Of a stretch of DNA of 64,000 nucleotides, positions 1 to 64,000 are shown piece after piece (within the stretch, counting starts at the first letter, position 1; each line of letters begins with the position of its first letter). This DNA is from Sulfurovum sp. GTDB taxonomy: Bacteria > Campylobacterota > Campylobacteria > Campylobacterales > Sulfurovaceae. The position numbers and the translations under genes are program-made. The notes under the pieces are model-generated. The model had not been told where the DNA came from. It saw only the letters and a list, made by a program, of their open reading frames with translations, and did no database searches. The DNA lies in assembly GCA_027082955.1 (NCBI GenBank), contig JALWTA010000001.1, forward strand, positions 1 through 64,000. The letters run 5' to 3'.

Positions 1-1231
1 TGATCACTTTTCCTGCAATGTTGTAAAGTTTGTAGCGAATCGTCTGTACGGTATGTCTCTGCCAGCTTTGTTGCATTGTTTGTCTGAATAGGATAAAAAG
101 GTTATAGGCTAGTGCACCGATCTGGAAGTATAGAGCATTTGCGATAAAGTCAGAAGTAGGCAAATAGTTCAGGTTGAATCCATTCTTGAGTGCCTTGATA
201 CGGTTCTCGCTTGTTTCTCCACGTTGTCTGTAGAGTCTGACGACTTCCTGTGCTGTCAGATCTTTATCCTCTGCATTGGTTGCAATGACGCTGTATCGTT
301 CATTGGCAAGTGCAAGCAATTCATCGTTATCAAGAAACTTTTCCATGGTTGGCAGTATCGGAGTTACTTGTCGTTTAACGACAACGATACGAAAGGCATG
401 GTCGGTATGGTTCATTGTATGAAGAAACTCTCCTACCTCTTCTTTTACATGATGATACTTTCCGTCATAACCCTCAAGTATTTCCCACTTGGTGATCTGT
501 TTGATATTCTGGAGTGTCGGTGCATCCAGATGTGCACCGATAAGATAGGTGATATCGTTTTGGTTGCAGTAGTTAAAGAGTTCAGCTTGATAGGAAGCAC
601 TGTCTGCACGGACATAGGTGAAGCTTCTGTCTTTGGGCAGTTGGGCTTGGCAGCGTTTGAGGAAAGTCAGGTTGTTATCTGCCGGTGCCATATTCCCCGG
701 TCTGAATTCACTGTGGATCATATAGCCACCGTTGATATGCCCCGTCATCGGGGTAAATCCCGGAAACTCTTTGTATGTTGTCATTGCTATGGACTTATGG
801 CTCTCTATGACCGTAGCATCCATATCCAGGGTGAGTGGTTCATCAATCGATTTCAAATAGCGTTTCAGCAAGGTACGGTTCACGCTTTCCAGAGCATAGA
901 CACCTTGCAGTCCTGTGCGTTTTAGCCACTTCCCTACAGTATCGGCTGTTGGCATACGTTTGATACCCAGTAGTGCACGAAGCCCTTGATCCGAAGCGAT
1001 GGTTCGTACATCTTCAAGGACTCTGCCTCCTGCGTGCAGCATCAGCAGCAGAGGTTGGATTATCTCAAAGGGCTGATAGGCATAATTACTTTTAGGTGCA
1101 GGAAAATGATCGTTACAAAGTTTATCAATACCGATCGCTTTGAAATATTCCGCCAACACCGCTTCACCCGCTCTTGGTGTCAGGCGCTCATCGGTACTCT
1201 CTACAGTAAAATTTAACACTCCCTGTGTCAT
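1..1231 (-). CDS. IS1380-family transposase (3' end outside window)
   Basis: DDE transposase, cut by the left window edge after about 410 codons with no stop seen in the reading frame. Translating the minus strand from the ATG at 1231 (preceded by AAGGAG) gives the three catalytic blocks of the family: an Asp in LDMDAT, an Asp in VRADSASY, and a late Glu in RGETSENRIKALK, the Y-(2)-R-(3)-E-type signature. The C-terminal part seen here (NLNYLPTSDFIANAL, then FQIGALAYNLFILFRQTM) is typical of IS1380/IS4-like enzymes. No frameshift was found, so the copy may be functional. The right end of the element probably lies at about 1356 (see that entry). It sits beside polysaccharide genes, a common site of IS insertion. 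Confidence 0.88.
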   Translation of the reverse strand, partial: MTQGVLNFTVESTDERLTPRAGEAVLAEYFKAIGIDKLCNDHFPAPKSNYAYQPFEIIQPLLLMLHAGGRVLEDVRTIASDQGLRALLGIKRMPTADTVGKWLKRTGLQGVYALESVNRTLLKRYLKSIDEPLTLDMDATVIESHKSIAMTTYKEFPGFTPMTGHINGGYMIHSEFRPGNMAPADNNLTFLKRCQAQLPKDRSFTYVRADSASYQAELFNYCNQNDITYLIGAHLDAPTLQNIKQITKWEILEGYDGKYHHVKEEVGEFLHTMNHTDHAFRIVVVKRQVTPILPTMEKFLDNDELLALANERYSVIATNAEDKDLTAQEVVRLYRQRGETSENRIKALKNGFNLNYLPTSDFIANALYFQIGALAYNLFILFRQTMQQSWQRHTVQTIRYKLYNIAGKVI

Positions 1232-1339
1232 ACTTTCACTCCTTGGGGAAAGAGTGCACCCGATGGGTGAAAGAATCAAGTGCACTTTTTTCTCTGGTTT
1301 CTTCGTATTTTACGACACTCCCGCTTATTTACATTTTTT

Positions 1340-1356
1340 CTATTTCGATTTTAGGG
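1340..1356. repeat. Probable right terminal inverted repeat of the IS1380 element
   Basis: Read on the minus strand, the bases ending at 1356 are CCCTAAAATCGAAATAG, about 110 bp upstream of the transposase start. IS1380 ends usually begin with CC. This sequence closely resembles the ends of the two miniature elements at 13356 and 60136 (CCCAAATCTCGAAATAG). The matching left end lies outside the window, so the assignment is inferred. Confidence 0.5.
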
Positions 1357-1368
1357 AGTTTTAGAAGT

Positions 1369-1397
1369 TTGACATTTAACAAGAAAACCATTATAAT
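1369..1397 (+). promoter_or_regulatory. Strong sigma-70 promoter (TTGACA-17-TATAAT)
   Basis: A consensus -35 TTGACA (1369-1374) and consensus -10 TATAAT (1392-1397) are separated by exactly 17 bp, which is rare in this group where -35 boxes are usually poor. Transcription should start near 1404, at the foot of the hairpin RNA described next. Confidence 0.8.
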
Positions 1398-1403
1398 AGC
1401 TTA

Positions 1404-1468
1404 GCGCCCATGGCAATACGCTACACCCCAGTAAAATGCAGGTGGAGCTAGCCCATGGGCTTTTTTTT
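1404..1468 (+). ncRNA. Hairpin RNA or leader ending in an intrinsic terminator
   Basis: From the predicted start the transcript folds into one long interrupted hairpin. An outer stem GCCCATGG/CCATGGGC (1406-1413 with 1453-1460) encloses an inner stem built from GCT and CACC on the left and GGTG and AGC on the right, and is followed by eight Ts (1461-1468). It could be a free RNA of about 65 nt or an attenuator ahead of the acetyltransferase and glycosyltransferase. It does not match the SRP, tmRNA or riboswitch consensus sequences I know. Confidence 0.5.
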
Positions 1469-1479
1469 GGAGTTTTTTT

Positions 1480-1539
1480 ATGAAAACATCAACATTAATC
1501 AGAGAAAAATATGTGACTGATGCACAAAGTCAAACTTAA
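1480..1539 (+). CDS. Short ORF (19 codons), possible leader peptide
   Basis: ATG at 1480 lies seven bases after GGAG (1469-1472) and opens a 19-codon frame, MKTSTLIREKYVTDAQSQT, ending in TAA at 1537-1539. The stop lies 18 bases inside the acetyltransferase gene, which itself lacks a recognisable ribosome-binding site. This arrangement suggests translational coupling. It lies just after the terminator-like hairpin, so it may be a leader peptide or a remnant of a truncated gene. I do not recognise the peptide. Confidence 0.4.
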   Translation: MKTSTLIREKYVTDAQSQT

Positions 1540-2077
1540 TCAATATAACAATGACTGGTATAAGCCTGGCAGCAGTATCAGGAAAACGCTATGGTACTTT
1601 ACCAATATTTTTTTCTTCAAAACGATGTTACCCTTTCCCTCTTCTTTCAAAACAAAACTTTTGACACTTTTTGGTGCAAAAATAGGTACAGATGTGGTTA
1701 TCAAGCCAAATGTAAATATCAAATATCCTTGGTTCCTCAAAATCGGGGATAACTGCTGGATTGGTGAAGGAGTCTGGATCGACAATCTTACTATGGTAAC
1801 AATATACTCTAATGTGATACTATCGCAGGGAGTATATCTTTTAACGGGCAGCCATAACTACAAAAAAATTTCATTCGATCTCATGCTAAAGAAGATTGTA
1901 CTCAAAGAAGGCGTCTGGATAGGGGCGAAGGCTATTGTCTGTCCCGGAGTGACATGCCAAAGCCACTCTGTACTTACTGCAGGTTCTGTTGCGACAAAAG
2001 ATCTTGAAGCCTATAGTGTATATCAAGGAAATCCGGCGGTGATGAAGCGTAAACGTATCATCCACGCTACGTGCTAA
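1520..2077 (+). CDS. WcaF-like colanic-acid/serine-type acetyltransferase
   Basis: A 185-residue left-handed beta-helix acetyltransferase of the WcaF/NodL/LacA group, expected to O-acetylate a sugar of a surface polysaccharide using acetyl-CoA in the cytoplasm. The N-terminal KVKLNQYNNDWYKPGS is the usual WcaF opening. Hexapeptide repeats follow (KIGDNCWIGEGVWIDN, GVWIGAKAIVCPGVT), and the catalytic-type His is in LTGSHNY. The frame is closed upstream by TGA at 1514, so ATG 1520 is the only good start. It has no Shine-Dalgarno and probably depends on the overlapping 19-codon ORF. A GT2 gene follows 35 bp downstream. Confidence 0.85.
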   Translation: MHKVKLNQYNNDWYKPGSSIRKTLWYFTNIFFFKTMLPFPSSFKTKLLTLFGAKIGTDVVIKPNVNIKYPWFLKIGDNCWIGEGVWIDNLTMVTIYSNVILSQGVYLLTGSHNYKKISFDLMLKKIVLKEGVWIGAKAIVCPGVTCQSHSVLTAGSVATKDLEAYSVYQGNPAVMKRKRIIHATC

Positions 2078-2112
2078 GTTTTTGTATTACGATCAATAAC
2101 AAAGAAGAACAA

Positions 2113-2859
2113 ATGAAAATATCGGTCATCACCTCAGTCTACAACAATCAAGAGACGATTGCCCAAACCATAGAGTCCGTCCTGTCGCAAACCTATGACA
2201 ATATAGAATATATTGTGGTAGACGGCGCTTCCGATGATGGTACGATAGATATCATAAAGCAGTATGAAGACAAGATTACTGTTTTTGTCTCTGAACCAGA
2301 CAAAGGCATTTACGATGGTCTCAACAAAGGCATAGCACTTGCTACCGGTGATATTGTCGGATTTCTGCATTCGGACGATCTGTTTGAAGATGCACATGTG
2401 GTTGGGAAAATAGCCGACACTTTTAAAAAGAGGCATGTGGAGAGTATTTACGGGGATCTGATCTATGTCAGACAAGAGGACACACGCCATATCGTCCGTT
2501 TTTGGAAAAGCGGTATCTTTACACCCGTCAAACTAAAGTGGGGCTGGATGCCGCCGCACCCGACTTTTTATGTAAAACGTGAAGTGTATGAAAAGTATGG
2601 CACATTCGATACAGATTTCAAGATATCTGCCGACTATGACACTATCCTGCGTTTTTTGGGAAGAGAAAAAATATCAACCCACTACATCCCGAAAGTACTT
2701 GTAAAAATGCGTATTGGCGGGGCAAGCAACAAAAGTCTTGGCAATATCGTGCAAAAAAGCAGAGAAGATCTCAAGGCTATGAAAAAAAACGGCATAGGAC
2801 ACATTGGCAGTCTATTTATAAAAAACCTATCTAAAATACCTCAATTCTTCTCCACCTAA
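2113..2859 (+). CDS. Family 2 glycosyltransferase (WcaA-like)
   Basis: A 248-residue GT-A fold transferase that moves a sugar from an NDP donor during polysaccharide assembly. The N-terminus MKISVITSVYNNQETIAQTI is the classical GT2 start. The nucleotide and metal motifs VDGASDDGT, SEPDKGIYDGLNKG and FLHSDD follow in order, and ISADYDTILR is the acceptor-side motif. No membrane segment is evident, so it is probably a peripheral cytoplasmic enzyme. I chose ATG 2113 (with AAAGAAGA upstream) over an in-frame start 42 bases earlier because it begins exactly at the conserved first strand. It forms a pair with the upstream acetyltransferase. Confidence 0.88.
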   Translation: MKISVITSVYNNQETIAQTIESVLSQTYDNIEYIVVDGASDDGTIDIIKQYEDKITVFVSEPDKGIYDGLNKGIALATGDIVGFLHSDDLFEDAHVVGKIADTFKKRHVESIYGDLIYVRQEDTRHIVRFWKSGIFTPVKLKWGWMPPHPTFYVKREVYEKYGTFDTDFKISADYDTILRFLGREKISTHYIPKVLVKMRIGGASNKSLGNIVQKSREDLKAMKKNGIGHIGSLFIKNLSKIPQFFST

Positions 2860-2898
2860 AACAACACACTGTCAACCCCATATACACTATTGTACGGC

Positions 2899-4086
2899 TT
2901 AAATATATTTTTTGTGCCACCGCTTCACAATATTGTAAGGACGCACCACATAATATAGAAATGTCAGTTTCTCTGGGAAGTTAAAAGCTTCAAAATCTAG
3001 CGGCGTTGGCTTGAACAGTGCACTTAAAAAACGCCACCTATTCTTATAACCGTCTAAAAGTTTAAGCTGTAAAAGAGAGATTTTCTTGGTACGTACCTTT
3101 GTTTGTAGAGGATCCCCAAAATGCATCTTGAAATAAGTATTGATCTGCTGTGATAGTTTAACCATATATTTTTCCCTAAGTTTCTCGAGGATCACATTCG
3201 GCAATGGTGTACCTAACAGTGTATTGCTAAGTGCCAGCGTTCCCAAGACCATTTTACTGCTTCGGGTACGTTCTGCAAGTACAAGCACCTTATCCCAGTC
3301 AGGTTGGGACATTGCAGTAATTCGGTCGATATCGACGACCCACTCAAGCCGTTCCCACCGATGCTTGGCACCATGTACACATAAATAGACAAGCATCTCC
3401 TCAGGTGCAGGACTCCTCAAAGATGTATGATGTATCATCACCTCTTGGGCATTCTTAAAAAGTGCCATATTCCCCAATTCTGCCATAAATTCTCCGCTGA
3501 AAAGCTGCCAATGTACCTCCAAAGATATTAACTTCTCCCTATGCATAAGCACAACATCGTGTGCAATACTTCGATAGGAAGCGAACTGGGCACTGTTGAG
3601 CGTGTAAACCTCATCGTACCCTTCCTGTTTCAAAAGAGAAATCGTGCGTTCAAGCATCTCTGGAGCAATGAGAATATCAAGGTCAATATAGCTTCTAAGT
3701 GTAATGTCACCATATGCAGACTGTGCCAGTGCCGGCCCTTTAAGTGCCAACATATCAATGCCTTCTTTGGTGAGTAGACTTTCAATGCGGAGCAACTCAG
3801 ATGTCATCTGCATATTTCTTCGTACAATCATCCCATAAACTGATTTAGCTTTGGAAAAAAACTGCTGTATAGTTGTATTATCAGGTAGTTTGTTCTCATG
3901 TACCATTCGATGCAGTGTCGTATAGACAAGCGGCAATACTCCATGATAAAATGCCAAAGAGAGGGTTGATTCTCTATCAAAAGAGGCATCCTCAACATAG
4001 CGGACGATCTCATCTTCAGCGCTTTGCCCCAAAGTATATTGGCAGCATGCTGTCAAAAAACGCATCTGTGCACTATTGCCATACAT
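2899..4086 (-). CDS. PF14907-type nucleotidyltransferase family protein
   Basis: A protein of about 395 residues of the uncharacterised nucleotidyltransferase family PF14907 (NTP_transf_5). The diagnostic block is LALKGPALAQSAYGDITLRS followed by YIDLDILI, giving the paired acidic residues of the polymerase-beta-like active site, and later VHWQL. Relatives often lie in polysaccharide or peptide-secretion clusters, and here it converges on the GT2 gene, so a role in polymer modification is possible but inferred. Two in-frame starts occur. ATG 4086 is nine bases from GGAGG and is preferred to ATG 4092, which is only three bases away. Confidence 0.75.
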   Translation of the reverse strand: MYGNSAQMRFLTACCQYTLGQSAEDEIVRYVEDASFDRESTLSLAFYHGVLPLVYTTLHRMVHENKLPDNTTIQQFFSKAKSVYGMIVRRNMQMTSELLRIESLLTKEGIDMLALKGPALAQSAYGDITLRSYIDLDILIAPEMLERTISLLKQEGYDEVYTLNSAQFASYRSIAHDVVLMHREKLISLEVHWQLFSGEFMAELGNMALFKNAQEVMIHHTSLRSPAPEEMLVYLCVHGAKHRWERLEWVVDIDRITAMSQPDWDKVLVLAERTRSSKMVLGTLALSNTLLGTPLPNVILEKLREKYMVKLSQQINTYFKMHFGDPLQTKVRTKKISLLQLKLLDGYKNRWRFLSALFKPTPLDFEAFNFPEKLTFLYYVVRPYNIVKRWHKKYI

Positions 4087-4115
4087 GAGCATTTGCCTCC
4101 TTTGTCATGTAAGCA

Positions 4116-6827
4116 CTACTTCAGTTTTCCCCAGTTTTCACCCACACTCATGGAGCATTCAAGCGGTACATTGAGCGGGTAGATCTCTTCCATAGTTTTG
4201 ACAAACCTGCTGCCGATACGCTCCACCTCCGATTCGGCAATCTCGAAGATCAGTTCATCGTGGATCTGCAGCAGCATACAGGCATCAAGCTTCTCATCCT
4301 CTATCATCGTATCGATCTGAAGCATGGAGAGTTTGATAAGGTCAGCGGCACTGCCCTGAAAGACGGTATTGACCGACTCGCGCATAAAAGCAGCCTTTTG
4401 CATGCCGTTGGCATTTTCGTAGTCAAAAAAGCGCCGTCTGCCCAGTATTGTCTCGACAAAACCGTCTATCTTCACCTGCTCCTGTATCCCTTCAAGGAAC
4501 TGTTTGACCGTTGGGAAAGAGGCAAAATAGTTGGCGATGATCTCTTTGGCTTCACTCTGAGCAATACCAAGTTCGTCAGAGAGCTTTTTGGGTCCCATAC
4601 CGTAGAGCAGTCCGAAGTTAACAGATTTTGCGAAGTTACGTTTGGCTTTGGCTTCCTCCTCACCAAAAAGCTTAACAGCGGTAGCCATGTGGATGTCTAC
4701 GCCATTTTGGAACGCTTCAAGCAATGCAGTATCCTGAGAAAAATGTGCCAAAAGCCGCAGTTCGATCTGGGAATAGTCGATGCTCACAAGCTTGTAGCCC
4801 TCTTTGGCAACAAAGGCACTGCGCACCCGTCTGCCAAGCTCAGAACGTACAGGGATGTTCTGAAGATTGGGGTCTTTGGAACTCAACCGCCCGGTAGCCG
4901 TACCCGTCTGCAGGAACGAAGTGTAGATACGGCTTTTTTCATCTGCTTTTGCCAGTTTGAGCAGCGGCTCAACGTAGGTTGAAAGCATCTTCTGGTACTC
5001 CCGGTAGCTGAGAATCTTCTCTATGATGGGGTGCTCCCCTTTAAGCCCGTTAAGTACTGCTTCGTTAGTACTGTATCCGGTCTTGGTCTTCTTACCGCCT
5101 TTGAGTCCAAGATGCTGGAAGAGTACGACACCAAGCTGCTGGGTAGAGCGAATGTTGAACTCCGTTCCTGCGAGTACGTAGATCTCCTCTGTCAGCGCCT
5201 GAAGTGCTCCGCTCAGCTCGCCTTTGAGCGCCGTTAGCCGTTCCTGATCAACCTTGATACCCAAATTTTCCATACGTATGAGTACATTGATAAAGGGGTA
5301 TTCCACTGTTTTTGCCTCTTTGAGCAGATGTGTCAGCGAGCCAAGCTCCATACGCTTTTTGATTGCTCCGTAAAGCAAGAAAGTCATCCATGCATCCTCT
5401 GCGGCATAAAAGGTCGCCTCCTCTATTGCTACAGCAGAGAAGTTCTCCCCTTTTTTGACCATCTCCTTAAATGCCTTCATCTCATAGTTGAAGTACTTCT
5501 TCGCCAACGCATCCAGCCCGACTTTACTGCCCGGATCACTCAGCCATGCCATGATCATCGTATCGGCATATGGGATCACTTCAGGCAGGGCAAAACGGTT
5601 GTAGAGCAGTGCCAGATCGAACTTGAGGTTCTGCCCGATCACACGGCATGCCATCAGCTTTGAAAGTGCTGCTTTGGCATCCTCTGCTGTAACCTGCTCT
5701 CCCACACCAAGGTAATTGTGCGCTATGGGCACATAATAGGCTTGCTTTTCGTCAAGACAGAAAGAGAAGCCGACCATCTCTGCTGTTTTTGTATCAAGCC
5801 CAGTTGTCTCTGTATCGAACGCTACCAGTGTCTCTTTGGTAACGCCTTCGAGTACAACATCCAGCTTCGCTTTCGTATCAAGCGTCACCGCTTCAAATGT
5901 CAGTGTCGGCTTCTTGGGTTCACTCTCCTTGGCAGAAGAGCTTGGCATACCGCACTCCGGTACAGGCACATTGGCACTCTGCGCCTTTTTGATCGCCTGT
6001 TTCATCTCATACTTTTCAAACTCCTCTAACAGACAGGCAAGGTAGTTCTTGTCCTCAAACACAAAACGGCTCAGATCGAGATCGTCATAGACATCATCTC
6101 GCATCCGTACCAGTTTGCGGGAGAGAAAGGCACTCTCTTTGCCTTCTAGAAGCAGCTTTTGGATACGCGGTGTACCCGCCTCTTCAATGTGTGTATAGAT
6201 GTTCTCAAGCGTATGAAAGGTGTTGATGAGCTTTGCTGCTCCCTTGACGCCGATGCCTTTGACACCGGGTACATTGTCTGAACTATCCCCCACAATAGCC
6301 TGAAAATCGACAAAATCCTCCGGCTGTACGCCAAACTTTGCGACACATGCCTCCTCATCGACCTCTTTGCGTTTGACCGCATCGTAGAGCACCACCCTGC
6401 TGTCATCGATAAGCTGGTAGAGGTCTTTGTCATGTGAGACGATGGTTACTTTCATCTCTTGTGCCTTGGCAAACTTCGTGACAGTTGTGATGATATCATC
6501 GGCTTCAAATCCCTCTTTGGAGAGATTGGCAAATCCCATCTGCTCGATCCACTTAATAGCCACAGGCAGCTGTTTGGTAAGCTCTTCGGGAGGTGCTTCA
6601 CGGTTGGCTTTGTACTCCGGATAGATCTCGTTTCTAAAAGTAGGTCCTTTACTGTCAAGCGCAAAGACAAGATAGTCAGTTGCATGGTCTCTGCGAAGGG
6701 AATCGACAAGGTTGATGAAACCTGTCAAGAGCCCAGTTGGAAACCCTTCAGAGTTTCGCAGCGGCGGCAATGCATAGTAGGCACGGAAAAAAAATCCGAA
6801 TGTGTCAATGATAGTGATTGTTTTCAA
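4116..6827 (-). CDS. polA: DNA polymerase I
   Basis: A 903-residue Pol I for Okazaki-fragment processing and repair synthesis. The domains in order are an N-terminal 5'-3' flap exonuclease (TIIDTFGFFFRAYYALPP, then VSHDKDLYQL and GDSSDNVPGVKGIG), a 3'-5' exonuclease with its acidic residues intact (VAFDTETTGLD, GQNLKFDLALL, YAAEDAWMTF), and the polymerase with motif A DYSQIELRLLAHFS, motif B RNFAKSVNFGLLYGMG and motif C LQIHDELIFE. Proofreading should therefore be active. Initiation appears to use TTG (6827), with AGGTG just upstream. It lies alone, 24 bp from the PF14907 gene's start region and divergent from the paired membrane proteins. Confidence 0.97.
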   Translation of the reverse strand: MKTITIIDTFGFFFRAYYALPPLRNSEGFPTGLLTGFINLVDSLRRDHATDYLVFALDSKGPTFRNEIYPEYKANREAPPEELTKQLPVAIKWIEQMGFANLSKEGFEADDIITTVTKFAKAQEMKVTIVSHDKDLYQLIDDSRVVLYDAVKRKEVDEEACVAKFGVQPEDFVDFQAIVGDSSDNVPGVKGIGVKGAAKLINTFHTLENIYTHIEEAGTPRIQKLLLEGKESAFLSRKLVRMRDDVYDDLDLSRFVFEDKNYLACLLEEFEKYEMKQAIKKAQSANVPVPECGMPSSSAKESEPKKPTLTFEAVTLDTKAKLDVVLEGVTKETLVAFDTETTGLDTKTAEMVGFSFCLDEKQAYYVPIAHNYLGVGEQVTAEDAKAALSKLMACRVIGQNLKFDLALLYNRFALPEVIPYADTMIMAWLSDPGSKVGLDALAKKYFNYEMKAFKEMVKKGENFSAVAIEEATFYAAEDAWMTFLLYGAIKKRMELGSLTHLLKEAKTVEYPFINVLIRMENLGIKVDQERLTALKGELSGALQALTEEIYVLAGTEFNIRSTQQLGVVLFQHLGLKGGKKTKTGYSTNEAVLNGLKGEHPIIEKILSYREYQKMLSTYVEPLLKLAKADEKSRIYTSFLQTGTATGRLSSKDPNLQNIPVRSELGRRVRSAFVAKEGYKLVSIDYSQIELRLLAHFSQDTALLEAFQNGVDIHMATAVKLFGEEEAKAKRNFAKSVNFGLLYGMGPKKLSDELGIAQSEAKEIIANYFASFPTVKQFLEGIQEQVKIDGFVETILGRRRFFDYENANGMQKAAFMRESVNTVFQGSAADLIKLSMLQIDTMIEDEKLDACMLLQIHDELIFEIAESEVERIGSRFVKTMEEIYPLNVPLECSMSVGENWGKLK

Positions 6828-7063
6828 GATAGCACCTGTTTTTTTCGTATTTTAGCCTATTGTGTGTTACAGTGAGGACATTTTAGTGCAAGAGAACGAT
6901 TTTCCTATCACTGTCAAACAGACTAAGTGTTACTGGGTGAACATTCGCTCTTTCTATATTTAAACTTTGGTTTTACGAAAGATTAAGTTGGTTTACCCTA
7001 TGATATATGTACAATAAAATAAACATCATTTAGATAAGTGCGAAAAAAGAGGGGATAAGGGAA
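6828..7063. other. Divergent intergenic region between polA and the membrane-protein pair
   Basis: This 236-bp gap holds the two divergent promoters and no convincing gene. Likely -10 boxes are TAAAAT on the minus strand near 6850 for polA and TACAAT near 7010 on the plus strand for the downstream pair. No strong inverted repeat was seen. Confidence 0.4.
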
Positions 7064-7441
7064 ATGGCATCTTCAGTCACAACAGCTATGACATCACAAT
7101 ACGGTACACCGGTAACACCGCTACGGTTAAAAACACGTTCTGAAACACAACGCAATTACATTCATCAGGAAGTGGAACTGTATAAGACACCGTTTTTACT
7201 TTTTCCTGAAGGCAAGGAGATGCTTTTTTTAGGCATCTATTTTATCACGGTTCCCTATATTGTCGGCATTCTTTTCCTTTTTGCCTATATTGCACAGTTT
7301 GATGTCTCTGTCTTTCGTGCAGTAGGAAACAGCTCTTCGCTCCTCTTGATTTGGACAGTTGGGTATGAGATCATCGCTGCATTTGTGCTCTTGTTGATCA
7401 TCAAAAACGCTATTGTGTTTACCATAAAAAACAGACAGTAA
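7064..7441 (+). CDS. Small two-TM membrane protein, first tandem copy
   Basis: A 125-residue protein of unknown function with a polar N-terminal third and two hydrophobic helices (around residues 45-75 and 90-118). The core KTPFLLFPEGKEMLFLGIY recurs almost unchanged in the next gene, showing tandem duplication. The start is preceded by GGGGATAAGGGAA. The C-terminal KNAIVFTIKNRQ is basic and probably cytoplasmic. The two genes are 15 bp apart and presumably cotranscribed. I know no characterised family; products of this kind could pair as a heteromer in the inner membrane, which is inference. Confidence 0.65.
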   Translation: MASSVTTAMTSQYGTPVTPLRLKTRSETQRNYIHQEVELYKTPFLLFPEGKEMLFLGIYFITVPYIVGILFLFAYIAQFDVSVFRAVGNSSSLLLIWTVGYEIIAAFVLLLIIKNAIVFTIKNRQ

Positions 7442-7456
7442 CAGGATACGATACCA

Positions 7457-7876
7457 ATGGATGCAATTGAAGAAACCGCAAAACAGATTGACTATGGCAA
7501 ACCGATAGCCAAACAGAAAAAGAAAAAACGCACTGTACGAAACAGTACAAGTTATACGCAGCAAGAGGTAGATTTTCAAAAGACACCGTTTCTGTTTTTC
7601 CCTCCTGGCAAAGAGATGCTCTTTTTGGGCATCTACTTCGTTACACTCCCCTATATCACTGGTTTGATATTTCTCTTTTTCTTTGTCTCTGACGGAAAAG
7701 CATCAGTATTTGGCAGTATTGGAAAGGATGCTTCTTTTTTTCTTGTCTGGACCATTGGCTACGAAATTCTTGCAGTATTCATCCTGCTCATGATCGTGAA
7801 AGGGGCGATCATGTTCAGCATCCGGAACAGTCAGAAACGCCGCAGTGGGCGGCCCAAAAAGTTTCACCGTCCCTAA
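7457..7876 (+). CDS. Small two-TM membrane protein, second tandem copy
   Basis: A 139-residue paralogue of the preceding gene. It shares QQEVDFQKTPFLFFPPGKEM, a first helix (LFLGIYFVTLPYITGLIFL), a central soluble loop, a second helix around WTIGYEILAVFILL and a basic tail. It differs by a lysine-rich N-terminal segment (KQKKKKRT) and a C-terminal extension rich in Arg and Lys (RRSGRPKKFHRP). It converges on uvrA with a 66-bp gap. The function is unknown; the strict conservation of KTPFL-FP-GKEMLFLGIYF between copies marks the functionally constrained part. Confidence 0.65.
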   Translation: MDAIEETAKQIDYGKPIAKQKKKKRTVRNSTSYTQQEVDFQKTPFLFFPPGKEMLFLGIYFVTLPYITGLIFLFFFVSDGKASVFGSIGKDASFFLVWTIGYEILAVFILLMIVKGAIMFSIRNSQKRRSGRPKKFHRP

Positions 7877-7942
7877 CTTAACTTATTACTTGAATTCGCT
7901 TTGGCAAGTCCTGCGCTTATGCTTGTATGCCCTGTGAGAAAA

Positions 7943-10780
7943 TCAAACATTCGGGTTGTTGAATAGCTCGTTAGCAAGATACTCTCCTGTATATGAACCT
8001 GTCTGCTCATACTCCTCAGCCAGTTTCTCCGGACTTCCTGCTGCAATGATCTGCCCGCCTTTGTTACCACCCTCAGGTCCCATATCGATGATATAGTCCG
8101 CATTTTTGACCATATCGAGGTTGTGCTCGATCACCACTACTGAGTTACTCAGATCGACCAGATGGTGCAGGACACCTGTGAGTCTGTCCACATCGGCAAA
8201 GTGCAGTCCGGTAGTCGGCTCATCAAGGATGTAGAGGGTACGTCCTGTATCTTTGCGGCTAAGCTCTTTGCTCAGCTTGATACGCTGCGCTTCTCCGCCT
8301 GAGAGTGTCGTGGCATTCTGCCCCAGTGTGATGTAGTCAAGTCCCACATCCTTGAGTGTCTTGAGTTTGGCAGCAATGGCAGGAATAGCTTTGAAGAACG
8401 CCAGCGCCTCCCCTACACTCATCGCCAGTACATCAGCGATCGATTTGCCCTTGTAGAGTACTTCGAGTGTCTGGGCATTGTAGCGCGTACCATGACAGGC
8501 ATCGCACTCTACCAGCACATCAGGCAGGAAGTGCATCTCGATCTTGATCTGCCCGTCTCCTTGGCACTTCTCACAGCGTCCGCCTTTGACATTGAACGAA
8601 AAACGCCCTACTTTGTAACCGCGCAGTTCTGCCTCTTTGGTCTGGGCAAAGAGTTTTCGTATCTCATCCATGATACCTGTATAGGTTGCCGGGTTGGAGC
8701 GTGGCGTACGTCCAATGGGGCTTTGGTCAAGGTAGATGACTTTATCAAGCTTATCTAGTCCGTTGATCTCCACACCGTCAACTTTGTTGACCTTTTTTGC
8801 ATGATTGAGCAGTTCACGTGCTACGGGAAGCAGCGTCTGAAGAATCAATGAGCTTTTACCACTTCCGCTTACCCCTGTCACACAGACGAAGTTGTGCAGC
8901 GGGATGCGTGCTGAGAGGTTTTGGATATTGTTGAGTGTGACGTTTTTGATCTCTATCCAGTCTTTCTGCTCTCTATCGTGCGGATAGCTGATCTCTTTTT
9001 TGCCGTTGAGATACTGTGCTGTAAGGGTTTTGGCTTTCAGAAGCTTCTTCTGCTCTCCGGCAAAGACCACCTCACCACCAAACGCACCAGCCCCTGGACC
9101 AATGTCTACAATGTAGTCTGCAGCCATGATCGTCTCTTTGTCATGCTCAACGACGATGACAGAGTTGCCCTTCTCTTTGAGTGAGTTAAGGGTACGGATC
9201 AGCTTCATGGTATCGCGCTCATGCAGACCAATGCTTGGCTCATCGAGCACATACATCACTCCTGTTAGTCCCGAACCGATCTGCGAAGCAATACGGATAC
9301 GCTGTGCCTCCCCTCCGGAGATGGTACGTGCATCACGGCTGAGGGTAATGTACCCAAGCCCCACATCATAAAGGAAGTAAAGACGCTCTTTGATCTCCTT
9401 GAGGATAGATTCTGCGATCATTTGCTGCTGTTCGCTCAGGTGTGAGAAGTTGGCATCTTCAGCAAAATAGGCGTAACTCTCCTCTATTGGCATATCGATA
9501 ATATCGGCGATATTGTGCCCCTCGATCTTCACTGCCAGTGAGCGAGGACGCAGGCGGTGTCCCTGACACTTGTCACACACCTTTTCGGTCATATATTCGC
9601 TCATATCCTTTTCATCTTTGAACATATCCTGAGCAAACTTCACGACTCCGGGCCACTCGCGCTTGAGCTTGTGGCGTTTCCATGTAAAGTCGACCGTTGA
9701 ACCGTTGCCGTACAAAATCGCCTTCTGCTCATGCTTCTCAAGCTCTCCATAGGGTTTATGAATATCAATGCCATTTTGCTCACAAAAGGCGTTAAGGAAC
9801 TTGGTGTAGTAGCTCTTGTTAAAGCCATACATGATCTTCACCGCACCCTTGTCGATGCTCAAATCCGGGTCGATCACCTTCTTAAGATCGATCGTATAGC
9901 GGATACCAAGCCCGTCACAGGCGGGACACGCCCCTTTGGGAGAGTTGAAAGAAAAACTCACCGGCTCAAGCGGCTCAAAACTGATCTTACAGTCAAAACA
10001 GGCAAGGTGCTCGGAGTAGTGGTAGTCTTTACGATCCAAACCAAGCGCTTCGTGGTTGAGTACCTCTATCTCCATCTGGCCGTAACTCTCTTTAAGCGCC
10101 TTTTCGACATCCTGCCCTATCCTGTCACGGCTCTGCTCTTTGACTACCACACGGTCAATGACCACTTTGATGGTATGCTTCTTTGTTTTAGAGAGTTCTA
10201 TCTCATCATCCAGTCGCACCATTACCCCATCAATCATCGCACGTACGTATCCTTTGTGGCGCAGTGATTCAAGCATATCGGCAAAGGTGCCCTTCTTCTC
10301 CTTGACCAGTGGCGCCATAATGACAAGTTTGGCACCCTCCGGAAACTTCAGCACCTCTTCGATGATATCTGCTGCACTCATAGAGGAGATGGGCTTGCCG
10401 CACTGGTGACAGTACTGTCTTCCCACACGGGCAAAGAGCAGACGCAAATAGTCATAGATTTCGGTAATGGTTCCCACTGTAGAACGCGGGTTTTTGGAAG
10501 TGGTCTTCTGATCGATGGCAATGGCGGGTGTAAGCCCCTCTATCTTATCCACATCAGGCTTTCCCACACGTCCGAGGAACTGCCGTGCATAGCTTGAAAG
10601 TGACTCAATGTAACGACGCTGCCCTTCGGCATAGAGTGTGGAAAATGCCAAGGTAGACTTCCCTGAGCCTGAAATACCGGTAATGACCACCAGTTCATTT
10701 TTGGGAATCTCAATGTCAATATTTTTAAGATTGTTCTCTTTGGCACCATAGACCTGTATCATCGATCGCTTCTGTTTCAA
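7943..10780 (-). CDS. uvrA: Excinuclease ABC subunit A
   Basis: The damage-recognition ATPase of nucleotide excision repair, about 945 residues. It has two ABC ATPase cassettes: Walker A GISGSGKSTLAF near the N-terminus and GVSGSGKSSLIL in the second half, signatures TISGGEAQRI and TLSGGEAQRI, and Walker B MYVLDEPSIGLH and LYILDEPTTGLH. The zinc-finger cysteines are present (CHQCGKPIS, CPACDGLG, CEKCQGDGQ, CDACHGTRYN). The start is uncertain. TTG 10780 has AGGA six bases upstream and is used here; GTG 10795 and ATG 10762 (MIQVYGAKENNLKNI, like the E. coli start) are alternatives. Confidence 0.96.
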   Translation of the reverse strand: MKQKRSMIQVYGAKENNLKNIDIEIPKNELVVITGISGSGKSTLAFSTLYAEGQRRYIESLSSYARQFLGRVGKPDVDKIEGLTPAIAIDQKTTSKNPRSTVGTITEIYDYLRLLFARVGRQYCHQCGKPISSMSAADIIEEVLKFPEGAKLVIMAPLVKEKKGTFADMLESLRHKGYVRAMIDGVMVRLDDEIELSKTKKHTIKVVIDRVVVKEQSRDRIGQDVEKALKESYGQMEIEVLNHEALGLDRKDYHYSEHLACFDCKISFEPLEPVSFSFNSPKGACPACDGLGIRYTIDLKKVIDPDLSIDKGAVKIMYGFNKSYYTKFLNAFCEQNGIDIHKPYGELEKHEQKAILYGNGSTVDFTWKRHKLKREWPGVVKFAQDMFKDEKDMSEYMTEKVCDKCQGHRLRPRSLAVKIEGHNIADIIDMPIEESYAYFAEDANFSHLSEQQQMIAESILKEIKERLYFLYDVGLGYITLSRDARTISGGEAQRIRIASQIGSGLTGVMYVLDEPSIGLHERDTMKLIRTLNSLKEKGNSVIVVEHDKETIMAADYIVDIGPGAGAFGGEVVFAGEQKKLLKAKTLTAQYLNGKKEISYPHDREQKDWIEIKNVTLNNIQNLSARIPLHNFVCVTGVSGSGKSSLILQTLLPVARELLNHAKKVNKVDGVEINGLDKLDKVIYLDQSPIGRTPRSNPATYTGIMDEIRKLFAQTKEAELRGYKVGRFSFNVKGGRCEKCQGDGQIKIEMHFLPDVLVECDACHGTRYNAQTLEVLYKGKSIADVLAMSVGEALAFFKAIPAIAAKLKTLKDVGLDYITLGQNATTLSGGEAQRIKLSKELSRKDTGRTLYILDEPTTGLHFADVDRLTGVLHHLVDLSNSVVVIEHNLDMVKNADYIIDMGPEGGNKGGQIIAAGSPEKLAEEYEQTGSYTGEYLANELFNNPNV

Positions 10781-10850
10781 TGTCTTTCCTGTCACTGCCG
10801 ATACGGCATAAAATCAATCCGCGATTATAGCATATTTCAAACAGAAAAGA

Positions 10851-11594
10851 TCAAACAAAAAACATTTTTCTGACCAAAATCACCAATGAAGCAAGATAAA
10901 GTACGACCAGTGCCGCTTTATGATGTCTATCATGGACATGGTCTTTAAGCCAGATGCCAAGGAACACACCAACAAGCGATGCGCCTGCGACAATCAGACC
11001 GTTTGCAAAATCGATCGTACCGATCATCATTCGGCTTGTAAATCCGGCAATGGAAGAGAATACGACAAAGAAGAGTCCTGCACTGATGGCTTTTTTGAGC
11101 GGATAGTGCAATAGTCCTACCAAAATCGGAGTCAGAATCACCGAGCCGCCGATTCCCAGTGTGATAGAGAAGATACCGATAATCAACCCGATACCAAAGA
11201 GTATCCATTTGTTGAGCGTTTTGCTGTGCGAATCATCGGCATGGTTTTTGGAGAAGATCAGGCGCCAAAGCGCAAAGATGAGTATGCCCAAAAAGAGTAC
11301 CTGTAGCACTCTGTCAGAGACAAAGTGGGTCACATAGCCGCCAAGATAGCCGCCGATAAATCCGCCGATCCCGACAAAGATCCCCTCACCAATGATCAGT
11401 GAACCCTTTTTCCAGTTCAGGTAGGAGCCAAAGACTGAACTGAAGACCATCTGCACAATGGAGATACCGATGGCATCTTTGATCCCAAAACCGATCGCGA
11501 TCAATATCGGCACAAGGATCATCCCCCCGCCGATACCGAAAAATCCGGACATCGCACCGATAAAGGTACCGACAAGCAGCAGTTCTAGAAACAT
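10851..11594 (-). CDS. TauE/SafE-family permease (sulfite/anion exporter type)
   Basis: A 247-residue inner-membrane protein with about eight hydrophobic helices. It shows the two repeated halves typical of PF01925: MSGFFGIGGGMILVPILIAI near the N-terminus and IGIFSITLGIGGSVILTPIL in the middle. Family members export sulfite, sulfoacetate or related anions. It ends a leftward operon SDR - mog - 73-aa - 49-aa - tauE. In a sulfur oxidiser, a molybdenum-cofactor gene beside an anion exporter would fit sulfite handling, but the substrate is inferred only. Confidence 0.85.
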   Translation of the reverse strand: MFLELLLVGTFIGAMSGFFGIGGGMILVPILIAIGFGIKDAIGISIVQMVFSSVFGSYLNWKKGSLIIGEGIFVGIGGFIGGYLGGYVTHFVSDRVLQVLFLGILIFALWRLIFSKNHADDSHSKTLNKWILFGIGLIIGIFSITLGIGGSVILTPILVGLLHYPLKKAISAGLFFVVFSSIAGFTSRMMIGTIDFANGLIVAGASLVGVFLGIWLKDHVHDRHHKAALVVLYLASLVILVRKMFFV

Positions 11595-11610
11595 AGGGTT
11601 ACTCCTCTCA

Positions 11611-11760
11611 TTACAGGAAAAAGATGCCGATCATCAACGCAAAAAAGGGGATCATGGCTGTCATATAGACCACTTTCTGTGTTCTGAGTGCCTTGTAGAC
11701 ACCCCAGAAAAACAGCACAAGCGTCACCAGAAAGATCACGATGAGCGTCAGGTTATTCAT
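11611..11760 (-). CDS. Small single-helix membrane protein (49 aa)
   Basis: ATG 11760 opens a 49-residue frame made of two hydrophobic stretches (LTLIVIFLVTLVLFFWGVY and MIPFFALMIGIFFL) separated by KALRTQKVVYMTA. It overlaps the end of the preceding 73-aa gene by eight bases and stops 17 bp before tauE, so it fits the operon tightly. It could be an accessory subunit of the TauE-type permease. No family is recognised. A longer frame upstream of 11760 lies within the neighbouring gene and is not needed. Confidence 0.55.
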   Translation of the reverse strand: MNNLTLIVIFLVTLVLFFWGVYKALRTQKVVYMTAMIPFFALMIGIFFL

Positions 11761-11974
11761 CCAGTTTCTCCAGCTCCTCTTTGTAGAGTCTGTCGACCAT
11801 CTGGATGCTCTCAAGCGCATTGAGGAGTATCTTTTTGGTTGATGCGAGCGGCTTCATGTGAATATTGGTCATCTGCTTGTCGATCGTCTCATCTGTTACC
11901 AAATCCATCACCTCTTTTTCAAGAGACGCGACGATTTCATTGATGTTCTTTTCAATGAGTGACATATCCATCAT
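11753..11974 (-). CDS. Conserved small helical protein (73 aa)
   Basis: A 73-residue acidic, helical protein (for example NINEIVASLEKEVMDLVTDE and LESIQMVDRLYKEELEKLDE) without membrane segments or cysteines. Its start overlaps the mog stop by four bases (ATGA) and its end overlaps the next small gene, so it is translationally coupled on both sides. The function is unknown; the position between mog and a TauE permease suggests a partner protein in the same process. Confidence 0.6.
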   Translation of the reverse strand: MMDMSLIEKNINEIVASLEKEVMDLVTDETIDKQMTNIHMKPLASTKKILLNALESIQMVDRLYKEELEKLDE

Positions 11975-12504
11975 TTTGCCTTTGGACGGAAGACCTTGAT
12001 AACCTCTTCATTGGCCTCCATGTAGTGTCCGCCTATGAGGTCGATGCAGTAAGGTACTGCAGGGAAAACGGCATCGAGACACTCACGGATAGACTTGGGT
12101 TTTCCCGGAAGATTGATAATGAGCGACCCGTTGCAGATACCTGCTGTCTGACGGGAGAGGATGGCTGTAGGCACATACTGAAGGCTCACCGCACGCATCT
12201 GCTCACCAAAGCCCGGCAGCAGTTTCTGGCAGACATTCTCTGTCGCTTCGGTCGTCACATCTCTTGGGGCTGGTCCCGTACCGCCTGTAGTGACGATAAG
12301 GTCACACTTTTTGTCCCGTGAAAGCTCTATAAGAGTCGTCTCAATGACACTCTGTTCATCGGGAATACAGCGGTACTCATATTCGCACTCGTTAAGCAGA
12401 TACTCCTTCATTGTATCCATGATCGCCACACCGGAGATATCTTCGTAAATCCCCTGTGATGCCCTGTCACTCGTTGTCACTACACCGATTCGTATCGTAT
12501 CCAT
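11971..12504 (-). CDS. mog: Molybdopterin adenylyltransferase (MogA-like)
   Basis: A 177-residue MogA/MoaB-type protein that adenylylates molybdopterin before molybdate insertion in cytoplasmic cofactor biosynthesis. Visible motifs are RIGVVTTSDRASQGIYED at the N-terminus, LIVTTGGTGPAPRDVTTEA (the MPT-binding TGGTG loop with the catalytic acidic residue) and NGSLIINLPGKPKSIRECL. The length matches the family. It follows the SDR gene by three bases and overlaps the 73-aa gene by four. Confidence 0.92.
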   Translation of the reverse strand: MDTIRIGVVTTSDRASQGIYEDISGVAIMDTMKEYLLNECEYEYRCIPDEQSVIETTLIELSRDKKCDLIVTTGGTGPAPRDVTTEATENVCQKLLPGFGEQMRAVSLQYVPTAILSRQTAGICNGSLIINLPGKPKSIRECLDAVFPAVPYCIDLIGGHYMEANEEVIKVFRPKAK

Positions 12505-12507
12505 CTG

Positions 12508-13323
12508 TTATCCTGTCTTCAATAAGATTTTGTCAAGTAAAGTTGTACTCAAAACTCTCTTTAAAAAGCCTAAAATCACCGTCGCTTTAGTAATGTAGTA
12601 ACGCGGTTTGGGTACATCGGCAAGGATGATGCGGTGTACTACCTGTGCCACGGAGACCGCCTCTTCGTTAAACGGCACTTCACTCTTTTTGGCAGCAAGG
12701 CTTTTGGCGTACTTTTGGGCGAACACGGAGTGTTCTATGTCTACATTCTCCCGCAGTTTCTGCATGGCATTTTTGCGGAAGTTGCTGGTGATGGGACCGG
12801 TGTTGAGCAGTACCGGATAGATGTTCGTGCCCGCAAGCTCAAGACGCAGCGTATCGGTCAGCCCCTCGATGGCATATTTGCTGGCATTGTAGGCACCACG
12901 ACCAAAGAGTGACACAAGTCCAAGCACCGATGAGTGCTGAATGATCTTGCCATACCCCTGTTTTCGCATCACGGGGATGATCTGTCTGGTACACTCATGC
13001 AGACCAAATACATTGGTCTCAAACTGCTCTCTAAGTACATCGGTACGGATGTCCTCAATGGCACCGGGCTGTCCGTAGCCGGCATTGTTAAACCAGACAT
13101 CGATGCTGCCCTCTTTCTCAAGCACAGTTTCAATGACTCTCCTGATCTGCTCAGGCTTGGTCACATCAAGCTGCATGGCATTTTCAAAGCCAAGTGACTT
13201 CAGCATCGCCACATCTTCCTCTTTTCGTGCGCTGGGGTAAACCGTTACCATCCGCTCCTTGAGATACCGGGCACTCTCCAGCCCTATGCCGCTGCTGCAT
13301 CCGGTAATGACAATATTTGCCAT
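12508..13323 (-). CDS. Short-chain dehydrogenase/reductase
   Basis: A 271-residue classical SDR with a Rossmann fold. The cofactor motif ITGCSSGIGLESARYL is at the N-terminus, NNAGYGQPGAIED is the structural NAG motif, the catalytic Ser is in HSSVLGLVSL and the catalytic Tyr and Lys are in GAYNASKYAIEGL. The Arg in the second strand (PSARKEED) suggests NADPH preference. The substrate is unknown; the group includes 3-oxoacyl and hydroxysteroid-like reductases. The start is supported by AAGGAG seven bases upstream. It is the first gene of the operon running to tauE. Confidence 0.88.
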   Translation of the reverse strand: MANIVITGCSSGIGLESARYLKERMVTVYPSARKEEDVAMLKSLGFENAMQLDVTKPEQIRRVIETVLEKEGSIDVWFNNAGYGQPGAIEDIRTDVLREQFETNVFGLHECTRQIIPVMRKQGYGKIIQHSSVLGLVSLFGRGAYNASKYAIEGLTDTLRLELAGTNIYPVLLNTGPITSNFRKNAMQKLRENVDIEHSVFAQKYAKSLAAKKSEVPFNEEAVSVAQVVHRIILADVPKPRYYITKATVILGFLKRVLSTTLLDKILLKTG

Positions 13324-13355
13324 GATACTACTCCTTAATATGATAAGAAATTATA

Positions 13356-13515
13356 CCCAAATCTCGAAATAGAAATTCATGACTTTGCATCATCATCGTA
13401 TTCACGGACTTCGCATAAAATCATCGCCGAACCTACGGGTGCGACTTAAATTTTCTGCAAACCCCGTAAATATGAGCATAACGCAAATTCAAAGAACCCT
13501 ATTTCAAGATTTGGG
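13356..13515. mobile_element. Miniature inverted-repeat element, copy 1 (160 bp)
   Basis: A 160-bp non-coding element with imperfect terminal inverted repeats. The left end is CCCAAATCTCGAAATAG and the right end, read inward, is CCCAAATCTTGAAATAG. It is flanked by the direct duplication TTATA (13351-13355 and 13516-13520). A second copy lies in opposite orientation at 60136-60324 with about 85-90% identity outside a 30-bp indel. It falls between the SDR and AI-2E permease promoters. The ends resemble the IS1380 end at 1340-1356. Confidence 0.8.
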
Positions 13516-13542
13516 TTATAGCAGTTTTGTTATGGTAAATAG

Positions 13543-13548
13543 GTATAA
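13543..13548 (+). promoter_or_regulatory. -10 box for the AI-2E-family permease
   Basis: TATAAT at 13543-13548, 24 bp before the start codon and just downstream of the miniature element. No clear -35 is present. A strong ribosome-binding site (AAGGAGAG) precedes the ATG. Confidence 0.6.
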
Positions 13549-13572
13549 TGGTACAAAAAGTAAAGGAGAGAA

Positions 13573-14583
13573 ATGCAGGAAAGTACCCAAAAGAGTGTCG
13601 GTTACGGCATGCTTGTCATGGCGGCGGTGGTGATCGTGCTTGCCGGTGTCAAGACCGCTTCGGTGATTGTCGTGCCCTTTTTGCTTGCCCTTTTTCTTGC
13701 CATCATCCTCTCGCCGCTTTTCCTGTGGCTCAAGTCCAAAAAGGTACCACAGGGCATTGCTCTGCTGCTGATCGTGCTGCTGCTCTTCCTCTCTGTGGGC
13801 ACGCTTGTGATGCTCATTGGCAGTTCGGTACAAGACTTCACTCACAATGTCCCCGCATACGAAGCCAAACTGCGTACCGATTTCCGCCATTTTCTGGGTC
13901 TTCTTGAGCGCTACAATATGCAGATCCCCAAAGAGGACATTCTTTCCATGTTCGCTACCGACAGCATTATGGAGTACATTGCCCATACACTCAAATCTCT
14001 CGGCGGTCTGCTGACCAATTCGTTTATGATCATTTTGACCGTTCTGTTCATGCTGATGGAGATCGGAAATTTTAGCAAAAAACTCCAAAACTCCGGCAGC
14101 CTTGGACTTCAGTCACTGCTGAAGGTGAGCGATGACATCAAGCACTTTATCCTGCTTAAGTCCCTAACCTCCGCAGCAACCGGTCTTACAATCACCATAG
14201 CACTCAAATTCATTGGCATAGACTATGCCATACTCTGGGGTGTGGTCGCTTTTTTGCTCAACTACATCCCCAATATCGGCTCCATCCTCGCCGCCGTACC
14301 AGCCGTACTGATGGCACTGGTACAGTTTGACATAGGCACGGCACTCATGGTTGCCGGTGTGTACCTCTTTGTCAACATCCTCATCGGCTCCATACTTGAA
14401 CCGCGCATCATGGGTCAGGGACTTGGACTCTCAACCCTTGTGGTCTTCCTCTCCCTGATCTTCTGGGGATGGCTGCTGGGACCTGTAGGCATGCTGCTCT
14501 CCGTACCGCTGACGATCATGGTCAAGATCGTCCTCGATGCGAAAGAGGATACACGTTGGATTGCAACGCTTTTGGGGAATTAG
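13573..14583 (+). CDS. AI-2E family transporter
   Basis: A 336-residue polytopic inner-membrane protein of PF01594 (TqsA/PerM/YtvI group), with about eight hydrophobic segments. The N-terminal SVIVVPFLLALFLAIILSPL and the C-terminal core GSILEPRIMGQGLGLSTL, FLSLIFWGWLLGPVGMLLSV are typical. Members have been linked to AI-2 export or to Na+/H+ antiport, so the substrate cannot be read from sequence. It is monocistronic, with its own promoter and an AAGGAGAG ribosome-binding site. Confidence 0.87.
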   Translation: MQESTQKSVGYGMLVMAAVVIVLAGVKTASVIVVPFLLALFLAIILSPLFLWLKSKKVPQGIALLLIVLLLFLSVGTLVMLIGSSVQDFTHNVPAYEAKLRTDFRHFLGLLERYNMQIPKEDILSMFATDSIMEYIAHTLKSLGGLLTNSFMIILTVLFMLMEIGNFSKKLQNSGSLGLQSLLKVSDDIKHFILLKSLTSAATGLTITIALKFIGIDYAILWGVVAFLLNYIPNIGSILAAVPAVLMALVQFDIGTALMVAGVYLFVNILIGSILEPRIMGQGLGLSTLVVFLSLIFWGWLLGPVGMLLSVPLTIMVKIVLDAKEDTRWIATLLGN

Positions 14584-14610
14584 TACATTTTGTGCGGCAT
14601 AACGTGTTTT

Positions 14611-14638
14611 TTGCTATAACAATTTTTTTGGGTATAAT
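14611..14638 (+). promoter_or_regulatory. Promoter of the YoeB toxin-antitoxin operon
   Basis: TTGCTA (14611-14616) and TATAAT (14633-14638) are spaced by 16 bp and lie about 43 bp before the antitoxin ATG. The YefM-type antitoxin would be expected to bind here, but no clear operator palindrome is visible. Confidence 0.55.
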
Positions 14639-14680
14639 TGGATAGCTTGCTAAATAATTTTAGTAATAAAGGATTCTGTG

Positions 14681-14899
14681 ATGCAAACAATTACATTGAA
14701 GCTTGAAGATAAGGTAAGCGATAAATTTTTGTGGCTTTTAAGCCATTTTGACAAGGGTGAAATCAGTATCATTGACAAAGATGAATATGTGAGTGATGAC
14801 GAATACTTAAGAAGTATTGACGGTATGGTTGAAAGCATACTTGAAGCAAGAAACGAACCCATTGAAAAAGGTGTTACATTAGATAAATTAGAGTGGTAG
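14681..14899 (+). CDS. Antitoxin partner of YoeB
   Basis: A 72-residue acidic protein (QTITLKLEDKVSDKFLWLLS, then DEYVSDDEYLRSIDGMVESI) one base upstream of a YoeB toxin. Size, charge and position fit an antitoxin that neutralises the toxin with its C-terminus and represses its own operon. The sequence is not a clear Phd/YefM match and may belong to one of the short antitoxin families found with YoeB. ATG 14681 (AAGGA upstream) is preferred to GTG 14678. Confidence 0.75.
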   Translation: MQTITLKLEDKVSDKFLWLLSHFDKGEISIIDKDEYVSDDEYLRSIDGMVESILEARNEPIEKGVTLDKLEW

Positions 14900-14900
14900 A

Positions 14901-15161
14901 ATGTATCAACTTGTTTTTATGACCCAAGCCCAAAAAGACGCAAAACATTTAGCCTCAAGCGGACTAAAACCAAAAGCGATGAAACTGCTTAAAATCATAG
15001 AAAATGATCCTCTCCAGTATCCACCCGCATTTGAATATCTAAAAGGTGATATGAAAGGTTTAATAAGTAGAAGAATTAACAAGCAGCACAGATTGGTTTA
15101 CGAAGTTTTTGAAGAAGAGAAAATAATAAAAATTTATCGAATGTGGCAACATTATGAGTGA
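14901..15161 (+). CDS. yoeB: YoeB-family mRNA interferase toxin
   Basis: An 86-residue toxin of the Txe/YoeB family, which cleaves mRNA in the ribosomal A site. The residues matching the E. coli catalytic set are present: Glu45 (PPAFEYLKG), Arg64 in SRRINKQHRLVYEV and the C-terminal His84-Tyr85 (WQHYE). It is cotranscribed with the antitoxin one base upstream. Nothing suggests inactivation. The start at 14901 leaves the usual YoeB N-terminus (YQLVFMTQAQKDAKHL). Confidence 0.9.
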   Translation: MYQLVFMTQAQKDAKHLASSGLKPKAMKLLKIIENDPLQYPPAFEYLKGDMKGLISRRINKQHRLVYEVFEEEKIIKIYRMWQHYE

Positions 15162-15173
15162 GATATTAACTTA

Positions 15174-15270
15174 TTCCCACGCTCCCGCGTGGGAATACAT
15201 ACATGAGTTCCGGGTGCAAAGCTTGCCATTCCATACAATCATGCATATACACTCCCATGCAGAGCATGGG
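15174..15270. repeat. REP-like palindromic sequence pair
   Basis: Two perfect hairpins follow the toxin gene. TTCCCACGC/GCGTGGGAA encloses a 4-nt loop (15174-15195), and CCCATGC/GCATGGG encloses a 3-nt loop (15254-15270). The paired design with about 60 bp between resembles the REP/BIME-like repeats scattered in many proteobacteria. They may also end the toxin-antitoxin transcript. Confidence 0.6.
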
Positions 15271-15359
15271 ATCGAGAGAAATTTTTATCATGTTAATACT
15301 GGATTTTTTAGCTGTTTTATGTAAAATGTGTGTATATAATTTAGTTCAATAAAGCAAGA

Positions 15360-15365
15360 TATAAT
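15360..15365 (+). promoter_or_regulatory. -10 box for the DUF262-HEPN pair
   Basis: TATAAT at 15360-15365, 29 bp before the DUF262 start. A second candidate, TATAAT at 15334-15339, lies upstream. AAGGAG precedes the ATG. The gap 15162-15394 otherwise contains only the REP-like hairpins. Confidence 0.5.
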
Positions 15366-15394
15366 ACGGGGAAAAATTTATAAGGAGTAATTTT

Positions 15395-16579
15395 ATGACA
15401 GAAGAAGAAAATGAGTTATTTGAAGATAAAGATGAAATTAAAGAAGATGAAGTTGTAGAAATACCGAAAGAGATAAGAAGATTAAATATTGAAACACATG
15501 ATTATCCAATCAAGGTAATTGTCGAAATGATACAAGATGGAGATATAATATTAAGACCCCATTACCAAAGAGGATTTATTTGGGATAGAACAAAATCTTC
15601 ATTGCTAATAGAATCTGTTTTATTAAATATCCCTTTACCACCTGTATATTTAGCACAAGAAGAAGATGGAACTTTAAGCGTAATTGATGGTTTACAAAGA
15701 CTACATACATTTTTAGACTACTATGAAGATAAATTTCCATTAAGAAAATTAGAAGGTGAAGGTTTAGACAATCTAAATAAATTAACATATTCGAGATTGA
15801 AAAAAGAATATCCAAAAGCAAAAAGAATACTTGATAGAGGCAATATCAGAACAATAACAGTAAGCAAAGATTCTGATCCTGATATAAAATATGATATTTT
15901 TGAACGGTTGAATTCAGGGTCTGTTAAATTAAATGATCAAGAAATTAGAAATTGTATTTTTCATGGAAAACTAAATACATTAATTATGGGGACTTATAAT
16001 CAAGAAGAACAAAAATATGAAAATGATGGATTAAGAGCAAATAAAATACTCCAAGAAGCAATGAACTTAACGGAGTTACATCAAAGATATTTAGACGCTG
16101 AATTAGTAATTAGAATATTAGCAATTATTGAATACAGAAATAACATTGATGAAAAATATAAAAACTCAATGAAGTTATTAATTAATGATTACATGAAGGA
16201 TAATATATATGCAGATGAAGAGAGATTAGAATATATTAAAAATTTATTTGAAGATACAATTGATAAGGCACATCAGGTTTTTGAGAGTAAATTATTCAAA
16301 AGATACCATAATAACGATATCGAAAAAACAATTAACCGTTCAATAATTGATTGTGTTATGAGTAGCTTTGTGGATTATGAATTGAAGGAATTATTAGATA
16401 AGAAAGAAAAAATTGTTCTGAAAATGGATGAAATGCTTAATGATACATCATCAAAATATATAGGTACTCTTACAGGTATGTCATTTAAAGATACAGTAAC
16501 AAAATGGACATCGAGTAAAAATATTTTGAAAGATAGACTAGAGCTTTGGAAAAATAATTTAAATTCAATTATGGATTAA
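15395..16579 (+). CDS. DUF262 (ParB/GmrS-like) domain protein, putative defence
   Basis: A 394-residue protein with an N-terminal DUF262 domain, the ParB-like nucleotide-binding and nuclease fold shared with the GmrS half of type IV restriction enzymes. The hallmarks are RPHYQRGFIWD (from residue 54) and VIDGLQRLHTFLDYY (from residue 96). No C-terminal DUF1524/HNH (GmrD) motif is visible; the rest is charged and helical. Codon use and base composition are strongly AT-rich compared with flanking genes, pointing to recent transfer. It stops two bases before the HEPN gene, so the two are almost certainly cotranscribed and may act together, DUF262 as sensor or regulator. Confidence 0.85.
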   Translation: MTEEENELFEDKDEIKEDEVVEIPKEIRRLNIETHDYPIKVIVEMIQDGDIILRPHYQRGFIWDRTKSSLLIESVLLNIPLPPVYLAQEEDGTLSVIDGLQRLHTFLDYYEDKFPLRKLEGEGLDNLNKLTYSRLKKEYPKAKRILDRGNIRTITVSKDSDPDIKYDIFERLNSGSVKLNDQEIRNCIFHGKLNTLIMGTYNQEEQKYENDGLRANKILQEAMNLTELHQRYLDAELVIRILAIIEYRNNIDEKYKNSMKLLINDYMKDNIYADEERLEYIKNLFEDTIDKAHQVFESKLFKRYHNNDIEKTINRSIIDCVMSSFVDYELKELLDKKEKIVLKMDEMLNDTSSKYIGTLTGMSFKDTVTKWTSSKNILKDRLELWKNNLNSIMD

Positions 16580-16581
16580 AT

Positions 16582-17256
16582 ATGGCTTTTGATGCATATT
16601 TAGAGTGTAGAAAAGAGCTTTTTTCGCTGAAAAGGGGATTAAAATTTTTATCAGAGAATCGTGCTTCAATGAGTGATGATTTGTATAATACATTTTCAAA
16701 TGGAAATATAATTATTTTAGGTACATTATTTGAAAGTTTTATTGAAAATATTTTGCTTGAGTATGCTGATGAAATAACTAAAGGAGTTAATACAAAAAAA
16801 ATAAAATTCCACACAATACCGAGTGATACACAAAGTTATATATGTAAAAATTTATTAAGAAAATATCACAAACAGAATTTTAAAGAAATGCACTTTGGGC
16901 AAGCAGAAACAATGTTTAAAAAATTTATTTTATCATTAAGTGATGATGGATTTATAATTGATGATGAACTAGATAATATTAATAAATTTTCTTTTGGAAA
17001 ACATGGTGAAATAGAAGTTAAAAAAGTTTTCAAAAGAATGGGTATAAAAGTTGAAGAGAGTTTTGATAATTTTACAGAATTAAATAACTTTTTTGAATTA
17101 AGAAATAATATAGTTCATCCTGAAAGCTTAAGCTTAACTCGTAATCCTCCACCAACTAAAGAACACATTGAAAATTACATAAAGTTATTTTTTATTTTTA
17201 TTAGAATAATCGATGGAAAATTAAAAAAAGAACTAACAAAACTTTGGATCCAATAA
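16582..17256 (+). CDS. HEPN-domain protein, likely RNase effector
   Basis: A 224-residue mostly helical protein ending in a HEPN active-site motif: Arg174-X4-His179 in FFELRNNIVHPES. The N-terminal helix NIIILGTLFESFIENILLEY resembles MAE_28990/RiboL-PSP-type HEPN proteins, which are metal-independent RNases in defence and toxin-antitoxin systems. It is as AT-rich as the DUF262 gene two bases upstream and lacks its own promoter. An RNase effector controlled by the DUF262 protein is the simplest reading. Being a toxin on its own is not shown; family placement is by motif only. Confidence 0.75.
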   Translation: MAFDAYLECRKELFSLKRGLKFLSENRASMSDDLYNTFSNGNIIILGTLFESFIENILLEYADEITKGVNTKKIKFHTIPSDTQSYICKNLLRKYHKQNFKEMHFGQAETMFKKFILSLSDDGFIIDDELDNINKFSFGKHGEIEVKKVFKRMGIKVEESFDNFTELNNFFELRNNIVHPESLSLTRNPPPTKEHIENYIKLFFIFIRIIDGKLKKELTKLWIQ

Positions 17257-17299
17257 AAATCCTACAGGGATTCTTGTTGGATCAACTCGTTGCCTCAAC

Positions 17300-18577
17300 C
17301 TACTCCCCAACCGCCCTCTTAAGATCCGCACGTGCGGTAAAATACTCATAATAGCTGTTAACCAGCCCTGCCAGTGACTGGATGAAATCCTGTCTGGCAT
17401 CTTGCAGTTCTACATAGTCTGAAAGGTCGTTGGTGTAGCGTTTTTGTGCCTGATGGAACTTGCTGCGTGCCTGTTTGACGATCTCTTTGTTGAGAAAAAA
17501 GTTCTCACGCATATGCTGTAGGTTCAGATATGCCTCTGTCACCTCTCTTCTGATGGCAAGGGAGGTCTGCTCTTTGTATGCATAGGCTTTCATCACATCG
17601 ATGCGGGCAGCCTCGGCTTCGGCAGACTCTCGGTATCCGCTAAAGAGGCTCCAGCTCATACGTACACCCGCCTTTTCATGACGCCACATCAGGTCGTCAC
17701 CGGCAGGGTCGAGTGCTTTTGCGCCTGCCTCGCCGTAGAGTTCAAGTCTTGGCGTGTAGTGCAGAGACTTGCTTCTGGCATACGCTCTTGAGCCCAAAAT
17801 GTCATGTTCGCTCTGAAGCAGTACAGGACGGTGTTTTTGTGCATACGCAAGCAGTGTGTCAAGTTTTGCCTCATGTTTGGGAAGCTGCCATTTTGTCGGG
17901 TCGCTCTGTGCCATGTAGAGTGTGTACTGCCCATGCTCGGGAACCGTTCCCAGACTCTCTTCAAGCAGGGTACGACGCACTCTGAAAAGATAGCTTGCAT
18001 CGGTCAGCGATCTGCGTGCCTGTTCCATCTGAAGCTTCGCATCAGTCACATCGATGATCGTTTTGATACCTGCTTTGAGATATTTTTGGGCACGGTAGAG
18101 ATGCTTTTTTTGCAATCGGTAGTTCTTCTCATAGACCCAGATGAGCGTCTTTGCCTTCAAGGCATCGTAGTAACGCTGTTTGACTTCAAATATCTTGTCC
18201 GACACAAGTTGCTGCAGCTCCGCACGGCTTGCAGCTTCACTCTCATGTGCCGCTTCAATCTCACCTGCGCTCTTCCCAAAATCATACAGCAGCTGACTGG
18301 CGCTCAGTGTACCCTCCAGTGTATCGAGACGTTGACTGCTGCTGTGTCGGTAGTTGTCTTCTTCGCTGTCTGCATGTAACGAAAGTCCCAACTGCGGCAA
18401 GCGCTCACTTTCGACCGAGCGGCTGTTCTGGTGTGCACTCTGCACATTGTAGTGCCCAATGGCAATGTCTGGGCTGTGACGCAGGGCAATGCTCACAAGA
18501 TCGTCTACGTTCAGTGTGGCTGCACACAGCTGTACTGATGCTGCCACTATCCAAACCGCTATCTTACGCTTCATCAT
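17300..18577 (-). CDS. TolC-family outer-membrane efflux protein
   Basis: A 425-residue outer-membrane channel with a signal peptide (KIAVWIVAASVQLCAA) and the two long coiled-coil halves of TolC. Repeated motifs are LVSIALRHSPDIAIGHYN near the start, LEGTLSASQLLYDFGKSAGE and VRMSWSLFSGYRESAEAEAA. It would form the exit duct for the RND pump encoded directly upstream, whose stop codon it overlaps by four bases (GGGGAGAA serves as ribosome-binding site). The length is typical. Confidence 0.9.
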   Translation of the reverse strand: MMKRKIAVWIVAASVQLCAATLNVDDLVSIALRHSPDIAIGHYNVQSAHQNSRSVESERLPQLGLSLHADSEEDNYRHSSSQRLDTLEGTLSASQLLYDFGKSAGEIEAAHESEAASRAELQQLVSDKIFEVKQRYYDALKAKTLIWVYEKNYRLQKKHLYRAQKYLKAGIKTIIDVTDAKLQMEQARRSLTDASYLFRVRRTLLEESLGTVPEHGQYTLYMAQSDPTKWQLPKHEAKLDTLLAYAQKHRPVLLQSEHDILGSRAYARSKSLHYTPRLELYGEAGAKALDPAGDDLMWRHEKAGVRMSWSLFSGYRESAEAEAARIDVMKAYAYKEQTSLAIRREVTEAYLNLQHMRENFFLNKEIVKQARSKFHQAQKRYTNDLSDYVELQDARQDFIQSLAGLVNSYYEYFTARADLKRAVGE

Positions 18578-21500
18578 TTCTCCCCTACAAATCGTTCACG
18601 CATCCGTTCAAACAGTACAAAAAGCACCGGAGTCAGAAGGAATGTCAAGATGGTCGAGAGCAGCATACCGCCAAAGACAGCGGTTCCCAGTGACTGTCTC
18701 GATGCCGCACCCGCACCTGTTGCCGTCACAAGTGGCCAGATTCCAAGCAAAAAGGCAAAAGCTGTCATCAAAATAGCCCGCATACGCAGTTTGGCAGCCA
18801 TAACCGCGCTTTCAACAAGTTCTGTCCCCTTTTCTCTGAGCTCTTTGGCAAACTCCACTACCAAAATGGCATTCTTCGATGCCATACCGATCAGCAGCAC
18901 AAGCCCGATCTGCGTATAGATATCGTTTAACAGCCCTGCAACCATGTTGGCTCCCAGTGCCCCTGCCATGACCGCAGGAATGGGAAGCATAATGGTTAGC
19001 GGTATAATCCAGCTCTCATACTGTGCAGAGAGGAAGAGAAAGACCATCAGCAGCGAAAGCATAAAAATGTACATGGCAGCATTGCCCGCCTCTTTCTCCT
19101 GCAGTGTCACACCAGAATAATCAATACCTATACCCGGAGGCAGCTCTTTTTGGGCATGCTCCTCAATAGCAGCGATGGCATCAGCAGAGCTAAACCCTCC
19201 AGAAGCATTATGCATACCGTTAACGGCAATACTCTGATAACCGTTGAAATGGGTAATGGTATTGGCTCCGGCCGTTCTTTCTATGTGGACGAAACTGGAA
19301 AGCGGGATCAGCACGCCGTCTTTGTTTCTGACAAAATAGTGCTCCAGTTTTCCTGCATGGGTTCGGTACTTCTCGTCAACCTGCACAAAAATACGGTAGG
19401 TTTTCGAGAACTTGTTGAAGTCATCGACATAGAGTGAACCCAAATAGCTTCCCAAAACCCCTAGAAGATCGCTCAGATCAACTTGGGCGTTCGCAACCTT
19501 GTCACGGTCAATGTCGATACGCAGTTGCGGATAGTTGGTATTGAACATCGTATAGGCGTTGGCGATGCGCGGGTCTTTGTTTAGCGATGCAATAAACTTC
19601 CGTGCCCTGCTTTCAAACTCCCGAAGCGGTATACCTTCGAGATTTTCAAGTTTAAACTCAAACCCTCCGGTAGCAGAGAGTCCCGGAATGGAAGGCGGGT
19701 TGAAGAGTCTTACTGTAACATCCGAAAGTGTCCCATGCAGTTTTTTTTCGATGCGGGCAATGATATTTGGGACGCTCAACTGCGGTGTGTTTCTCTCATT
19801 CCAATCCTTGAGCACAATGAAAATCGTTGCTGTAGAAGAGTCCAATGTCCCCATAATAGCATTAAATCCGTTGATCGTCGTTGCTGCGGCTACGCCAGGG
19901 TCTTCTCTTATGATCTTAGCCACACGTTTGGATACATCTTCAGTATCGTGCAGCCTCACACCCGGTTCCAGCGTCACCGAAGCAATGAGCGTCCCCTGAT
20001 CTTCTTCCGGCAAAAATCCAGCAGGCAGTGTTCTAAACAGAAACCATGTCGCAATCAATAACAGTACAAATCCTCCAATGGCAATATGCCAGTGTTCGAT
20101 CAGAAAACGTATCACGCTCTCATAGCGTTCTTTAACACGTTCAAGTCCTGCATCAAAGGTTCTGAAAAAAATGTTTTTGCCTCTTATGCGGCGTTTGAGC
20201 ACCGTTGCCGCCATCGCAGGTGAGAGGGTCAAAGCTACCAGTGAAGAGAGCAGCACCGAAAAGGCAATGGTCATCGCAAACTGTTTGTACAGTGCTCCAG
20301 AGATGCCCGGTATGAATGTTACCGGCACAAATACAGCAAGCAATACAAGTGTTGTCGAGATGATCGGTGCAGAGATCTCCTTCATCGCAGTACGGGTTGC
20401 CTCTTTGACACTGAGGTCAGGATTTTTCTCCAGATTGGCTTCTACATTCTCCACAACCAAAATGGCATCGTCCACGACAATTCCTATGGCAAGTATCAGT
20501 CCAAAGAGTGTCAGGGTATTAATGGAAAAACCGACAGCAAGCAGTGCGGCAAAGGTACCGATGAGCGAAACTGGGATCGCCACAGCGGGGATGATCGTGG
20601 CACGCAGCGACTGTAAAAAGAGATACACCACAGCCAGTACCAATATGAGCGCTTCAATAAGTGTCTGTACCACCTCCTCTATGGATACCTCCACAAAACG
20701 GGTGGTGTCGTACGTCGGTTGGACAATGATATCTTTGGGGAAACGTTTTTTCAATGCATCGAGTTTGGCTTTCACACGTTTAGCGACATCGAGGGCATTG
20801 GCACCGGGAAGCTGATAGATGGCAAGCTGTGCAGAGGGTTTGCCATTGTAGTATGCAGAGGCAAGATAGTTCTCTGCTCCAAGTTCAATGCGTGCAACAT
20901 CACGTAGTCGTATCTTCGATCCGTCCGAACGGCTGCGCAGTATTACTTTGCCAAAATCACTTACAGCTGACAGCCTCGTTTTCGAAACCAACGTATATTG
21001 GAAACGCCCTTGGCTGGTCAGTGTCGTATCTCCCACTTTTCCAAGTGCGCTTTGAAGACTTTGGCTTTTCAGTGCCGCAGCAATATCGTTGACCGTAAGC
21101 CCCAGTGAACTGAGTTTGTCTGGGTCTATCCAGACACGCAGTGCATATTTTCTTTCGCCAAGATTCTTGACCTCGCCTACACCGGGAATACGCTTTAGCT
21201 CCTCAAGCAGATTAAGTGTAGCGAAGTTGGAAAGGTACAGCAGGGTATGTCGCGGGTTTTTAGAGCGTACCGTAACGATTTGGACAATATTACTCGCCGT
21301 TTTTTGTGTACTGACACCTGTTCTCTTTACCATATCCGGCAGACGAGGCATTGCCAGTGCAACACGGTTTTGTACATCCACCGCCGCTGTATCTAGATCG
21401 TAACCGGGTTTGAAGTAGACCGTAATGACAGAGGTGCCATCCGATACAGAGATAGACTCTGTATAGATCGCCCCTTCAATACCGTTGAGACTCTCTTCAA

Positions 21501-21696
21501 TCGGACGGGTCACTGTCTCCTCTACCACATCAGCCGATGCTCCGGTATAGCTGGCAACCACTTTCACCGTAGGCGGTACAATCTCCGGGAACTGTGCAAC
21601 CGGGAGTATCTTCATTGCGATAAGCCCCACGATCACAACAAGAATAGAAATGACCTTGGCTACAACAGGACGGTCAATAAAAAAAAGCGAAAACAC
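18574..21696 (-). CDS. RND (HAE1/AcrB-type) efflux pump permease
   Basis: A 1040-residue proton-driven transporter of the AcrB class with two repeats of six membrane helices and large periplasmic loops. The opening FSLFFIDRPVVAKVISILVV, the TM4 proton-relay pair of Asp in AIGIVVDDAILVVENV, and the TM10 Lys in IGMASKNAILVVEFA are intact, and LSALVALTLSP-like helices follow the first relay. Substrates are expected to be hydrophobic drugs, dyes or bile-like compounds (inferred). It is cotranscribed with the adaptor (three bases upstream) and TolC (overlap). Confidence 0.96.
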   Translation of the reverse strand: MFSLFFIDRPVVAKVISILVVIVGLIAMKILPVAQFPEIVPPTVKVVASYTGASADVVEETVTRPIEESLNGIEGAIYTESISVSDGTSVITVYFKPGYDLDTAAVDVQNRVALAMPRLPDMVKRTGVSTQKTASNIVQIVTVRSKNPRHTLLYLSNFATLNLLEELKRIPGVGEVKNLGERKYALRVWIDPDKLSSLGLTVNDIAAALKSQSLQSALGKVGDTTLTSQGRFQYTLVSKTRLSAVSDFGKVILRSRSDGSKIRLRDVARIELGAENYLASAYYNGKPSAQLAIYQLPGANALDVAKRVKAKLDALKKRFPKDIIVQPTYDTTRFVEVSIEEVVQTLIEALILVLAVVYLFLQSLRATIIPAVAIPVSLIGTFAALLAVGFSINTLTLFGLILAIGIVVDDAILVVENVEANLEKNPDLSVKEATRTAMKEISAPIISTTLVLLAVFVPVTFIPGISGALYKQFAMTIAFSVLLSSLVALTLSPAMAATVLKRRIRGKNIFFRTFDAGLERVKERYESVIRFLIEHWHIAIGGFVLLLIATWFLFRTLPAGFLPEEDQGTLIASVTLEPGVRLHDTEDVSKRVAKIIREDPGVAAATTINGFNAIMGTLDSSTATIFIVLKDWNERNTPQLSVPNIIARIEKKLHGTLSDVTVRLFNPPSIPGLSATGGFEFKLENLEGIPLREFESRARKFIASLNKDPRIANAYTMFNTNYPQLRIDIDRDKVANAQVDLSDLLGVLGSYLGSLYVDDFNKFSKTYRIFVQVDEKYRTHAGKLEHYFVRNKDGVLIPLSSFVHIERTAGANTITHFNGYQSIAVNGMHNASGGFSSADAIAAIEEHAQKELPPGIGIDYSGVTLQEKEAGNAAMYIFMLSLLMVFLFLSAQYESWIIPLTIMLPIPAVMAGALGANMVAGLLNDIYTQIGLVLLIGMASKNAILVVEFAKELREKGTELVESAVMAAKLRMRAILMTAFAFLLGIWPLVTATGAGAASRQSLGTAVFGGMLLSTILTFLLTPVLFVLFERMRERFVGEK

Positions 21697-21699
21697 AGG

Positions 21700-22809
21700 C
21701 TACGCTCCCTTCTCCGTCTTTGGCTGCATCAAAATAGGTTCGACATGGCTGCCTTCTACCAAGTTTCCTGCAGGCTGCACCAATACCTTTTTATTGGCAA
21801 GCGAATCAGGAAGAATGACAATTTGTGTATTGGAGAAAGGTGAAAGAAAGTGCACCTTTTGAAGTGTATTGTTATTATCTACCGTATAGATAAACTCTCC
21901 CTCCTGATCTTGGAAAACCCAGTCTGGTGAGATAGCAATGACCGGCATATTTCTATGGATGATCAGACGAACCGTCACAAAACTGCCGGGCAGTATCACC
22001 TCTTCTTTGTTGGCAACCTTGGCACGCATAGCTACGGTATCGGTCGTCTCATCCGCACGGCTTGCGATAAACTCTACTTCCCCTTTCAATACGATGGCAG
22101 GATTGTCTCTCAGATAGATCTCGACATCGGGGAATGGTTTGGATTTATACTTCTGTATCTCTGCCACTTCACGTGTTGTAGGGAAGAAGTTCACCTGCAG
22201 AGCACGCCCATCTACGATAGATGCCAGTGATTTTCCCGGTGTGACCATATTGCCTGGCTTGACAAATTCCTTTCCTATTTTACCATCTATCGGTGCTTCA
22301 ACATCACAGTAGGAGAGTTTAAGCTTGGCATCTTCTATGAGCACTTTGTCAGATTTGACCGTTGCTTCAAGCTCTTTACGTGCCGCTTCCAACTGTTCGA
22401 GTTTCTGTTTGGGTGCAAGCTTCTCCTTGACCAGCGGTGCATAACGGCGAACATCTGCTTGTGCAAACTCCAGACTTGCCTCGTCTTTTTCCAACTGTGC
22501 CAATGCACGATTATAATCTGCCTTGTAGTCACGCTTGTCGATCTCGAAAAGGACCTGACCGTCATGTACATACGCTCCTGCTTTGAACATCTGCTTGAGA
22601 AGCTCCCCCTCAACCCTCGATGTTACGGTTGCGGTCTCATATGCTTCAGCTTTGCTGTTGTACTCCACCCATATGGTGTGGGGTTCGGGTTTGAGTATTT
22701 TTACTTTCACTTTGGGTACGGGTTTTTGCGCAGGTTTCTTTGCTTCTGATTTACCGCACCCAGATACCATCAGCATCACAGTCATCAGGAGTACCGCTGT
22801 GTATTTCAT
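21700..22809 (-). CDS. RND efflux periplasmic adaptor (AcrA/MexA-type lipoprotein)
   Basis: A 369-residue membrane-fusion protein. The N-terminal lipobox VSGC anchors it in the inner membrane. A lipoyl half-motif (VTSRVEGELLKQMFKAGAYV), an alpha-helical hairpin rich in Glu, Lys and Ala (KLEQLEAARKELEATVKSDK), the second lipoyl half (VEAPIDGKIGKEFVKPGNMV) and the beta-barrel domain follow. It bridges the pump and TolC. Its start overlaps the NUDIX stop by four bases, which ties the efflux genes to the metabolic directon upstream. Confidence 0.93.
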   Translation of the reverse strand: MKYTAVLLMTVMLMVSGCGKSEAKKPAQKPVPKVKVKILKPEPHTIWVEYNSKAEAYETATVTSRVEGELLKQMFKAGAYVHDGQVLFEIDKRDYKADYNRALAQLEKDEASLEFAQADVRRYAPLVKEKLAPKQKLEQLEAARKELEATVKSDKVLIEDAKLKLSYCDVEAPIDGKIGKEFVKPGNMVTPGKSLASIVDGRALQVNFFPTTREVAEIQKYKSKPFPDVEIYLRDNPAIVLKGEVEFIASRADETTDTVAMRAKVANKEEVILPGSFVTVRLIIHRNMPVIAISPDWVFQDQEGEFIYTVDNNNTLQKVHFLSPFSNTQIVILPDSLANKKVLVQPAGNLVEGSHVEPILMQPKTEKGA

Positions 22810-23258
22810 TGTTTTTTACCCTCTTTCATTTCTCTATCCGTACGCTCTCGCATATACACTTTAAGTATTTCTGCATGGTCGAAAACCAGTTTCTTCAATG
22901 GAACAGCATCCAGTGCATAGACAAATGCCTCTTTCGCATCGTCTCCCGCTTTTGGTTCCCCTTCGGCACGGGCAACAAAGACCGCACTTGCCGTGTGAAA
23001 ACGCGGGTCACGCTTTGGGTCGGAGAAAATACCAAGCAGCCAAATAATCTGCACATCCAAGCCCGTCTCCTCTTTCATCTCACGTACCAGCGCATCTTCA
23101 ACCCGTTCACCCACATCTACAAAACCTCCCGGAAGCGCCAGCCCGACAGGCGGATTTTTGCGTGCTATAAGAACAATACCACGAAAGATATCACCGTCAT
23201 AGAGTTCAATGATACCGTCGGTAGTCAAATAAGGTGTTTGAGGAGTGAAGTGTGCCAT
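22806..23258 (-). CDS. NUDIX hydrolase (ADP-ribose pyrophosphatase-like)
   Basis: A 150-residue NUDIX enzyme. The Nudix box reads GGFVDVGERVEDALVREMKE then ETGLD, with the metal-binding REMKEE intact. It should hydrolyse a nucleoside diphosphate linked to another moiety. The N-terminal TPYLTTDGIIELYDG and the surface of the pocket resemble the ADP-ribose or NADH-type subfamily, but specificity is not certain. It is embedded in the directon, one base after bioV and overlapping the efflux adaptor. Confidence 0.9.
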   Translation of the reverse strand: MAHFTPQTPYLTTDGIIELYDGDIFRGIVLIARKNPPVGLALPGGFVDVGERVEDALVREMKEETGLDVQIIWLLGIFSDPKRDPRFHTASAVFVARAEGEPKAGDDAKEAFVYALDAVPLKKLVFDHAEILKVYMRERTDREMKEGKKQ

Positions 23259-23259
23259 T

Positions 23260-23775
23260 TTAACGCTCCTTTAGGAGGTGTCCGGCATTTTTGAGGTAGT
23301 AGGTGATTGTCAGAGGTGCGAAGAAATCAAATGCCGCTTTGGCATCGATGATCTTGTCTTTTCCCCCAAGAAAGACCTCGATGACGGTACCTCGCTGCTG
23401 TATCATCCGTATCTTGTCCGCATCCCACACATAGCCAAGCAGCGATTCAAGTTCACTGCGGCTGCCAACGTTTAAAAAAGGCGTCATTTCTTCGTTTGAT
23501 GGGTACACCACATTTTTCAGAAACTGTGACACATAGGCGTCTTTGTCTGCCTCAAAGTAGCGCAGTTGTGCCCGGGCAAATGCCGGTTTTTGGTTTTGGA
23601 AAAATGCAGGAGAGAGCAAAATGAGTCGGTCTACCCTTGTATCTGTCTGCAGCACATACTCCAGTGCCTGTTGTGCACCGTAGCTGAAACCTGCCACACA
23701 CATCTCACTCTCGATGAGCCACTCTTTGAAAAAGCCCTCCTCTCCCTTGAGGGAAAAACCGTTAAAATATTTCAA
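23260..23775 (-). CDS. bioV: Pimeloyl-ACP methyl ester esterase, BioV type
   Basis: A compact alpha/beta hydrolase of about 171 residues. The nucleophile is Ser31 in AGFSYGAQQALEY, the acid is in LGGKDKIID and the base is His in NAGHLLKER. Size and order match the epsilonproteobacterial BioV enzymes that free pimeloyl-ACP from its methyl ester in biotin synthesis. A TTG start at 23775 with AGGA upstream begins exactly at [10 protein letters not shown] and overlaps the FtsH-like gene by 14 bases. Longer in-frame extensions lie inside that gene and are unlikely. Alternative: a generic small esterase. Confidence 0.78.
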   Translation of the reverse strand: MKYFNGFSLKGEEGFFKEWLIESEMCVAGFSYGAQQALEYVLQTDTRVDRLILLSPAFFQNQKPAFARAQLRYFEADKDAYVSQFLKNVVYPSNEEMTPFLNVGSRSELESLLGYVWDADKIRMIQQRGTVIEVFLGGKDKIIDAKAAFDFFAPLTITYYLKNAGHLLKER

Positions 23776-25432
23776 GGAGTATCTTCCTGCACGCTTCATG
23801 GGTGATGTTCTCGTGTTCAAGCAGATAGGCAGAGACTTCATCAAGTGCCCTCTCAAGTGTTTTCAGAAGGGCTTTGAGCTCAGAGACCACATCTTTAAGC
23901 AGTGTCTCCTCCTCTGTCGGTGTGACAATAAAATTCTCCCCCATTGCATACTCATACACCACTTTGCGTACCAGCTCTTTTGCCTGATGGATATCGTGGC
24001 TGGCATTGGTAAACTGCTCATTGTAGCGCATCTGTGTCGCAATGCTTCCGGCAAGATAGACTTTGATGCGGTTAAGCAGTGCCGAACGAGAGAGTATCTC
24101 GTGCTCCTGAATGGCAAGCCGTGTATTGACAATGCCGATCTTCTCAAACTCCACATCCAGCCATGTGGCAATGAGCGCCTTGGCACCTTGATAGACCGCC
24201 TGTATGTGGCGTTCTTCATCGGTAAAACTGAGGATCTTGCGCTTGCCAAGCAGCACTTTCTCTTTCACTGCTTCAAAATCGGAGGTCTCCACCACACTGC
24301 GCCCCTCACGCATGGCAAAGATCGCCGCTTCGTTGGTCAGTGTATCGAGGGCTGCAGAGCTGAACCCTACCGTCATGCGCGCGACATGCTCCACATCGAC
24401 ATTGTTGGGTTTGTGTGCAAGGTAGAGTTCAAGTGTCTTCTTTCTGTCTTCAAGATCTGGCAGTGAAATGTGAATGCGTCGGTCAAAACGTCCCGCACGC
24501 AGCAGCGCCTCATCGAGCACATCGATCTTGTTGGTCGCACCGATAACGATGACCCCGGAACTCTCTTCAAATCCGTCCATCTCTGTCAGCAGTTGGTTCA
24601 GCGTCGCTTCGCGCTCATCGTTGCGCAGCTCACCCCTGCTCTTGCCTACCGCATCGATCTCATCAATGAAGACAATGCTTGGCGCATGCTGCTTGGCTTT
24701 TTGAAAAAGCTCACTCACCCGCTTGGCACCCATACCGACATAGATGTGCACAAAGGAAGCACCGCTTTGATAGAAGAAAGGCACACCCGCCTCTCCGGCA
24801 ACCGCTTTGGCAATAAGGGTCTTCCCTACACCCGGGGGTCCTACCAGCAGCACCCCCTTGGGAAGACGGATATCAAGTTCTCTGTACTTTTGCGGTTCTC
24901 GCAAAAAATCGATGATCTCCTCCAACTCCTCTTTGACATCTTTGATGCCGGCGACATCTTTGAAGGTCACATGAGATGTCATAGGTTGAATATGCCCCTC
25001 TTCACGTTCAGAACCTGCCGAAGCACGTTCTATCTGCCGAATCTGCTGGAGACGGTTCTCTTTAAGAAATTTGAACAGATACAAAAATGCCCCCACTAGT
25101 ACCAAAAGTGAGAGAAGATCGTACAAGTGGGAAGTGTCTGTTTTGACCTCTACGGGATATTTGCTGAAAAATGCTTTTTTGTTAATGGCATCCTTATAGA
25201 CCTTATAGTGTCCTTGCGGTGTAACGATACGTATATACTCCCCGTCAACGATCAGTTTTTCTATCTTATTCTTCACATAAAGTGTATTTGCCTGTTTATG
25301 GCTGATCAGAGTATCGGTATCGCGCAAGACAGCAAAACTGAGCAGCAGTACAAGCAGCAGGATCAGTCCGACAATAATACGGAGATTTTTTTTGTTAAGC
25401 GTTTTGATACTATAGTTTCGCACGGTTGCCAT
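23762..25432 (-). CDS. FtsH-like membrane AAA+ protein lacking the zinc protease site
   Basis: A 556-residue relative of FtsH with an N-terminal membrane helix ([18 protein letters not shown]), a small extracytoplasmic domain, a second helix around residues 103-121 and a complete AAA+ module: Walker A GPPGVGKT (198-205), Walker [10 protein letters not shown] (252-260) and RAGRFDRR. Where FtsH has HEAGH, this protein has YQGAK (414-418), so the zinc site is lost although the surrounding helix is kept. It resembles the H. pylori protein next to aroB and mtaB. A chaperone or unfoldase role is inferred. It overlaps mtaB and bioV. Confidence 0.9.
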
Positions 25433-26657
25433 CGGGGGTCACCTCCACGTCATTTAACAGCACCCAATTGCTGCTGAGATCTTCACTGCTTGCCACTTCT
25501 ACCTTGTTGAAATACTGATCGAACCCATGAAAGACACCCTCTTTCCCTGATTCAAGCAATACTTCAAGGTTCTCTGTATGCGTACGCCTGAATGCATAGT
25601 TTTTTGCATGGATAAGTGCTGTCAGTTCCCGGTGTCTCTCCTTGGCAATATTGCCTCTGATCTCCGGTTTCATAATTGCAGACGGGGTATTGTCACGCTT
25701 GGAGTAGGAGAAGGCATGTACATGGGTCAGCGGCAGTTCCTTGACACGTTCCACAGCCTCCTGCCACTCCTTCTCCCCCTCGCCGGGATGTCCTACGATG
25801 AAGTCCGTACCCAATGCATACCCGCGTTCAGCAATCTTGTTAAAGAGTACAATATCACTCTCAAAACGGTTACGACGGTTCATCAGCTTCAACATCTTGT
25901 CCGAGGTATGCTGAAGAGCGATATGCAGATGCTTCGCCATCCACGGCTCATCCAGAAGCTCCATAAAGGCATCATCTATCTGTATGGGTTCCAGACTGCC
26001 AATGCGGATGCGGCGCACCCCTCGTATCATGCTCATCTTTTGCAGCAGTTCTGCCATACTCGTACCGTGGTCTTTGCCGTAGCTTCCGACATTGGTGCCC
26101 GTAAGGATGAACTCCCCAAAACCGTTGGCAGCCAGTTTGCGTACCTGTTCAAGTACTGTTTCTTCCCTGTGCGAACGGGCATCACCACGCACAGCAGGGA
26201 TGATACAGTATGAGCAGCGGAAGTCACATCCCTCCTGTATCTTGATAAATGCACGGCTCTTGCCCACGAACTCCTCTACGATCGTCTCATCGATATGTGC
26301 AAGGTCGCCGATCTGATAAAAACGCGTTTCATGCTTGAGTATTTCATTGATCTTCTCTTTTTCCGAGTGTCCCATCACACCGAACACCTTGCCGTCCTCA
26401 AAGAGCGACTCTCCCTTGGAGTGTGCCCCGCATCCGGCAAGAATGATCTTCACATCCGGATTTTTACGTTTCATCGAGGAGATGTAATTACGCACCGACG
26501 AGTCAGCACCATTTGTCACCGTACAGGAGTTGACCACAATAATGTCTGAATTGCTCTCATCCTGTGTCAGTTCAAACGCTTCAAGTTTGGACATCATCAC
26601 CTGCGTATCGAACTGGTTGGTACGGCAGCCGAACGTTTTGAAAAAAACCTTTTTCAT
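25410..26657 (-). CDS. mtaB: tRNA t6A37 methylthiotransferase
   Basis: A 415-residue radical-SAM enzyme that adds a methylthio group to N6-threonylcarbamoyladenosine at tRNA position 37. The N-terminal MTTase domain carries Cys11, Cys45 and Cys76 (FGCRTNQFD, VNSCTVTNGAD, LAGCGAHS) for one cluster. The radical-SAM motif EGCDFRCSYCIIP holds Cys144, Cys148 and Cys151. TNGAD and the CRTNQ opening favour MtaB over MiaB and RimO. A TRAM-like C-terminus follows. It overlaps its neighbours on both sides. Confidence 0.92.
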   Translation of the reverse strand: MKKVFFKTFGCRTNQFDTQVMMSKLEAFELTQDESNSDIIVVNSCTVTNGADSSVRNYISSMKRKNPDVKIILAGCGAHSKGESLFEDGKVFGVMGHSEKEKINEILKHETRFYQIGDLAHIDETIVEEFVGKSRAFIKIQEGCDFRCSYCIIPAVRGDARSHREETVLEQVRKLAANGFGEFILTGTNVGSYGKDHGTSMAELLQKMSMIRGVRRIRIGSLEPIQIDDAFMELLDEPWMAKHLHIALQHTSDKMLKLMNRRNRFESDIVLFNKIAERGYALGTDFIVGHPGEGEKEWQEAVERVKELPLTHVHAFSYSKRDNTPSAIMKPEIRGNIAKERHRELTALIHAKNYAFRRTHTENLEVLLESGKEGVFHGFDQYFNKVEVASSEDLSSNWVLLNDVEVTPDGNRAKL

Positions 26658-28342
26658 ACCTCATCTCCATCAAATAGTGTCGGCTGCTGTGCCGCGGGTT
26701 TGCGTACATCTTTATCGATGTAGATAGACTGTGTCGGGAATGCCAATGTAATATCCTCTTCCGCCTGTATACGCTCGATGATCTCCATAGAGATGGTACT
26801 GCGCAGGGTCAGGGTCGCATAGGCATTGGTATGGTACCATGCCGATATTTTAATACCATAGGGTTCGATAAAGCTGTAAATACGCGGTTCGACATTGGTA
26901 TTTTTCATACTGTACTGGCTTCTGAGCTTATTGAGCTGCTTACGTGTGATTTCAGTATATCCCTTGGCATACTTTTTCGTTACCTCTTTTGCGATGTTGA
27001 CCGCTTTGGATGCATTGGAATCGAACGTCACGGTAAAGTCTATCCCATCCCAAACGGTTTTAAGCCCGGCATGAGAATAATTGGCAATCATGTCGGTAAA
27101 GATGTAGTTGTTGGGCACAAAGATGATACGCCCTGCCCTTCGGTTGTGCATATAGGTTGTTAGAGTGATATCTTCCTGGATGGTCATACGAAGCAGTGAA
27201 ATATCGACCACATCCCCCACATACTCCATACCGTTTCGGACGAACTTCACCCTGTCACCCACATGGATCGCACCGCCGACAATGATCACGAACCACCCCA
27301 TCAGCGACATAAACCAGTCCTTGAGCGCAATGGCGATACCCGCCGAGGCAAACCCGAGAATGGTCACCAGATAACTGACATTCTCAATATAGGCAAAAAG
27401 CAGTGTCAATAACAGCAGTGTAACAAAGGTAATGTTGAGAAATTTGTTGATCGTATAGAAACGTTCGTTGTCTGACATGTACTTTTTGACAAGGAACTTG
27501 ATCAGGAAAAGCAAAATCAGGAAAACAAGAATGACGATCCCGATCGTCGTTGCTTTCTGTATCTCTTTTTTGATCTCAGCCTGAAGGTTGAGCTTGATCT
27601 CATCGATCTTTTTGGTATAGACACTCTGTGTTGTCTTAAATATCTCTACAACCGGAGTAAAGGTCTCAATCTGATCTTCCGTCGCTTTAAGCGCTTTGAC
27701 ATATGTCGGATTGGCAGGATCTTTCTGAAGCAGTGCCCGTAAGATAAGTGCTTTTTCTTTCAGCTCTTTCATCACAGAGCGTATTGAATGGTAACGCTCA
27801 TTATACTCTTTCTGGTCATTCTTCAGTTTCTCCTGATAAGAGAGTGCGGCGATGATGGAAAAAGGGTTGCTCACATGTGGTACTTCACCGATATCCGGCG
27901 GTTTTAGAAACTTTTTAAAAGGGTCTTTCTCATACTCTTTGAGCAGCTGCAGTTTGCCTTCCAGTATCTTTTTCTCATTCTTCAGTTTTTCAAATATTTT
28001 TCTCTGCTCTTTGTTCAAAAGCCGTTTTTGGCTGAAGGCTTTAAGCTCGTCGATCTTCTTGTCAAGTGCGGCTTCTTGAATCTTCAATTCTTTGTAAATG
28101 TGGTAGTTGCTGTATATCTTTGACCAGATGTTGTTATCGAGCAGTGCTTTGTCAAGCCGTTTCTCTTCACTGACCAGTTCACGTATACTCATCCCCTCGC
28201 CATTCATGGTGATACGTTTTTCCACAGGTACGGTTGCATTTTTGCCATGGTCCAAAGCAGCAGGGGCTGCCGCCAAACGCGCTGTTGCAACCAAGGAAAG
28301 AACGGCGACAAGCAGTATACGCAGATAACGCAAATGCATCAT
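26654..28342 (-). CDS. MscS-family mechanosensitive channel with long periplasmic coiled coil
   Basis: A 562-residue channel. A signal peptide or first helix (LRILLVAVLSLVATARLAAA) is followed by about 230 residues of lysine- and glutamate-rich coiled coil (for example EKLKNEKKILEGKLQLLKEY). Helices around residues 268-350 and the MscS core come next: LGFASAGIAIALKDWFMSLM is the pore helix with its small residues and VGDVVDISLLRMT lies in the beta domain. It should open under membrane tension. ATGA overlaps link it to aroB upstream and mtaB downstream. Confidence 0.9.
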   Translation of the reverse strand: MMHLRYLRILLVAVLSLVATARLAAAPAALDHGKNATVPVEKRITMNGEGMSIRELVSEEKRLDKALLDNNIWSKIYSNYHIYKELKIQEAALDKKIDELKAFSQKRLLNKEQRKIFEKLKNEKKILEGKLQLLKEYEKDPFKKFLKPPDIGEVPHVSNPFSIIAALSYQEKLKNDQKEYNERYHSIRSVMKELKEKALILRALLQKDPANPTYVKALKATEDQIETFTPVVEIFKTTQSVYTKKIDEIKLNLQAEIKKEIQKATTIGIVILVFLILLFLIKFLVKKYMSDNERFYTINKFLNITFVTLLLLTLLFAYIENVSYLVTILGFASAGIAIALKDWFMSLMGWFVIIVGGAIHVGDRVKFVRNGMEYVGDVVDISLLRMTIQEDITLTTYMHNRRAGRIIFVPNNYIFTDMIANYSHAGLKTVWDGIDFTVTFDSNASKAVNIAKEVTKKYAKGYTEITRKQLNKLRSQYSMKNTNVEPRIYSFIEPYGIKISAWYHTNAYATLTLRSTISMEIIERIQAEEDITLAFPTQSIYIDKDVRKPAAQQPTLFDGDEV

Positions 28343-29388
28343 TGCACTCCAAAACGGCGCAACACTGATTTTACTACATCACTTTCAAGCCCCTCGACAA
28401 TACGGTGTGAGCCGATACCCACAGGGAGAATAAACTTGATACTGTTATGCGCACTCTTTTTGTCAAGGAAAAAGTGTTCGTAAAAATCATCGATATCTTG
28501 TATGCTATAGCTGGTCGGTAACCCTGCACGCTCCAGCAGCGCTTTGACCTCATCGGCTTCAGAGGGTTTCATCATGCCAAGCTCAACTGCCAATGCATTT
28601 GCCATAACCATGCCTATGGCAACCGCTTCACCATGCAGGTAGGTAGTGTAGTTCGTTTCATTCTCTACCACGTGTCCAAAGGTATGCCCGTAGTTCAGCA
28701 CAGCCCTGATACCTGCTTCCTTTTCATCCTGATTGACAACCCAAGCCTTAAGCTCTACACTGCGCCGAATCGCCTCTTTTAGCTGCTCCGTATCTTTCAG
28801 ATCGGCAAATTGGAGAAAGTTGAAGTAGTCTTTGTCGAACATCACCGCCATCTTGACGATCTCGGCAAAGCCGGCAGCAAACTCACGTTCGGGAAGTGTA
28901 TCTAAGAACGCAGGGTCGATGTAAACTGCTTTGGGCTGATAGAATGCCCCTATCAGATTCTTGCCGTACTTGTTGTTCACCCCGGTTTTGCCGCCCACAC
29001 TTGCATCGACCTGGCTCAGCAGTGTCGTAGGGATCTGCACAAAATCGATTCCTCTCTGATAAAGACTCGCCGTAAATCCGCTCATATCACCGATCACACC
29101 GCCCCCAAAAGCGATAAGGAGCGATTTTCTGTCAAGTTTCTGTTCAAAACATTCATTGAGGATATGCTCCACCGTCTCAAGCGTCTTGTACTGTTCTCCG
29201 TCAGGAACTGTCACCACATGCAGCTGTGGTGCTTCTATGTGAGACAAAAGCGTATCAAGATGCAGTCCGGCAACGGTCGGGTTGGTCACGACAACGACTT
29301 TGGTATGGTAAACAAGTTTGGGAAGTGCATCGATGGTAATATCATATTTTACCGGTTTGGACGGCTGCAGTTCAATTGGGACGATCAT
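28339..29388 (-). CDS. aroB: 3-dehydroquinate synthase
   Basis: A 349-residue AroB, step two of the shikimate pathway, which converts DAHP to 3-dehydroquinate with NAD and a divalent metal. The NAD-binding and catalytic stretch LIAFGGGVIGDMSGFTASLY, the following QIPTTLLSQVDASVGGKTGVN motif, and metal ligands near AGFAEIVKMA, LNYGHTFGHVVE and YLHGEAVAIGM are present. The length fits. It is the first gene of the 12-kb leftward directon. The start is preceded by AAGG. Confidence 0.96.
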   Translation of the reverse strand: MIVPIELQPSKPVKYDITIDALPKLVYHTKVVVVTNPTVAGLHLDTLLSHIEAPQLHVVTVPDGEQYKTLETVEHILNECFEQKLDRKSLLIAFGGGVIGDMSGFTASLYQRGIDFVQIPTTLLSQVDASVGGKTGVNNKYGKNLIGAFYQPKAVYIDPAFLDTLPEREFAAGFAEIVKMAVMFDKDYFNFLQFADLKDTEQLKEAIRRSVELKAWVVNQDEKEAGIRAVLNYGHTFGHVVENETNYTTYLHGEAVAIGMVMANALAVELGMMKPSEADEVKALLERAGLPTSYSIQDIDDFYEHFFLDKKSAHNSIKFILPVGIGSHRIVEGLESDVVKSVLRRFGVQ

Positions 29389-29405
29389 CGGGAAAACCTT
29401 GAAAT

Positions 29406-29441
29406 ATATAAGATAATAATGTGCTTTATTTTATCTTATAT
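29406..29441. terminator. AT-rich hairpin between the COG3400 gene and aroB
   Basis: ATATAAGATAA (29406-29416) and its exact complement TTATCTTATAT (29431-29441) form an 11-bp stem with a 14-nt loop in the 57-bp gap between the COG3400 gene and aroB. It could end the COG3400 transcript or act as an operator at the aroB promoter. The low stability and the lack of a long T-run leave the choice open. Confidence 0.4.
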
Positions 29442-29445
29442 GCCC

Positions 29446-30903
29446 TTAAGAACAGCCCGCTGGGGCTGATGCCTCCTCACTGGCAGCATACGGCACAAGC
29501 AGTTTAGGATGTTTTTTGGAGGTAAGCAGAAAATCGCGAACTCGCGTTGAAATGAATTTCCAAAGTCCACCTGTATGCATTGTCTTGTCAAACGGTGCGA
29601 TCTGCAGCACATTTTCCATAGACCCCAATTCTCTGACAGGGTTTGCTACCTGCTGTTCGATATGTATGGTCATATTGAAAATATGCGACAAGGTCTCATA
29701 ATGTTCTACAATCATCTGTTTGCTTTGGAAATCCCCTTCCGGATCGTAATCACACAGACACATCTCCAACCCCAGTGTCTCGGCAACATCGAATGCAGTG
29801 GAGGAGATGGACTCCATTTTTCTGTCATCGTTTTCCAACAATATCACTGCCCGTTGGATATTGTAAAGCAGTCTGTCACCGAAGAGATAGACCACTTTCC
29901 GAAGCACATAGAGCGTCTGCATGATCTTCTCATCCACGAAAGCGTCCCTGCTGCATAGTACAAGCCCAATATCGTACTCTTGCACATCATACTCGATCAG
30001 ATGGGTGATCTCAGCATCATCGTAACAGACCGATATAGTCACCCTGTCCGATTCATAGCTTTTGATCTCATCAATCAGTGCAAAATTGTTCGGATAGAGC
30101 AAACGCACAAAAAGCTGTTTCTCTTCAAGCTGCTCAAGCATGTAAATGCTCTCTTGCAGATAAAGCAGCGCATCTTTCTGGTCATTCCTAAAATCTATAA
30201 GAAGGTAGAGGTCTTTACCAAAAGGCTCAGGGAAGAGTCCGATACGCTTGTTGATGGTGCGGTATATTCCCTCCAAAACCATTGGTTTTCCCATGACAAG
30301 CAGTATGTCATTGGGAAGAATAGTCGTGGCGCTGGTAGGCAGTATCTGTTTCTCTTTGCGATAGATCGCGGCTATTTTCCACTTACGCTGCAAAATGGAA
30401 CCGACATGTCTGTAAGCATAGGTGCTACCGAAAGGTACATGTATCTCCATGATCTCACCGCGCCCAAGTCCGACGTTCTGGGCAATCACAGGAACATTGG
30501 GAAGCTGATCGTACAGGTGTGACGCAATGAGCTCATCGCTGTTGATCACAGTTACATTCTCTTCATCACGTCCCGCTTGGGGATCATCCCACTGATTGAC
30601 AAAGACCACTCGTATTCTCTCTGCTACCAAACGCACGTTCTTAAGGGTGTACAGGGCATCTTCGCGGTTTTCCATCACAATGAAAACATGGCTGAACGTC
30701 ACTTCGTCCATGATATGCCGGATTCTTGCATAACTTGTCGGATCGGCTTTGAAGAGCGTAATGTTTTTTCCCATCTTCTCAGGTGTAACCCCTTCACGAA
30801 AGCAGGTCACATAGTAGCGATTCTCCGCGACCCGTTTACGCCCTATCCATTCTACAAAATGTTTGGCAATGCTGCCATCGGCAAGTATCAGTATGTTCTT
30901 CAT
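29446..30903 (-). CDS. COG3400 protein (TrkA-N/TrkA-C-like)
   Basis: A 485-residue soluble protein. The N-terminal Rossmann-like part [20 protein letters not shown] resembles TrkA-N/RCK regulators of potassium transport, and a middle segment ([20 protein letters not shown] to [15 protein letters not shown]) looks like a TrkA-C domain. The remainder, about 270 residues, is specific to this epsilonproteobacterial family (COG3400). A regulatory role on a K+ or other cation transporter is inferred. No transporter subunit is adjacent. It is divergent from tgt. Confidence 0.75.
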
Positions 30904-30958
30904 TTATGCCCTAATGCGATATAATCTCTCACTTGATTTAAGAGGATATTATAACACA

Positions 30959-32089
30959 ATGCAATTTCAGATAGATAAAACCGACGGCAACGCCAGAGCC
31001 TGCACCATCAAAACCGCACACTCTACCATACAGACACCGGTATTTATGCCTGTAGGTACCGTCGGTGCCGTCAAAGCACTCGATGCAACCGATCTTGAAA
31101 CCTTCATCAAACCGCAGATCATTCTTGCCAATACCTATCATATGTACATTCGCCCGGGGGATGATGTGGTTGCCAAGATGGGAAAACTGCACGGCTTTAC
31201 CAAATTTCCCAAAAGCTTTTTGACCGACAGCGGCGGATTTCAAGCCTTTTCACTGAGTGACAATGTCAAGATAGACGAAGGAGGCATCACCTTTCGCAGC
31301 CATCTTGACGGGAGCAAACACTACTTTACGCCCAAAAAGGTCATAGACATCCAGCACAACCTCGGCTCGGACATTATGATGATCCTTGATGACCTTGTCG
31401 CCCTGCCTGCCACACAGGAACGCATCGCTGAGAGTATTGAGCGTACGACACGCTGGGCACAAGAGAGCATCGACTACTTCCGTGCCAAACAAAAGGAGGG
31501 TATCGGGGTAGATCAGAATATCTTCGCCATCATACAGGGCGGTACCGATAAAGCCTTTAGAGAGAAGTCTGCCAAAGAGCTGTGTGCAATGGATTTTGAC
31601 GGTTTTGCCATCGGCGGACTGAGCGTTGGAGAGTCGAACAAAGATATGTACGAGACGGTTGCATGGATCACCCCATTCATGCCCAAAGAGAAGCCGCGCT
31701 ATCTTATGGGTGTGGGTACTCCGGAAGATCTGGTAGAAAACGTTTATCGCGGGGTAGATATGTTCGACTGTGTCATGCCCACACGCAACGCCCGTAACGG
31801 AACGCTCTTTACCTCTTTTGGCAAAATCAACATCAAAAAAGCCTGCTTTACCACCGATGAGTCACCCATCGACCCAGAGTGTAACTGTATGGTGTGCCAA
31901 ACCTACTCACGCGCCTACCTTCGCCATCTCTTCAGAGCCCGTGAGATCACCTACTTCCGTCTGGCGACCATCCACAACCTCTACTACTATCTTGATTTGA
32001 TGAAACAGATGAGAGAGGCGATCCTCGAAGAGCGGTTTGAGGCGTTTAGAAAAAGATTTTACGAAAAGCGTGGCACAACAGCTCCGTAA
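30959..32089 (+). CDS. tgt: Queuine tRNA-ribosyltransferase
   Basis: A 376-residue TGT that exchanges guanine 34 for preQ1 in tRNAs with GUN anticodons. The catalytic Asp lies in [12 protein letters not shown], and the second Asp in [23 protein letters not shown] is part of the substrate pocket, [14 protein letters not shown] is the tRNA-binding motif, and the zinc site is [18 protein letters not shown]. The conserved start [10 protein letters not shown] is at 30959. TATTAT ends only seven bases upstream, so the message may be nearly leaderless, although TATAAT at 30920-30925 is an alternative -10. Confidence 0.96.
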
Positions 32090-32117
32090 CATATACATCG
32101 ATTTACAAAGGGTACTT

Positions 32118-33311
32118 CTAATACAGAAACCCAAACAACCACAGCGGTATTTTATGTTGAAATCCTACTTCAATACCATCTGAGACCACAAAAGCGTTGT
32201 TCAAATCTTTTATCTGTTTGAACCCTTTATCCTTTCCCCCAATCTCGAATGTATATTGTCCATCCACCACAAAATCTCCTTTTTTAGGATAACTCAGTGT
32301 ATGACCTACTGATAGCATATTCAAAAAAAACTCTTCTCTTATAGTACCTATTTCGCTTTCTTGACAGTAGCAGTTGTTTAGGTTTGGATTGTTCAAATAG
32401 AGCTTTGCAGGTTTTGAGAATATGGTATCACCTTTGCTTTTTGCCTCAAGCCGGCTAAAGATATTTCCCAACGTCAGGTAATGTATATACTGATAGAGTG
32501 TTTTTCGGTTGATGCCTATCTTTTGTGCCAATGATGTAAGATTCAGCTCATAGGGTTTAGAGGCACAGATATAGGCAGCCAACTGTTTAAGTTTATGAAT
32601 ATTTGAGGGCTCAATATTGAAAATTATAGGCAGGTCACTCTCTATGACAGTATTGATCGTCTCTTCAAGTTTGATGCAGTAGTTCTCTTTTGCCTCAAAA
32701 TAAAACGGGTAATACCCTACACGCAAATACTCTTTAAAATGTTCAAGAGGTTTGATCTCTCTTACAATCTCTTTAGCAATTGAAACATGATTATCTAAAA
32801 TTTCCTGAAGGGAATAGGATGAAAATGCTTTACCAAGTTTGAATGCTAAAAACTCTCTAAAGCTGAGCCCTTTGAGTCTATATATCATCGCTCTTCGGCT
32901 CAAATCGGCTTTTTTATGCTCAAAAACAATAGCACTGCTGCCGCTAAATATCACCTTAATATCCAAAAAATCATAAATCTCCTTTAGCTCCACTTCGAAA
33001 TCTTTATATTTGTGTATCTCATCTATGACCAAGACTTTCCCGCCGATATTATAAAAATCTTCCGCTATATCAAAGAGTTTCATGTTGCTTGTGCTAATGC
33101 TGTCTACACTAAAATAAAGTTTTTTCTCTTCTTCGATATCGAGTGCTTGTAGATACTGAAGCAAAAAAGTTGTTTTACCAATTCCTCTTGCTCCTATGAG
33201 ACCGATAAGCCTTTCATTAAAATCTACCACATCAAAAAAATATCTTTTGTACGATATATTGTCTAATTTTTTATAGATATATGCCTGCTTTCTAAAGAGT
33301 ACTTCTAACAT
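32118..33311 (-). CDS. AAA ATPase with DUF4143-like C-terminus
   Basis: A 397-residue ATPase of the common archaeal/bacterial ATP_bind family: Walker A LIGARGIGKTTFLLQYL, Walker B KVLVIDEIHK, sensor GSSAIVFEHKKADLSRRA and the trait LKGLSFREFLAF. A winged-helix-like and DUF4143-type C-terminus follows. The function is unknown; such proteins vary in presence among strains and are often horizontally moved. Its composition is more AT-rich than tgt. It converges on tgt with a 28-bp gap. Confidence 0.8.
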   Translation of the reverse strand: MLEVLFRKQAYIYKKLDNISYKRYFFDVVDFNERLIGLIGARGIGKTTFLLQYLQALDIEEEKKLYFSVDSISTSNMKLFDIAEDFYNIGGKVLVIDEIHKYKDFEVELKEIYDFLDIKVIFSGSSAIVFEHKKADLSRRAMIYRLKGLSFREFLAFKLGKAFSSYSLQEILDNHVSIAKEIVREIKPLEHFKEYLRVGYYPFYFEAKENYCIKLEETINTVIESDLPIIFNIEPSNIHKLKQLAAYICASKPYELNLTSLAQKIGINRKTLYQYIHYLTLGNIFSRLEAKSKGDTIFSKPAKLYLNNPNLNNCYCQESEIGTIREEFFLNMLSVGHTLSYPKKGDFVVDGQYTFEIGGKDKGFKQIKDLNNAFVVSDGIEVGFQHKIPLWLFGFLY

Positions 33312-33442
33312 AATTAGCCTTTTTGTATAGTATAAACAACATTATTATATATTTTTGTTTCTTAAAGTATTTATTTTAAGAAACAATGATAGATTTACCT
33401 GTTATGCTATATTATATGGCAATACTAATCATAAGGTATACA

Positions 33443-34018
33443 ATGATTCCCTTTAATAAACTCGGATGGGCATTTCACCGTTTTGGCAAGCGTATTTACC
33501 CGCAGGAGGTACGCCAGAATCTCTGTTATTTTCTTGACACACTCCCACCAGAGGCAAAGGTACTCGATGTCGGTGCAGGAACTGGAGTACTGTGTGAGCT
33601 TTCATTGGCATGCCGAGATGATCTTGTATTGAGCGCTGCTGACCCTGCTGAGGGAATGCTCCAATATTGTAGAGAGAGTGTACATACAGTGGTTGCACCT
33701 GCTGAGACACTGCCATTTGACAATAACAGCTTCGATGGTGTGCTGATGGGTGAAGCACTGCACCATTTTCGCAATGTCGATGCAGCACTTTTGGAAATAA
33801 AGCGCATACTCAAACCAAACGGGATGCTCTTTATCTATGATTTTAATCCCAAAAAGTTCAAAGGTGCATTCATTGCAAAAAGTGAAATACTTTTAGGAGA
33901 ACCAGGCAACTTCTTTGTACCCTCCGAACTTGCAGAAAAACTCTCATCCTTCGGCTTTCAGGCAACAATCCAACAATATGGATACCGCTACACCGTACAT
34001 GCAAAAAAAGGGAAATAA
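33443..34018 (+). CDS. Class I SAM-dependent methyltransferase
   Basis: A 191-residue methyltransferase (Methyltransf_11). Motif I is KVLDVGAGTGVLCEL, the acidic residue of motif II lies in SAADPAEGMLQYC, and motif IV/V regions are PFDNNSFDGVLMGEALHHF and RILKPNGMLFIYDF. ATG 33443 with AAGG six bases upstream starts the conserved part; an in-frame upstream extension is likely spurious. The substrate is unknown, perhaps a quinone or lipid precursor as in UbiE relatives. Confidence 0.82.
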   Translation: MIPFNKLGWAFHRFGKRIYPQEVRQNLCYFLDTLPPEAKVLDVGAGTGVLCELSLACRDDLVLSAADPAEGMLQYCRESVHTVVAPAETLPFDNNSFDGVLMGEALHHFRNVDAALLEIKRILKPNGMLFIYDFNPKKFKGAFIAKSEILLGEPGNFFVPSELAEKLSSFGFQATIQQYGYRYTVHAKKGK

Positions 34019-34123
34019 AAACTGTGCCTCTGCCGCGCACAAAGTGACCTCCTAAAAAGAAAGCTCTTCAGTCGCGGCATCGACTGGAAGAAGTTGACCT
34101 GGTGTTCTACGATCTTGAAAAGG

Positions 34124-34501
34124 TTACTGTCTGCGCTTTTTTTCAAGCAGCCATTCACGCGCCTCTTTTCGCTGGGAAAAGGGGAAATGTCTGATTTCGG
34201 CAGAGACAAAGTGCGATGCAATCTTTTCTGCAAATTCTCCTACAGGCGAGTCGGTCACAAATGCCAGACGCTTCACCTTTTTATGATGGTTGCGAATAAA
34301 GTGCAAGTGTTCCGTCAATGCGGCGAAATCTTTCCATCCCGGAAACGACTCTACCGCGATGATAATGCCTGCAAGCTTTCCATGCTCAGCGATAAACGGG
34401 TCGATTACTTTCACTGCCGTTTCAAAGTCTGTCGCAGTTAAAGCACCATCCGGTTCCAGTGTTACAATCGCCTTTTCTTTGTCAAGGGTAATACTCAGCA
34501 T
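34124..34501 (-). CDS. STAS/SpoIIAA-like domain protein
   Basis: A 125-residue cytoplasmic protein with the SpoIIAA-like/SEC14 fold (PF11964 type). The sequence LAGIIIAVESFPGWKDFAAL and the late VKRLAFVTDSPVGEFAEKIASHF carry the family pattern, in which a lipid or membrane-interacting role has been proposed. The function here is unknown. The 105-bp gap to the methyltransferase gene, on the left, contains no clear gene. Confidence 0.8.
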   Translation of the reverse strand: MLSITLDKEKAIVTLEPDGALTATDFETAVKVIDPFIAEHGKLAGIIIAVESFPGWKDFAALTEHLHFIRNHHKKVKRLAFVTDSPVGEFAEKIASHFVSAEIRHFPFSQRKEAREWLLEKKRRQ

Positions 34502-34587
34502 CGGTTTCCTTTATCGATTGTGATAGTCTCCAATAGACATCATAACAATATCTAGCTAAAAATAAAATAATTTTATATTATTTTTAT

Positions 34588-35481
34588 TTATTTTTTAACA
34601 TAAGGAACTTTTGCTGATGGGGTATTCTGGGAAGTTTTATGCAGATGTACATCCTGATCATCAAAGAAAATATCTGCCTTGAACGACTTGACTACCCTGC
34701 GTTTCTCCACCCCGCCAAGAAAGAACGCTTCATCGACACGCACATCCCATGCATCGAAGGTGCGTATCACCCTCTCAAAGGTTGAAAAATCCCTTGCGGT
34801 GATCAATGCCGTTTTGATAGGTGCCTTTTCCATAGGAAAACGCTGCTGTATCTGAGAGATGACTTTCAAAAGTTTGGCAAAAGGACCTTTGGGCAGCGGA
34901 TTTTTGGCATTTTTGCGTTCATGCTTCAAAAAGGCTTCAAGTCCGTGCTTTTGGTATATCTTCTCCGATTCGTCCGAGAAGAGTACGGCATCACCGTCAA
35001 ATGCGATGCGGACATCTTTTCGCTTGCCTCTCTTTTTGTATTTTTTGGGGATGATACGTGCTGCGGCGATCCCCTCGTTGATCGCCCTTTGGACATCCTC
35101 TTCGTGGGCTGAGAGAAAAAGATCGACATCGAAAGCTTTGAGATAGTTGCTAATAGGTGTACCCGCTGTCCAGCCTGCCCGTTCGATGTCAAGTCCATAC
35201 TTCTCTATGGAGTTGCGTATCCGCAGTCCGGTGGCGGCATTGTTGCGTGAAAGGACGATCACTTCAATGAGCTTGGCATCAAACGCTTTGTTGATGCGCA
35301 AAATATTACGTACAAAATCGAAAGCCGCACCACGTTTTAGCACACTGTTTTCATGGGCTATTTGATAGCGGTAATACTTCTCCAGCCCCTTTTTCTCAAA
35401 AAGCCTGTTCTCCTCTTCCAGATCGAACAGTGCACGCGAAGAGATCGCGATAACCAGTTTGTTCTTCAGATCGTATGCCAT
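34588..35481 (-). CDS. 5'-nucleotidase (PF06189 family)
   Basis: A 297-residue protein of the cytosolic 5'-nucleotidase family. The start KNKLVIAISSRALFDLEEEN, VIVLSRNNAATGLRIRNSIE, the catalytic-type acidic region VRIAFDGDAVLFSDESE and FFDDQDVHLHK near the C-terminus are characteristic. It dephosphorylates nucleoside monophosphates in the cytoplasm. It is divergent from lemA, with the two -10 boxes only a few bases apart (TATACT on the minus strand at about 35505, TATAAT on the plus strand at 35515). Confidence 0.85.
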   Translation of the reverse strand: MAYDLKNKLVIAISSRALFDLEEENRLFEKKGLEKYYRYQIAHENSVLKRGAAFDFVRNILRINKAFDAKLIEVIVLSRNNAATGLRIRNSIEKYGLDIERAGWTAGTPISNYLKAFDVDLFLSAHEEDVQRAINEGIAAARIIPKKYKKRGKRKDVRIAFDGDAVLFSDESEKIYQKHGLEAFLKHERKNAKNPLPKGPFAKLLKVISQIQQRFPMEKAPIKTALITARDFSTFERVIRTFDAWDVRVDEAFFLGGVEKRRVVKSFKADIFFDDQDVHLHKTSQNTPSAKVPYVKK

Positions 35482-35502
35482 GTTCTACTCTTTTTTTCCA
35501 TA

Positions 35503-35520
35503 AGTATAACGTGCTATAAT
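35503..35520. promoter_or_regulatory. Back-to-back promoters of nucleotidase and lemA
   Basis: On the plus strand TATAAT (35515-35520) lies 28 bp before the lemA ATG, which has AAGGAG upstream. On the minus strand TATACT (35508-35503) lies 22 bp before the nucleotidase ATG. The two sites nearly touch, so binding at one should affect the other. Confidence 0.55.
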
Positions 35521-35547
35521 AAAATAACTTAACCAAGGAGCCCTTAC

Positions 35548-36111
35548 ATGAGTTTTGGAAATATCGTATTATTAATCATTCTTGCCGTCGCAGTTTATCT
35601 CATTGCTATCTACAACAAGCTGGTTTCACTGCGTGCCGGTATCGATGCGGCATGGTCGGACATAGATGTACAGCTAAAACGCCGCTATGATCTCATCCCC
35701 GCACTGGTTGAAACGGTAAAAGGCTACAAAGACTATGAAGCAGGTACACTTGAAAAAGTCATCGCCGCACGACAAAAGGGGCTCAGTGCCAACAGTGTCG
35801 AAGAGAAAGCCGAAGCTGCCAATATGCTCAGTGGTGCCCTGGGAAAACTCTTTGCACTCGCAGAAGCCTACCCTGACCTCAAGGCAAATACCAATTTTCT
35901 CAAACTTCAAAATGAACTGAGCAGCCTTGAAGAGGCGATCCAGAATGCAAGACGCTACTACAACGCCATTGTACGTGACTACAATGCAAAGATTGCATCC
36001 TTCCCTGACCTCTTTGTCGCGCAGAAGTTCAACTTCACCAAACGGGATTATTTTGAATTGGATGAACAGGAGGCCGAAGCGGTCAAACAGATGCCAAAGA
36101 TCAGCTTCTAA
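35548..36111 (+). CDS. lemA: LemA family protein
   Basis: A 187-residue protein with an N-terminal membrane anchor (IVLLIILAVAVYLIAIYNKL) and a helical body. Motifs are VSLRAGIDAAWSDIDVQLKRR, YDLIPALVETVKGYKDYE and NARRYYNAIVRDYNAKIASF, diagnostic of LemA. Its partner DUF2207 protein begins at the very next base. LemA-type proteins usually occur with TPM- or DUF2207-domain membrane proteins; the process is unresolved, possibly membrane quality control. Confidence 0.93.
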   Translation: MSFGNIVLLIILAVAVYLIAIYNKLVSLRAGIDAAWSDIDVQLKRRYDLIPALVETVKGYKDYEAGTLEKVIAARQKGLSANSVEEKAEAANMLSGALGKLFALAEAYPDLKANTNFLKLQNELSSLEEAIQNARRYYNAIVRDYNAKIASFPDLFVAQKFNFTKRDYFELDEQEAEAVKQMPKISF

Positions 36112-37971
36112 ATGTCTGCCATGCGTCTGCTTGTTGGGCTGCTGCTTCTGACCCTCGGACTCTTTGCCGAGAGAATCGACCGGTTCGGTATCGATGTTAC
36201 CATTGAACAAAGCGGTGAACTTGCCGTTACAGAAACCATAGACTACAACTTTGAAAACCTGAGCCGCCACGGCATCTACCGCGATATCCCCTACCAAATA
36301 AAATATGATGGTGTTCTGAAAGATATCGGGCTGTATGGATTCAGTGTCACCATGGACGGTACGGCTGTGACATGGGAAAAACGTACACTCTCTTCCAGTC
36401 ACGCCGGAAGGCTGCTACGTCTTAAAATCGGCAGTGCATCTGTCTACCTGACAGGAAAACATCGTTATACCATCTCCTACCGTGTCAAACTGGGAGTACT
36501 GCCTGCAGCGCAGAACCCACAAAACGATGCTGTTCGCTGGAATGTGGTAGGCAGCGGCTGGTCCATCCCCATTGTCAATGTCATCGCCCATTTCAACTTG
36601 CCTGATGTATTGGACAGATCACATATCGCCCTTTCAACATACACTGGAAAATATGGTGCGACAACTTCCACAGCACGTACCGACTGGATAAACGACAGAA
36701 CACTGCAAGTCTATGTACCCAAACTCGCTCCACATGAAGGTGTCACTGTCGAACTGGCATTCCCTCGCGGTCTACTCAAACAAAACGGTATCGACAATGT
36801 GACCCCGACACTAGCAGAAAAGTTATCGGTGCACTGGCACTGGGCAGCCCTGTTTGCCTACCTGCTTTACTTTTTAAAAACCTTCAAGTCCTATACCGGC
36901 TTTGAAGACAAACGTGCGGTGGCCGTCAGATATCTACCGCCTGAAGGGCTCAGTGTACTGCAGTCTGGACTGCTTCTTGACAAACGTGCCGACGATAAAG
37001 ATTTTGCCGCAGCAGTCATTGAACTGGCACAGCAGGGCTATCTTGAAATAAAACAGCAGAACAAGAAAGAGGATCCCGTACTGGTACGTACCGACAAACC
37101 CGTAGACACACTGACCCAAAATCAGCGCTATCTGCTTGAAAACGTTTTGTTTCCAAACAATAAAGTTTTTATCATGAAGCGTGGTTCTGAAACACTGGCA
37201 CAACGCTTAAGAAACGGTTTTGCACATATTAACGAAAATCTTTACAACTGGGCTGCCAATGAAGGGTATATGAGCGAGAATCCCCAAAAGACCCGAAAGG
37301 ATTTTCTGCTCAAATATCTGCTTGTACTCTCCCCTCTGATTGCTGCTGTAGGCTATACGCTCTACAAACAGGCAGGTGAATCGGTTCTGATACTGGTCTT
37401 TCCTGTGGTTTTTGGTGCGGTAGGCATGGGACTCTTTTTCCGCCAGCCTTCACTCATTGCCAAACTGCAGGGACTCATCTTTGTCATTGCAGGAGCTGCA
37501 CCGCTTCTGATAGGCACACAAAACGGTTTAAACCTCAAAACACTGCTAGCAGGTCCTTTTGGGGTATTGCTGATACTGCTTGCAATCCTCTTCTATTACT
37601 ACCGTAAGGCTGGTCGCTTTACACAAAAAGGGGCATATGCACATAAACAGCTTATTGGACTGCAGGAGTTTGTCAAAAGGGTCAAAGAGGATGAGATCAA
37701 ACGACGGCTTGCACTCGATCCGCTCTATTTGGACAAAATGCTTCCCTATGCCATGCTCTTTGGCTATACAGACCACTGGTTAAAGTTCTATACGCTCATG
37801 CAGGTCGATACCCCCTACTGGTATCATGGCGACCTCTATTCACTGCAACATTTTGGTGACAATATGCATAGTGCTGCTACACCGCCTCAGGCAAGCGGTG
37901 GCAGTGGTTTCTCCGGCGGTGGCGGCTTCTCCGGCGGCGGTGGCGGCGGTGGTGGCGGCGGAAGCTGGTAA
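36112..37971 (+). CDS. DUF2207 membrane protein with Gly/Ser-rich tail
   Basis: A 619-residue protein: signal peptide (LLVGLLLLTLGLFA), an N-terminal DUF2207 ectodomain (VTIEQSGELAVTETIDYNFE then HGIYRDIPYQIKYDGVLKDI), membrane helices around residues 240-260, 400-490, and a soluble part. The last 20 or so residues are nearly all Gly and Ser (GGSGFSGGGGFSGGGG), the tail seen in LemA-linked DUF2207/YgcG proteins. It begins one base after the lemA stop, so the pair is cotranscribed and probably works as a complex. Confidence 0.88.
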   Translation: MSAMRLLVGLLLLTLGLFAERIDRFGIDVTIEQSGELAVTETIDYNFENLSRHGIYRDIPYQIKYDGVLKDIGLYGFSVTMDGTAVTWEKRTLSSSHAGRLLRLKIGSASVYLTGKHRYTISYRVKLGVLPAAQNPQNDAVRWNVVGSGWSIPIVNVIAHFNLPDVLDRSHIALSTYTGKYGATTSTARTDWINDRTLQVYVPKLAPHEGVTVELAFPRGLLKQNGIDNVTPTLAEKLSVHWHWAALFAYLLYFLKTFKSYTGFEDKRAVAVRYLPPEGLSVLQSGLLLDKRADDKDFAAAVIELAQQGYLEIKQQNKKEDPVLVRTDKPVDTLTQNQRYLLENVLFPNNKVFIMKRGSETLAQRLRNGFAHINENLYNWAANEGYMSENPQKTRKDFLLKYLLVLSPLIAAVGYTLYKQAGESVLILVFPVVFGAVGMGLFFRQPSLIAKLQGLIFVIAGAAPLLIGTQNGLNLKTLLAGPFGVLLILLAILFYYYRKAGRFTQKGAYAHKQLIGLQEFVKRVKEDEIKRRLALDPLYLDKMLPYAMLFGYTDHWLKFYTLMQVDTPYWYHGDLYSLQHFGDNMHSAATPPQASGGSGFSGGGGFSGGGGGGGGGGSW

Positions 37972-38018
37972 CACCTAAGCTGCTTTTGCTACAATCGCAT
38001 CCAAAAACGGAGCATGTG

Positions 38019-38366
38019 TTGGAAACCCTTTTTGTCTACGGTACACTGATGCCAGGCTGCCCTAATGGGCATGTCCTTGAGAATATTGTCGGAAAGTTTG
38101 TTCCGGCAACGGTCAGAGGCAACCTGATCGGTGCGGGCTGGTCTGCCTCCATGGGCTACCCCGGCATCAAACTCGACCCCGAAGGTGACATCGTACACGG
38201 ATACCTCTTCTACTCCCACAACCTATGTAACCACTGGGACTACCTCGACACCTTTGAAGGAGAGGAGTTCGTACGTGCGGAAGTGACAGTGGAACGCTAC
38301 GATGAACTCGATGTCGATACGTTCATCTATGTGCTCAAAGAAGAGAAAGAACACCTTGAGGAGTAG
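38019..38366 (+). CDS. Gamma-glutamylcyclotransferase-like (AIG2/BtrG fold) protein
   Basis: A protein of about 115 residues with the GGCT fold. The diagnostic FVYGTLMPGCPNGHVLEN loop and LDTFEGEEFVRAEVTVERYD with its catalytic-type Glu are present. Family members cyclise gamma-glutamyl amines or peptides, for example in glutathione turnover; the substrate is unknown here. The start is uncertain: TTG 38019, six bases after GGAG, is used; GTG 38016 is an alternative. It is followed three bases later by the next small gene. Confidence 0.78.
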   Translation: METLFVYGTLMPGCPNGHVLENIVGKFVPATVRGNLIGAGWSASMGYPGIKLDPEGDIVHGYLFYSHNLCNHWDYLDTFEGEEFVRAEVTVERYDELDVDTFIYVLKEEKEHLEE

Positions 38367-38369
38367 CCT

Positions 38370-38714
38370 GTGTACCCCATGAAAAAGAAAGAGAGACTCT
38401 ACATCAGTGACCTTCTGGAAGATCCTGCATTTACCTACCCCTCCTACTATACGCTCTCCTCTGCCATGATGAAAAACGAGATGCTGCACAGTGCCATCAT
38501 TGCCCTGCACAGTTTTGATTTTTCCTACTATGAGGTCCCAAAAAGCTTCGATGATGTCTTTACCATGTTTCAAAGCGGTACCTTTCCTATCTTTAAAGAG
38601 AAGTATATTGTCGGATATTTTGGCGGGAAGATGATGTATCTTGAAAGTAACGGTTGGAAAGGTATGCCCGCTACAGAAGCACTATTCAAGCTGGAAAACT
38701 GGCTTGTATATTAA
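38370..38714 (+). CDS. Hypothetical protein (114 aa)
   Basis: A 114-residue soluble protein rich in aromatic residues (PAFTYPSYYTLSSAMM, ALHSFDFSYYEVPKSFDDVF). GTG 38370 has GAGGAG six bases upstream; the ATG three codons on is too far from it. No known domain is recognised. It is linked to the cyclotransferase-like gene by a three-base gap, so the two are likely cotranscribed. Confidence 0.6.
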   Translation: MYPMKKKERLYISDLLEDPAFTYPSYYTLSSAMMKNEMLHSAIIALHSFDFSYYEVPKSFDDVFTMFQSGTFPIFKEKYIVGYFGGKMMYLESNGWKGMPATEALFKLENWLVY

Positions 38715-38775
38715 ATAAGTTACACAAAAAACAATTATTATTTTTCAATTAAGACAAATTTTATCTTATTTAGGT

Positions 38776-38781
38776 TATACT
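38776..38781 (+). promoter_or_regulatory. -10 box of the candidate small RNA
   Basis: TATACT at 38776-38781 places the transcription start at about 38788, the first base of the closing stem of the RNA described next. A loose -35 (AAGACA, 38751-38756) lies 19 bp upstream. Confidence 0.5.
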
Positions 38782-38787
38782 ACGACA

Positions 38788-38906
38788 TATCTTAGGTATC
38801 GACAAAGACTTTTTTCATTCTTCCTCCTTTTTAAAAGTTTTTGTTGTATCGACTACCCTCGTACATGATCTATTCTATAGCCGTCGGTACCTAAGATTAC
38901 TTTTTT
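38788..38906 (+). ncRNA. Candidate small RNA with CU-rich loop
   Basis: A folded RNA of about 115 nt in a gene-free stretch. The 5' and 3' ends pair in a 15-bp stem with one mismatch (ATCTTAGGTATCGAC at 38789-38803 with GTCGGTACCTAAGAT at 38883-38897), followed by a T-run (38901-38906). Inside, CAAAGACTTTT (38803-38813) pairs with AAAAGTTTTTG (38833-38843), presenting a loop that contains TTCCTCCTTTT, complementary to a Shine-Dalgarno sequence. A third short stem (TGTATCG with CGTACA) completes a three-way junction. The design resembles anti-Shine-Dalgarno small RNAs such as H. pylori RepG-type regulators (analogy only). Confidence 0.6.
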
Positions 38907-39183
38907 ACTCCAAAATCCCTCAAAACCACATCTTTTTCAGCTAAATCGGACAAAACCTATCTTTTTTTCAAAAAACCTGCTATAATGCGGCACTTTTCTG
39001 CAAGAGTGTACTGAACTCCTTTATTTGAGACACACTGTCTCCTCTATTCCACGCTTCAAACGTGTGACACCAGTTTGGTATCGGTTGCATAAAACAGGGT
39101 TTTACGCCTCTTACATACCGTTGGAACTTTCCAAACGAAGCAAGACAACTTCAACACCGACCATTTTAACACAAAGACAACAC
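38907..39183 (+). promoter_or_regulatory. Promoter and long 5' leader of the DEAD-box gene
   Basis: The stretch between the small RNA and the helicase start contains TATAAT at 38981-38986. A start near 38993 would give an untranslated leader of about 190 nt. No gene was found in it. Long leaders are common on cold-shock-type helicase mRNAs, and one might be self-regulated here. Confidence 0.5.
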
Positions 39184-40650
39184 ATGACATTTTCAGATTT
39201 TAACCTCAAAGATACGATCCTCACAGCAGTAACCCAAGCAGGATTCAAAGAACCAAGTCCCGTACAGAAAGAGGCGATCCCACTTGTGCTTGAAGGGCAT
39301 GACATGATCGCACAGGCACAGACAGGAACAGGAAAAACCGCAGCATTCGGACTGCCTATGATGAGTATGATGAAAGCAGACGGTTCGGTCGAAGGGCTTG
39401 TCATCGTACCTACCCGCGAACTTGCAATGCAGGTGAGTGACGAGCTTTACCGTTTTGGTAAACTCTCAGGACTCAAAACCGCAACCGTTTACGGAGGTAC
39501 CGCTTATGGCAAACAGATCGAGCGTATCAAACAGGCTTCCATCGTTGTAGCCACTCCGGGACGTTTGCAAGACCTTCTCATGAGTGGAAAGATCAAGCTC
39601 AACCCCAAATTTGTCGTACTTGATGAAGCCGATGAGATGCTCGATATGGGCTTTCTCGATGAGATCAAGAACATCTTTACCTTCCTGCCTAAAGAGCGCC
39701 AGACACTGATGTTCTCTGCAACCATGCCTAAAGGTATCAGAAGACTTGCAGAGGAGATCCTTGAAAATCCCAAAACAGTTTCCATCACCAAGTCTGAGAG
39801 CACAAACTCCAAAATCATACAATACTACTATGTAGTACAGGAACGTGAAAGAGACGATGCACTGGTCAGACTGATAGACTATAAAAACCCGGACAAGTGT
39901 ATCATCTTCTGCCGTATGAAAAAAGAGGTTGACAGACTGGTTGCCCACCTTACCGCACAAGGCTTCAAGGTCAGCGGTCTGCATGGCGACATGGAGCAGA
40001 AACAGCGTGAAGTGACCATCAGAGCCTTTAAAAGCGGTGGTATAGACATCTTTGTAGCAACCGATGTGGCAGCACGTGGACTCGATGTCAATGATGTTAC
40101 CCATGTCTTCAACTACCACATTCCGTTTGATTCAGAAAGCTATGTACACCGTATCGGACGTACCGGACGTGGCGGTAAAAGCGGCGAGGCGATCACATTG
40201 GTCAGCCCCAATGAGCTGCGTACCATCAAACGCATCGAAAAAGATGTCGGTGCAAAACTCATCACACAGGTCATCCCTACCCGCATAGAGGTACAGAACA
40301 GCCGTCAGGATGAGCTCATTGCCAAGATTGCCAATACACAGATTACCGACAACGCCATTGAACTGGTCAAGACCCTCCAGCACGATCTGGACATTGTTAC
40401 CATTGCACATCTTTTAGCAAGTATGATACAGAATGACAATGCGGTAAAAGGAAAAGATATTATTGGTCTTGGGCTTGAAGAGGTAGAATTGCTCATAGAG
40501 CGTGCCATGCAGCATAGAGGCAATGACAGAGGCAGAGGACGCGGAAACTACCGTGGCGGAAACCGACGCAGAAACAGCGGCGGGGGCAACAGAAACAGTC
40601 GTAACGGACGCAACAGCAGAAACGGTGGAAGAGGCAGTCAGAGAGATTGA
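39184..40650 (+). CDS. DEAD-box RNA helicase (RhlE/DeaD-like)
   Basis: A 488-residue helicase with all DEAD-box motifs: Q motif FSDFNLKDTILTAVTQAG, I AQTGTGKTAAFG, Ia PTRELAMQV, II VLDEADEMLDMGF, III FSATMPKGIRR, V ATDVAARGLDV and VI YVHRIGRTGRGG. A helical linker and an Arg/Gly/Asn-rich tail (RGRGNYRGGNRRRNSGGGNR) follow, typical of RNA-binding. It unwinds RNA, likely during ribosome assembly or mRNA decay. I chose ATG 39184, where the Q motif begins, rather than a longer frame whose upstream part has no conservation. Confidence 0.93.
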   Translation: MTFSDFNLKDTILTAVTQAGFKEPSPVQKEAIPLVLEGHDMIAQAQTGTGKTAAFGLPMMSMMKADGSVEGLVIVPTRELAMQVSDELYRFGKLSGLKTATVYGGTAYGKQIERIKQASIVVATPGRLQDLLMSGKIKLNPKFVVLDEADEMLDMGFLDEIKNIFTFLPKERQTLMFSATMPKGIRRLAEEILENPKTVSITKSESTNSKIIQYYYVVQERERDDALVRLIDYKNPDKCIIFCRMKKEVDRLVAHLTAQGFKVSGLHGDMEQKQREVTIRAFKSGGIDIFVATDVAARGLDVNDVTHVFNYHIPFDSESYVHRIGRTGRGGKSGEAITLVSPNELRTIKRIEKDVGAKLITQVIPTRIEVQNSRQDELIAKIANTQITDNAIELVKTLQHDLDIVTIAHLLASMIQNDNAVKGKDIIGLGLEEVELLIERAMQHRGNDRGRGRGNYRGGNRRRNSGGGNRNSRNGRNSRNGGRGSQRD

Positions 40651-40753
40651 TGCCATAAGTTCTGTTTCAAAAGCAGAATATTTAAATGATATTTATTTTC
40701 CTTTAATATTTTTTATTGTACCATTAGCCTAAGAAACAGCAAAGGAGAAGATA

Positions 40754-41776
40754 ATGAAGTTTATGAAAATGGCGGGTTTGTCTATAATGGCAACTTCGTT
40801 GGTACTGGGTGCTTCTGGGCTTGCACAAAAGGCACAAAATGCTGGACTTAGGGCAATACCTTCCGATAAGGCGGCATTGGCAAAGCTGACCGATCCGAAC
40901 AAGACAGTTACTCCGGAAAGAGTAGCGCTTGGAAAACAGCTCTATTTCGAGCCAAGGCTCTCCAAGAGCGGACTGATCTCTTGTAACACCTGCCACAATC
41001 TTGCAATGGGTGGAGTTGACGGTATTCCTGCTGCAACAGGGCATAAATGGACAGCCAACCCGCATCATCTCAACTCTCCAACCGTCTACAATGCTGTTTT
41101 TGCACAAAGACAGTTCTGGGATGGCAGAAGCCCTGACCTTGAAGACCAGGCAAAAGGACCAATGCAGGCTGCACCGGAAATGGCTGCTGCTCCTTCACTG
41201 GTAGAGGCAAGAGTCAACTCTATGCCGGCATATGTCGAAGCCTTTAAAAAAGCCTATGGAGACAATGTAAAGATTGACTTTGACACCATTACCAAAACCA
41301 TCGGTATCTTTGAAAGAACACTGGTGACTCCTTCACGTTTCGATGATTTCCTTCATGGTAAAGAGGATGCGCTGACTCCGGCAGAAAAAGAAGGGCTTGA
41401 AACCTTTATTGCCAAAGGGTGTACGGCATGCCACAACGGTGTTGCACTTGGCGGCAGCATGCAAAAGTTCCCGGCTGTAGGCAAATACAAATATGCCAAC
41501 ATCGGTGACTTCAAAGGTGACAAAAACGGGCTGGTCAAAGTACCGACACTCAGGAACATCACTGAAACAGCACCATACTTCCATAACGGTGCTGTCTGGT
41601 CACTCAAAGAGGCAGTTCAGATCATGGGTCAGACACAGCTTGGTATCGATATTTCCGATGCCGATGCACAAAAGATTGTGACATTCTTTGGCGCACTCAA
41701 AGGACGAAAACCTGCCATCGAATATCCACAGCTCCCGGCTGTTACAGACAAAACACCAAAACCTTCGGGGAACTAA
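40754..41776 (+). CDS. Di-haem cytochrome c peroxidase (CcpA/MauG family)
   Basis: A 340-residue periplasmic enzyme that reduces hydrogen peroxide to water with electrons from c-type cytochromes. A Sec signal (MAGLSIMATSLVLGASGLAQ) precedes two haem c motifs, CNTCH near residue 79 and CTACH near residue 225. The methionine in MGQTQLGIDI near the C-terminus is a candidate distal ligand. AAGGAG precedes the ATG. It would detoxify peroxide for a respiring cell. A very long hairpin begins immediately after the stop codon. Confidence 0.93.
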   Translation: MKFMKMAGLSIMATSLVLGASGLAQKAQNAGLRAIPSDKAALAKLTDPNKTVTPERVALGKQLYFEPRLSKSGLISCNTCHNLAMGGVDGIPAATGHKWTANPHHLNSPTVYNAVFAQRQFWDGRSPDLEDQAKGPMQAAPEMAAAPSLVEARVNSMPAYVEAFKKAYGDNVKIDFDTITKTIGIFERTLVTPSRFDDFLHGKEDALTPAEKEGLETFIAKGCTACHNGVALGGSMQKFPAVGKYKYANIGDFKGDKNGLVKVPTLRNITETAPYFHNGAVWSLKEAVQIMGQTQLGIDISDADAQKIVTFFGALKGRKPAIEYPQLPAVTDKTPKPSGN

Positions 41777-41907
41777 GAGACGCCTGCCAAGGCAGGCATA
41801 CGCTTCCCGGACAGTTGGACTTTCATTTCTTCTTCCTTAAGATCTTCCCTCCTCCTGAAAGTCTTCCCCCAAAGCTGTCCGGGAAACGCATGCCTGTCTT
41901 TCGTCTC
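41777..41907. terminator. Very long imperfect palindrome behind the peroxidase gene
   Basis: A 131-bp palindrome begins at the base after the peroxidase stop. Nested pairs are GAGACG/CGTCTC (41777-41782 with 41902-41907), AGGCAT/ATGCCT, TTCCCGGACAG/CTGTCCGGGAA, TTGG/CCAA and ACTTTCA/TGAAAGT. The 30-nt loop is CU-rich (contains CTTCCCTCCTCC). A small internal hairpin GCCTGCC/GGCAGGC lies in the left arm. Two T-runs follow (from 41914). It may end the peroxidase transcript, be a repeat element, or leave a stable 3' RNA. Confidence 0.6.
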
Positions 41908-41960
41908 TCAATCCTTTTTTTGTTTTTTTAGATTATAATGCCTTTAAAAAAGAGGCACAA

Positions 41961-43154
41961 ATGCATTTACAGTTCAGTGAAGATGCAGAAACAAGCTACT
42001 TCTTCTCACAGCCACACCAGCCTTTCTTTCTTTTGGCATTTGTCAATGCCATTGTTACCATGCTCATTTTCATGCTCTCCTACAAAGGCCTGCAGCACTT
42101 GGGTATCTTGCCGACAACCTTTCACAGCTACAGTATGATCTACCTGCTCTTCACGCCGGCATTTACCGCATTTCTCTTTACCACTTTTCCCCGCTTCACA
42201 TCGACACCGCCGATTGAAAAAAAGATCTATATGCGAATATTCAGCCTCTTTTATCTCGGGTCTATCCTCTTTGTACTTGGAAGCATTGTCTCCCCTTTAC
42301 TCTCTTATGGAGGCATGTTCTTGCTCTTTGCCGGACATGCTATGGTCTTTAAGACCCTGCGCAGCATCTATACCTCTTCGCAGATGCCTGACAATCAGGA
42401 TGTTTTCTGGATATATACCGCTATGGGATTTGGCGTACTCTCACACCTCATCTTCATCCTCTCATCTCTGTTTTATATGCCAGCACTGGGACTGGCAACC
42501 GAGATCGGCATCTATCTCTACCTCTTTATGGTCGCATTTACCGTCGCACAGCGCATGGTACCCTTCTTCTCCCATGTGATGCACAACAAGAACACGAAAC
42601 TGCTGCCGACGGTGTTTGTGCTCCTGCTGCTGCATGTGCTTTTGGAAGGCATCTACACCAACGCTTCCTTCATTGTTGATCTGCTGCTGGCATTTGTCAT
42701 TGGCAAAGAGATCATTTCATGGAAACTCCCCTTCCCCAACCCAAATCCGCTGCTGTGGATACTACACCTCTCACTCTACTGGGTACCGGTAGCCTTGCTC
42801 TTTGGTGCCATGGCAAACCTCACACGCATGCTTACGGGTACAGGCTTTTTGCAGCTTGACATTCATGTGCTGATGCTCGGTTTTGTTTTCACCATACTCA
42901 TCGGATTTGGAACACGCGTAACACTGGGACATTCTGGGAATATGATGCAGGCAGGCATGTGGGAGAAGGTACTCTTCAACTGGACGCAGGTAGTGGTTAT
43001 GATGCGTCTGTTTACCTCCATGGCAGCAGCGTTTGGCTGGAACTTCATGGTACTCTTTGACATCTCTGCCACTGTATGGATGGTGATGTTCATCCTCTGG
43101 GGCATCCGTTTCTTCCCTGTACTCATCAACGGGAAACAGCTGTATGATGCATAG
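41961..43154 (+). CDS. NnrS family haem-copper membrane protein
   Basis: A 397-residue inner-membrane protein with about twelve hydrophobic helices (PF05940). Typical features are the N-terminal HQPFFLLAFVNAIVTMLIFM, the His-containing helix GGMFLLFAGHAMVFKTLRSI, and the LDIHVLMLGFVFTILIGFGT and RVTLGHSGN motifs. NnrS binds haem and copper and eases nitrosative stress during denitrification. TATAAT (41934-41939) gives a short leader, and AGAGG serves as ribosome-binding site. It overlaps the HAD gene by 11 bases. Confidence 0.9.
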   Translation: MHLQFSEDAETSYFFSQPHQPFFLLAFVNAIVTMLIFMLSYKGLQHLGILPTTFHSYSMIYLLFTPAFTAFLFTTFPRFTSTPPIEKKIYMRIFSLFYLGSILFVLGSIVSPLLSYGGMFLLFAGHAMVFKTLRSIYTSSQMPDNQDVFWIYTAMGFGVLSHLIFILSSLFYMPALGLATEIGIYLYLFMVAFTVAQRMVPFFSHVMHNKNTKLLPTVFVLLLLHVLLEGIYTNASFIVDLLLAFVIGKEIISWKLPFPNPNPLLWILHLSLYWVPVALLFGAMANLTRMLTGTGFLQLDIHVLMLGFVFTILIGFGTRVTLGHSGNMMQAGMWEKVLFNWTQVVVMMRLFTSMAAAFGWNFMVLFDISATVWMVMFILWGIRFFPVLINGKQLYDA

Positions 43155-43980
43155 ACCGCTCTACATCACAGACCTCGACCACACCTTCCTGCGCTCCGAC
43201 CTGAGCCTGAGTGAGTTTAGCATCCACACATGGAACCAAAAAGCGCAGGAGGCACTGATGGGGGTGGCAACGGCACGAAGCTTCAGCAAGTCCAAAGAGC
43301 TGCTCTCCAAACTGCACATCAACGCCCCGCTCATTCTGCTTGACGGTGCCATCATCGTCACCGCAGAACGCAAACTCATCGACATGAAAACACTTGACAA
43401 AGAGACAGGGGATGCCGTGGTCGATGTGGGCTCTGCACACGGCATCGACCCGTTCATCATAGGGGTCAAAGACAACGACCTCAACGAAGCCTTTCTCTAC
43501 CCGCGAAAGCTAAACGACTACCAAAAAGAGGTACTCAAAGGCTACAAAGACGACCCGCGTATGCAGTTCAACACGCACAACCGCACCATGGAGCAAAACC
43601 TTAAGATCGTCTATTTTGGCTACGAAGCGCAGCTACGTCTACTCTACGAGAGCATCAAAGAGACCTTTGGCAACACAGTCGAGGCGAAACTCTCACCCGA
43701 AAAGTACGGCGGCGGATGGTTTTTGACCATTTTGCACCCCGAGGGAGACAAATCACACGCGCTTGCCAAAGTCATAGAGTATCTTGGTAAACATCCTGAA
43801 GATGTCACAGTCTTTGGCGATTCGGTTAATGATGTGGGGATGTTCTCGCTGGCGGGTACTTCGGTCGCTGTTGCCAATGCACTCGAGGAAGTCAAAGCGG
43901 TAGCAGATGTGGTACTGCCTCACAGCAATGATGAAGATGCGGTGGCACATTACCTTACGAACGCTACTTTAAGAGATTGA
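43144..43980 (+). CDS. HAD-superfamily phosphatase (Cof type)
   Basis: A 278-residue HAD hydrolase. Motif I is ITDLDHTFLRSD with the nucleophile and general acid, motif III has a Lys in HPEGDKSHALAKVIEYLG, and motif IV is VTVFGDSVNDVGMFSLAGTS. The cap arrangement fits the Cof/sucrose-phosphatase-like group acting on sugar phosphates; the substrate is unknown. Its start overlaps NnrS and its last 17 bases overlap the convergent vapC gene. The family differs from MupP, which belongs to another HAD subgroup. Confidence 0.85.
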   Translation: MMHRPLYITDLDHTFLRSDLSLSEFSIHTWNQKAQEALMGVATARSFSKSKELLSKLHINAPLILLDGAIIVTAERKLIDMKTLDKETGDAVVDVGSAHGIDPFIIGVKDNDLNEAFLYPRKLNDYQKEVLKGYKDDPRMQFNTHNRTMEQNLKIVYFGYEAQLRLLYESIKETFGNTVEAKLSPEKYGGGWFLTILHPEGDKSHALAKVIEYLGKHPEDVTVFGDSVNDVGMFSLAGTSVAVANALEEVKAVADVVLPHSNDEDAVAHYLTNATLRD

Positions 43981-44377
43981 TCAAAGTACCGTTCTTAAGC
44001 GTACGATAGATATCAAAATCGCTGTCAATGCTAATAATCTTATCGATCCTTTCACTTTGCGCAGCATACATTAGCGTAGCATCAGCAAGATCCATTGGAA
44101 TATCGGTATACTTTTCCATCATTTTAATGATATGTGCAAGATGCTCTTCTTGCAGTGTATATATCTCCACTGCACCGCGTTCAACCCACCGAAGAAAATC
44201 AAGCTGTACTTGGAGATTGAAATCAAGTATATGACTCACTTCCGTCAGGACAGGCCAGGTTGTAAGCAGTTTTCCACGATACGTTTTTAAAAAATGCAAT
44301 ACTTTACTATGATGTCTGTCTCGACGGTCAAAGAGTGCTATAAGTGGACCACTGTCAATGAGCGCTGTATTTCTCAC
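43964..44377 (-). CDS. vapC: VapC-family PIN-domain toxin
   Basis: A 137-residue PIN ribonuclease. The acidic metal-binding residues are Asp8 (ALIDSGPLIAL), Glu46 (VLTEVSHIL), Asp96/Asp99 (PMDLADATLM) and Asp118/Asp120 (IISIDSDFD). VapC toxins cleave tRNA or rRNA. It is coupled to the antitoxin by a 23-base overlap and overlaps the HAD gene at its 3' end. Nothing suggests inactivation. Confidence 0.9.
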   Translation of the reverse strand: MRNTALIDSGPLIALFDRRDRHHSKVLHFLKTYRGKLLTTWPVLTEVSHILDFNLQVQLDFLRWVERGAVEIYTLQEEHLAHIIKMMEKYTDIPMDLADATLMYAAQSERIDKIISIDSDFDIYRTLKNGTLINLLK

Positions 44378-44615
44378 GCAGTTTCTCCCTCACTCTCTCT
44401 TTATAGGTCTCGCTCAGATTTCCACTGCTGTTACTTTCATACCGCCCGAACAGATCTCTGCCAAGCTCATAGGGTGTTTTGCTTTTCTTTTCCGCTTTGG
44501 TCTGAAAAAAGAGTTTTAAAGCATCTTTGACAATATCTGTTTTGGTGCTTTCCGTCTCTTTTGCATAACGATTGAGCATTTTCTCCATCTCTTCAGGCAA
44601 CCGTACTGCCAACAT
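44355..44615 (-). CDS. vapB: VapB-like ribbon-helix-helix antitoxin
   Basis: An 86-residue antitoxin: an N-terminal RHH DNA-binding segment (LAVRLPEEMEKMLNRYAKET, then KTDIVKDALKLFF) and a charged C-terminus that should wrap VapC. AAGGAG precedes the ATG at the usual distance. It overlaps the toxin gene and should repress the operon by binding the repeats just upstream. Confidence 0.88.
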   Translation of the reverse strand: MLAVRLPEEMEKMLNRYAKETESTKTDIVKDALKLFFQTKAEKKSKTPYELGRDLFGRYESNSSGNLSETYKERVREKLREKYSAH

Positions 44616-44643
44616 ATGGACTCCTTAAAAGGTATCTTTTGTC

Positions 44644-44664
44644 TGTATAACATATTGTATAACA
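44644..44664 (-). promoter_or_regulatory. Probable VapB operator (direct repeats)
   Basis: Two identical 9-bp sequences, TGTATAACA at 44644-44652 and 44656-44664, lie 12 bp apart about 30 bp upstream of vapB, overlapping the likely -10 region. Spacing of about one helical turn suits RHH antitoxin dimers. Confidence 0.5.
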
Positions 44665-44711
44665 AAGTACAGTATATGTCAATACCCTAAATTATATATA
44701 GTTTCATACAG

Positions 44712-45044
44712 CTATTGAATTGGATGTGTACACCCGATAAGTCCCTGTTTAGCCAAGGTTTTATGAATATTAGGGTTCCCCTCTTTGATCGCTTCGGCAA
44801 TCTGCTCCTGTGCCCCTTTGGCATCCCAGATAACATCACCCTTTTGGCAATCCTCTACTCCGGACTTTGTGTAAAAATCGATCTCTTTGTCACTTGCCAA
44901 ATGGGCTGATGTGGTCGCACCGGCAGGAATTTCAAAACGCTTCCCGTCAATGACTTTCATCTCTGTCTCATGTGCAGAGGGCTGTACTGTGCTGCACCCT
45001 GCAACTGCCAATCCTGCCATAGCGATCATCCATAGTCGTTTCAT
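44712..45044 (-). CDS. Small lipoprotein
   Basis: A 110-residue lipoprotein with a clean lipobox (MIAMAGLAVAGC). The mature part has two cysteines, in GVEDCQKGDVIWD and LIGCTHPIQ, possibly forming a disulfide in the periplasm. ATTATA (45071-45076; TATAAT on the minus strand) and AAGGAG support expression from its own promoter downstream of murU. The function is unknown. Confidence 0.65.
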   Translation of the reverse strand: MKRLWMIAMAGLAVAGCSTVQPSAHETEMKVIDGKRFEIPAGATTSAHLASDKEIDFYTKSGVEDCQKGDVIWDAKGAQEQIAEAIKEGNPNIHKTLAKQGLIGCTHPIQ

Positions 45045-45105
45045 CTCTTCTCCTTGTAATCTATTGACACATTATAACAACAAGCATCCAAAAGTTTTAC
45101 ACACA

Positions 45106-45777
45106 TCAATATTGATTGATCAATAATGTATTGAGCATATCAAGACGCTCTGGGGTACCGATGTCATACCAGGCTCCCTCATACAGATCTCCTGTTACCT
45201 TTCCTTCACGCATAGCCTCTCTTAAAAGCGGTGCCAGTGCACTTTTGCCGTACGGTACATTCTCAAAGAGTTTGGAAGAGTAGTAGCCTATGCCTGAGAA
45301 GGTGTATTGGGGATGGTCGACAACTTTCTCTCCTTGCAGCGCGAAGTCACCCTGTGGATTGTGTGCAGGGTTGGGTACGAGTATCAGGTGCGCCAGCATC
45401 CCCTCTTTAAGTTTTAAAGAGGCATCAAAATCATAATCGGTCCAGACATCACCGTTTACCACAAGAAAAGGATCGCTCTCTTGCAAATGCGGCAGTGCCT
45501 TGACGATCCCACCGGTACTCTCCAAACCTCCCTCTTCCTGTTCATCGGAGTAAGTAATCTTCAGCCCCCACTCCGAGCCGTCACCAAGCGCTTCGGGGAT
45601 CATATAGCCAAGATGGGCAATATTGATGACCACCTCTTTGAACCCATAGTGTGCCAGCTTCTCAAGATGCCACACAATCAGCGGTATGCCGCCTACCTTG
45701 AGCAGCGGTTTTGGGGTATAGTCTGTCAAGGGTCGCATACGTGTACCCAGTCCCGCAGCAAGGATCATCGCTTTCAT
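45106..45777 (-). CDS. murU: N-acetylmuramate-alpha-1-phosphate uridylyltransferase
   Basis: A 223-residue nucleotidyltransferase. The signature MKAMILAAGLGTRMRPLTDY-type start followed by TPKPLLKVGG binds UTP. LVVNGDVWTDYDF coordinates the metal. The size and the amgK neighbour mark it as MurU, which forms UDP-MurNAc from MurNAc-1-phosphate in cell-wall recycling, bypassing fosfomycin-sensitive MurA. Its start overlaps the short HEPN gene by four bases (ATGA), so the recycling operon is coupled through the toxin-antitoxin genes. A generic sugar-1-phosphate nucleotidyltransferase is the alternative. Confidence 0.85.
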   Translation of the reverse strand: MKAMILAAGLGTRMRPLTDYTPKPLLKVGGIPLIVWHLEKLAHYGFKEVVINIAHLGYMIPEALGDGSEWGLKITYSDEQEEGGLESTGGIVKALPHLQESDPFLVVNGDVWTDYDFDASLKLKEGMLAHLILVPNPAHNPQGDFALQGEKVVDHPQYTFSGIGYYSSKLFENVPYGKSALAPLLREAMREGKVTGDLYEGAWYDIGTPERLDMLNTLLINQY

Positions 45778-45965
45778 CGTGTATATCTTTCAAGTTTTGA
45801 TTTTATCTCCGGCAAATATGCTACAATCACCTTCTCAATGAGATAAAGATCAACCCCATCATAATCATGTACAATGAAGTTCCTCGTCTCATAGGCACCT
45901 TTTTGTGTTTCTACAAGATCAAGATGTTCTATTGTATTCAGAACTGCTGTTTTGCGCTCAGACAT
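45774..45965 (-). CDS. Shortened HepT-type HEPN protein (63 aa)
   Basis: A 63-residue protein carrying the HepT active-site motif RX4HXY, Arg28-X4-His33-X-Tyr35 in TRNFIVHDY, and the normal N- and C-terminal ends (MSERKTAVLNTIEHLDLVET; LPEIKSKLER). HepT proteins have about 110-140 residues, so the middle (about 45-50 residues) seems missing, in frame. It overlaps mntA by eight bases and murU by four. It may be an inactive remnant kept for translational coupling or a minimal HEPN. The paired nucleotidyltransferase would AMPylate Tyr35 in the known system. Confidence 0.75.
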   Translation of the reverse strand: MSERKTAVLNTIEHLDLVETQKGAYETRNFIVHDYDGVDLYLIEKVIVAYLPEIKSKLERYTR

Positions 45966-46260
45966 AAAGCACCTTGGAGAGCATATGCTTTTTTGCTGTT
46001 TCAGAGAGTCCGCGAAGCGCGATCAGGTCAACCTCTTTGTGCAATTTTTCTGCCAAAAAACGTTTAATTTCAGCAATACGTGTAAATGCAGAAAAGCCCT
46101 TGTGTTTTTGAATAAAATCCTCTTCGACATGATAAAGGATATCCACGTCACTTTTGTCTGTATAGTCGCCATGTGCATAAGAGCCGACAATACCGTCTAT
46201 TTTAAAGCCTTCCCGTTCAAGCTGCGGTTTTATCTCCCTTACTGTCGTTACAATGTCCAT
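45958..46260 (-). CDS. MntA-type minimal nucleotidyltransferase (antitoxin)
   Basis: A 100-residue MNT-fold protein. GSX10DXD reads Gly26-Ser27 and Asp38-X-Asp40 in GSYAHGDYTDKSDVDI, and Asp79 in KEVDLIAL is the third acidic residue. MntA-type antitoxins neutralise HepT RNases by adding AMP to the Tyr of RX4HXY. A -10 TATAAT on the minus strand (46289-46284) overlaps the amgK stop, so the pair has its own promoter inside the recycling operon. AAGG precedes the ATG. Confidence 0.85.
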   Translation of the reverse strand: MDIVTTVREIKPQLEREGFKIDGIVGSYAHGDYTDKSDVDILYHVEEDFIQKHKGFSAFTRIAEIKRFLAEKLHKEVDLIALRGLSETAKKHMLSKVLYV

Positions 46261-46284
46261 ACTGCACCTTTTTGCTTTGACAAA

Positions 46285-47226
46285 TTATACACTATCTTGC
46301 AACCACTTGGCAAACGGCTGTGTCTCTTCATACTTTTCTGAAGCTTCTAAAATATACTTCATTGTCAAAGGGATGTCGTTCAAATAACCGAATTTGCCGT
46401 CTCTCAATGCCAGTCTTGCAAAGATGCCCAGTATCTTGATGTGACGCTGAAGCCCCATGAAGTCAAACCATCTCATAAAGGTTGCATCATCCACATCCAC
46501 CCCGCTGATATCTCTAAAGTAGAGTGCCAGCCGTGTTACCTCCTCTTTGGGCAGTTCCACATAGACATCTTTGAGCAAAGAGACAAGATCATAAGTGAGT
46601 GCCCCTGTCCTTGCATCCTGAAAATCGATCACAACAATCTCATCGCTACAGTCAAACATCAGATTACGCGAATGGTTGTCGCGGTGCACAAAGAGCCCCT
46701 GCGGCTGTTCCAGCGCCACATCGGCAATCTTTTCAAGGGTTGAATCAATAAGCTTTTTCTCCTCTTTGGACAGTGTCATACCAAGATGTTTTTCAAGGTA
46801 CCACGTCTGCATCAAGCCCATCTCAAAGAGCAGAAAATCTCTGTCGTATGGTGGCAGACCGGAGGTATCGGTCTTTTGCATCTTTGCAATCGTCTCGATC
46901 GCTTTTGGGTAGTAGTGGGTTCCCTCCGTTCTGATGGCATCGTAAAAGTGCCGGTTGCCAAGGTCTTCCATAAAGACAAATCCTCTCTCCAGATCAAAAG
47001 CGTTGATCTTAGGCGTACGCACTCCTGCTTCAAAGAGCCTGTGGGCAATCTCTACAAACGGTTTAACCGACTCAGGCTGTGCGGAAGCATCCATGACAAT
47101 GCCGCTATGAAGCGGATCTTCAATGCGGTAATACTTCCGCAGACTCGCATCACCCTCAAGCGGCTTTAACGCTGCATCGATACCATACCCCTCCAGCCAG
47201 TTTCTCAGTGCTTCATTTTCATTCAT
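46285..47226 (-). CDS. amgK: N-acetylmuramate/N-acetylglucosamine kinase (AmgK-like)
   Basis: A 313-residue aminoglycoside-phosphotransferase-fold kinase. The catalytic loop is LFVHRDNHSRNLMFD and the metal loop IVVIDFQDARTGALTYDLVS. LKPLEGDASLRKYYRIED is the nucleotide-binding N-lobe. AmgK phosphorylates MurNAc at C1 for MurU. It overlaps anmK by four bases and lies two genes from murU, which supports the assignment. Its C-terminus overlaps the promoter of the mntA gene. Confidence 0.86.
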   Translation of the reverse strand: MNENEALRNWLEGYGIDAALKPLEGDASLRKYYRIEDPLHSGIVMDASAQPESVKPFVEIAHRLFEAGVRTPKINAFDLERGFVFMEDLGNRHFYDAIRTEGTHYYPKAIETIAKMQKTDTSGLPPYDRDFLLFEMGLMQTWYLEKHLGMTLSKEEKKLIDSTLEKIADVALEQPQGLFVHRDNHSRNLMFDCSDEIVVIDFQDARTGALTYDLVSLLKDVYVELPKEEVTRLALYFRDISGVDVDDATFMRWFDFMGLQRHIKILGIFARLALRDGKFGYLNDIPLTMKYILEASEKYEETQPFAKWLQDSV

Positions 47227-48386
47227 CTGTAGACACCTCCAAGTATCGTATTGGTCTGTGCACCTGTCACATCTTTAAGCACAACTGGTTCGTTGTGCAT
47301 CCGCTTGTAGGCAAGCCATGCCATCATCATCGCTTCAAGATGCTCCGCCTCCTCCATCACCCCCACCTGCACATTGGGCATCAATGCCGCAATACGCTCA
47401 ACCAATAACCCATTCCTTGCCCCGCCACCGCAGAGCATCAACATATCGGGATTGAATGTGAGCACTTCGTTGGCAATGCTCTGTGCGGTTAACTCCAACA
47501 AGGTACGCTGAATGTCAACGGAGCTGAGTGAAGAGTGAAGAGTGAAGAGTGAAGAGTTATGGTTTGCATCGCATGGCGATGCTTCTATTTTTGATTTTTT
47601 CCTCTGAACACTAAGCGCTAAACGCTGAACACTCTCTATCCACGCTTCATTGAACTTTTCTCGCCCTGTACTTTTTGGGTATGGCTTTTTAAAATATTCA
47701 TCATCCATCATCACTTCGAGTAAACCGTAATCGACTTTTCCTTCTCTCGCCCAGTTACCGCCTTTGTCATAAGACACCCCTTTATAGCGGGATATCCAGA
47801 GATCCATCAGCATATTGCCAGGTCCCGTATCGTAGCCTATAAGCTGCTCACCCAGTACTGTAATGTTGGCAATGCCGCCAATGTTAACCACACATACATC
47901 TCTTGTTTCTTCCCCAAGTAAAAATCGATGAAACGCAGGGGCGAAGGGGGCACCCTCTCCACCACATGCCATATCTTTTCGACGGAAGTCCGCCACAACG
48001 GCGATGCCTGTCTGTGCGGCAATGATGTTTGGGTCACCAAGCTGCATGGAAAAGGGTGTATCGCCCGATGGCTCATGCCATACTGTCTGCCCGTGTGAAC
48101 CGATGGCGGTAATGCTTTGTGGATCGACAACAGCCTTTTCAAGCAGGGTGTTGACCGCCTGTGCAAACAGTACCCCCAAACGGTGATCTACTGTGCCGAC
48201 TTCTGCCAAAGTACATTTACCTGTTATCAAATCCAGTATCTTTTCTTTAAGACTTTGCGGAAAAAGATGCTCATGGACAAAGAGGCGTTTGCACTCTTTT
48301 GCATCGACTTCACAAAGTACGGCATCTACCCCATCCATCGAAGTACCTGACATCAGTCCTATATAGCGTCTTTTCACTTTTTCCAT
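47223..48386 (-). CDS. anmK: Anhydro-N-acetylmuramic acid kinase with a repeat insertion
   Basis: A kinase of about 387 residues that opens and phosphorylates 1,6-anhydro-MurNAc from recycled peptidoglycan to MurNAc-6-phosphate. Motifs are IGLMSGTSMDGVDAVL, IGSHGQTVWHEPSGDTPF and NIGGIANITVL with DTGPGNMLMD, and CGGGARNGLL. An extra segment of about 35 residues (QRKKSKIEASPCDANHNSSL and FTLHSSLSS) interrupts the C-terminal domain and is encoded by repeats on the opposite strand; AnmK is normally about 370 residues. ATG 48386 (MEKVKRRY) is preferred to GTG 48401. Confidence 0.9.
   Translation of the reverse strand: MEKVKRRYIGLMSGTSMDGVDAVLCEVDAKECKRLFVHEHLFPQSLKEKILDLITGKCTLAEVGTVDHRLGVLFAQAVNTLLEKAVVDPQSITAIGSHGQTVWHEPSGDTPFSMQLGDPNIIAAQTGIAVVADFRRKDMACGGEGAPFAPAFHRFLLGEETRDVCVVNIGGIANITVLGEQLIGYDTGPGNMLMDLWISRYKGVSYDKGGNWAREGKVDYGLLEVMMDDEYFKKPYPKSTGREKFNEAWIESVQRLALSVQRKKSKIEASPCDANHNSSLFTLHSSLSSVDIQRTLLELTAQSIANEVLTFNPDMLMLCGGGARNGLLVERIAALMPNVQVGVMEEAEHLEAMMMAWLAYKRMHNEPVVLKDVTGAQTNTILGGVYR
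47528..47555. repeat. Heptanucleotide tandem repeat inside anmK (4 units)
   Basis: GTGAAGA is repeated four times without a mismatch (47528-47555, plus strand) inside the extra segment of AnmK. The unit is not a multiple of three, so gain or loss of one unit would shift the frame. Nearby TGAACACT occurs twice (about 47608-47640), indicating that the insertion is low-complexity intergenic-type DNA. Confidence 0.75.
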
Positions 48387-48478
48387 GACACGATAGTACA
48401 CAAATCGCTCTTAAATGTAATACTGTGTTGATATTTTTATAGTATACTATGTGATTAAAATACCTACAAGGAATGTTT

Positions 48479-50272
48479 ATGAAACGCACCATCATCACCT
48501 CTCTTCTCTCAGCAGCCGCTATCGTCGCACTCAGCGGATGCGGAAACAGTGACACAAAAAAAGAAACGGCACAGCAAGCCCAACCCTCCACCGTTTCCAT
48601 CGAGAAACGCAAGCAGGCATTTGACAGTTACATCCATAGCTTCTCGGCTTACGGCTTTGATGTCAACTGTACCAAAGACTCAGATGCCCAAAGTCTCTAT
48701 CTGCTAACCGTTACAGATGCGACAAAAGCAGCCCAGTCACTGCTGAGACTCTTTAACATGAACACACTTGATGCGGAAGATCAGGCTAAAGTCAGTGAAG
48801 CCATAGCAAACAGTAAAATCGGTGTTGAGACAGACTGGAAGAAGTATGCTGCCAATGCTCCTGAGAGCGTCTTTGTCTACTACATGGGCAACGGCAAAGA
48901 GGGAACATTTGGAAAACAGCTTGTAGAGGGCAAGAAGATCGGTGCCTACCTTACCTACGACAACGCAGACCACCTCAAAAAAGCACGTATCAAAGACCTT
49001 GATGAAACCTATCAGGAGGGTACTTCAAAGGTGCATACTGTACTTAAGGGTGCACATATCGATGTTCGTAAAACTGCAGCAGATGACAATGCAGCAAGCG
49101 CGTACGATATCTTTGGCGGTCAATTTGCTCTTGAAACGACCGATACCAACACCACAGAAACGTTCCATGTCGGATACAAAGATCCTGAATGCCATATTGA
49201 CAAACAGAACTTCTATCTGGGCAAAGAGAGATGTACCTTCCCAACCATGACATTAAACGGGAAACAGAATGCGCAAAATGTCACACTGACGCTCAACAAC
49301 ACACAGTTTGCATATGACATATCCGAGCATGATAAAAAGGTACGCAGTGATGTCAAACTGACTGTTGACGATATCGATGTGAAACTTGAAGAGAGTAAAA
49401 ACGGCAACGGTTCCTTGACCATGAAAGCCTTCAAAATAGACGGCTATACCGACAATGTCGATACGGCACTGATAAAATCGTTCTATGACCTCAGCAAAAA
49501 TCCGCCAAAAGACCAGAATGAAACGATTGCCAAAACCTTAGATCTTGTCAGTAAACTCTACGGAAGCGGATTGACATTTAACTATACTGCATCGCTTCAA
49601 AGCGCAGAGGGCAAAGGCAAGGGTATGCACTTCACACTCGACAACTACAGCGGCACCGGTCACGGTACGTTCGATGCAAACATCACCTACGAAGAGAAAT
49701 CAGAGGTAGCGAAGATAGTATTGCGCGATGTCGATCACAATCAAACCATCTTCGACCTGAAAAATTTCAAACTCGGCTACGGCGTAAAAGGACTCTACAA
49801 CTTCCTGCCTGATTTCATGGCGTTCTCGGCACAGGCGGCACAGCAGACAGACCAGAATGCCCAAATCACACCTGAGATGGAGCAGAAGCTTACCCAAATG
49901 GGAGAGCACCTTGTACACAATGGCTTTGAAGTATTCCTCGCACCTGTCGGGTTTGATGCCGTACATGGCAGCGGCAGAGGAAAAGCAGTCGACCTTGGTA
50001 AACTGAACCTAAAAATCAATGCCAAACTGCTTCCCAACAATGCACCGCTCAATATGAACAACCCGATGGCAGCACTCATGCTCTTGCCATACCTTCAGGC
50101 AGACGGAAAGCTGGTACTGCCAAAAAAAGATTTGGATATGCTGGCAAAAAGTCTTCCGCCGCAAATGGTGATGATGCTGATGATGTTCGCAAAATATGAG
50201 GGTGACAATGCTGTCTTTGTACTGAAGTTCGAAAACGGACACCTTCTCATCAACGGTCAGCCGATGATGTAA
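48479..50272 (+). CDS. DUF945/YdgA-like lipoprotein
   Basis: A 597-residue lipoprotein: lipobox ALSGC after MKRTIITSLLSAAAIV, then a long beta-rich periplasmic part. The ending NAVFVLKFENGHLLINGQPM matches the typical C-terminus of DUF945 (YdgA-like) proteins, and PDFMAFSAQAAQ with repeated LKLNIKINAKL-like strands fit. YdgA-type proteins are related to AsmA-like envelope proteins of unknown function. AAGGA six bases before ATG 48479 decides the start; the ATG two codons earlier overlaps it. It is divergent from anmK. Confidence 0.68.
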   Translation: MKRTIITSLLSAAAIVALSGCGNSDTKKETAQQAQPSTVSIEKRKQAFDSYIHSFSAYGFDVNCTKDSDAQSLYLLTVTDATKAAQSLLRLFNMNTLDAEDQAKVSEAIANSKIGVETDWKKYAANAPESVFVYYMGNGKEGTFGKQLVEGKKIGAYLTYDNADHLKKARIKDLDETYQEGTSKVHTVLKGAHIDVRKTAADDNAASAYDIFGGQFALETTDTNTTETFHVGYKDPECHIDKQNFYLGKERCTFPTMTLNGKQNAQNVTLTLNNTQFAYDISEHDKKVRSDVKLTVDDIDVKLEESKNGNGSLTMKAFKIDGYTDNVDTALIKSFYDLSKNPPKDQNETIAKTLDLVSKLYGSGLTFNYTASLQSAEGKGKGMHFTLDNYSGTGHGTFDANITYEEKSEVAKIVLRDVDHNQTIFDLKNFKLGYGVKGLYNFLPDFMAFSAQAAQQTDQNAQITPEMEQKLTQMGEHLVHNGFEVFLAPVGFDAVHGSGRGKAVDLGKLNLKINAKLLPNNAPLNMNNPMAALMLLPYLQADGKLVLPKKDLDMLAKSLPPQMVMMLMMFAKYEGDNAVFVLKFENGHLLINGQPMM

Positions 50273-50275
50273 CAT

Positions 50276-50292
50276 ACGCCCGTAACGGGTGT
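50276..50292. terminator. Bidirectional terminator hairpin
   Basis: ACGCCCG and CGGGTGT (50276-50282 with 50286-50292, one G-U pair) form a 7-bp stem with a 3-nt loop in the 23-bp gap between two convergent genes. No long T-run follows. Confidence 0.45.
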
Positions 50293-50295
50293 TCT

Positions 50296-51009
50296 CTACG
50301 GAACAATAAACGAAGAGACAAGCCCTATCGCTCCACCAAACACCCCACCCCAGACAACTAGCCATCCAAGATGCTCTTTAATCAGTTGCTGTACCAGTGC
50401 TTTGACCATCTGCGGAGTCAGTTCCGCCAGCCGTTTGTCGATCAGCCGCTCTACCGAAGCGATCAGGTCATCACTGAGTGTCGCCTGCTCGATGTGGTGC
50501 TGAAGCTGTGCATTAAACGCTTCGGAAGTGACAATGCGCCTTACAGCACTTTTAAGCTTGTTAGAAAATGGCTCTCGCAGCTCTTCAAGTGCCGATTCGC
50601 CGCCGAACATAGAGATGGCACCACCAAACTTCGACTCCATAACCGTTTTGCTAAGCGCATCGAATGCCGGCATAAAATCTGCCGCATCGACAATGGGTGC
50701 AAGGTCAAGTTTTTTCTCCTCATCGATGAAAAAGGCATTGAGCTGTGCTTTGGTAAAGAACTGCTCCATAATCATCTGTTTGATGGCACCTTTGAAACGT
50801 TCAAAATTTTTCTCTATTACCCCCGAACCGTACAGAAAAGGCACCTTTTCAAAAAGCATGTGAATAGCAAGCTGATTGGTCACGGCTCCCGAAAAAGCAA
50901 AAAGCCCTGTGTAAAGCAGCGGTGAAGCATAGGGTTCAGGTATGGCAAACGAAGTACCGATAAGCCCGAGTGAAACCGCATCTGTCACAGAAGATTTGGA
51001 AAGTTTCAT
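50296..51009 (-). CDS. DUF445 membrane protein
   Basis: A 237-residue protein of the DUF445 family. The N-terminal helices contain SPLLYTGLFAFSGAVTNQLA, IHMLFEKVPFLYGSGVIEKN is diagnostic, and the C-terminal helix WLVVWGGVFGGAIGLVSSFI anchors the end. Between them lies a helical cytoplasmic or periplasmic domain of about 130 residues. The function is unknown; related proteins were linked to membrane integrity. It converges on the DUF945-like gene. Confidence 0.82.
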   Translation of the reverse strand: MKLSKSSVTDAVSLGLIGTSFAIPEPYASPLLYTGLFAFSGAVTNQLAIHMLFEKVPFLYGSGVIEKNFERFKGAIKQMIMEQFFTKAQLNAFFIDEEKKLDLAPIVDAADFMPAFDALSKTVMESKFGGAISMFGGESALEELREPFSNKLKSAVRRIVTSEAFNAQLQHHIEQATLSDDLIASVERLIDKRLAELTPQMVKALVQQLIKEHLGWLVVWGGVFGGAIGLVSSFIVP

Positions 51010-51168
51010 CTATGTTACCTTTTTTTATGCGGATTATAGCACATCCACAATTACCCCACATTTTCCCCACAAATCATTCACAAAGAGTCTTTACAATAGA
51101 CATGAATCAACCCATGCACCTCTATTGCTCATTAAAGACTAAAAGAGGTGACACATAAAGGATTTACC

Positions 51169-51699
51169 ATGAAACTGATATACAGACATATCCTCTTTAC
51201 AGCACTCATACTGCTCTTTTCCATACAAACACTTCAAGCAGAAGAGTATGGTGAGCATGTAGAAAAAGTTGACATCAGCAAGCTTGACCAGTACTACACA
51301 TCTCACCATGCAAAAAGACGAACCTTTAGAACAAAAGAGGCATTTAAACGCATACAGATATATCCCCACCGATACCGTTTTCAAAACAGGTGGGATGAAG
51401 AACGCTATGAAAACGGGGAAGCCTACTATGGCAGACATCTCCTCAGACGCCAGTATGAAAGAGCCTACCCCCGCCCAAAACGCGGATGGATACTCGCCTA
51501 CCGTTATGATAGAGCGGAGTTCTTTGACCGAAATGGGTTCCATTATGGATATTTCAACCGCTACGGCTACTTTTTCGAGGGTGTTTTTTACCGATATGAC
51601 TACAGTTATACCTTCCGTGACAGAGTACGCGGAAGAGGGATTTTTGACCACTACTACTACCGCCCTGCTGCATGGCAGGAGTATGGATTTTGCAGGTAG
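51169..51699 (+). CDS. Periplasmic Tyr/Arg-rich protein (176 aa)
   Basis: A 176-residue exported protein with a Sec signal (HILFTALILLFSIQTLQA). The mature part is very rich in Tyr, Arg and Phe (IQIYPHRYRFQNRWDEERYE, HYGYFNRYGYFFEGVFYRYD). AAAGGA six bases before ATG 51169 decides the start. No family is recognised. The composition is like that of small envelope or matrix proteins, and a second Tyr-rich envelope protein lies 2 kb downstream. Confidence 0.65.
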   Translation: MKLIYRHILFTALILLFSIQTLQAEEYGEHVEKVDISKLDQYYTSHHAKRRTFRTKEAFKRIQIYPHRYRFQNRWDEERYENGEAYYGRHLLRRQYERAYPRPKRGWILAYRYDRAEFFDRNGFHYGYFNRYGYFFEGVFYRYDYSYTFRDRVRGRGIFDHYYYRPAAWQEYGFCR

Positions 51700-51774
51700 T
51701 TCACTACAGAAGATCTCTGAGAAATCCATGATGATAAGAGATGTCCTGATGGGTCATGGGTAGAAAGAATACGC

Positions 51775-51780
51775 TATAAT
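51775..51780 (+). promoter_or_regulatory. -10 box directly ahead of the patatin start (leaderless mRNA)
   Basis: TATAAT (51775-51780) ends six bases before the ATG at 51787. Transcription starting the usual 6-7 bases downstream would begin at or beside the start codon, giving a leaderless mRNA; no ribosome-binding site is present. Confidence 0.55.
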
Positions 51781-51786
51781 ACTCCC

Positions 51787-52569
51787 ATGACAACCCAGAC
51801 ACTCCATGAAAATCCCTTTTCACTTGTCCTCTCCGGCGGCGGCGCGCTTGGTATTGCACACCTTGGTGTGCTTCATGATATGGAACGAAATGAACTCAAA
51901 CCCGCTGAGATCGTAGGTACGAGTATGGGCGGTATCATCGGGGCGTGTCTGAGCATCGGTATGCGTGAAGCGCAGATCTACGAACAGATCGCCTCTTTTG
52001 TCAAAGTCTCCAACTGGATTAAATTCTCCCTTTCGGGCAATGCCATTGTAGAGAACGACAAGATCGCTGAGATATTCTCTACGATTTTTGGCAACCGGAA
52101 GATGCATGAGACCGATACCCCTCTCAAACTGATCGCAACCAACCTCAAAAACGGGCACAAGCGTGTTTTTGATGCTAAGGATGATGTCTGTATCAAAGAT
52201 GCTGTACTGGCGACCATGGCGATCCCCGGTGTCTTTGAAGAGCATACCATCGAGGGCGAAGTGTACGGCGACGGATTTTTGTGTGAAAACCTCGGTATTT
52301 CGGAAGCGTCATACAACCATGTGCTGGCGGTGGATGTACTGGGGGAGCACTCTTTTGAAAAGGCACTGCCGGACAACTTTTTCAAGACACATAACGTACT
52401 GGAGATGTTCGAACGCTCCATGCGTCTGCTCATCTACAACCAAAGCCGCCTTACTTTGGCACATACCGATAAAAACGTGCTTTTGCTTGAACCTGAAACT
52501 TACCGCTACAGCACCTATCAGTTTCACAAATACGAACAGATCAGGGCGCTGGGACTGGGGCTTCTATGA
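51787..52569 (+). CDS. Patatin-like phospholipase
   Basis: A 260-residue patatin-family serine hydrolase with a Ser-Asp dyad. The oxyanion loop is VLSGGGALGIAHLGVL, the nucleophile is in IVGTSMGGIIGACLS and the Asp in YGDGFLCENL. It should cleave acyl chains of membrane lipids; being without a signal peptide it acts in the cytoplasm or is secreted by another route. It is probably translated from a leaderless mRNA and overlaps the DUF819 gene by four bases. Confidence 0.9.
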   Translation: MTTQTLHENPFSLVLSGGGALGIAHLGVLHDMERNELKPAEIVGTSMGGIIGACLSIGMREAQIYEQIASFVKVSNWIKFSLSGNAIVENDKIAEIFSTIFGNRKMHETDTPLKLIATNLKNGHKRVFDAKDDVCIKDAVLATMAIPGVFEEHTIEGEVYGDGFLCENLGISEASYNHVLAVDVLGEHSFEKALPDNFFKTHNVLEMFERSMRLLIYNQSRLTLAHTDKNVLLLEPETYRYSTYQFHKYEQIRALGLGLL

Positions 52570-53729
52570 TTACGAACGGCTTTAGTTACCTTGCCCTGCT
52601 CAGTATCCTTGCTGCAGCCATTGTCTACACCGAAAAAAGGACTGCCTACAGACTCTTTGACTACCTGCCATCCATAGTCATCCTCTACTTTGTCACTATG
52701 CTGCTCTCTACATGGGGAATATGGGAGAAGACACCGCAGATCACGGCAACCTACAAAGCGCTTAAAGGCAACCTCCTTCCGGCAATGATCTTCCTCATGC
52801 TGCTGACAGCTGACATGCGGAAGATCATCAAGCTGGGTAAAAAGATGCTGCTGATCTTCCTGCTCGCCTCGGTCAGCATTGCTATGGGATTTGTCGGGAT
52901 GTTCGCACTCTTTCACAGCCACTTTGCCCAAGAAGCATGGAGATCCTTTGCTGCACTGGCGGGCTCATGGATGGGCGGTACGGGCAACATGGTCGCCATC
53001 CAGGGGGCGCTTCATGTACCAGACAGTGCCATGGGGTATGCGCTTCTCATTGACTCCATCGATTATGCCGTATGGGTGATGGTACTCCTTGCTCTTGTAC
53101 CCTTTGCCAAAACTTTCAACCGGTGGGTCAATGCCGATACTTCCGTTATAGACCAGGTAGGAGAAAAACTTGCCCAAAACGATGCCAAACGGCAGCCTAT
53201 GGACTTTCAGTCGCTCTTTTTGCTGCTGGGGCTCTCGCTTGCTGTCTCCGCACTTGCACAATTTGCCGGCAACCATCTGCCGGTGAGTGATTTTGTGGGA
53301 CACACAACATGGACGGTCATCATTGCAACTCTTGCAGGCATAGGCTTTGCGATGACACCGCTATCGCGTCTTGGTGGATCGTCCGAGCTGGGTACGATGA
53401 TGCTCTACCTCATTGTCGCACTCATCGCTTCACGAGCGAATTTTGGCGAACTAACACTGGCACCACTTTACATTGCAGCGGGCTTTGTTATTATCGTCAT
53501 CCATGCACTCATCATGGTACTCTTTGCCAAGCTTTTCAGGCTCGACCTCTTCTCTCTTGGGGTTGCTTCACTGGCGAACATTGGCGGGGTCGCTTCTGCA
53601 CCCATTTTGGCATCGGCATACTCCCGTGCCCTCATTCCCATCGGGGTACTTATGGCGATGCTGGGGTATATTGTGGGAACCTTCGGCGGACTTGCCGTCG
53701 GAAAAATACTGGAGCTGATCGCAGGCTAG
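52566..53729 (+). CDS. DUF819 family membrane protein
   Basis: A 387-residue polytopic protein with about ten to twelve helices. The family landmark is FAALAGSWMGGTGNMVAIQG in the first half, and SLANIGGVASAPILASAY in the last third. DUF819 proteins are putative transporters of unknown substrate, with two inverted halves. It is translationally coupled to the patatin gene by an ATGA overlap, so the two may act on related substrates. Confidence 0.85.
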   Translation: MITNGFSYLALLSILAAAIVYTEKRTAYRLFDYLPSIVILYFVTMLLSTWGIWEKTPQITATYKALKGNLLPAMIFLMLLTADMRKIIKLGKKMLLIFLLASVSIAMGFVGMFALFHSHFAQEAWRSFAALAGSWMGGTGNMVAIQGALHVPDSAMGYALLIDSIDYAVWVMVLLALVPFAKTFNRWVNADTSVIDQVGEKLAQNDAKRQPMDFQSLFLLLGLSLAVSALAQFAGNHLPVSDFVGHTTWTVIIATLAGIGFAMTPLSRLGGSSELGTMMLYLIVALIASRANFGELTLAPLYIAAGFVIIVIHALIMVLFAKLFRLDLFSLGVASLANIGGVASAPILASAYSRALIPIGVLMAMLGYIVGTFGGLAVGKILELIAG

Positions 53730-53743
53730 CAGCACGCAGAGGC

Positions 53744-54250
53744 TTAGTAGCGTACTGCTCTGCTTCGGTAGGTCGTTCGTGTTGTCGTTCTCGTTCTGCT
53801 GCCACTGTAGTAACCTGAACCTCCCCTGTTCCCATAGGTTGCAGGAGTTCCGCTGCCATAATAGCGTCTGGTAGTCGTTGTTCTCCTATAGTAACGATTG
53901 TAATCGGCTGCATTGCGGTAATAGCCGTAATGTCCCACCTGTGCTCTGTAACGTCTGCCATTATAGTAGCGATATCCGTTATGGTAGTAGTGCCCGCCAT
54001 AATAACGGTGACCATGATAATAGTAATAACCGTGACGGTAATAGCCTCCATAATAATACCGTCCATGATAGTAGTAATAAGGTCTGTCATAATAGTAGGG
54101 GCGGTCGTAGGATGCCAGTGCTGCTCCAGCAACACCGCCTACTGCCGCACCAGTGGCAAATGCCTGTTCTTCTGGGGTACATCCTGTTGTCAGCAGCAGC
54201 ATTGAGAGAAGTGCACCTGCAGCAAGCACATTTTTCATATTCTTTTTCAT
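53744..54250 (-). CDS. Tyr/His/Gly-rich lipoprotein
   Basis: A 168-residue lipoprotein. The lipobox is LLLTTGC, followed by a short glycine-zipper-like segment (FATGAAVGGVAGAALASYD). The rest is a repetitive Tyr-, Arg-, His- and Gly-rich stretch (YYYYHGRYYYGGYYRHGYYY; YYHGHRYYGGHYYHNGYRYY) ending in an Arg/Thr-rich tail (TRTTTRTTYRSRAVRY). About a quarter of residues are Tyr. GGAGG precedes the ATG. It could be an envelope matrix or metal-binding protein; no function is known. Confidence 0.75.
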   Translation of the reverse strand: MKKNMKNVLAAGALLSMLLLTTGCTPEEQAFATGAAVGGVAGAALASYDRPYYYDRPYYYYHGRYYYGGYYRHGYYYYHGHRYYGGHYYHNGYRYYNGRRYRAQVGHYGYYRNAADYNRYYRRTTTTRRYYGSGTPATYGNRGGSGYYSGSRTRTTTRTTYRSRAVRY

Positions 54251-54374
54251 CGTATTTCCTCCATCTTTCTTTTCCTATACTATAAAAGATAACTGTGTAC
54301 AAATCGTGATTTGAATAGAATTTTGTTACAATCATCCAATACCTTATGTTACACAACTATAAAGAAGATGTCAA

Positions 54375-55445
54375 ATGAAGATCACCTCCATCCATACCCA
54401 ACGCCTCAAAGCTCCGCTCAAAACACCTTTTGTTACGGCTTTGCGCCGTGTCGATGCATTGGAGGATGTTGTCGTCATTGTTGAGTGCGACAATGGATAT
54501 AGAGGGTCTGGTGAGGGAGCACCCACACCACAGATCACCGGAGAGACCATCGGCTCCATAGAGGCTGCCATTTCCTTCATTGCACCATACCTCATAGGCA
54601 AAGAGATTGAAGATTTCGATACCTTGATTCATATTGTCCATCACACCATTGTCAAAAACACAACGGCAAAATCGGCACTGGAGATCGCACTGTATGACCT
54701 GAAAGCTCAGTCACAACAGATGCCGCTATACCGCATGCTCGACGGTACACAGACTGCTTTTAGAACCGATATCACCATCAGCATGGCAGAAACGGAAAAG
54801 ATGGTTTCCAATGCGCTGCATGCTGTATCGTTGGGGTACGACACCCTCAAGATCAAAATAGGCAGTGATCCAACCAAAGATGCCGACCGTATTCGTGCCA
54901 TCCATGCTGCCTTACCACAACACATTTCTCTGCGTCTCGATGCCAATCAGGGGTGGAGTGCCAAAGAAACAGTTGCACTGCTTGATCAGCTTGAGTATGA
55001 CGGCATTATTGCCGAGTGCATCGAACAGCCTGTATCTGCGGAGGATATTGAGGGACTGAAATACATCAAAGAACGGGTAACCACCCCTCTCCTTGCCGAT
55101 GAGTCTGTCTTTTCACTGAACGATGCCAAAAAACTGCTTGAGATGGAGGCGGTAGACTACATCAACATCAAACTGGCAAAGACCGGCGGCATCTCCAAAG
55201 CCCTTGCACTAGCGGATCTCTGTGCCGAACATAACGTACAGTGTATGCTCGGCTGTATGCTTGAAGGTCCCATAGCCATCGCCGCCGGGGTACACCTTGC
55301 CTCTGCAAGAGCCAATACCATCACCATGCTCGACCTCGATGCCGTTGCCCTGCTTGCCTCACACCCAGTACAAAGTGATATGAGATTTGATGAGAGCAAT
55401 ATCGTACTGTCAGATACTCCGGGATTGGGCATATGTCTGCCATAA
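54375..55445 (+). CDS. L-Ala-D/L-Glu (dipeptide) epimerase
   Basis: A 356-residue enolase-superfamily protein of the muconate-lactonizing subgroup. Catalytic Lys residues lie in LGYDTLKIKIG and DYINIKLAKTGGI; metal ligands are Asp in LRLDANQGW, Glu in AECIEQPVS and Asp in LLADESVF. YcjG-type enzymes epimerise L-Ala-D-Glu to L-Ala-L-Glu in murein peptide salvage. It lies about 8 kb from the AmgK/MurU operon, supporting a recycling theme, though dipeptide specificity is inferred from the family. Confidence 0.86.
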   Translation: MKITSIHTQRLKAPLKTPFVTALRRVDALEDVVVIVECDNGYRGSGEGAPTPQITGETIGSIEAAISFIAPYLIGKEIEDFDTLIHIVHHTIVKNTTAKSALEIALYDLKAQSQQMPLYRMLDGTQTAFRTDITISMAETEKMVSNALHAVSLGYDTLKIKIGSDPTKDADRIRAIHAALPQHISLRLDANQGWSAKETVALLDQLEYDGIIAECIEQPVSAEDIEGLKYIKERVTTPLLADESVFSLNDAKKLLEMEAVDYINIKLAKTGGISKALALADLCAEHNVQCMLGCMLEGPIAIAAGVHLASARANTITMLDLDAVALLASHPVQSDMRFDESNIVLSDTPGLGICLP

Positions 55446-55463
55446 CAGCATTTCTTTTGGCAC

Positions 55464-55623
55464 CGGAGACTTCAGTCCCGCACTACTGCGAGGCTGAAGC
55501 TGTCAGTTCCGTATCTAATCTTCAACCACATACTATTATGGTAGAATTCCGAAATTTTTCAACCCGCATCATTAAATGGGTATTTTGCAAAACGTTTTGT
55601 TGTAGTCGGTACTAAAGTCTCCG
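55464..55623. repeat. REP/MITE-like inverted-repeat element
   Basis: The 234-bp gap between the epimerase and SulP genes holds an element bounded by imperfect inverted repeats CGGAGACTTCAGTCCCG (from 55464) and CGGTACTAAAGTCTCCG (55607-55623). Inside the left end lies a neat hairpin, CTTCAG/CTGAAG (55470-55475 with 55494-55499) enclosing CGCA/TGCG. No gene is visible. It may be mobile or regulatory for SulP; no target duplication is clear. Confidence 0.55.
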
Positions 55624-55679
55624 ATTTCACACTCTTTTGTAAAAGACCATGACTGTGCAGGTTTTCATAAGGATATGAT

Positions 55680-57263
55680 TTGGTAGAGATACGACGCTAC
55701 TCCAAACAGAACATCAAAAACGACATTCTCTCAGGCGCACTGGTCGCTGTTGCCCTTGTACCAGAAGCGATCGCCTTTTCATTCATTGCCGGAGTCTCTC
55801 CGGTGGTTGGGCTCTATGCCGCCTTTATCATCGGGCTTGTCACCTCCATACTTGGCGGGAAACCGGGGATGATCTCAGGAGCTACCGGCTCTGTGGCAGT
55901 GGTCTTCGTCTCCCTTGGGCTCTGGGTCAAACAGCACTACCCCAACCTCGATACCGGAGCGCTTTCGATGATGGTACTGCACTACATCCTCATCACCTCC
56001 ATCCTTGCCGGACTTATACAGATCGCTATTGGTCTGCTGAAAATGGGTAAATTTATCCGTCTGGTGCCCCAGCCTGCCCTCTTTGGATTCGTCAACGGTC
56101 TTGCCATTGTCATCGCACTGGCACAGCTGCCTTTCCTTGCCCCTGCACACATGGAACAGTACCACTCATGGATCGAAATCATTCAGGCAAGCCTGCGTGA
56201 GAATTACGTGATGTACATCATCATCGCAGCCACCATGCTGACTATGCAGTACCTCCCCAAACTCTCCAAAGCGGTACCCGCAGGTCTGGTTGCCATTGTG
56301 GTCATTACCCTTGTGGTCTACTTTGGGCACATTGACACCAAAACCGTCGGTGACATGGCAGACCTCTCCAACGTCTCTTTCCCTCATTTTGTGCTTCCTG
56401 ACTGGCATCTGCTCCTAAACTGGGAGTCGCTTACTGTCATCGTCTCTACTGCCGTGATCGTAGCATTGGTCGGGCTTATTGAGTCTCTGCTGACCCTTTC
56501 GGTACTCGATGAGATGGGCGGTAAACGCGGTTCAGGCAACAAAGAGTGTGTCGCACTGGGCATTGGAAATGCCACATCCGGGCTCTTTGGAGGGATGGCA
56601 GGATGCGCGATGATCGGACAGTCAGTTATCAACTTCACCTCAGGCGGTCTTGGCAGGCTCTCCTCCTTTACTGCTGCAATACTGTTCATTATCCTCGTGG
56701 TAAGCTTCTCCAAGGTTATCTCTGCTATTCCCATCGCTGTATTGGTAGGGATCATGTTCATGGTGAGCATCGGTACGTTTGAGTTCTCTTCTGTCAAGCG
56801 TCTTAAGCATATGCCAAAATCCGATGCCTTCGTGCTCATTGTTGTGACCATCATCACTATCTTTGCAGACCTCGCTGTAGCGGTCATTGCCGGTATTATC
56901 ATCTCTGCGCTGGTCTTTGCATGGAAACACGCCAAAATCTTCAGCCGTACCCACATGGAGGGCAACAAAAAGATCTACGAACTCGACGGCCCACTCTTTT
57001 TTGGCTCCGTCACCTCCTTTAACGAACAGTTCAATGTTGCCGAAGATCCAGATGAGGTGGTCATTGACTTCAAAAATGCACGTGTTATGGACAGCTCCGG
57101 TGCCGAAGCGATCGACGCACTGACAGAAAAGTACCGCAAAGCAGGCAAAAAGCTCACCCTGCGCCATCTTTCAGAAGACTGTAAGAAGATGCTGACCATT
57201 GCAGGACCTTTCTGTACCTATGAGGAGGACGATCCGACCTACAAGGTGGCACACAACGTATAG
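55680..57263 (+). CDS. SulP family anion transporter with STAS domain
   Basis: A 527-residue SLC26/SulP transporter. The N-terminal helices carry SGALVAVALVPEAIAFSFIA and GLYAAFIIGLVTSILGGKPG with the anion-binding region; helices continue to about residue 415, and a cytoplasmic STAS domain (around residues 430-520, VVIDFKNARVMDSSGAEAID) follows. The substrate could be sulfate or bicarbonate. TTG 55680, six bases after AAGGA, is the likely start. It is convergent with the histidine kinase. Confidence 0.9.
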   Translation: MVEIRRYSKQNIKNDILSGALVAVALVPEAIAFSFIAGVSPVVGLYAAFIIGLVTSILGGKPGMISGATGSVAVVFVSLGLWVKQHYPNLDTGALSMMVLHYILITSILAGLIQIAIGLLKMGKFIRLVPQPALFGFVNGLAIVIALAQLPFLAPAHMEQYHSWIEIIQASLRENYVMYIIIAATMLTMQYLPKLSKAVPAGLVAIVVITLVVYFGHIDTKTVGDMADLSNVSFPHFVLPDWHLLLNWESLTVIVSTAVIVALVGLIESLLTLSVLDEMGGKRGSGNKECVALGIGNATSGLFGGMAGCAMIGQSVINFTSGGLGRLSSFTAAILFIILVVSFSKVISAIPIAVLVGIMFMVSIGTFEFSSVKRLKHMPKSDAFVLIVVTIITIFADLAVAVIAGIIISALVFAWKHAKIFSRTHMEGNKKIYELDGPLFFGSVTSFNEQFNVAEDPDEVVIDFKNARVMDSSGAEAIDALTEKYRKAGKKLTLRHLSEDCKKMLTIAGPFCTYEEDDPTYKVAHNV

Positions 57264-57280
57264 TCTTCTTCGTTACGCAG

Positions 57281-59914
57281 CTATACACGCTTTTGAGGGA
57301 ATGCCTCTTCGAGCAAACTCCTTAAGAGATCGAGATCTATAGGCTTGGCAAGATAACCATCCATGCCTGCACCGGTATATTTCGCTTTATCCCCGGCAAG
57401 TGCATTGGCAGTCAACGCGATGATAGGAATATGTGCTTCTCCACTGCTTCTCTCAAATGCCAATATCTGTGCAGTGGCCTCCATACCGCCCATATCCGGC
57501 ATTTCTATATCCATAAAAATCACATCGTAGCGGCTCGATTCTTTGCGCTTTTGTACCGCTTCACGGCCATTGTTCACCAGTGTGACCTTCACACCCATAC
57601 GCGTAAGTACATTCTCCAGCAGACGCTGATTGATCGCATTGTCTTCTGCAACAAGAATATGCAGATCTTTAAAATGAAGCTCTTTTTTAGCCTCTTCTTC
57701 CTGATCCACCCCAAAGAGTGCTTTGATGGTTTTGGTAAAGGTTACGGGTTTGTAAATAATTTTCTCTATCGCTTTACTATGCTGTGAAAGCTCTTCTTTC
57801 TGATCTATCGTACTCAAAACGATTATACGGCTGTCTATATCGAGAAATGGTGTCAGTTCTCCTTCTCTCATCCGGTATTTATGGTCTATGAACATCAGTT
57901 TGGGCAGCGTACCGTTCTCTTTTGCCTGAAAAAAACTTCTATCTGTAAAATGTATTACTTTTGCACCGGCATAAGCAACATATTTTTCAAGATTCGTATT
58001 GGGGAAATACTCAAGATCGAGATGCGGGTCAAGAATACCAATCTCTTCCTCATAACGCATAGCAAGACGTTCTTTCTCTGCTGTGGTGTCTTTTTGAAGG
58101 GTGAGTGTAAAATGGAATGTTGCTCCTTCTCCCTTGATACTTCGGATACCGAGTTTGCCGCCCATTCTCTCAATCAGTCTTCCAGAGATGGAGAGCCCCA
58201 GTCCCGTACCGCCATATTTTCTGCTGGTACTCACATCCGCCTGTCCAAAGGCTGCAAAAATCTTTTTGCGCTCCTCTTTTGAGATGCCGATACCCGTATC
58301 GGATATTGCAAAGTGGAGCGTACACGATTCATCGCTTTCAGAACTTTTTACGATCTCAACACTGACCGTACCATGCTCAGGTGTGAACTTGATCGCATTG
58401 CTAACAAGATTGACGATTATCTGAGATATCTTGGTAGGATCACCTATCAGTGCCACAGGAAGTGCCGGATCAATGAAGACCTGATAATCTATCTGAGATT
58501 TCTGTGCCTTGCCACTGTAGGACTCCACTGCCGCCTCAAAGACTTCCAGCGGATCAAAGGTTATCAATTCAAGCTCTATCTTCTCCGCTTTGATCTTTGA
58601 AAGATCGAGAATATCATTGACAATACGCAGCAAATGATCCGAACTCTTTTCAACAACAGACAAAAACTCCTGCTGTTGTGCATTTAACTCTGTCTCTTTT
58701 AAAAGCTGGGTAAATCCTAAGATACCATTGAGCGGTGTACGTATTTCATGTGACATTCCGGCAAGGAAAAGGTCTTTGGTGCGGTTGGCATCTTTAATCG
58801 CCTGTATCAGAAACCTGTAAATATGGTCCACATTCCCGTTCTCAATCAGCCGTTTCAGTTTTTTTTGCTGTTCTTTGTCAAAGATCAATTCAATATCTCT
58901 TTGCGTATCTTCATAAAGTTTACGGTTTTCTCTCATATGTGACCGCACCCTAAAGAGTTTCCACAGCATAATCAACAATATCAAGGATGCCAAACCGTAC
59001 ATCAGCACCAAATTGACCGTATGTAAAGACTTGTGATGGGAGGATGCCGCTATTTTGGAGACAAGCATTTCACCTGCCTTGGCAAAATAGGTCAGTTTTT
59101 TCTCTATCTTTTCCAGCCACTGGACTGTTGTCACGCTATATTGTCCGCTGGAAGCCCCTTTTGCTATGCTGTTTCTTTCTGATGAGAGCAGATCATCATA
59201 CTGCTTTTTGCTCATCAAAGCACGAAGATCCACTGCAAGCGTCACATCAGGTAAGGTCTGAAAGTCAGGAAGTGTATCAGAAGCGACAATACGTTCCCAC
59301 AAATGCCGCTCTTCCGTACGCATAGGACGTTTACGCAGCAACAGATAGTAGATACCTGAATGCTCCAGTACCGTATTCTCTCTCAGGTGCATAAGATCGG
59401 TATAGGCCGAAAGATAGGCTTTCATTGATCTGTCGGAAGTTGCGAGTTCCAGCATGCGCAAGAGATCTATGAGCGGTTTGGCGACCTTTGAATGATACCT
59501 GTGAAACAGGATCTCCATCGGGTCGGTTCCAAAATCATCAACGAGGCTTCGCGTTTCCAGTAACGCTAAATAGATGCTTTTAAGTTCTTTTCTGTATGAC
59601 GCAAAAGCAGCTTCACCTGAGAGTACTTTCTCAAACCTTTCTACCCCTCTGTCAACAAGCATACGGGCATGCCTCATATCCGAAAAATCATATTTTCTCT
59701 GCTGTGCGATATAGGCAGCGGTATCGATGCGTTCTTCTTCCAAATGATACAGCAGCCCGTTCAGTGTTTCAATAAGTGCAGGAACATCCTGATAATGCTG
59801 CGGTTTACTGTATGTGCGATAGCTTTGATATGTACCGGCTATACTAAACATCACTAACGAAATAACGGCAAATATCAACACATCGATAAAAAAAGGTTTT
59901 CTGAACCATTTCAT
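57281..59914 (-). CDS. Hybrid histidine kinase with periplasmic sensor
   Basis: An 877-residue membrane kinase. Two helices (about residues 9-27 and 301-321) flank a helical periplasmic sensor that looks like a nitrate/nitrite-sensing (NIT-type) domain by its LLYHLEEERIDTAAYIA and TDLMHLRENTVLEHSGIYYL patterns (tentative). HisKA has the phospho-His in AGMSHEIRTPLNG, and the ATPase has VNLVSNAIKFTPE, DTGIGI and GTGLGLS. A degenerate receiver-like segment (about 625-740) precedes a true receiver with phospho-Asp in IFMDIEMPDMGG. ATG 59914 is preferred to the TTG at 59923. A probable c-di-GMP riboswitch lies upstream. Confidence 0.9.
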   Translation of the reverse strand: MKWFRKPFFIDVLIFAVISLVMFSIAGTYQSYRTYSKPQHYQDVPALIETLNGLLYHLEEERIDTAAYIAQQRKYDFSDMRHARMLVDRGVERFEKVLSGEAAFASYRKELKSIYLALLETRSLVDDFGTDPMEILFHRYHSKVAKPLIDLLRMLELATSDRSMKAYLSAYTDLMHLRENTVLEHSGIYYLLLRKRPMRTEERHLWERIVASDTLPDFQTLPDVTLAVDLRALMSKKQYDDLLSSERNSIAKGASSGQYSVTTVQWLEKIEKKLTYFAKAGEMLVSKIAASSHHKSLHTVNLVLMYGLASLILLIMLWKLFRVRSHMRENRKLYEDTQRDIELIFDKEQQKKLKRLIENGNVDHIYRFLIQAIKDANRTKDLFLAGMSHEIRTPLNGILGFTQLLKETELNAQQQEFLSVVEKSSDHLLRIVNDILDLSKIKAEKIELELITFDPLEVFEAAVESYSGKAQKSQIDYQVFIDPALPVALIGDPTKISQIIVNLVSNAIKFTPEHGTVSVEIVKSSESDESCTLHFAISDTGIGISKEERKKIFAAFGQADVSTSRKYGGTGLGLSISGRLIERMGGKLGIRSIKGEGATFHFTLTLQKDTTAEKERLAMRYEEEIGILDPHLDLEYFPNTNLEKYVAYAGAKVIHFTDRSFFQAKENGTLPKLMFIDHKYRMREGELTPFLDIDSRIIVLSTIDQKEELSQHSKAIEKIIYKPVTFTKTIKALFGVDQEEEAKKELHFKDLHILVAEDNAINQRLLENVLTRMGVKVTLVNNGREAVQKRKESSRYDVIFMDIEMPDMGGMEATAQILAFERSSGEAHIPIIALTANALAGDKAKYTGAGMDGYLAKPIDLDLLRSLLEEAFPQKRV

Positions 59915-60004
59915 AGCATTCAATCTCCTTATGGCAAATGCTTCGGACTGAGAAAGAGGAAACAGCAGCTTACGATGCAGTCAAAACATCAGAAGGAGTA
60001 CACT

Positions 60005-60096
60005 TCCTTTGTGCGGTCTGGCGATCTTTTCAGGAAAAGACCCATGACTTTCTGTCCTTGCTTCACAACAAGTTTAGCTTTTAACATTGGTACCCG
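60005..60096 (-). promoter_or_regulatory. Probable c-di-GMP-I (GEMM) riboswitch ahead of the histidine kinase
   Basis: Minus-strand leader of the kinase gene. From a -10 TATAAT (60108-60103) the RNA contains AAACUUGUU-GUGA-AGCAAGGAC (a stem with a GNRA tetraloop), then AGAAAGUCAUGGGUCU and AGAUCGCCAGACCGC. This order aligns closely with the GEMM-I core (AAACC-GAAA-GGGACGCAAAGCC, GGGUCU, AGACAGCC). The second helix GGUCUUUUC/GAAAAGAUC is strong; the closing helix P1 is weak. Downstream, CUCCUU (59998-59993) can pair with the AAGGAG ribosome-binding site (59930-59925), suggesting translational control. Confidence 0.6.
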
Positions 60097-60135
60097 TCTT
60101 TCATTATACTATGACAACCATTAAAACTGTATCAA

Positions 60136-60324
60136 CCAAAATCTCGAAAATAGGGTTCTTTGAATTTGTGTTGTGCTCGCGTTTGCGGGGTTTGCAGAAA
60201 ATTGTGCAGGTGTGGATTCCGCTTCGCTCCATGAGTCGCACCCGTAGGTTCGACGATGATTTTGTGCGAAGTCCGTGAATGCGATGATAACACAAAGTCA
60301 TGAATTTCTATTTCGAGATTTGGG
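60136..60324. mobile_element. Miniature inverted-repeat element, copy 2 (189 bp)
   Basis: The second copy, inverted relative to the one at 13356-13515. Its ends are CCAAAATCTCGAAAATAG and, read inward from the right, CCCAAATCTCGAAATAG; it is flanked by TCAA (60132-60135 and 60325-60328). It is about 30 bp longer owing to an internal stretch containing GAGCGAAGCGGAATCCACAC. It lies between the kinase leader and the rhodanese gene. No ORF is convincing; short frames in both copies arise from the shared sequence. Confidence 0.8.
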
Positions 60325-60388
60325 TCAAATCCACGGTACACACAGACTACACACTTACCGTGATAGCATCAAGAAAAAAGGGGTCTGT

Positions 60389-61057
60389 ATGCGATTGTCA
60401 TTTGTTTTACTCATTGTCTCTTTCGTTGCCGCATCTAGCATGGCAGGAAGTTTTGAACGAGATGGTGTGAGTGTGCGGGTAGGCAATAAAACCTATACTG
60501 TAAAACGGAATATTCCGGATATTTGCAAAAAAGTACCTATCAACAACCATATGCTCTGGACGGGGAACTATGCCAGCAAAGAGGTGCCTGAAGCATGCAA
60601 GTCAACCTATGTACACACCAAGGGCAAACTGCTGCCTATGCAGCTAGACGAAGGTCTGGAGACCTATGGAGAGCTGGAAGTGCTCGCTACCCTTAAAGAG
60701 ATGAAGACCAATCCCAATCTGCTTCTCATTGACAGCCGTAATAAAGAGTGGTATGAGTACCGTACCATTCCCGGTGCTATCAACATGCCGTTTCGCTACT
60801 TCAAATACCGTGACAACTACGAATTTCACTTTGAATATGCAATGAAGTATCTCGGTGTGACCAAAGACAAAGAGGGGGAGTATGATTTCAGCAAGGCTAA
60901 AACACTGGTACTCTTCTGCAACGGACCGTGGTGCAGCCAGTCACCAAGCATGATCTTTGCTCTGCTGGAGATTGGTTATCCCCCTGAAAAGCTTAAATGG
61001 TATCGTGGGGGAATGCAGGACTGGCTTGGTGCGGGGATGACCTCCACACGAGACTGA
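60389..61057 (+). CDS. Periplasmic rhodanese-like protein
   Basis: A 222-residue exported protein. A signal peptide (LSFVLLIVSFVAASSMAG) precedes a rhodanese domain: LLLIDSRNKEWYEYRTIPGA is the conserved CH2A-type opening, and the active-site loop LVLFCNGPWCSQSPSMIFAL contains the catalytic-type Cys. It may move sulfane sulfur or act as a redox sensor in the periplasm. ATG 60389, with a GGGG upstream, starts the signal peptide; a longer frame upstream lies in the mobile element and is not used. Confidence 0.85.
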   Translation: MRLSFVLLIVSFVAASSMAGSFERDGVSVRVGNKTYTVKRNIPDICKKVPINNHMLWTGNYASKEVPEACKSTYVHTKGKLLPMQLDEGLETYGELEVLATLKEMKTNPNLLLIDSRNKEWYEYRTIPGAINMPFRYFKYRDNYEFHFEYAMKYLGVTKDKEGEYDFSKAKTLVLFCNGPWCSQSPSMIFALLEIGYPPEKLKWYRGGMQDWLGAGMTSTRD

Positions 61058-61071
61058 CTGTTTCCAGTGCG

Positions 61072-62025
61072 TCAATGGCGCTGAGGTTCTTGTGAGAAGA
61101 ACTCCTCAATCACGACTCTTATTGCTACAGGATCGTCAAGACGGTTGATAGTATCTCTAAATGCCGATGCCCCCTGATAACCCGCTTTTGAGTAGGCATG
61201 CAGGTTTTTTCTGAACATGATCGCACCATATGTGTCATAGTAGGCAACCATCTGGTCGAAGTGCTCAAGGACAACTGCTTTAATGAGCGCACCGCTGACC
61301 TCATCTGTTCCCTCTTTTATCTGTTGAAATATCCACGGTTTTCCTACCGCAGCACGTCCTATCATCACACCGTCTGCACCTGTGTGTTCCAGTACCCATC
61401 TTGCCTTTTGCGGAGAATCTATGTCACCGTTTGCGATCACTGGAATGGAGACTGCTGCTTTGATCTGGGCAATGGCATCATAATCCACTGCCGCCTTATA
61501 ACGCCCTGCCCGTGTGCGTCCATGCACTGCAATATAATCCGCACCGCTTGCCTCTGCGATCTTGGCGATCTCAACATGGTTCTTTTCGTTGAACCCAAGC
61601 CGCATCTTGACACTGGTATAGGGTTTGTTGGAGTATTTTTTGATCGTTTCGATCACTCTGCCCATCTGTGGCAGATCGGTCAGCAGTGAGCTGCCTTGAA
61701 GGTTGTTGACCACCTTTGGTGCCGGACAGCCACAGTTAAGATCGATGGCATTAATGCCCTCTTTTGCATTGATGATCTCCACCGCTTTTCGTATGACCCC
61801 AAGGTCACTTCCTGCAATCTGGATGCTGTAAGGGTCTTCTGAAGGAGCTTTTTCAAGCATTTTGTAGGTTTTTTTGCTGTTGTGTACCAGTGCGTTAGAG
61901 CTGATCATCTCCGAAACGGTTAGATCAACCCCGAACTTCTTGACAACGGAACGGAAAGGAAGGTCGGTAAATCCCGCAAGCGGAGCCAGAGCATAGATGG
62001 GTTTGGAAAAATCGAGCTGTGCCAT
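61072..62025 (-). CDS. dusB: tRNA-dihydrouridine synthase
   Basis: A 317-residue flavoenzyme of the DusA/B/C family that reduces uridines in the tRNA D-loop. Landmarks are APLAGFTDLPFRSVVKKFG, the DLNCGCPAPKVVNNLQGSSL loop with the catalytic Cys, VHGRTRAGRYK and VIANGDIDSPQKARWVLEHT, plus GADGVMIGRAAVGKPWIF (FMN phosphate). The length and the absence of extra domains favour a DusB-type enzyme. It lies six bases after the neighbouring membrane protein gene in a leftward operon with dksA-like and rlmH. Confidence 0.93.
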   Translation of the reverse strand: MAQLDFSKPIYALAPLAGFTDLPFRSVVKKFGVDLTVSEMISSNALVHNSKKTYKMLEKAPSEDPYSIQIAGSDLGVIRKAVEIINAKEGINAIDLNCGCPAPKVVNNLQGSSLLTDLPQMGRVIETIKKYSNKPYTSVKMRLGFNEKNHVEIAKIAEASGADYIAVHGRTRAGRYKAAVDYDAIAQIKAAVSIPVIANGDIDSPQKARWVLEHTGADGVMIGRAAVGKPWIFQQIKEGTDEVSGALIKAVVLEHFDQMVAYYDTYGAIMFRKNLHAYSKAGYQGASAFRDTINRLDDPVAIRVVIEEFFSQEPQRH

Positions 62026-62031
62026 ATCTTC

Positions 62032-63069
62032 CTATGCATTTTTACAGATCGATTCAGCATCGATAAGGTCTTCGAGTTTGAACCCTTTGTTCTGTTTTTT
62101 CAGTTCGTAAAGTGCTCTGTACTTCATAAATTCATGTTCTTCCTGCTCATCGAGATACTTCTCGATCTTTTCAAGCAGTTCATATTCAAACAGCAGGTAG
62201 AGGTAAGCATTCTGCGCTTTGGGGTTCTCTTTCTGATAGGCATTGAAGAGGGCAAGGTTCTCATCAGGACTAAAATGCTTTTTGGTGATCTTTGCAATAC
62301 GCACAAAATCCGCACATTTGAGTTTCAATGCTCCGACAAAATCATTTAAAATATCTGCAGTAAGCCCAAGTTCCTCATCTTCATCCAGACGGTTAAGCAT
62401 CACAAAGAAGTTTTCCACATCAAAGATTTTGGCATATTTTCTGGCTTTGAAAAAACTCTCTCTCCTTGCAAATATCTCTAACGCATGTTTTTGTACAGGC
62501 TCAGAGAATTTCGAGGAGGATTTCATCATCTCTTCAACGAACTCACTGTCATGGTCAAGACGGTTAAGACGGTTCCTGATAAGATGAGGATTGCCCTCAT
62601 TGAAGACTTTCAGCATCTTATTCTCTTTAAGATCCACATACTCGCCGTTCTTGATCTTATTGAGAATGTTGACCACTTTCGTCAGTCTGTCACTCAGCCC
62701 CTCTACTCCGTCTACAACTGTCAAATTGGACTTTCCAAGCAAAACAGCCGATTTTTTGATCTCATCTATCATATACTTCTGCTCTTTGGGTTCGTTGACC
62801 AATGACCAGTAGAGTGCATCTTCAAGGGTTGCCGTATCTCGTTCCCACTTTTTCTGGCTAAAGTAGTTCTTCATACCATAGTAGGACATGTGGATCACAG
62901 TAAAGAAAAGCAGCAGCAGCATCGGCAGTATGGTCCACACAGCGATAGGGAAATTAAAATTAAGCCCCATAACCTCTATAAGGTAGTTGTTCGGGTTGAT
63001 CATGTGTACAATTGCACCCACAATCCCCATTAGTGTCAATGCCGCGAAAACATACAAACCGAGTCTCAT
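62032..63069 (-). CDS. Conserved membrane protein (345 aa)
   Basis: A protein with two N-terminal helices (LYVFAALTLMGIVGAIVHMI and AVWTILPMLLLLFFTVIHMS) and a long soluble C-terminal domain that is helical and rich in Lys and Glu (KKYAKIFDVENFFVMLNRLD, YLLFEYELLEKIEKYLDEQE). It is conserved in this position in the group, between dusB and the DksA-like gene. The function is unknown. The start is preceded by GAGG in the sequence upstream of ATG 63069. Confidence 0.7.
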   Translation of the reverse strand: MRLGLYVFAALTLMGIVGAIVHMINPNNYLIEVMGLNFNFPIAVWTILPMLLLLFFTVIHMSYYGMKNYFSQKKWERDTATLEDALYWSLVNEPKEQKYMIDEIKKSAVLLGKSNLTVVDGVEGLSDRLTKVVNILNKIKNGEYVDLKENKMLKVFNEGNPHLIRNRLNRLDHDSEFVEEMMKSSSKFSEPVQKHALEIFARRESFFKARKYAKIFDVENFFVMLNRLDEDEELGLTADILNDFVGALKLKCADFVRIAKITKKHFSPDENLALFNAYQKENPKAQNAYLYLLFEYELLEKIEKYLDEQEEHEFMKYRALYELKKQNKGFKLEDLIDAESICKNA

Positions 63070-63080
63070 ACTCTTCCCCT

Positions 63081-63437
63081 TTACTGTTCTTCTTTTTCGT
63101 TTATCTCCCTACAGACAATACAGAAACGTGCGAAATTCTTCACTTCCAGACGTGCGCGACCTATCGGCTCTTCACACATTTCACAGATCCCGTAAGTACC
63201 ATGCTTTATTTTATCTAAAGCTAGATCAATTTCGGCTAATTCTTTACGCTGCTGCGCCAAAATAGCACTGTCAACTACCGATTCGGCGGATGCTGCAGCA
63301 TAGTCACCTTCATCGTTTAGTTCAAGATTTCGCATCTCGTTCAATTCCAATGATGTACCGCTAAGGTTTTTTTCAATCTGTGCTCTTCTTTCCTGCAGTC
63401 TGTTCTTGAACATTTCAAGTTCATCTTGTGTTAACAT
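63081..63437 (-). CDS. DksA/TraR-type zinc-finger protein
   Basis: A 118-residue protein with a coiled-coil hairpin (EMFKNRLQERRAQIEKNLSG) and a C4 zinc finger ICEMCEEPIGRARLEVKNFA-RFCIVCREIN. DksA-like proteins bind the RNA polymerase secondary channel and, with ppGpp, adjust transcription. The acidic tip residues (LNDEGDYAAASAESVVDSA) are in the expected place. It is followed by the conserved membrane protein gene and preceded by rlmH. Confidence 0.88.
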   Translation of the reverse strand: MLTQDELEMFKNRLQERRAQIEKNLSGTSLELNEMRNLELNDEGDYAAASAESVVDSAILAQQRKELAEIDLALDKIKHGTYGICEMCEEPIGRARLEVKNFARFCIVCREINEKEEQ

Positions 63438-63446
63438 CTTTCTTTC

Positions 63447-63908
63447 CTATTTATGATATGGGTGATTGTTGTTGATACTCAGACCTCTGAATATCTGTTC
63501 GAGCAGCACAACCTTCACCAACTTGTGTGAAAGCGTTATTTTACCAAATGATACACGCTTATTACATTGATGCAGAAAATCGCTCTCAAAGCCGTAGGCA
63601 CCGCCAATGAAGAAGTTTACCACACTCCTATCCTTAAGCAAATTTGCAAAATCATAGCTGTCTACCTCTTTTGAAGAGGGGTCAAGTGCAATATTGATGC
63701 CGTTTCCAAGATATTTTTGCAGTGCCTTGGTGTATGACTTCTGTGCTGCTTCCGCAGAGATATCCTGCGCTTTGGCAATCTCCTTGTCAAACACTTCTAT
63801 CACCTCTACTTTCGCAAACGGTTTGGCTATCTTTTTGTAGTGCTCTATCAGGGGAGTATAAAGCTGTTCCTTTCCCTTTTTGTCAATAATAATGACATTG
63901 ATCTTCAT
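63447..63908 (-). CDS. rlmH: 23S rRNA pseudouridine-1915 N3-methyltransferase
   Basis: A 153-residue SPOUT methyltransferase that modifies the 23S rRNA helix 69 in the assembled ribosome. The knot motif is IGGAYGFESDFL, followed by VSFGKITLSHKLVKVVLLEQ and IFRGLSINNNHPYHK, the usual C-terminus ending in HPYHK-like residues. The length is typical. It heads the leftward operon rlmH - dksA-like - membrane protein - dusB. Confidence 0.94.
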   Translation of the reverse strand: MKINVIIIDKKGKEQLYTPLIEHYKKIAKPFAKVEVIEVFDKEIAKAQDISAEAAQKSYTKALQKYLGNGINIALDPSSKEVDSYDFANLLKDRSVVNFFIGGAYGFESDFLHQCNKRVSFGKITLSHKLVKVVLLEQIFRGLSINNNHPYHK

Positions 63909-64000
63909 AGTGGGCTGCCTTACAATATAGGTGGCAGTATTGTATCAAAAAAATAGAAAGCAAACATACATATCGTACAGATTTTCTGAAAAATACTCAT
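63909..64000. promoter_or_regulatory. Upstream region of rlmH
   Basis: The last 92 bp show a plausible minus-strand -10 (GATACAAT, about 63942-63935) ahead of rlmH and the start of a short minus-strand frame (ATG at 64000, about 26 codons) that is not convincing as a gene. The neighbouring gene, likely outside the window, cannot be judged. Confidence 0.4.

Follow-up and report, generated by a model that had tools for sequence, protein, structure and literature searches.

A putative relic of a mobile promoter–hairpin RNA–NYN gene cassette in front of polysaccharide genes of Sulfurovum

The DNA analyzed here is a stretch of 64,000 nucleotides from Sulfurovum sp. (the window; the genome to which it belongs is designated G000). 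At positions 1369-1539 a promoter, a hairpin and a small ORF lie together just upstream of polysaccharide genes. An earlier note had proposed that they have the parts of an attenuation or coupling system. We wanted to know whether this segment indeed belongs to the polysaccharide genes or has another origin. The features of the region, named according to the analyses described below, are as follows.

1-1360, minus strand: IS element with a DDE transposase (ORF 2-1285, open at the window edge; DDE_Tnp_1_4, E 8.1e-44)
1369-1397, plus strand: predicted sigma-70 promoter of the RNA-NYN cassette (TTGACA-17-TATAAT, 12/12 consensus, spacer 17)
1406-1460, plus strand: putative decayed NYN-associated hairpin RNA (55 nt, with the 8-bp outer stem GCCCAUGG/CCAUGGGC intact)
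1461-1468, plus strand: T-run, predicted from the sequence to be the terminator tail of the RNA (eight T)
1469-1472, plus strand: GGAG, predicted from the sequence to be the ribosome-binding site of the former NYN gene (retained in loci L010 and L011)
1480-1539, plus strand: 19-codon ORF, putative remnant of the 5' end of an NYN-domain gene (MKTAILVD... in relatives; fusion ORF in L010; full gene in L049)
1520-2077, plus strand: hexapeptide acyltransferase, the first polysaccharide gene past the relic (PF00132; close homologues in genomes G002, G009 and G077)
2113-2859, plus strand: family 2 glycosyltransferase, the next gene of the polysaccharide locus (PF00535, E 1.5e-28)

The observation made in the earlier note is confirmed, and its interpretation is partly supported. 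The promoter, described there as perfect, is the only perfect one among the 16 promoter-like sites that were found in a scan of window positions 1-4000. The hairpin is followed by a T-run, as had been reported, and is 55 nt long, or 63 nt with the T-run, rather than 65 nt. The 19-codon ORF is indeed well started, with GGAG at 1469-1472 and ATG at 1480; its stop codon is at 1537-1539 and its product is MKTSTLIREKYVTDAQSQT. The ATG of the hexapeptide acyltransferase ORF (the acetyltransferase of the earlier note) is located at 1520, inside the 19-codon ORF, and inspection by eye revealed no clear Shine-Dalgarno sequence in front of it, in line with the previous remark that it has no ribosome-binding site. 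The minimum free energy of the hairpin is -24.9 kcal/mol versus -19.45 +/- 2.89 in shuffled sequences, and because 6 of the 200 shuffles were equally good, the hairpin is thermodynamically just mildly unusual. It is therefore because relatives carry it, and not because of its folding energy, that we take the hairpin to be more than a chance structure. The hairpin is missing from the list produced by a terminator scan whose loop limit was 8 nt.

A search of 60 genomes, G000 included, showed that the segment is present in two further ones, G009 (locus L010) and G002 (locus L011), at the same locus, i.e., between a glycosyltransferase gene and the acyltransferase gene. When the G009 version was used to search 78 genomes of the genus, two additional short matches of ~30 nt were obtained, one in G019 and one elsewhere in G009. 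The promoter hexamers and their spacing (12/12) are identical in the window, G009 and G002, and no IS is present in the examined stretches of G009 and G002, which contradicts the suggestion that the IS had brought the promoter. The IS element landed beside the relic and is no part of it. Its end (window 1230-1360) is also found at seven further contig ends in G000, and it is therefore a multicopy element that breaks the assembly. The small ORF differs in length at this locus: it has 19 codons in the window, 10 in G002 and 51 in G009 when counted from the ATG that matches that of the window (66 from an ATG inside the hairpin). In G077, the glycosyltransferase-acyltransferase pair lacks the insert, and the first reading frame runs on uninterrupted until the second gene begins. 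Because the ORF lengths vary and the G077 site is empty, we regard the ORF as a shrinking stub, and the cassette as either inserted or, in G077, cleanly lost.

Which gene the stub derives from became clear when the 51-codon ORF was used as query against a contig collection covering 84,980 species, which resulted in 69 loci. One of them, L049, contains a complete gene that encodes a 221-residue NYN-domain protein (PF01936, 38.6 bits versus a Pfam cut-off of 24.2) and is located behind the same hairpin. Comparison with this gene showed that the ORF of G009 consists of MKTAILVDGDFYLRR fused to EGINFVLDAMNHPIREDLQEHIDWLHTTLPKRQKNK, i.e., the start of the NYN protein joined to its end by an internal deletion. 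In the alignment, one further deletion is common to the window and G002. The earlier note had suspected that the IS truncated a previous gene; an earlier gene, the NYN gene, was indeed cut down, by internal deletions and not by the IS. Locus L048, with the same neighbours as L049, carries a second, different internal deletion. The comparison shows segment 1369-1539, at the level of sequence, to be what is left of a promoter-hairpin-NYN gene cassette that is present at this locus in three genomes of the genus and missing in a fourth.

For five proteins of this family, Pfam gives NYN (PF01936) alone. Twenty-seven columns are invariant in 55 NYN proteins, including D8, D148, D154, D175 and D193. 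The fold model has a pLDDT of 93.5, and its best structural matches are the NYN domains of MARF1 (Z 16.3 and 16.2; rmsd 2.7 over 143 aligned residues for the best superposition). The MARF1 NYN domain is an RNase. The profile, the modelled fold and the acidic residues all assign the predicted protein to the NYN (PIN-like) nucleases. A sequence search of the PDB did not result in an NYN relative, the single match below E 0.001 that Foldseek alone produced was 2qip, and the PADLOC NYN model matched weakly (23.9 bits). At 11 of the 69 chromosomal loci, the hairpin is kept and the NYN gene is broken or reduced to a stub (L047, L048, L052, L087, L092, L096, L104, L107, L109, L113 and L115). This fits the loss of a toxin, if it is the protein that carries the cost, with frameshift errors in draft assemblies as another possible source of some of these cases. 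The leader of the conserved NYN gene that the genus itself carries in 55 of 61 genomes was considered as a candidate and rejected; that gene belongs to a different subfamily.

According to the labels of the records, the same architecture is present upstream of NYN genes in Campylobacterota, Bacillota, Spirochaetota, Pseudomonadota, Synergistaceae, Desulfovibrionaceae and Alloscardovia. Forty-nine chromosomal leaders could be aligned (alignment A2) as a hairpin with helices P1 (8 bp), P2 (2 bp) and P3 (4 bp) and conserved AGUA and GAA strands, which we take to resemble a bulged-G motif. A2 contains 49 of 56 distinct hairpins; L048, L071, L076, L095, L100, L104 and L111 were excluded as near-duplicates or outliers. 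Excluded before that were L050, L084, L085, L088, L102 and L106 (another hairpin or none; none of them matched the model described below), L114 (no upstream DNA), L011, the window itself and L116-L135 (Campylobacteria NYN genes with other leaders). All 14 of the 14 base pairs show two-sided changes, 91% of the cells are paired, and the covariation score is 0.533 versus 0.239 for shuffled alignments, dropping to 0.06-0.22 when the partners are slid by 1-3 columns. Part of the evidence for P1 pairing in A2 is circular, since a stem was what guided the extraction of the leaders; this does not apply to P2 and P3. The internal loop is strongly conserved in A2, beyond the stem alone, and the 49 leaders contain no guide-like variable segment. 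Several Lachnospiraceae leaders (L055, L057, L068, L071 and similar ones) have an extra stem-loop, TGTAAC-n-GTTACA plus GTTAATAA, between the promoter and the motif.

From these 49 leaders we built a model, R1. At the locus of the window, R1 scores 43.8 bits in G009, 18.6 bits in the window and 12.9 bits in G002, the window score having been obtained with filters off; with default filters, a search of 185 kb at E<=5 missed the window copy. Decay took a different course in the two low-scoring copies: the outer stem was lost in G002, and in G000 the loop was lost, the alignment with relatives having AAUA / CUAG in place of the conserved AGUA...GAA internal loop. Nor does G000 contain anything that matches the NYN protein of L049. 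The window copy, with its stem kept and its loop and gene lost, is, as judged from these alignments, probably a descendant of the NYN-leader RNA and not a working member of it. As a control, 30 loci (of 58 places) of another NYN subfamily gave one weak R1 match (E 0.2). The leaders of plasmid and chromosomal Campylobacteria NYN genes (L177 and L132, Campylobacter-type) are divergent, with GGCAGUAACC...GGCAAACCC, and are missed by R1; they are possibly a second subtype of the RNA.

We then applied R1 to viral contigs that had been picked by the NYN protein alone, using the best 80 of 165 viral relatives. R1 matched upstream of 61 of these 80 NYN genes, 17-71 nt before the start codon (E up to 1, 412 kb), or in 60 of 73 when distinct leaders among the best 80 were counted, and the single other match in the 412 kb is a second copy in L211. 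In a first viral set, sharing nine contigs with the set of 80, R1 had matched 14 out of 14, with 13 of the 14 below E 0.01. Exactly one copy precedes the gene in all 14 and in each of the 61. The remaining 19 of the best 80 leaders were missed, and other hairpins were seen there by eye. Among the 60 distinct viral leaders, 57 have a T-run, 51 have a Shine-Dalgarno-like sequence, and 48 have a promoter of at least 9/12, versus 12.9 expected from shuffles. For 52 viral matches, in an alignment that was fitted to R1, the covariation score is 0.722 versus 0.288 when shuffled; 42 of 500 shuffles of the viral set also reach 14 two-sided pairs. The shortest NYN ORF among the best 80 of the 165 viral relatives still has at least 190 codons.

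In 26 genomes chosen by their NYN loci, R1 gave 21 matches in total, distributed over 19 genomes and with exactly one match in 17 of them. Of these 21 matches, 20 precede an NYN sequence, either whole, broken or reduced to a 16-residue stub; the second copy in G497 precedes a second NYN gene and that in G480 precedes none. A survey of 299 genomes of the Blautia phylum, not chosen by NYN and screened with strict filters, resulted in four matching genomes: the centre genome, with NYN, and L168, L167 and L169, in which the motif lies before an NYN gene, before an SLFN_AlbA_2 gene and before no gene directly, respectively. Viral contigs were also sought by motif pattern; one of the three found has the motif before an NYN gene and two do not, and two more viral scans of this type gave no match. 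These surveys show, therefore, that NYN genes mostly carry the RNA, yet that an NYN gene does not follow every copy of the RNA: copies without an NYN gene are those of L165, L169, L171 and L172, and the second copy in L211.

Some individual copies deserve description. At L167 (664-1550), the motif, a T-run and a ribosome site precede the SLFN_AlbA_2 (Schlafen-type) gene, and the adjoining ORF is LexA/CI-repressor-like by eye. The second copy in L211 (3445-3494) is strong (53.6 bits) and is located directly 5' of an integrase-like gene, after an NYN gene that has a leader itself. L172 (8561-8610) holds a close counterpart of this copy, followed by HicA/HicB-like ORFs and no more than a trace of an NYN start. 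The top-scoring copy seen (70.6 bits), at L171 (9256-9305), has no gene directly behind it and an integrase-like ORF ~500 nt further on.

Searches with Rfam models connected this family to a known RNA. TEG147 (RF03535) matched the L055 leader with 34.3 bits (E 1.1e-5) under permissive settings, below the RF03535 cut-off of 56.1 bits. A search of 398 Bacilli genomes with RF03535 resulted in five matches, distributed over four genomes, and three of these matches were above the cut-off: L195 before an intact NYN gene, L193 before a broken one and L194 before a remnant. The latter was seen as DNA alone, being 74% like L193 over 276 nt, RNA included. The two matches below the cut-off have no NYN gene. 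TEG147 has the same fold and loop as the NYN-leader RNA and, on this likeness and its adjacency to NYN in Bacilli loci L193-L195, is assigned to the NYN-associated RNA family. The Rfam model is narrow: none of ten loci searched with it, eight of them with leaders in A2, gave a gathering match, and the only known RNAs with gathering scores in a search of ten loci for riboswitches and sRNAs were tRNAs. RF03535 matched none of 101 Campylobacteria genomes, in a search in which no control genome matched either, and TEG147 did not match in the window up to E 5. Searching the window for Rfam families gave two meaningless matches, and nothing was found near the hairpin in L010, L011 and L044. In Staphylococcus aureus HG003, Teg147 (386294-386353, 60 nt) has been classed as a bona fide sRNA (PMC5826253), and it has been located on a genomic island (PMC3053349); the family is listed in the Rfam 14 paper (PMC7779021). 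The passages on it in these three papers make no link with an NYN gene.

The unit is widespread in prophages and plasmids, often beside a phage integrase or repressor gene. A tblastn search with the L049 protein resulted in 166 plasmid records (136 from Campylobacter; 128 conjugative) and 15 phage records. Of 72 ORFs of at least 70 residues that are the nearest ones behind viral NYN genes, 25 match tyrosine integrase and 7 match resolvase; on the upstream side, the nearest ORF matches HTH_3 in 14 of 77 cases, S24 in 6 and M78 in 6 (counted separately from the integrases; these neighbour counts come with no control set). In the lambdoid phage ev099, the NYN gene directly follows a LexA-family repressor gene. 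The ev099 stretch was matched in 274 of 5,426 E. coli genomes, in 73 of them over at least 80% of its length, and among the matches listed, 6 of 10 end at query positions 443-450, inside the gene.

Based on the order of the parts, their conservation, the nuclease fold and the mobility of the unit, we infer that the RNA binds and neutralizes the nuclease. Our main reading, to which we assign a probability of about 0.6, is that segment 1369-1539 is the relic of a cassette formed by a promoter, a hairpin RNA with its terminator, a ribosome site and an NYN gene, in which the RNA held the nuclease inactive. In the intact module, the promoter would yield mostly a ~60-nt RNA ending at the T-run, plus some read-through mRNA; the RNA would fold as a three-helix hairpin with the conserved internal loop, bind the NYN nuclease encoded downstream and keep it inactive. 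On prophages and plasmids the module could serve as an addiction or phage-exclusion unit: if transcription were disturbed, the short RNA would run out and the nuclease would cut RNA. At the locus studied here, the NYN gene was first gutted by the internal deletion (G009, with the RNA still intact) and then cut further (G002 and G000), and the RNA decayed separately in the latter two genomes. At present, probably only the promoter of the window is still functional; it may now drive the polysaccharide genes, feeding the acetyltransferase gene through a leaky terminator, and read-through or coupling onto this gene is possible.

The nearest precedent is AbiF/RCd22 of a Clostridioides difficile prophage, described in the cited passages of PMC12373285 as a promoter, a short ncRNA with a terminator and a toxin gene, the RNA working in cis and in trans. 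Both systems have a promoter, a terminated short RNA, a protein gene and a prophage location; AbiF is an Abi_2 protein (Cas13-related) and RCd22 has two motifs, whereas the NYN module has an NYN protein and one motif. Type III toxin-antitoxin systems, as outlined in PMC5086642, express an antitoxin RNA, a terminator and an endoribonuclease gene from one promoter. The order in ToxIN, AbiQ, CptIN and TenpIN, an RNA gene with a promoter, a Rho-independent terminator and then the protein gene, is also that of the NYN module, judging from its DNA. However, type III antitoxins are tandem repeats whereas the NYN leader has one motif copy (the second copy in L211 lies after the gene), and type III toxins are of the ToxN/AbiQ, CptN or TenpN families whereas the protein here is NYN (PF01936) only. 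Type III antitoxin RNAs form a pseudoknot that binds and neutralizes the toxin; the helices modelled in the NYN leader are the nested P1-P3. By analogy with ToxI or the AbiF RNA, neutralization of the nuclease is the most likely function of the RNA.

The main rival is a purely cis-acting leader, in which the hairpin is a regulated terminator that the NYN protein binds or cuts, or that senses a ligand, so that the nuclease controls its own synthesis and the RNA has no job in trans. Such a leader would agree with the position of the motif immediately upstream of the gene and the T-run present in 57 of the 60 distinct viral leaders, with its location mostly beside NYN in loci chosen by NYN, and with the Rfam type of TEG147, Cis-reg, but the list in PMC5826253 has TEG147 as a free-standing sRNA under a definition, in the passage concerned, that asks for an own promoter and terminator and excludes premature-termination transcripts. 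The five copies without NYN and the L167 copy before an SLFN_AlbA_2 gene also argue against it, unless they reflect plain decay, and on balance we consider a solely cis-acting role rather unlikely. The RNA could instead be a cofactor or sensor that, once loaded on the NYN protein, activates it or directs its action, e.g., as a decoy that is cut by phage functions. Conservation of the internal loop, and not of the stem alone, and the location beside prophage lysogeny genes would suit such a role, but A2 lacks a guide-like segment, and the order of promoter and terminator fits an excess of RNA, as expected of an inhibitor; we consider the cofactor or sensor quite improbable.

A device that evolved to control the polysaccharide genes by attenuation or translational coupling is very improbable, and this reading of the locus is largely refuted. 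The parts named in the earlier note, i.e., promoter, terminator hairpin and overlapping ORF, are indeed located in front of the acetyltransferase gene and should make a short terminated RNA, but an ORF of 19, 51 or 10 codons is no conserved leader peptide, and the same hairpin is found before NYN genes in other surroundings. The comparison of leaders of homologous polysaccharide loci, which had been suggested as a check, gave a divided outcome, with the segment carried by G009 and G002, and G077 having the pair of genes without it; the system belongs to the NYN gene rather than to the polysaccharide genes.

Returning to neutralization of the nuclease by the RNA, we tentatively extend it, at somewhat less than even odds, to a large unnamed class of mobile modules whose RNA, a single hairpin bearing a conserved internal loop, neutralizes an NYN nuclease (once it is found before a Schlafen-type AlbA_2 gene) for prophage or plasmid addiction or for phage exclusion. 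Orphan phage RNAs, such as the one before the integrase gene in L211, may then be stolen antitoxins directed against a resident nuclease; such copies are of interest because capture of antitoxin RNA by phages is known for ToxIN (reported in passages of PMC3475682 and PMC5086642). What looked like an odd leader now appears as the remains of a mobile element whose history can be read, and one RNA-protein module connects TEG147, an sRNA family of S. aureus, with many NYN genes of prophages and plasmids. Should the RNA indeed neutralize the nuclease, the module would be type III-like and compact, its toxin having an unrelated fold and its antitoxin a single motif copy.

Literature searches, assessed by titles and abstract openings, revealed no bacterial leader RNA for the NYN domain combined with riboswitch, and no RNA-NYN pairing for the NYN domain combined with toxin-antitoxin. 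Searches for NYN with type III toxin-antitoxin, NYN with RNA motifs and Sulfurovum with the NYN domain found none, NYN did not occur among the matches listed for phage defense, prophage and NYN domain, and the word NYN is absent from the paper on the prophage sRNA svsR. A CRISPR-associated NYN RNase of Bacteroides fragilis acts on small RNA, according to the abstract of PMC11346440; it is part of a type III CRISPR system, in which its presumed role is crRNA trimming, and the abstract describes no leader RNA. Elsewhere in the window, two adjacent ORFs, 7064-7441 and 7457-7876, encode products of 125 and 139 residues with a common membrane-type segment (KTPFL.FP.GKEMLFLGIYF.T.PYI.G), and are apparently a tandem duplication.

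Follow-up and report, generated by a model that had tools for sequence, protein, structure and literature searches.

Small RNAs whose C/U-rich loops cover Shine-Dalgarno (SD) sequences include the LhrC family of Listeria and RsaE of Staphylococcus aureus. Both are unrelated in sequence and structure to the Sulfurovum RNA described here, and LhrC is multicopy. The pairing loop of RepG, from Helicobacter pylori, is C/U-rich as well. RepG shares with the Sulfurovum RNA its origin in Campylobacterota, the lack of Hfq and the presumed action in trans, which RepG exerts on an mRNA 5'-UTR (PMC8322730). Its target is a homopolymeric G repeat before tlpB and not an SD sequence, and homology between the two RNAs was compared through Rfam only. 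Another small RNA of the Campylobacterota, CncR1 of H. pylori, is transcribed from a promoter bound by the response regulator HP1043, also called HsrA (PMC5253667, PMC8322730). CncR1 differs in being 213 nt long, in deriving from the cagP 5'-UTR and in targeting fliK, and it has no known structure in common with the Sulfurovum RNA.

By analogy, the nearest described RNA in its mode of action is NfeR1 (alpha-r14) of Sinorhizobium. NfeR1 is about 120 nt long and Hfq-independent, has in its unpaired loops an anti-SD motif that is rich in C and U and ultraconserved, with stems that vary, and is preceded by a conserved regulatory element (PMC10746234). The Sulfurovum RNA, as predicted from its sequence, resembles it in size, in the conserved anti-SD loop, in the variable stems and in the upstream element. 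The two differ in architecture: NfeR1 consists of three hairpins, each with CCUCCUCCC, whereas the Sulfurovum RNA does not carry this motif in each of three hairpins and has one enclosing three-way junction with a single, nearly invariant UUCCUCCUUUU loop. They also come from different phyla, and no Rfam match links them. Since architecture and sequence differ and no model matches, the Sulfurovum RNA is not filed in alpha-r14. Anti-SD small RNAs are themselves already known; the Sulfurovum RNA is a new family among RNAs.

Structure of the RNA

The window is a stretch of 64,000 nt from a Sulfurovum contig. Its + strand at 38788-38906 (119 nt) folds with an MFE of -30.1 kcal/mol, compared with a mean of -14.2 for dinucleotide shuffles (z -6.22), and none of 200 shuffles was equally stable. 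The minus strand of the locus gives a weaker fold (z -3.58). When the sequences of six relatives were folded singly, all six beat their own shuffles, with z values from -3.5 to -8.6. The fold of the first 111 nt is a three-way junction (Table 1). Its closing stem, P1, has the 15 bp of the original prediction, one of them a U-G wobble. The other two stems came out differently: P2 forms 10 bp (38804-38813 with 38833-38842) instead of 11 and encloses a loop of 19 nt (38814-38832), and P3, for which 6 bp had been claimed, is made of 4+3 bp with one bulge. The predicted structured small RNA is borne out, on the + strand, by the fold, the covariance model and the covariation of P1, and from these comparisons a structured small-RNA gene at this position is strongly supported.

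Table 1. Features of the small-RNA locus, in window positions.
Feature	Positions	Strand	Evidence
Small RNA gene, ~111 nt	38788-38898	+	covariance model 101.4 bits; fold z -6.22
Candidate HP1043/HsrA/CosR-type operator ATTAAGACAAATTTTATCTTA, overlapping the -35 region	38748-38768	+	73/75 homologues
-10 box TATACT	38776-38781	+	-10-like hexamer in 75/75 homologues: at -13 in 60, at -12 in 10
P1 closing stem, 5' arm	38789-38803	+	fold and covariation
P1 closing stem, 3' arm	38883-38897	+	fold and covariation
P2 hairpin, 10 bp, bearing the CU-rich loop	38804-38842	+	~73% of cells paired across the family; register drifts
Anti-Shine-Dalgarno loop ATTCTTCCTCCTTTT	38817-38831	+	core TTCCTCCTTTT at 38821-38831, nearly invariant in 75 homologues of four genera
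P3 hairpin, loop CTACCC	38845-38865	+	fold; inner pairs ~80% paired, double-sided changes
Six-T run 3' of the RNA; may be its 3' end, in this genome alone	38901-38906	+	sequence; not conserved

Searches with Rfam 15 at gathering and relaxed thresholds assigned the RNA to no family. The sole match up to E 10 lies on the minus strand (DUF2815 RNA, 20 bits, cut-off 41.2). The 6S model (RF00013) matched neither the RNA nor any sequence in five Sulfurovum genomes; since the model also fails in 6 of 14 control genomes, Sulfurovum may still have a 6S gene elsewhere. Elsewhere in the window, a c-di-GMP-I riboswitch aptamer (Rfam RF01051, 53.9 bits) is found on the minus strand at 60009-60088. No earlier description of a Sulfurovum small RNA turned up in the literature searched.

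Homologues and covariation

A DNA search of 60 relatives yielded 25 clear homologues within the genus, whose structure-blind alignment (A1) was used to build a covariance model. The model matches 60 of 78 Sulfurovum genomes, the sister genera g26 and g27 and, more weakly, g32. The RNA is normally present in a single copy per genome, and the few second matches are either weak or antisense hits to the same gene. In a 399-genome sample of the order nothing convincing was found beyond the family except one contig in a genome of family f14. Another Campylobacterota bin, assigned to Sulfurovum, has the identical RNA and 99% identity over the 1.5 kb upstream; this match is therefore best read as a binning error or a stray contig. 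Matches in Clostridia, Bacteroidetes and others, with weak or no model score, were rejected as chance pattern matches.

In alignment A1, 99.4% of P1 is paired and double-sided changes are seen in 5 of 13 pairs. A second, model-fitted alignment (A3) includes the other genera in 72 distinct rows. This alignment leans towards the model; in it, 98.6% of the P1 cells are paired and 10 of 13 pairs show double-sided changes. The covariation score of the whole structure in A3 is 0.373, compared with 0.169 for shuffles, none of which reaches it in 500 trials, and at most 0.103 for slid controls. Compensatory change had been set beforehand as the check on the stems, and for P1 it was found in the model-fitted and in the structure-blind alignment. 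P2 and P3 are kept across the family, with drift in register and length. By sequence comparison, the locus is a real small-RNA gene, uncatalogued before and conserved in Sulfurovum and three sister genera, in which a covarying stem closes a three-way junction, a loop that hardly varies is left single-stranded, and a promoter of its own and a fixed operator lie upstream.

Outside the loop, the RNA is rich in C and poor in G (28% C, 11% G). A second CCYCC is present in 25 of 75 RNAs, three times the 8 seen with shuffled sequences, and TACC occurs outside the loop in 51 of 75 RNAs versus 19.5 shuffled. At six loci of g32 the P3 loop is C-rich (CCTCCC, CCCCC, CTCCTCCCC), in the manner of a second loop for pairing.

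Promoter and operator

The -10 box sets the predicted start of transcription at about 38787-38788, which is the first base of P1, as originally predicted. Upstream of it, the motif TTAAGA-N8-TTTATC starts 37-40 nt before the RNA in the 73 copies that carry it, and both its halves are essentially invariant. About 30 further sites of this motif were found in 11 genomes, versus 2 for the reversed control. They precede tpx (thiol peroxidase), cytochrome c, thiC and other genes, the peroxiredoxin and the cytochrome c having been identified by Pfam. At four loci, in several Sulfurovum genomes, the motif lies just upstream of an apparent TPP-riboswitch leader (CTCTCGGGGTGCC) of thiC.

For HP1043 of H. 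pylori the published binding site is ttTAAG-5bp-tTTAAg, located at about -42 to -26. The regulator activates the cytochrome c553 promoter (PMC8345958), and the genes of its regulon respond when translation is arrested (PMC5253667). The Sulfurovum operator is longer than this consensus. Its ATTAAG-ACAAA-TTTTAT, at about -40 to -24, agrees with the first half of the consensus and, in the second, with 3 of the 4 key bases. The genome encodes an HP1043/CosR orthologue (E 2.9e-77 to 2hqr, 1.3e-91 to 8uvx), with a DNA-binding domain nearly identical to that of 8uvx. The first half-site thus agrees well and the second only in part, which makes the probable control of the RNA by HP1043/CosR an inference.

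The anti-Shine-Dalgarno loop and its candidate targets

Conservation within the RNA is highest in the loop. Its 11-nt core is nearly invariant over the four genera, with the flank AUUCUU held mainly in Sulfurovum. The loop contains CCUCCUUU, which we take to be the anti-SD sequence of the 16S rRNA 3' tail, and thus complements AAAAGGAGG. As a sequence, the anti-SD loop of the original prediction is present. The further claim that it could block ribosome binding on many mRNAs holds in part: eight genes have AGGAGGAA as their SD, but the 12-nt complement of the loop, AAGGAGGAAGAA, occurs in this genome nowhere but in the RNA gene itself. Pairing would therefore extend over 8-11 nt, to strong SDs. 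In other genomes the sites of the 12-nt complement are sporadic and non-recurring (e.g., at the start of a murC-like ORF) and include no conserved target. As expected of an SD, AAAAGGAG is enriched in the genome (201 versus 105 in the reversed control); no enrichment was seen for AGGAGGAA (48 versus 65).

The eight genes are plausible ones, each a long ORF with one of the 48 AGGAGGAA sites at SD distance. Pfam searches with the first 70 residues identified a NiFe hydrogenase large subunit, a FadL-like protein, a 4Fe-4S protein and a hemerythrin; from our own reading, the candidates presumably also include a lipoprotein, an AMMECR1-like protein, an outer-membrane lipoprotein and a TAT-signal protein of the same operon as the 4Fe-4S protein. 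On another contig (G000:C45, locus L323, 2208-7265), an iron-sulfur/membrane/molybdoenzyme-like operon has three genes, each with a very strong SD (AAGGAGGAAG, AAAGGAGGTC, AAGGAGGAAT). The pairing energy of the loop with six TIRs of candidate operons ranges from -12.8 to -19.6 kcal/mol. The mean for 48 window TIRs is -8.2 kcal/mol, not appreciably better than the -7.8 of shuffled loops, so that an indiscriminate effect on a wide range of mRNAs is not shown. Judging from these pairing predictions, the loop may plausibly act on a small set of strong-SD mRNAs.

Hfq was absent in 11 Sulfurovum genomes, in searches that detected the positive controls. In the proposed mechanism, an essential response regulator of the HP1043/HsrA/CosR type would switch transcription of the RNA together with the tpx and cytochrome c genes. 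The loop would pair with the SD of mRNAs bearing a strong AAGGAGGAA-type ribosome-binding site and block the initiation of translation without Hfq, and P1 would protect the ends of the RNA. Once turned on by the stress regulator, the RNA would probably cover ribosome-binding sites and silence the genes behind them. The candidate targets would be the NiFe hydrogenase large subunit, the iron-sulfur/molybdoenzyme-like operon, the FadL-type outer-membrane protein, hemerythrin and an outer-membrane lipoprotein. The reading as a whole, that of a free-standing, trans-acting RNA of ~111 nt that serves as an Hfq-independent anti-SD small RNA with HP1043/CosR as its candidate control, is considered fairly probable.

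Genomic context and alternative explanations

The six-T run, which the original prediction placed after the last stem, starts 3 nt after P1. The run is present here, yet at least 6 T in any 8 nt after P1 occur in only 15 of 75 homologues, and a scan for intrinsic-terminator patterns found none in the RNA region. Because the run is not conserved, an intrinsic terminator is doubtful, and the 3' end would probably be set by processing or Rho. On the 5' side, the immediately neighbouring gene in 49 of 75 loci (38370-38714 of the window, + strand) encodes a conserved protein of ~113 aa without a Pfam family.

The genes that follow the RNA bear on whether it is a cis-acting 5' leader or attenuator, here of a DEAD-box helicase. 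The helicase gene (39025-40650) is downstream on the same strand in the window and in four related loci. Across the homologues, however, the downstream genes vary in family and strand, with products that we take to be TruD-like, ClpA/B-like, GGDEF/EAL-like, RodA-like or a DEAD-box helicase; many are convergent and stop 0-30 bp past P1. In g32 the order differs, and the RNA is immediately preceded, at 72 bp, by the gene of a helicase from the same broad cluster. This variation marks the RNA as an independent gene and refutes the leader as a general explanation, to which very little credence can be given; an ancestral link between the helicase and the RNA is possible. Its own promoter, the lack of a fixed downstream gene and the conserved structure are what is expected of a gene for a trans-acting small RNA. 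That the minus strand is the functional one, with AAAAGGAGGAAGAATG as ribosome-binding site for a very short ORF (MKKVFVDT), is scarcely credible: the ORF exists in this genome and in a few of its close relatives, but most homologues have GAATAAAAA, without a start codon, and the promoter and operator face the + strand, which also folds better. The mini-ORF is thus contradicted by the lack of a conserved start. Equally hard to credit is an inverted repeat acting as DNA, such as a MITE or a protein-binding palindrome. The outer arms of P1 are indeed nearly invariant inverted repeats within the genus (CTTAGG/CCTAAG), but these pairs change in concert in g26, g27 and g32, and the element is single copy, with a covarying interior and a conserved promoter upstream.

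Two further explanations accept the RNA as real and differ on what it does. A diverged housekeeping RNA (6S, SRP, tmRNA) or a member of another catalogued family would agree with the single copy, the conserved promoter and the closed terminal stem. It is nevertheless very unlikely, given that the + strand has no Rfam match even at E 10 and that the size, junction and CU-rich loop are unlike those of 6S. Less remote, though still unlikely, is that the loop binds a protein which normally recognizes the 16S rRNA 3' tail or CU-rich RNA, and that the RNA works by titrating this protein or as an RNP scaffold instead of pairing with mRNAs. Such binding would account for a core that is almost invariant though no conserved mRNA target was found, and for its mimicry of the 16S tail. 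The second CU-rich stretches sit at differing places among genomes, and these variable positions are more readily explained by redundant pairing motifs, as the anti-SD small RNA would have it, than by a single site for a protein.

Implications

Sulfurovum is a major sulfur-oxidizing lineage of vents and sediments. For the study of its small RNAs, the locus provides a covariance model that is ready for use, together with a defined promoter and a set of candidate targets. A bolder and tentative reading, to which a low probability is attached, is that the RNA is a lineage-specific global throttle of translation: a copy of the 16S 3' tail under CosR/HsrA that would compete with 30S subunits, so that strong-SD mRNAs for respiratory and envelope proteins would be contested in chemolithoautotrophs without Hfq. 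The family also offers a test case for whether small RNAs of the anti-SD type evolved separately in Campylobacterota that lack Hfq, with the essential regulator CosR/HsrA in control.
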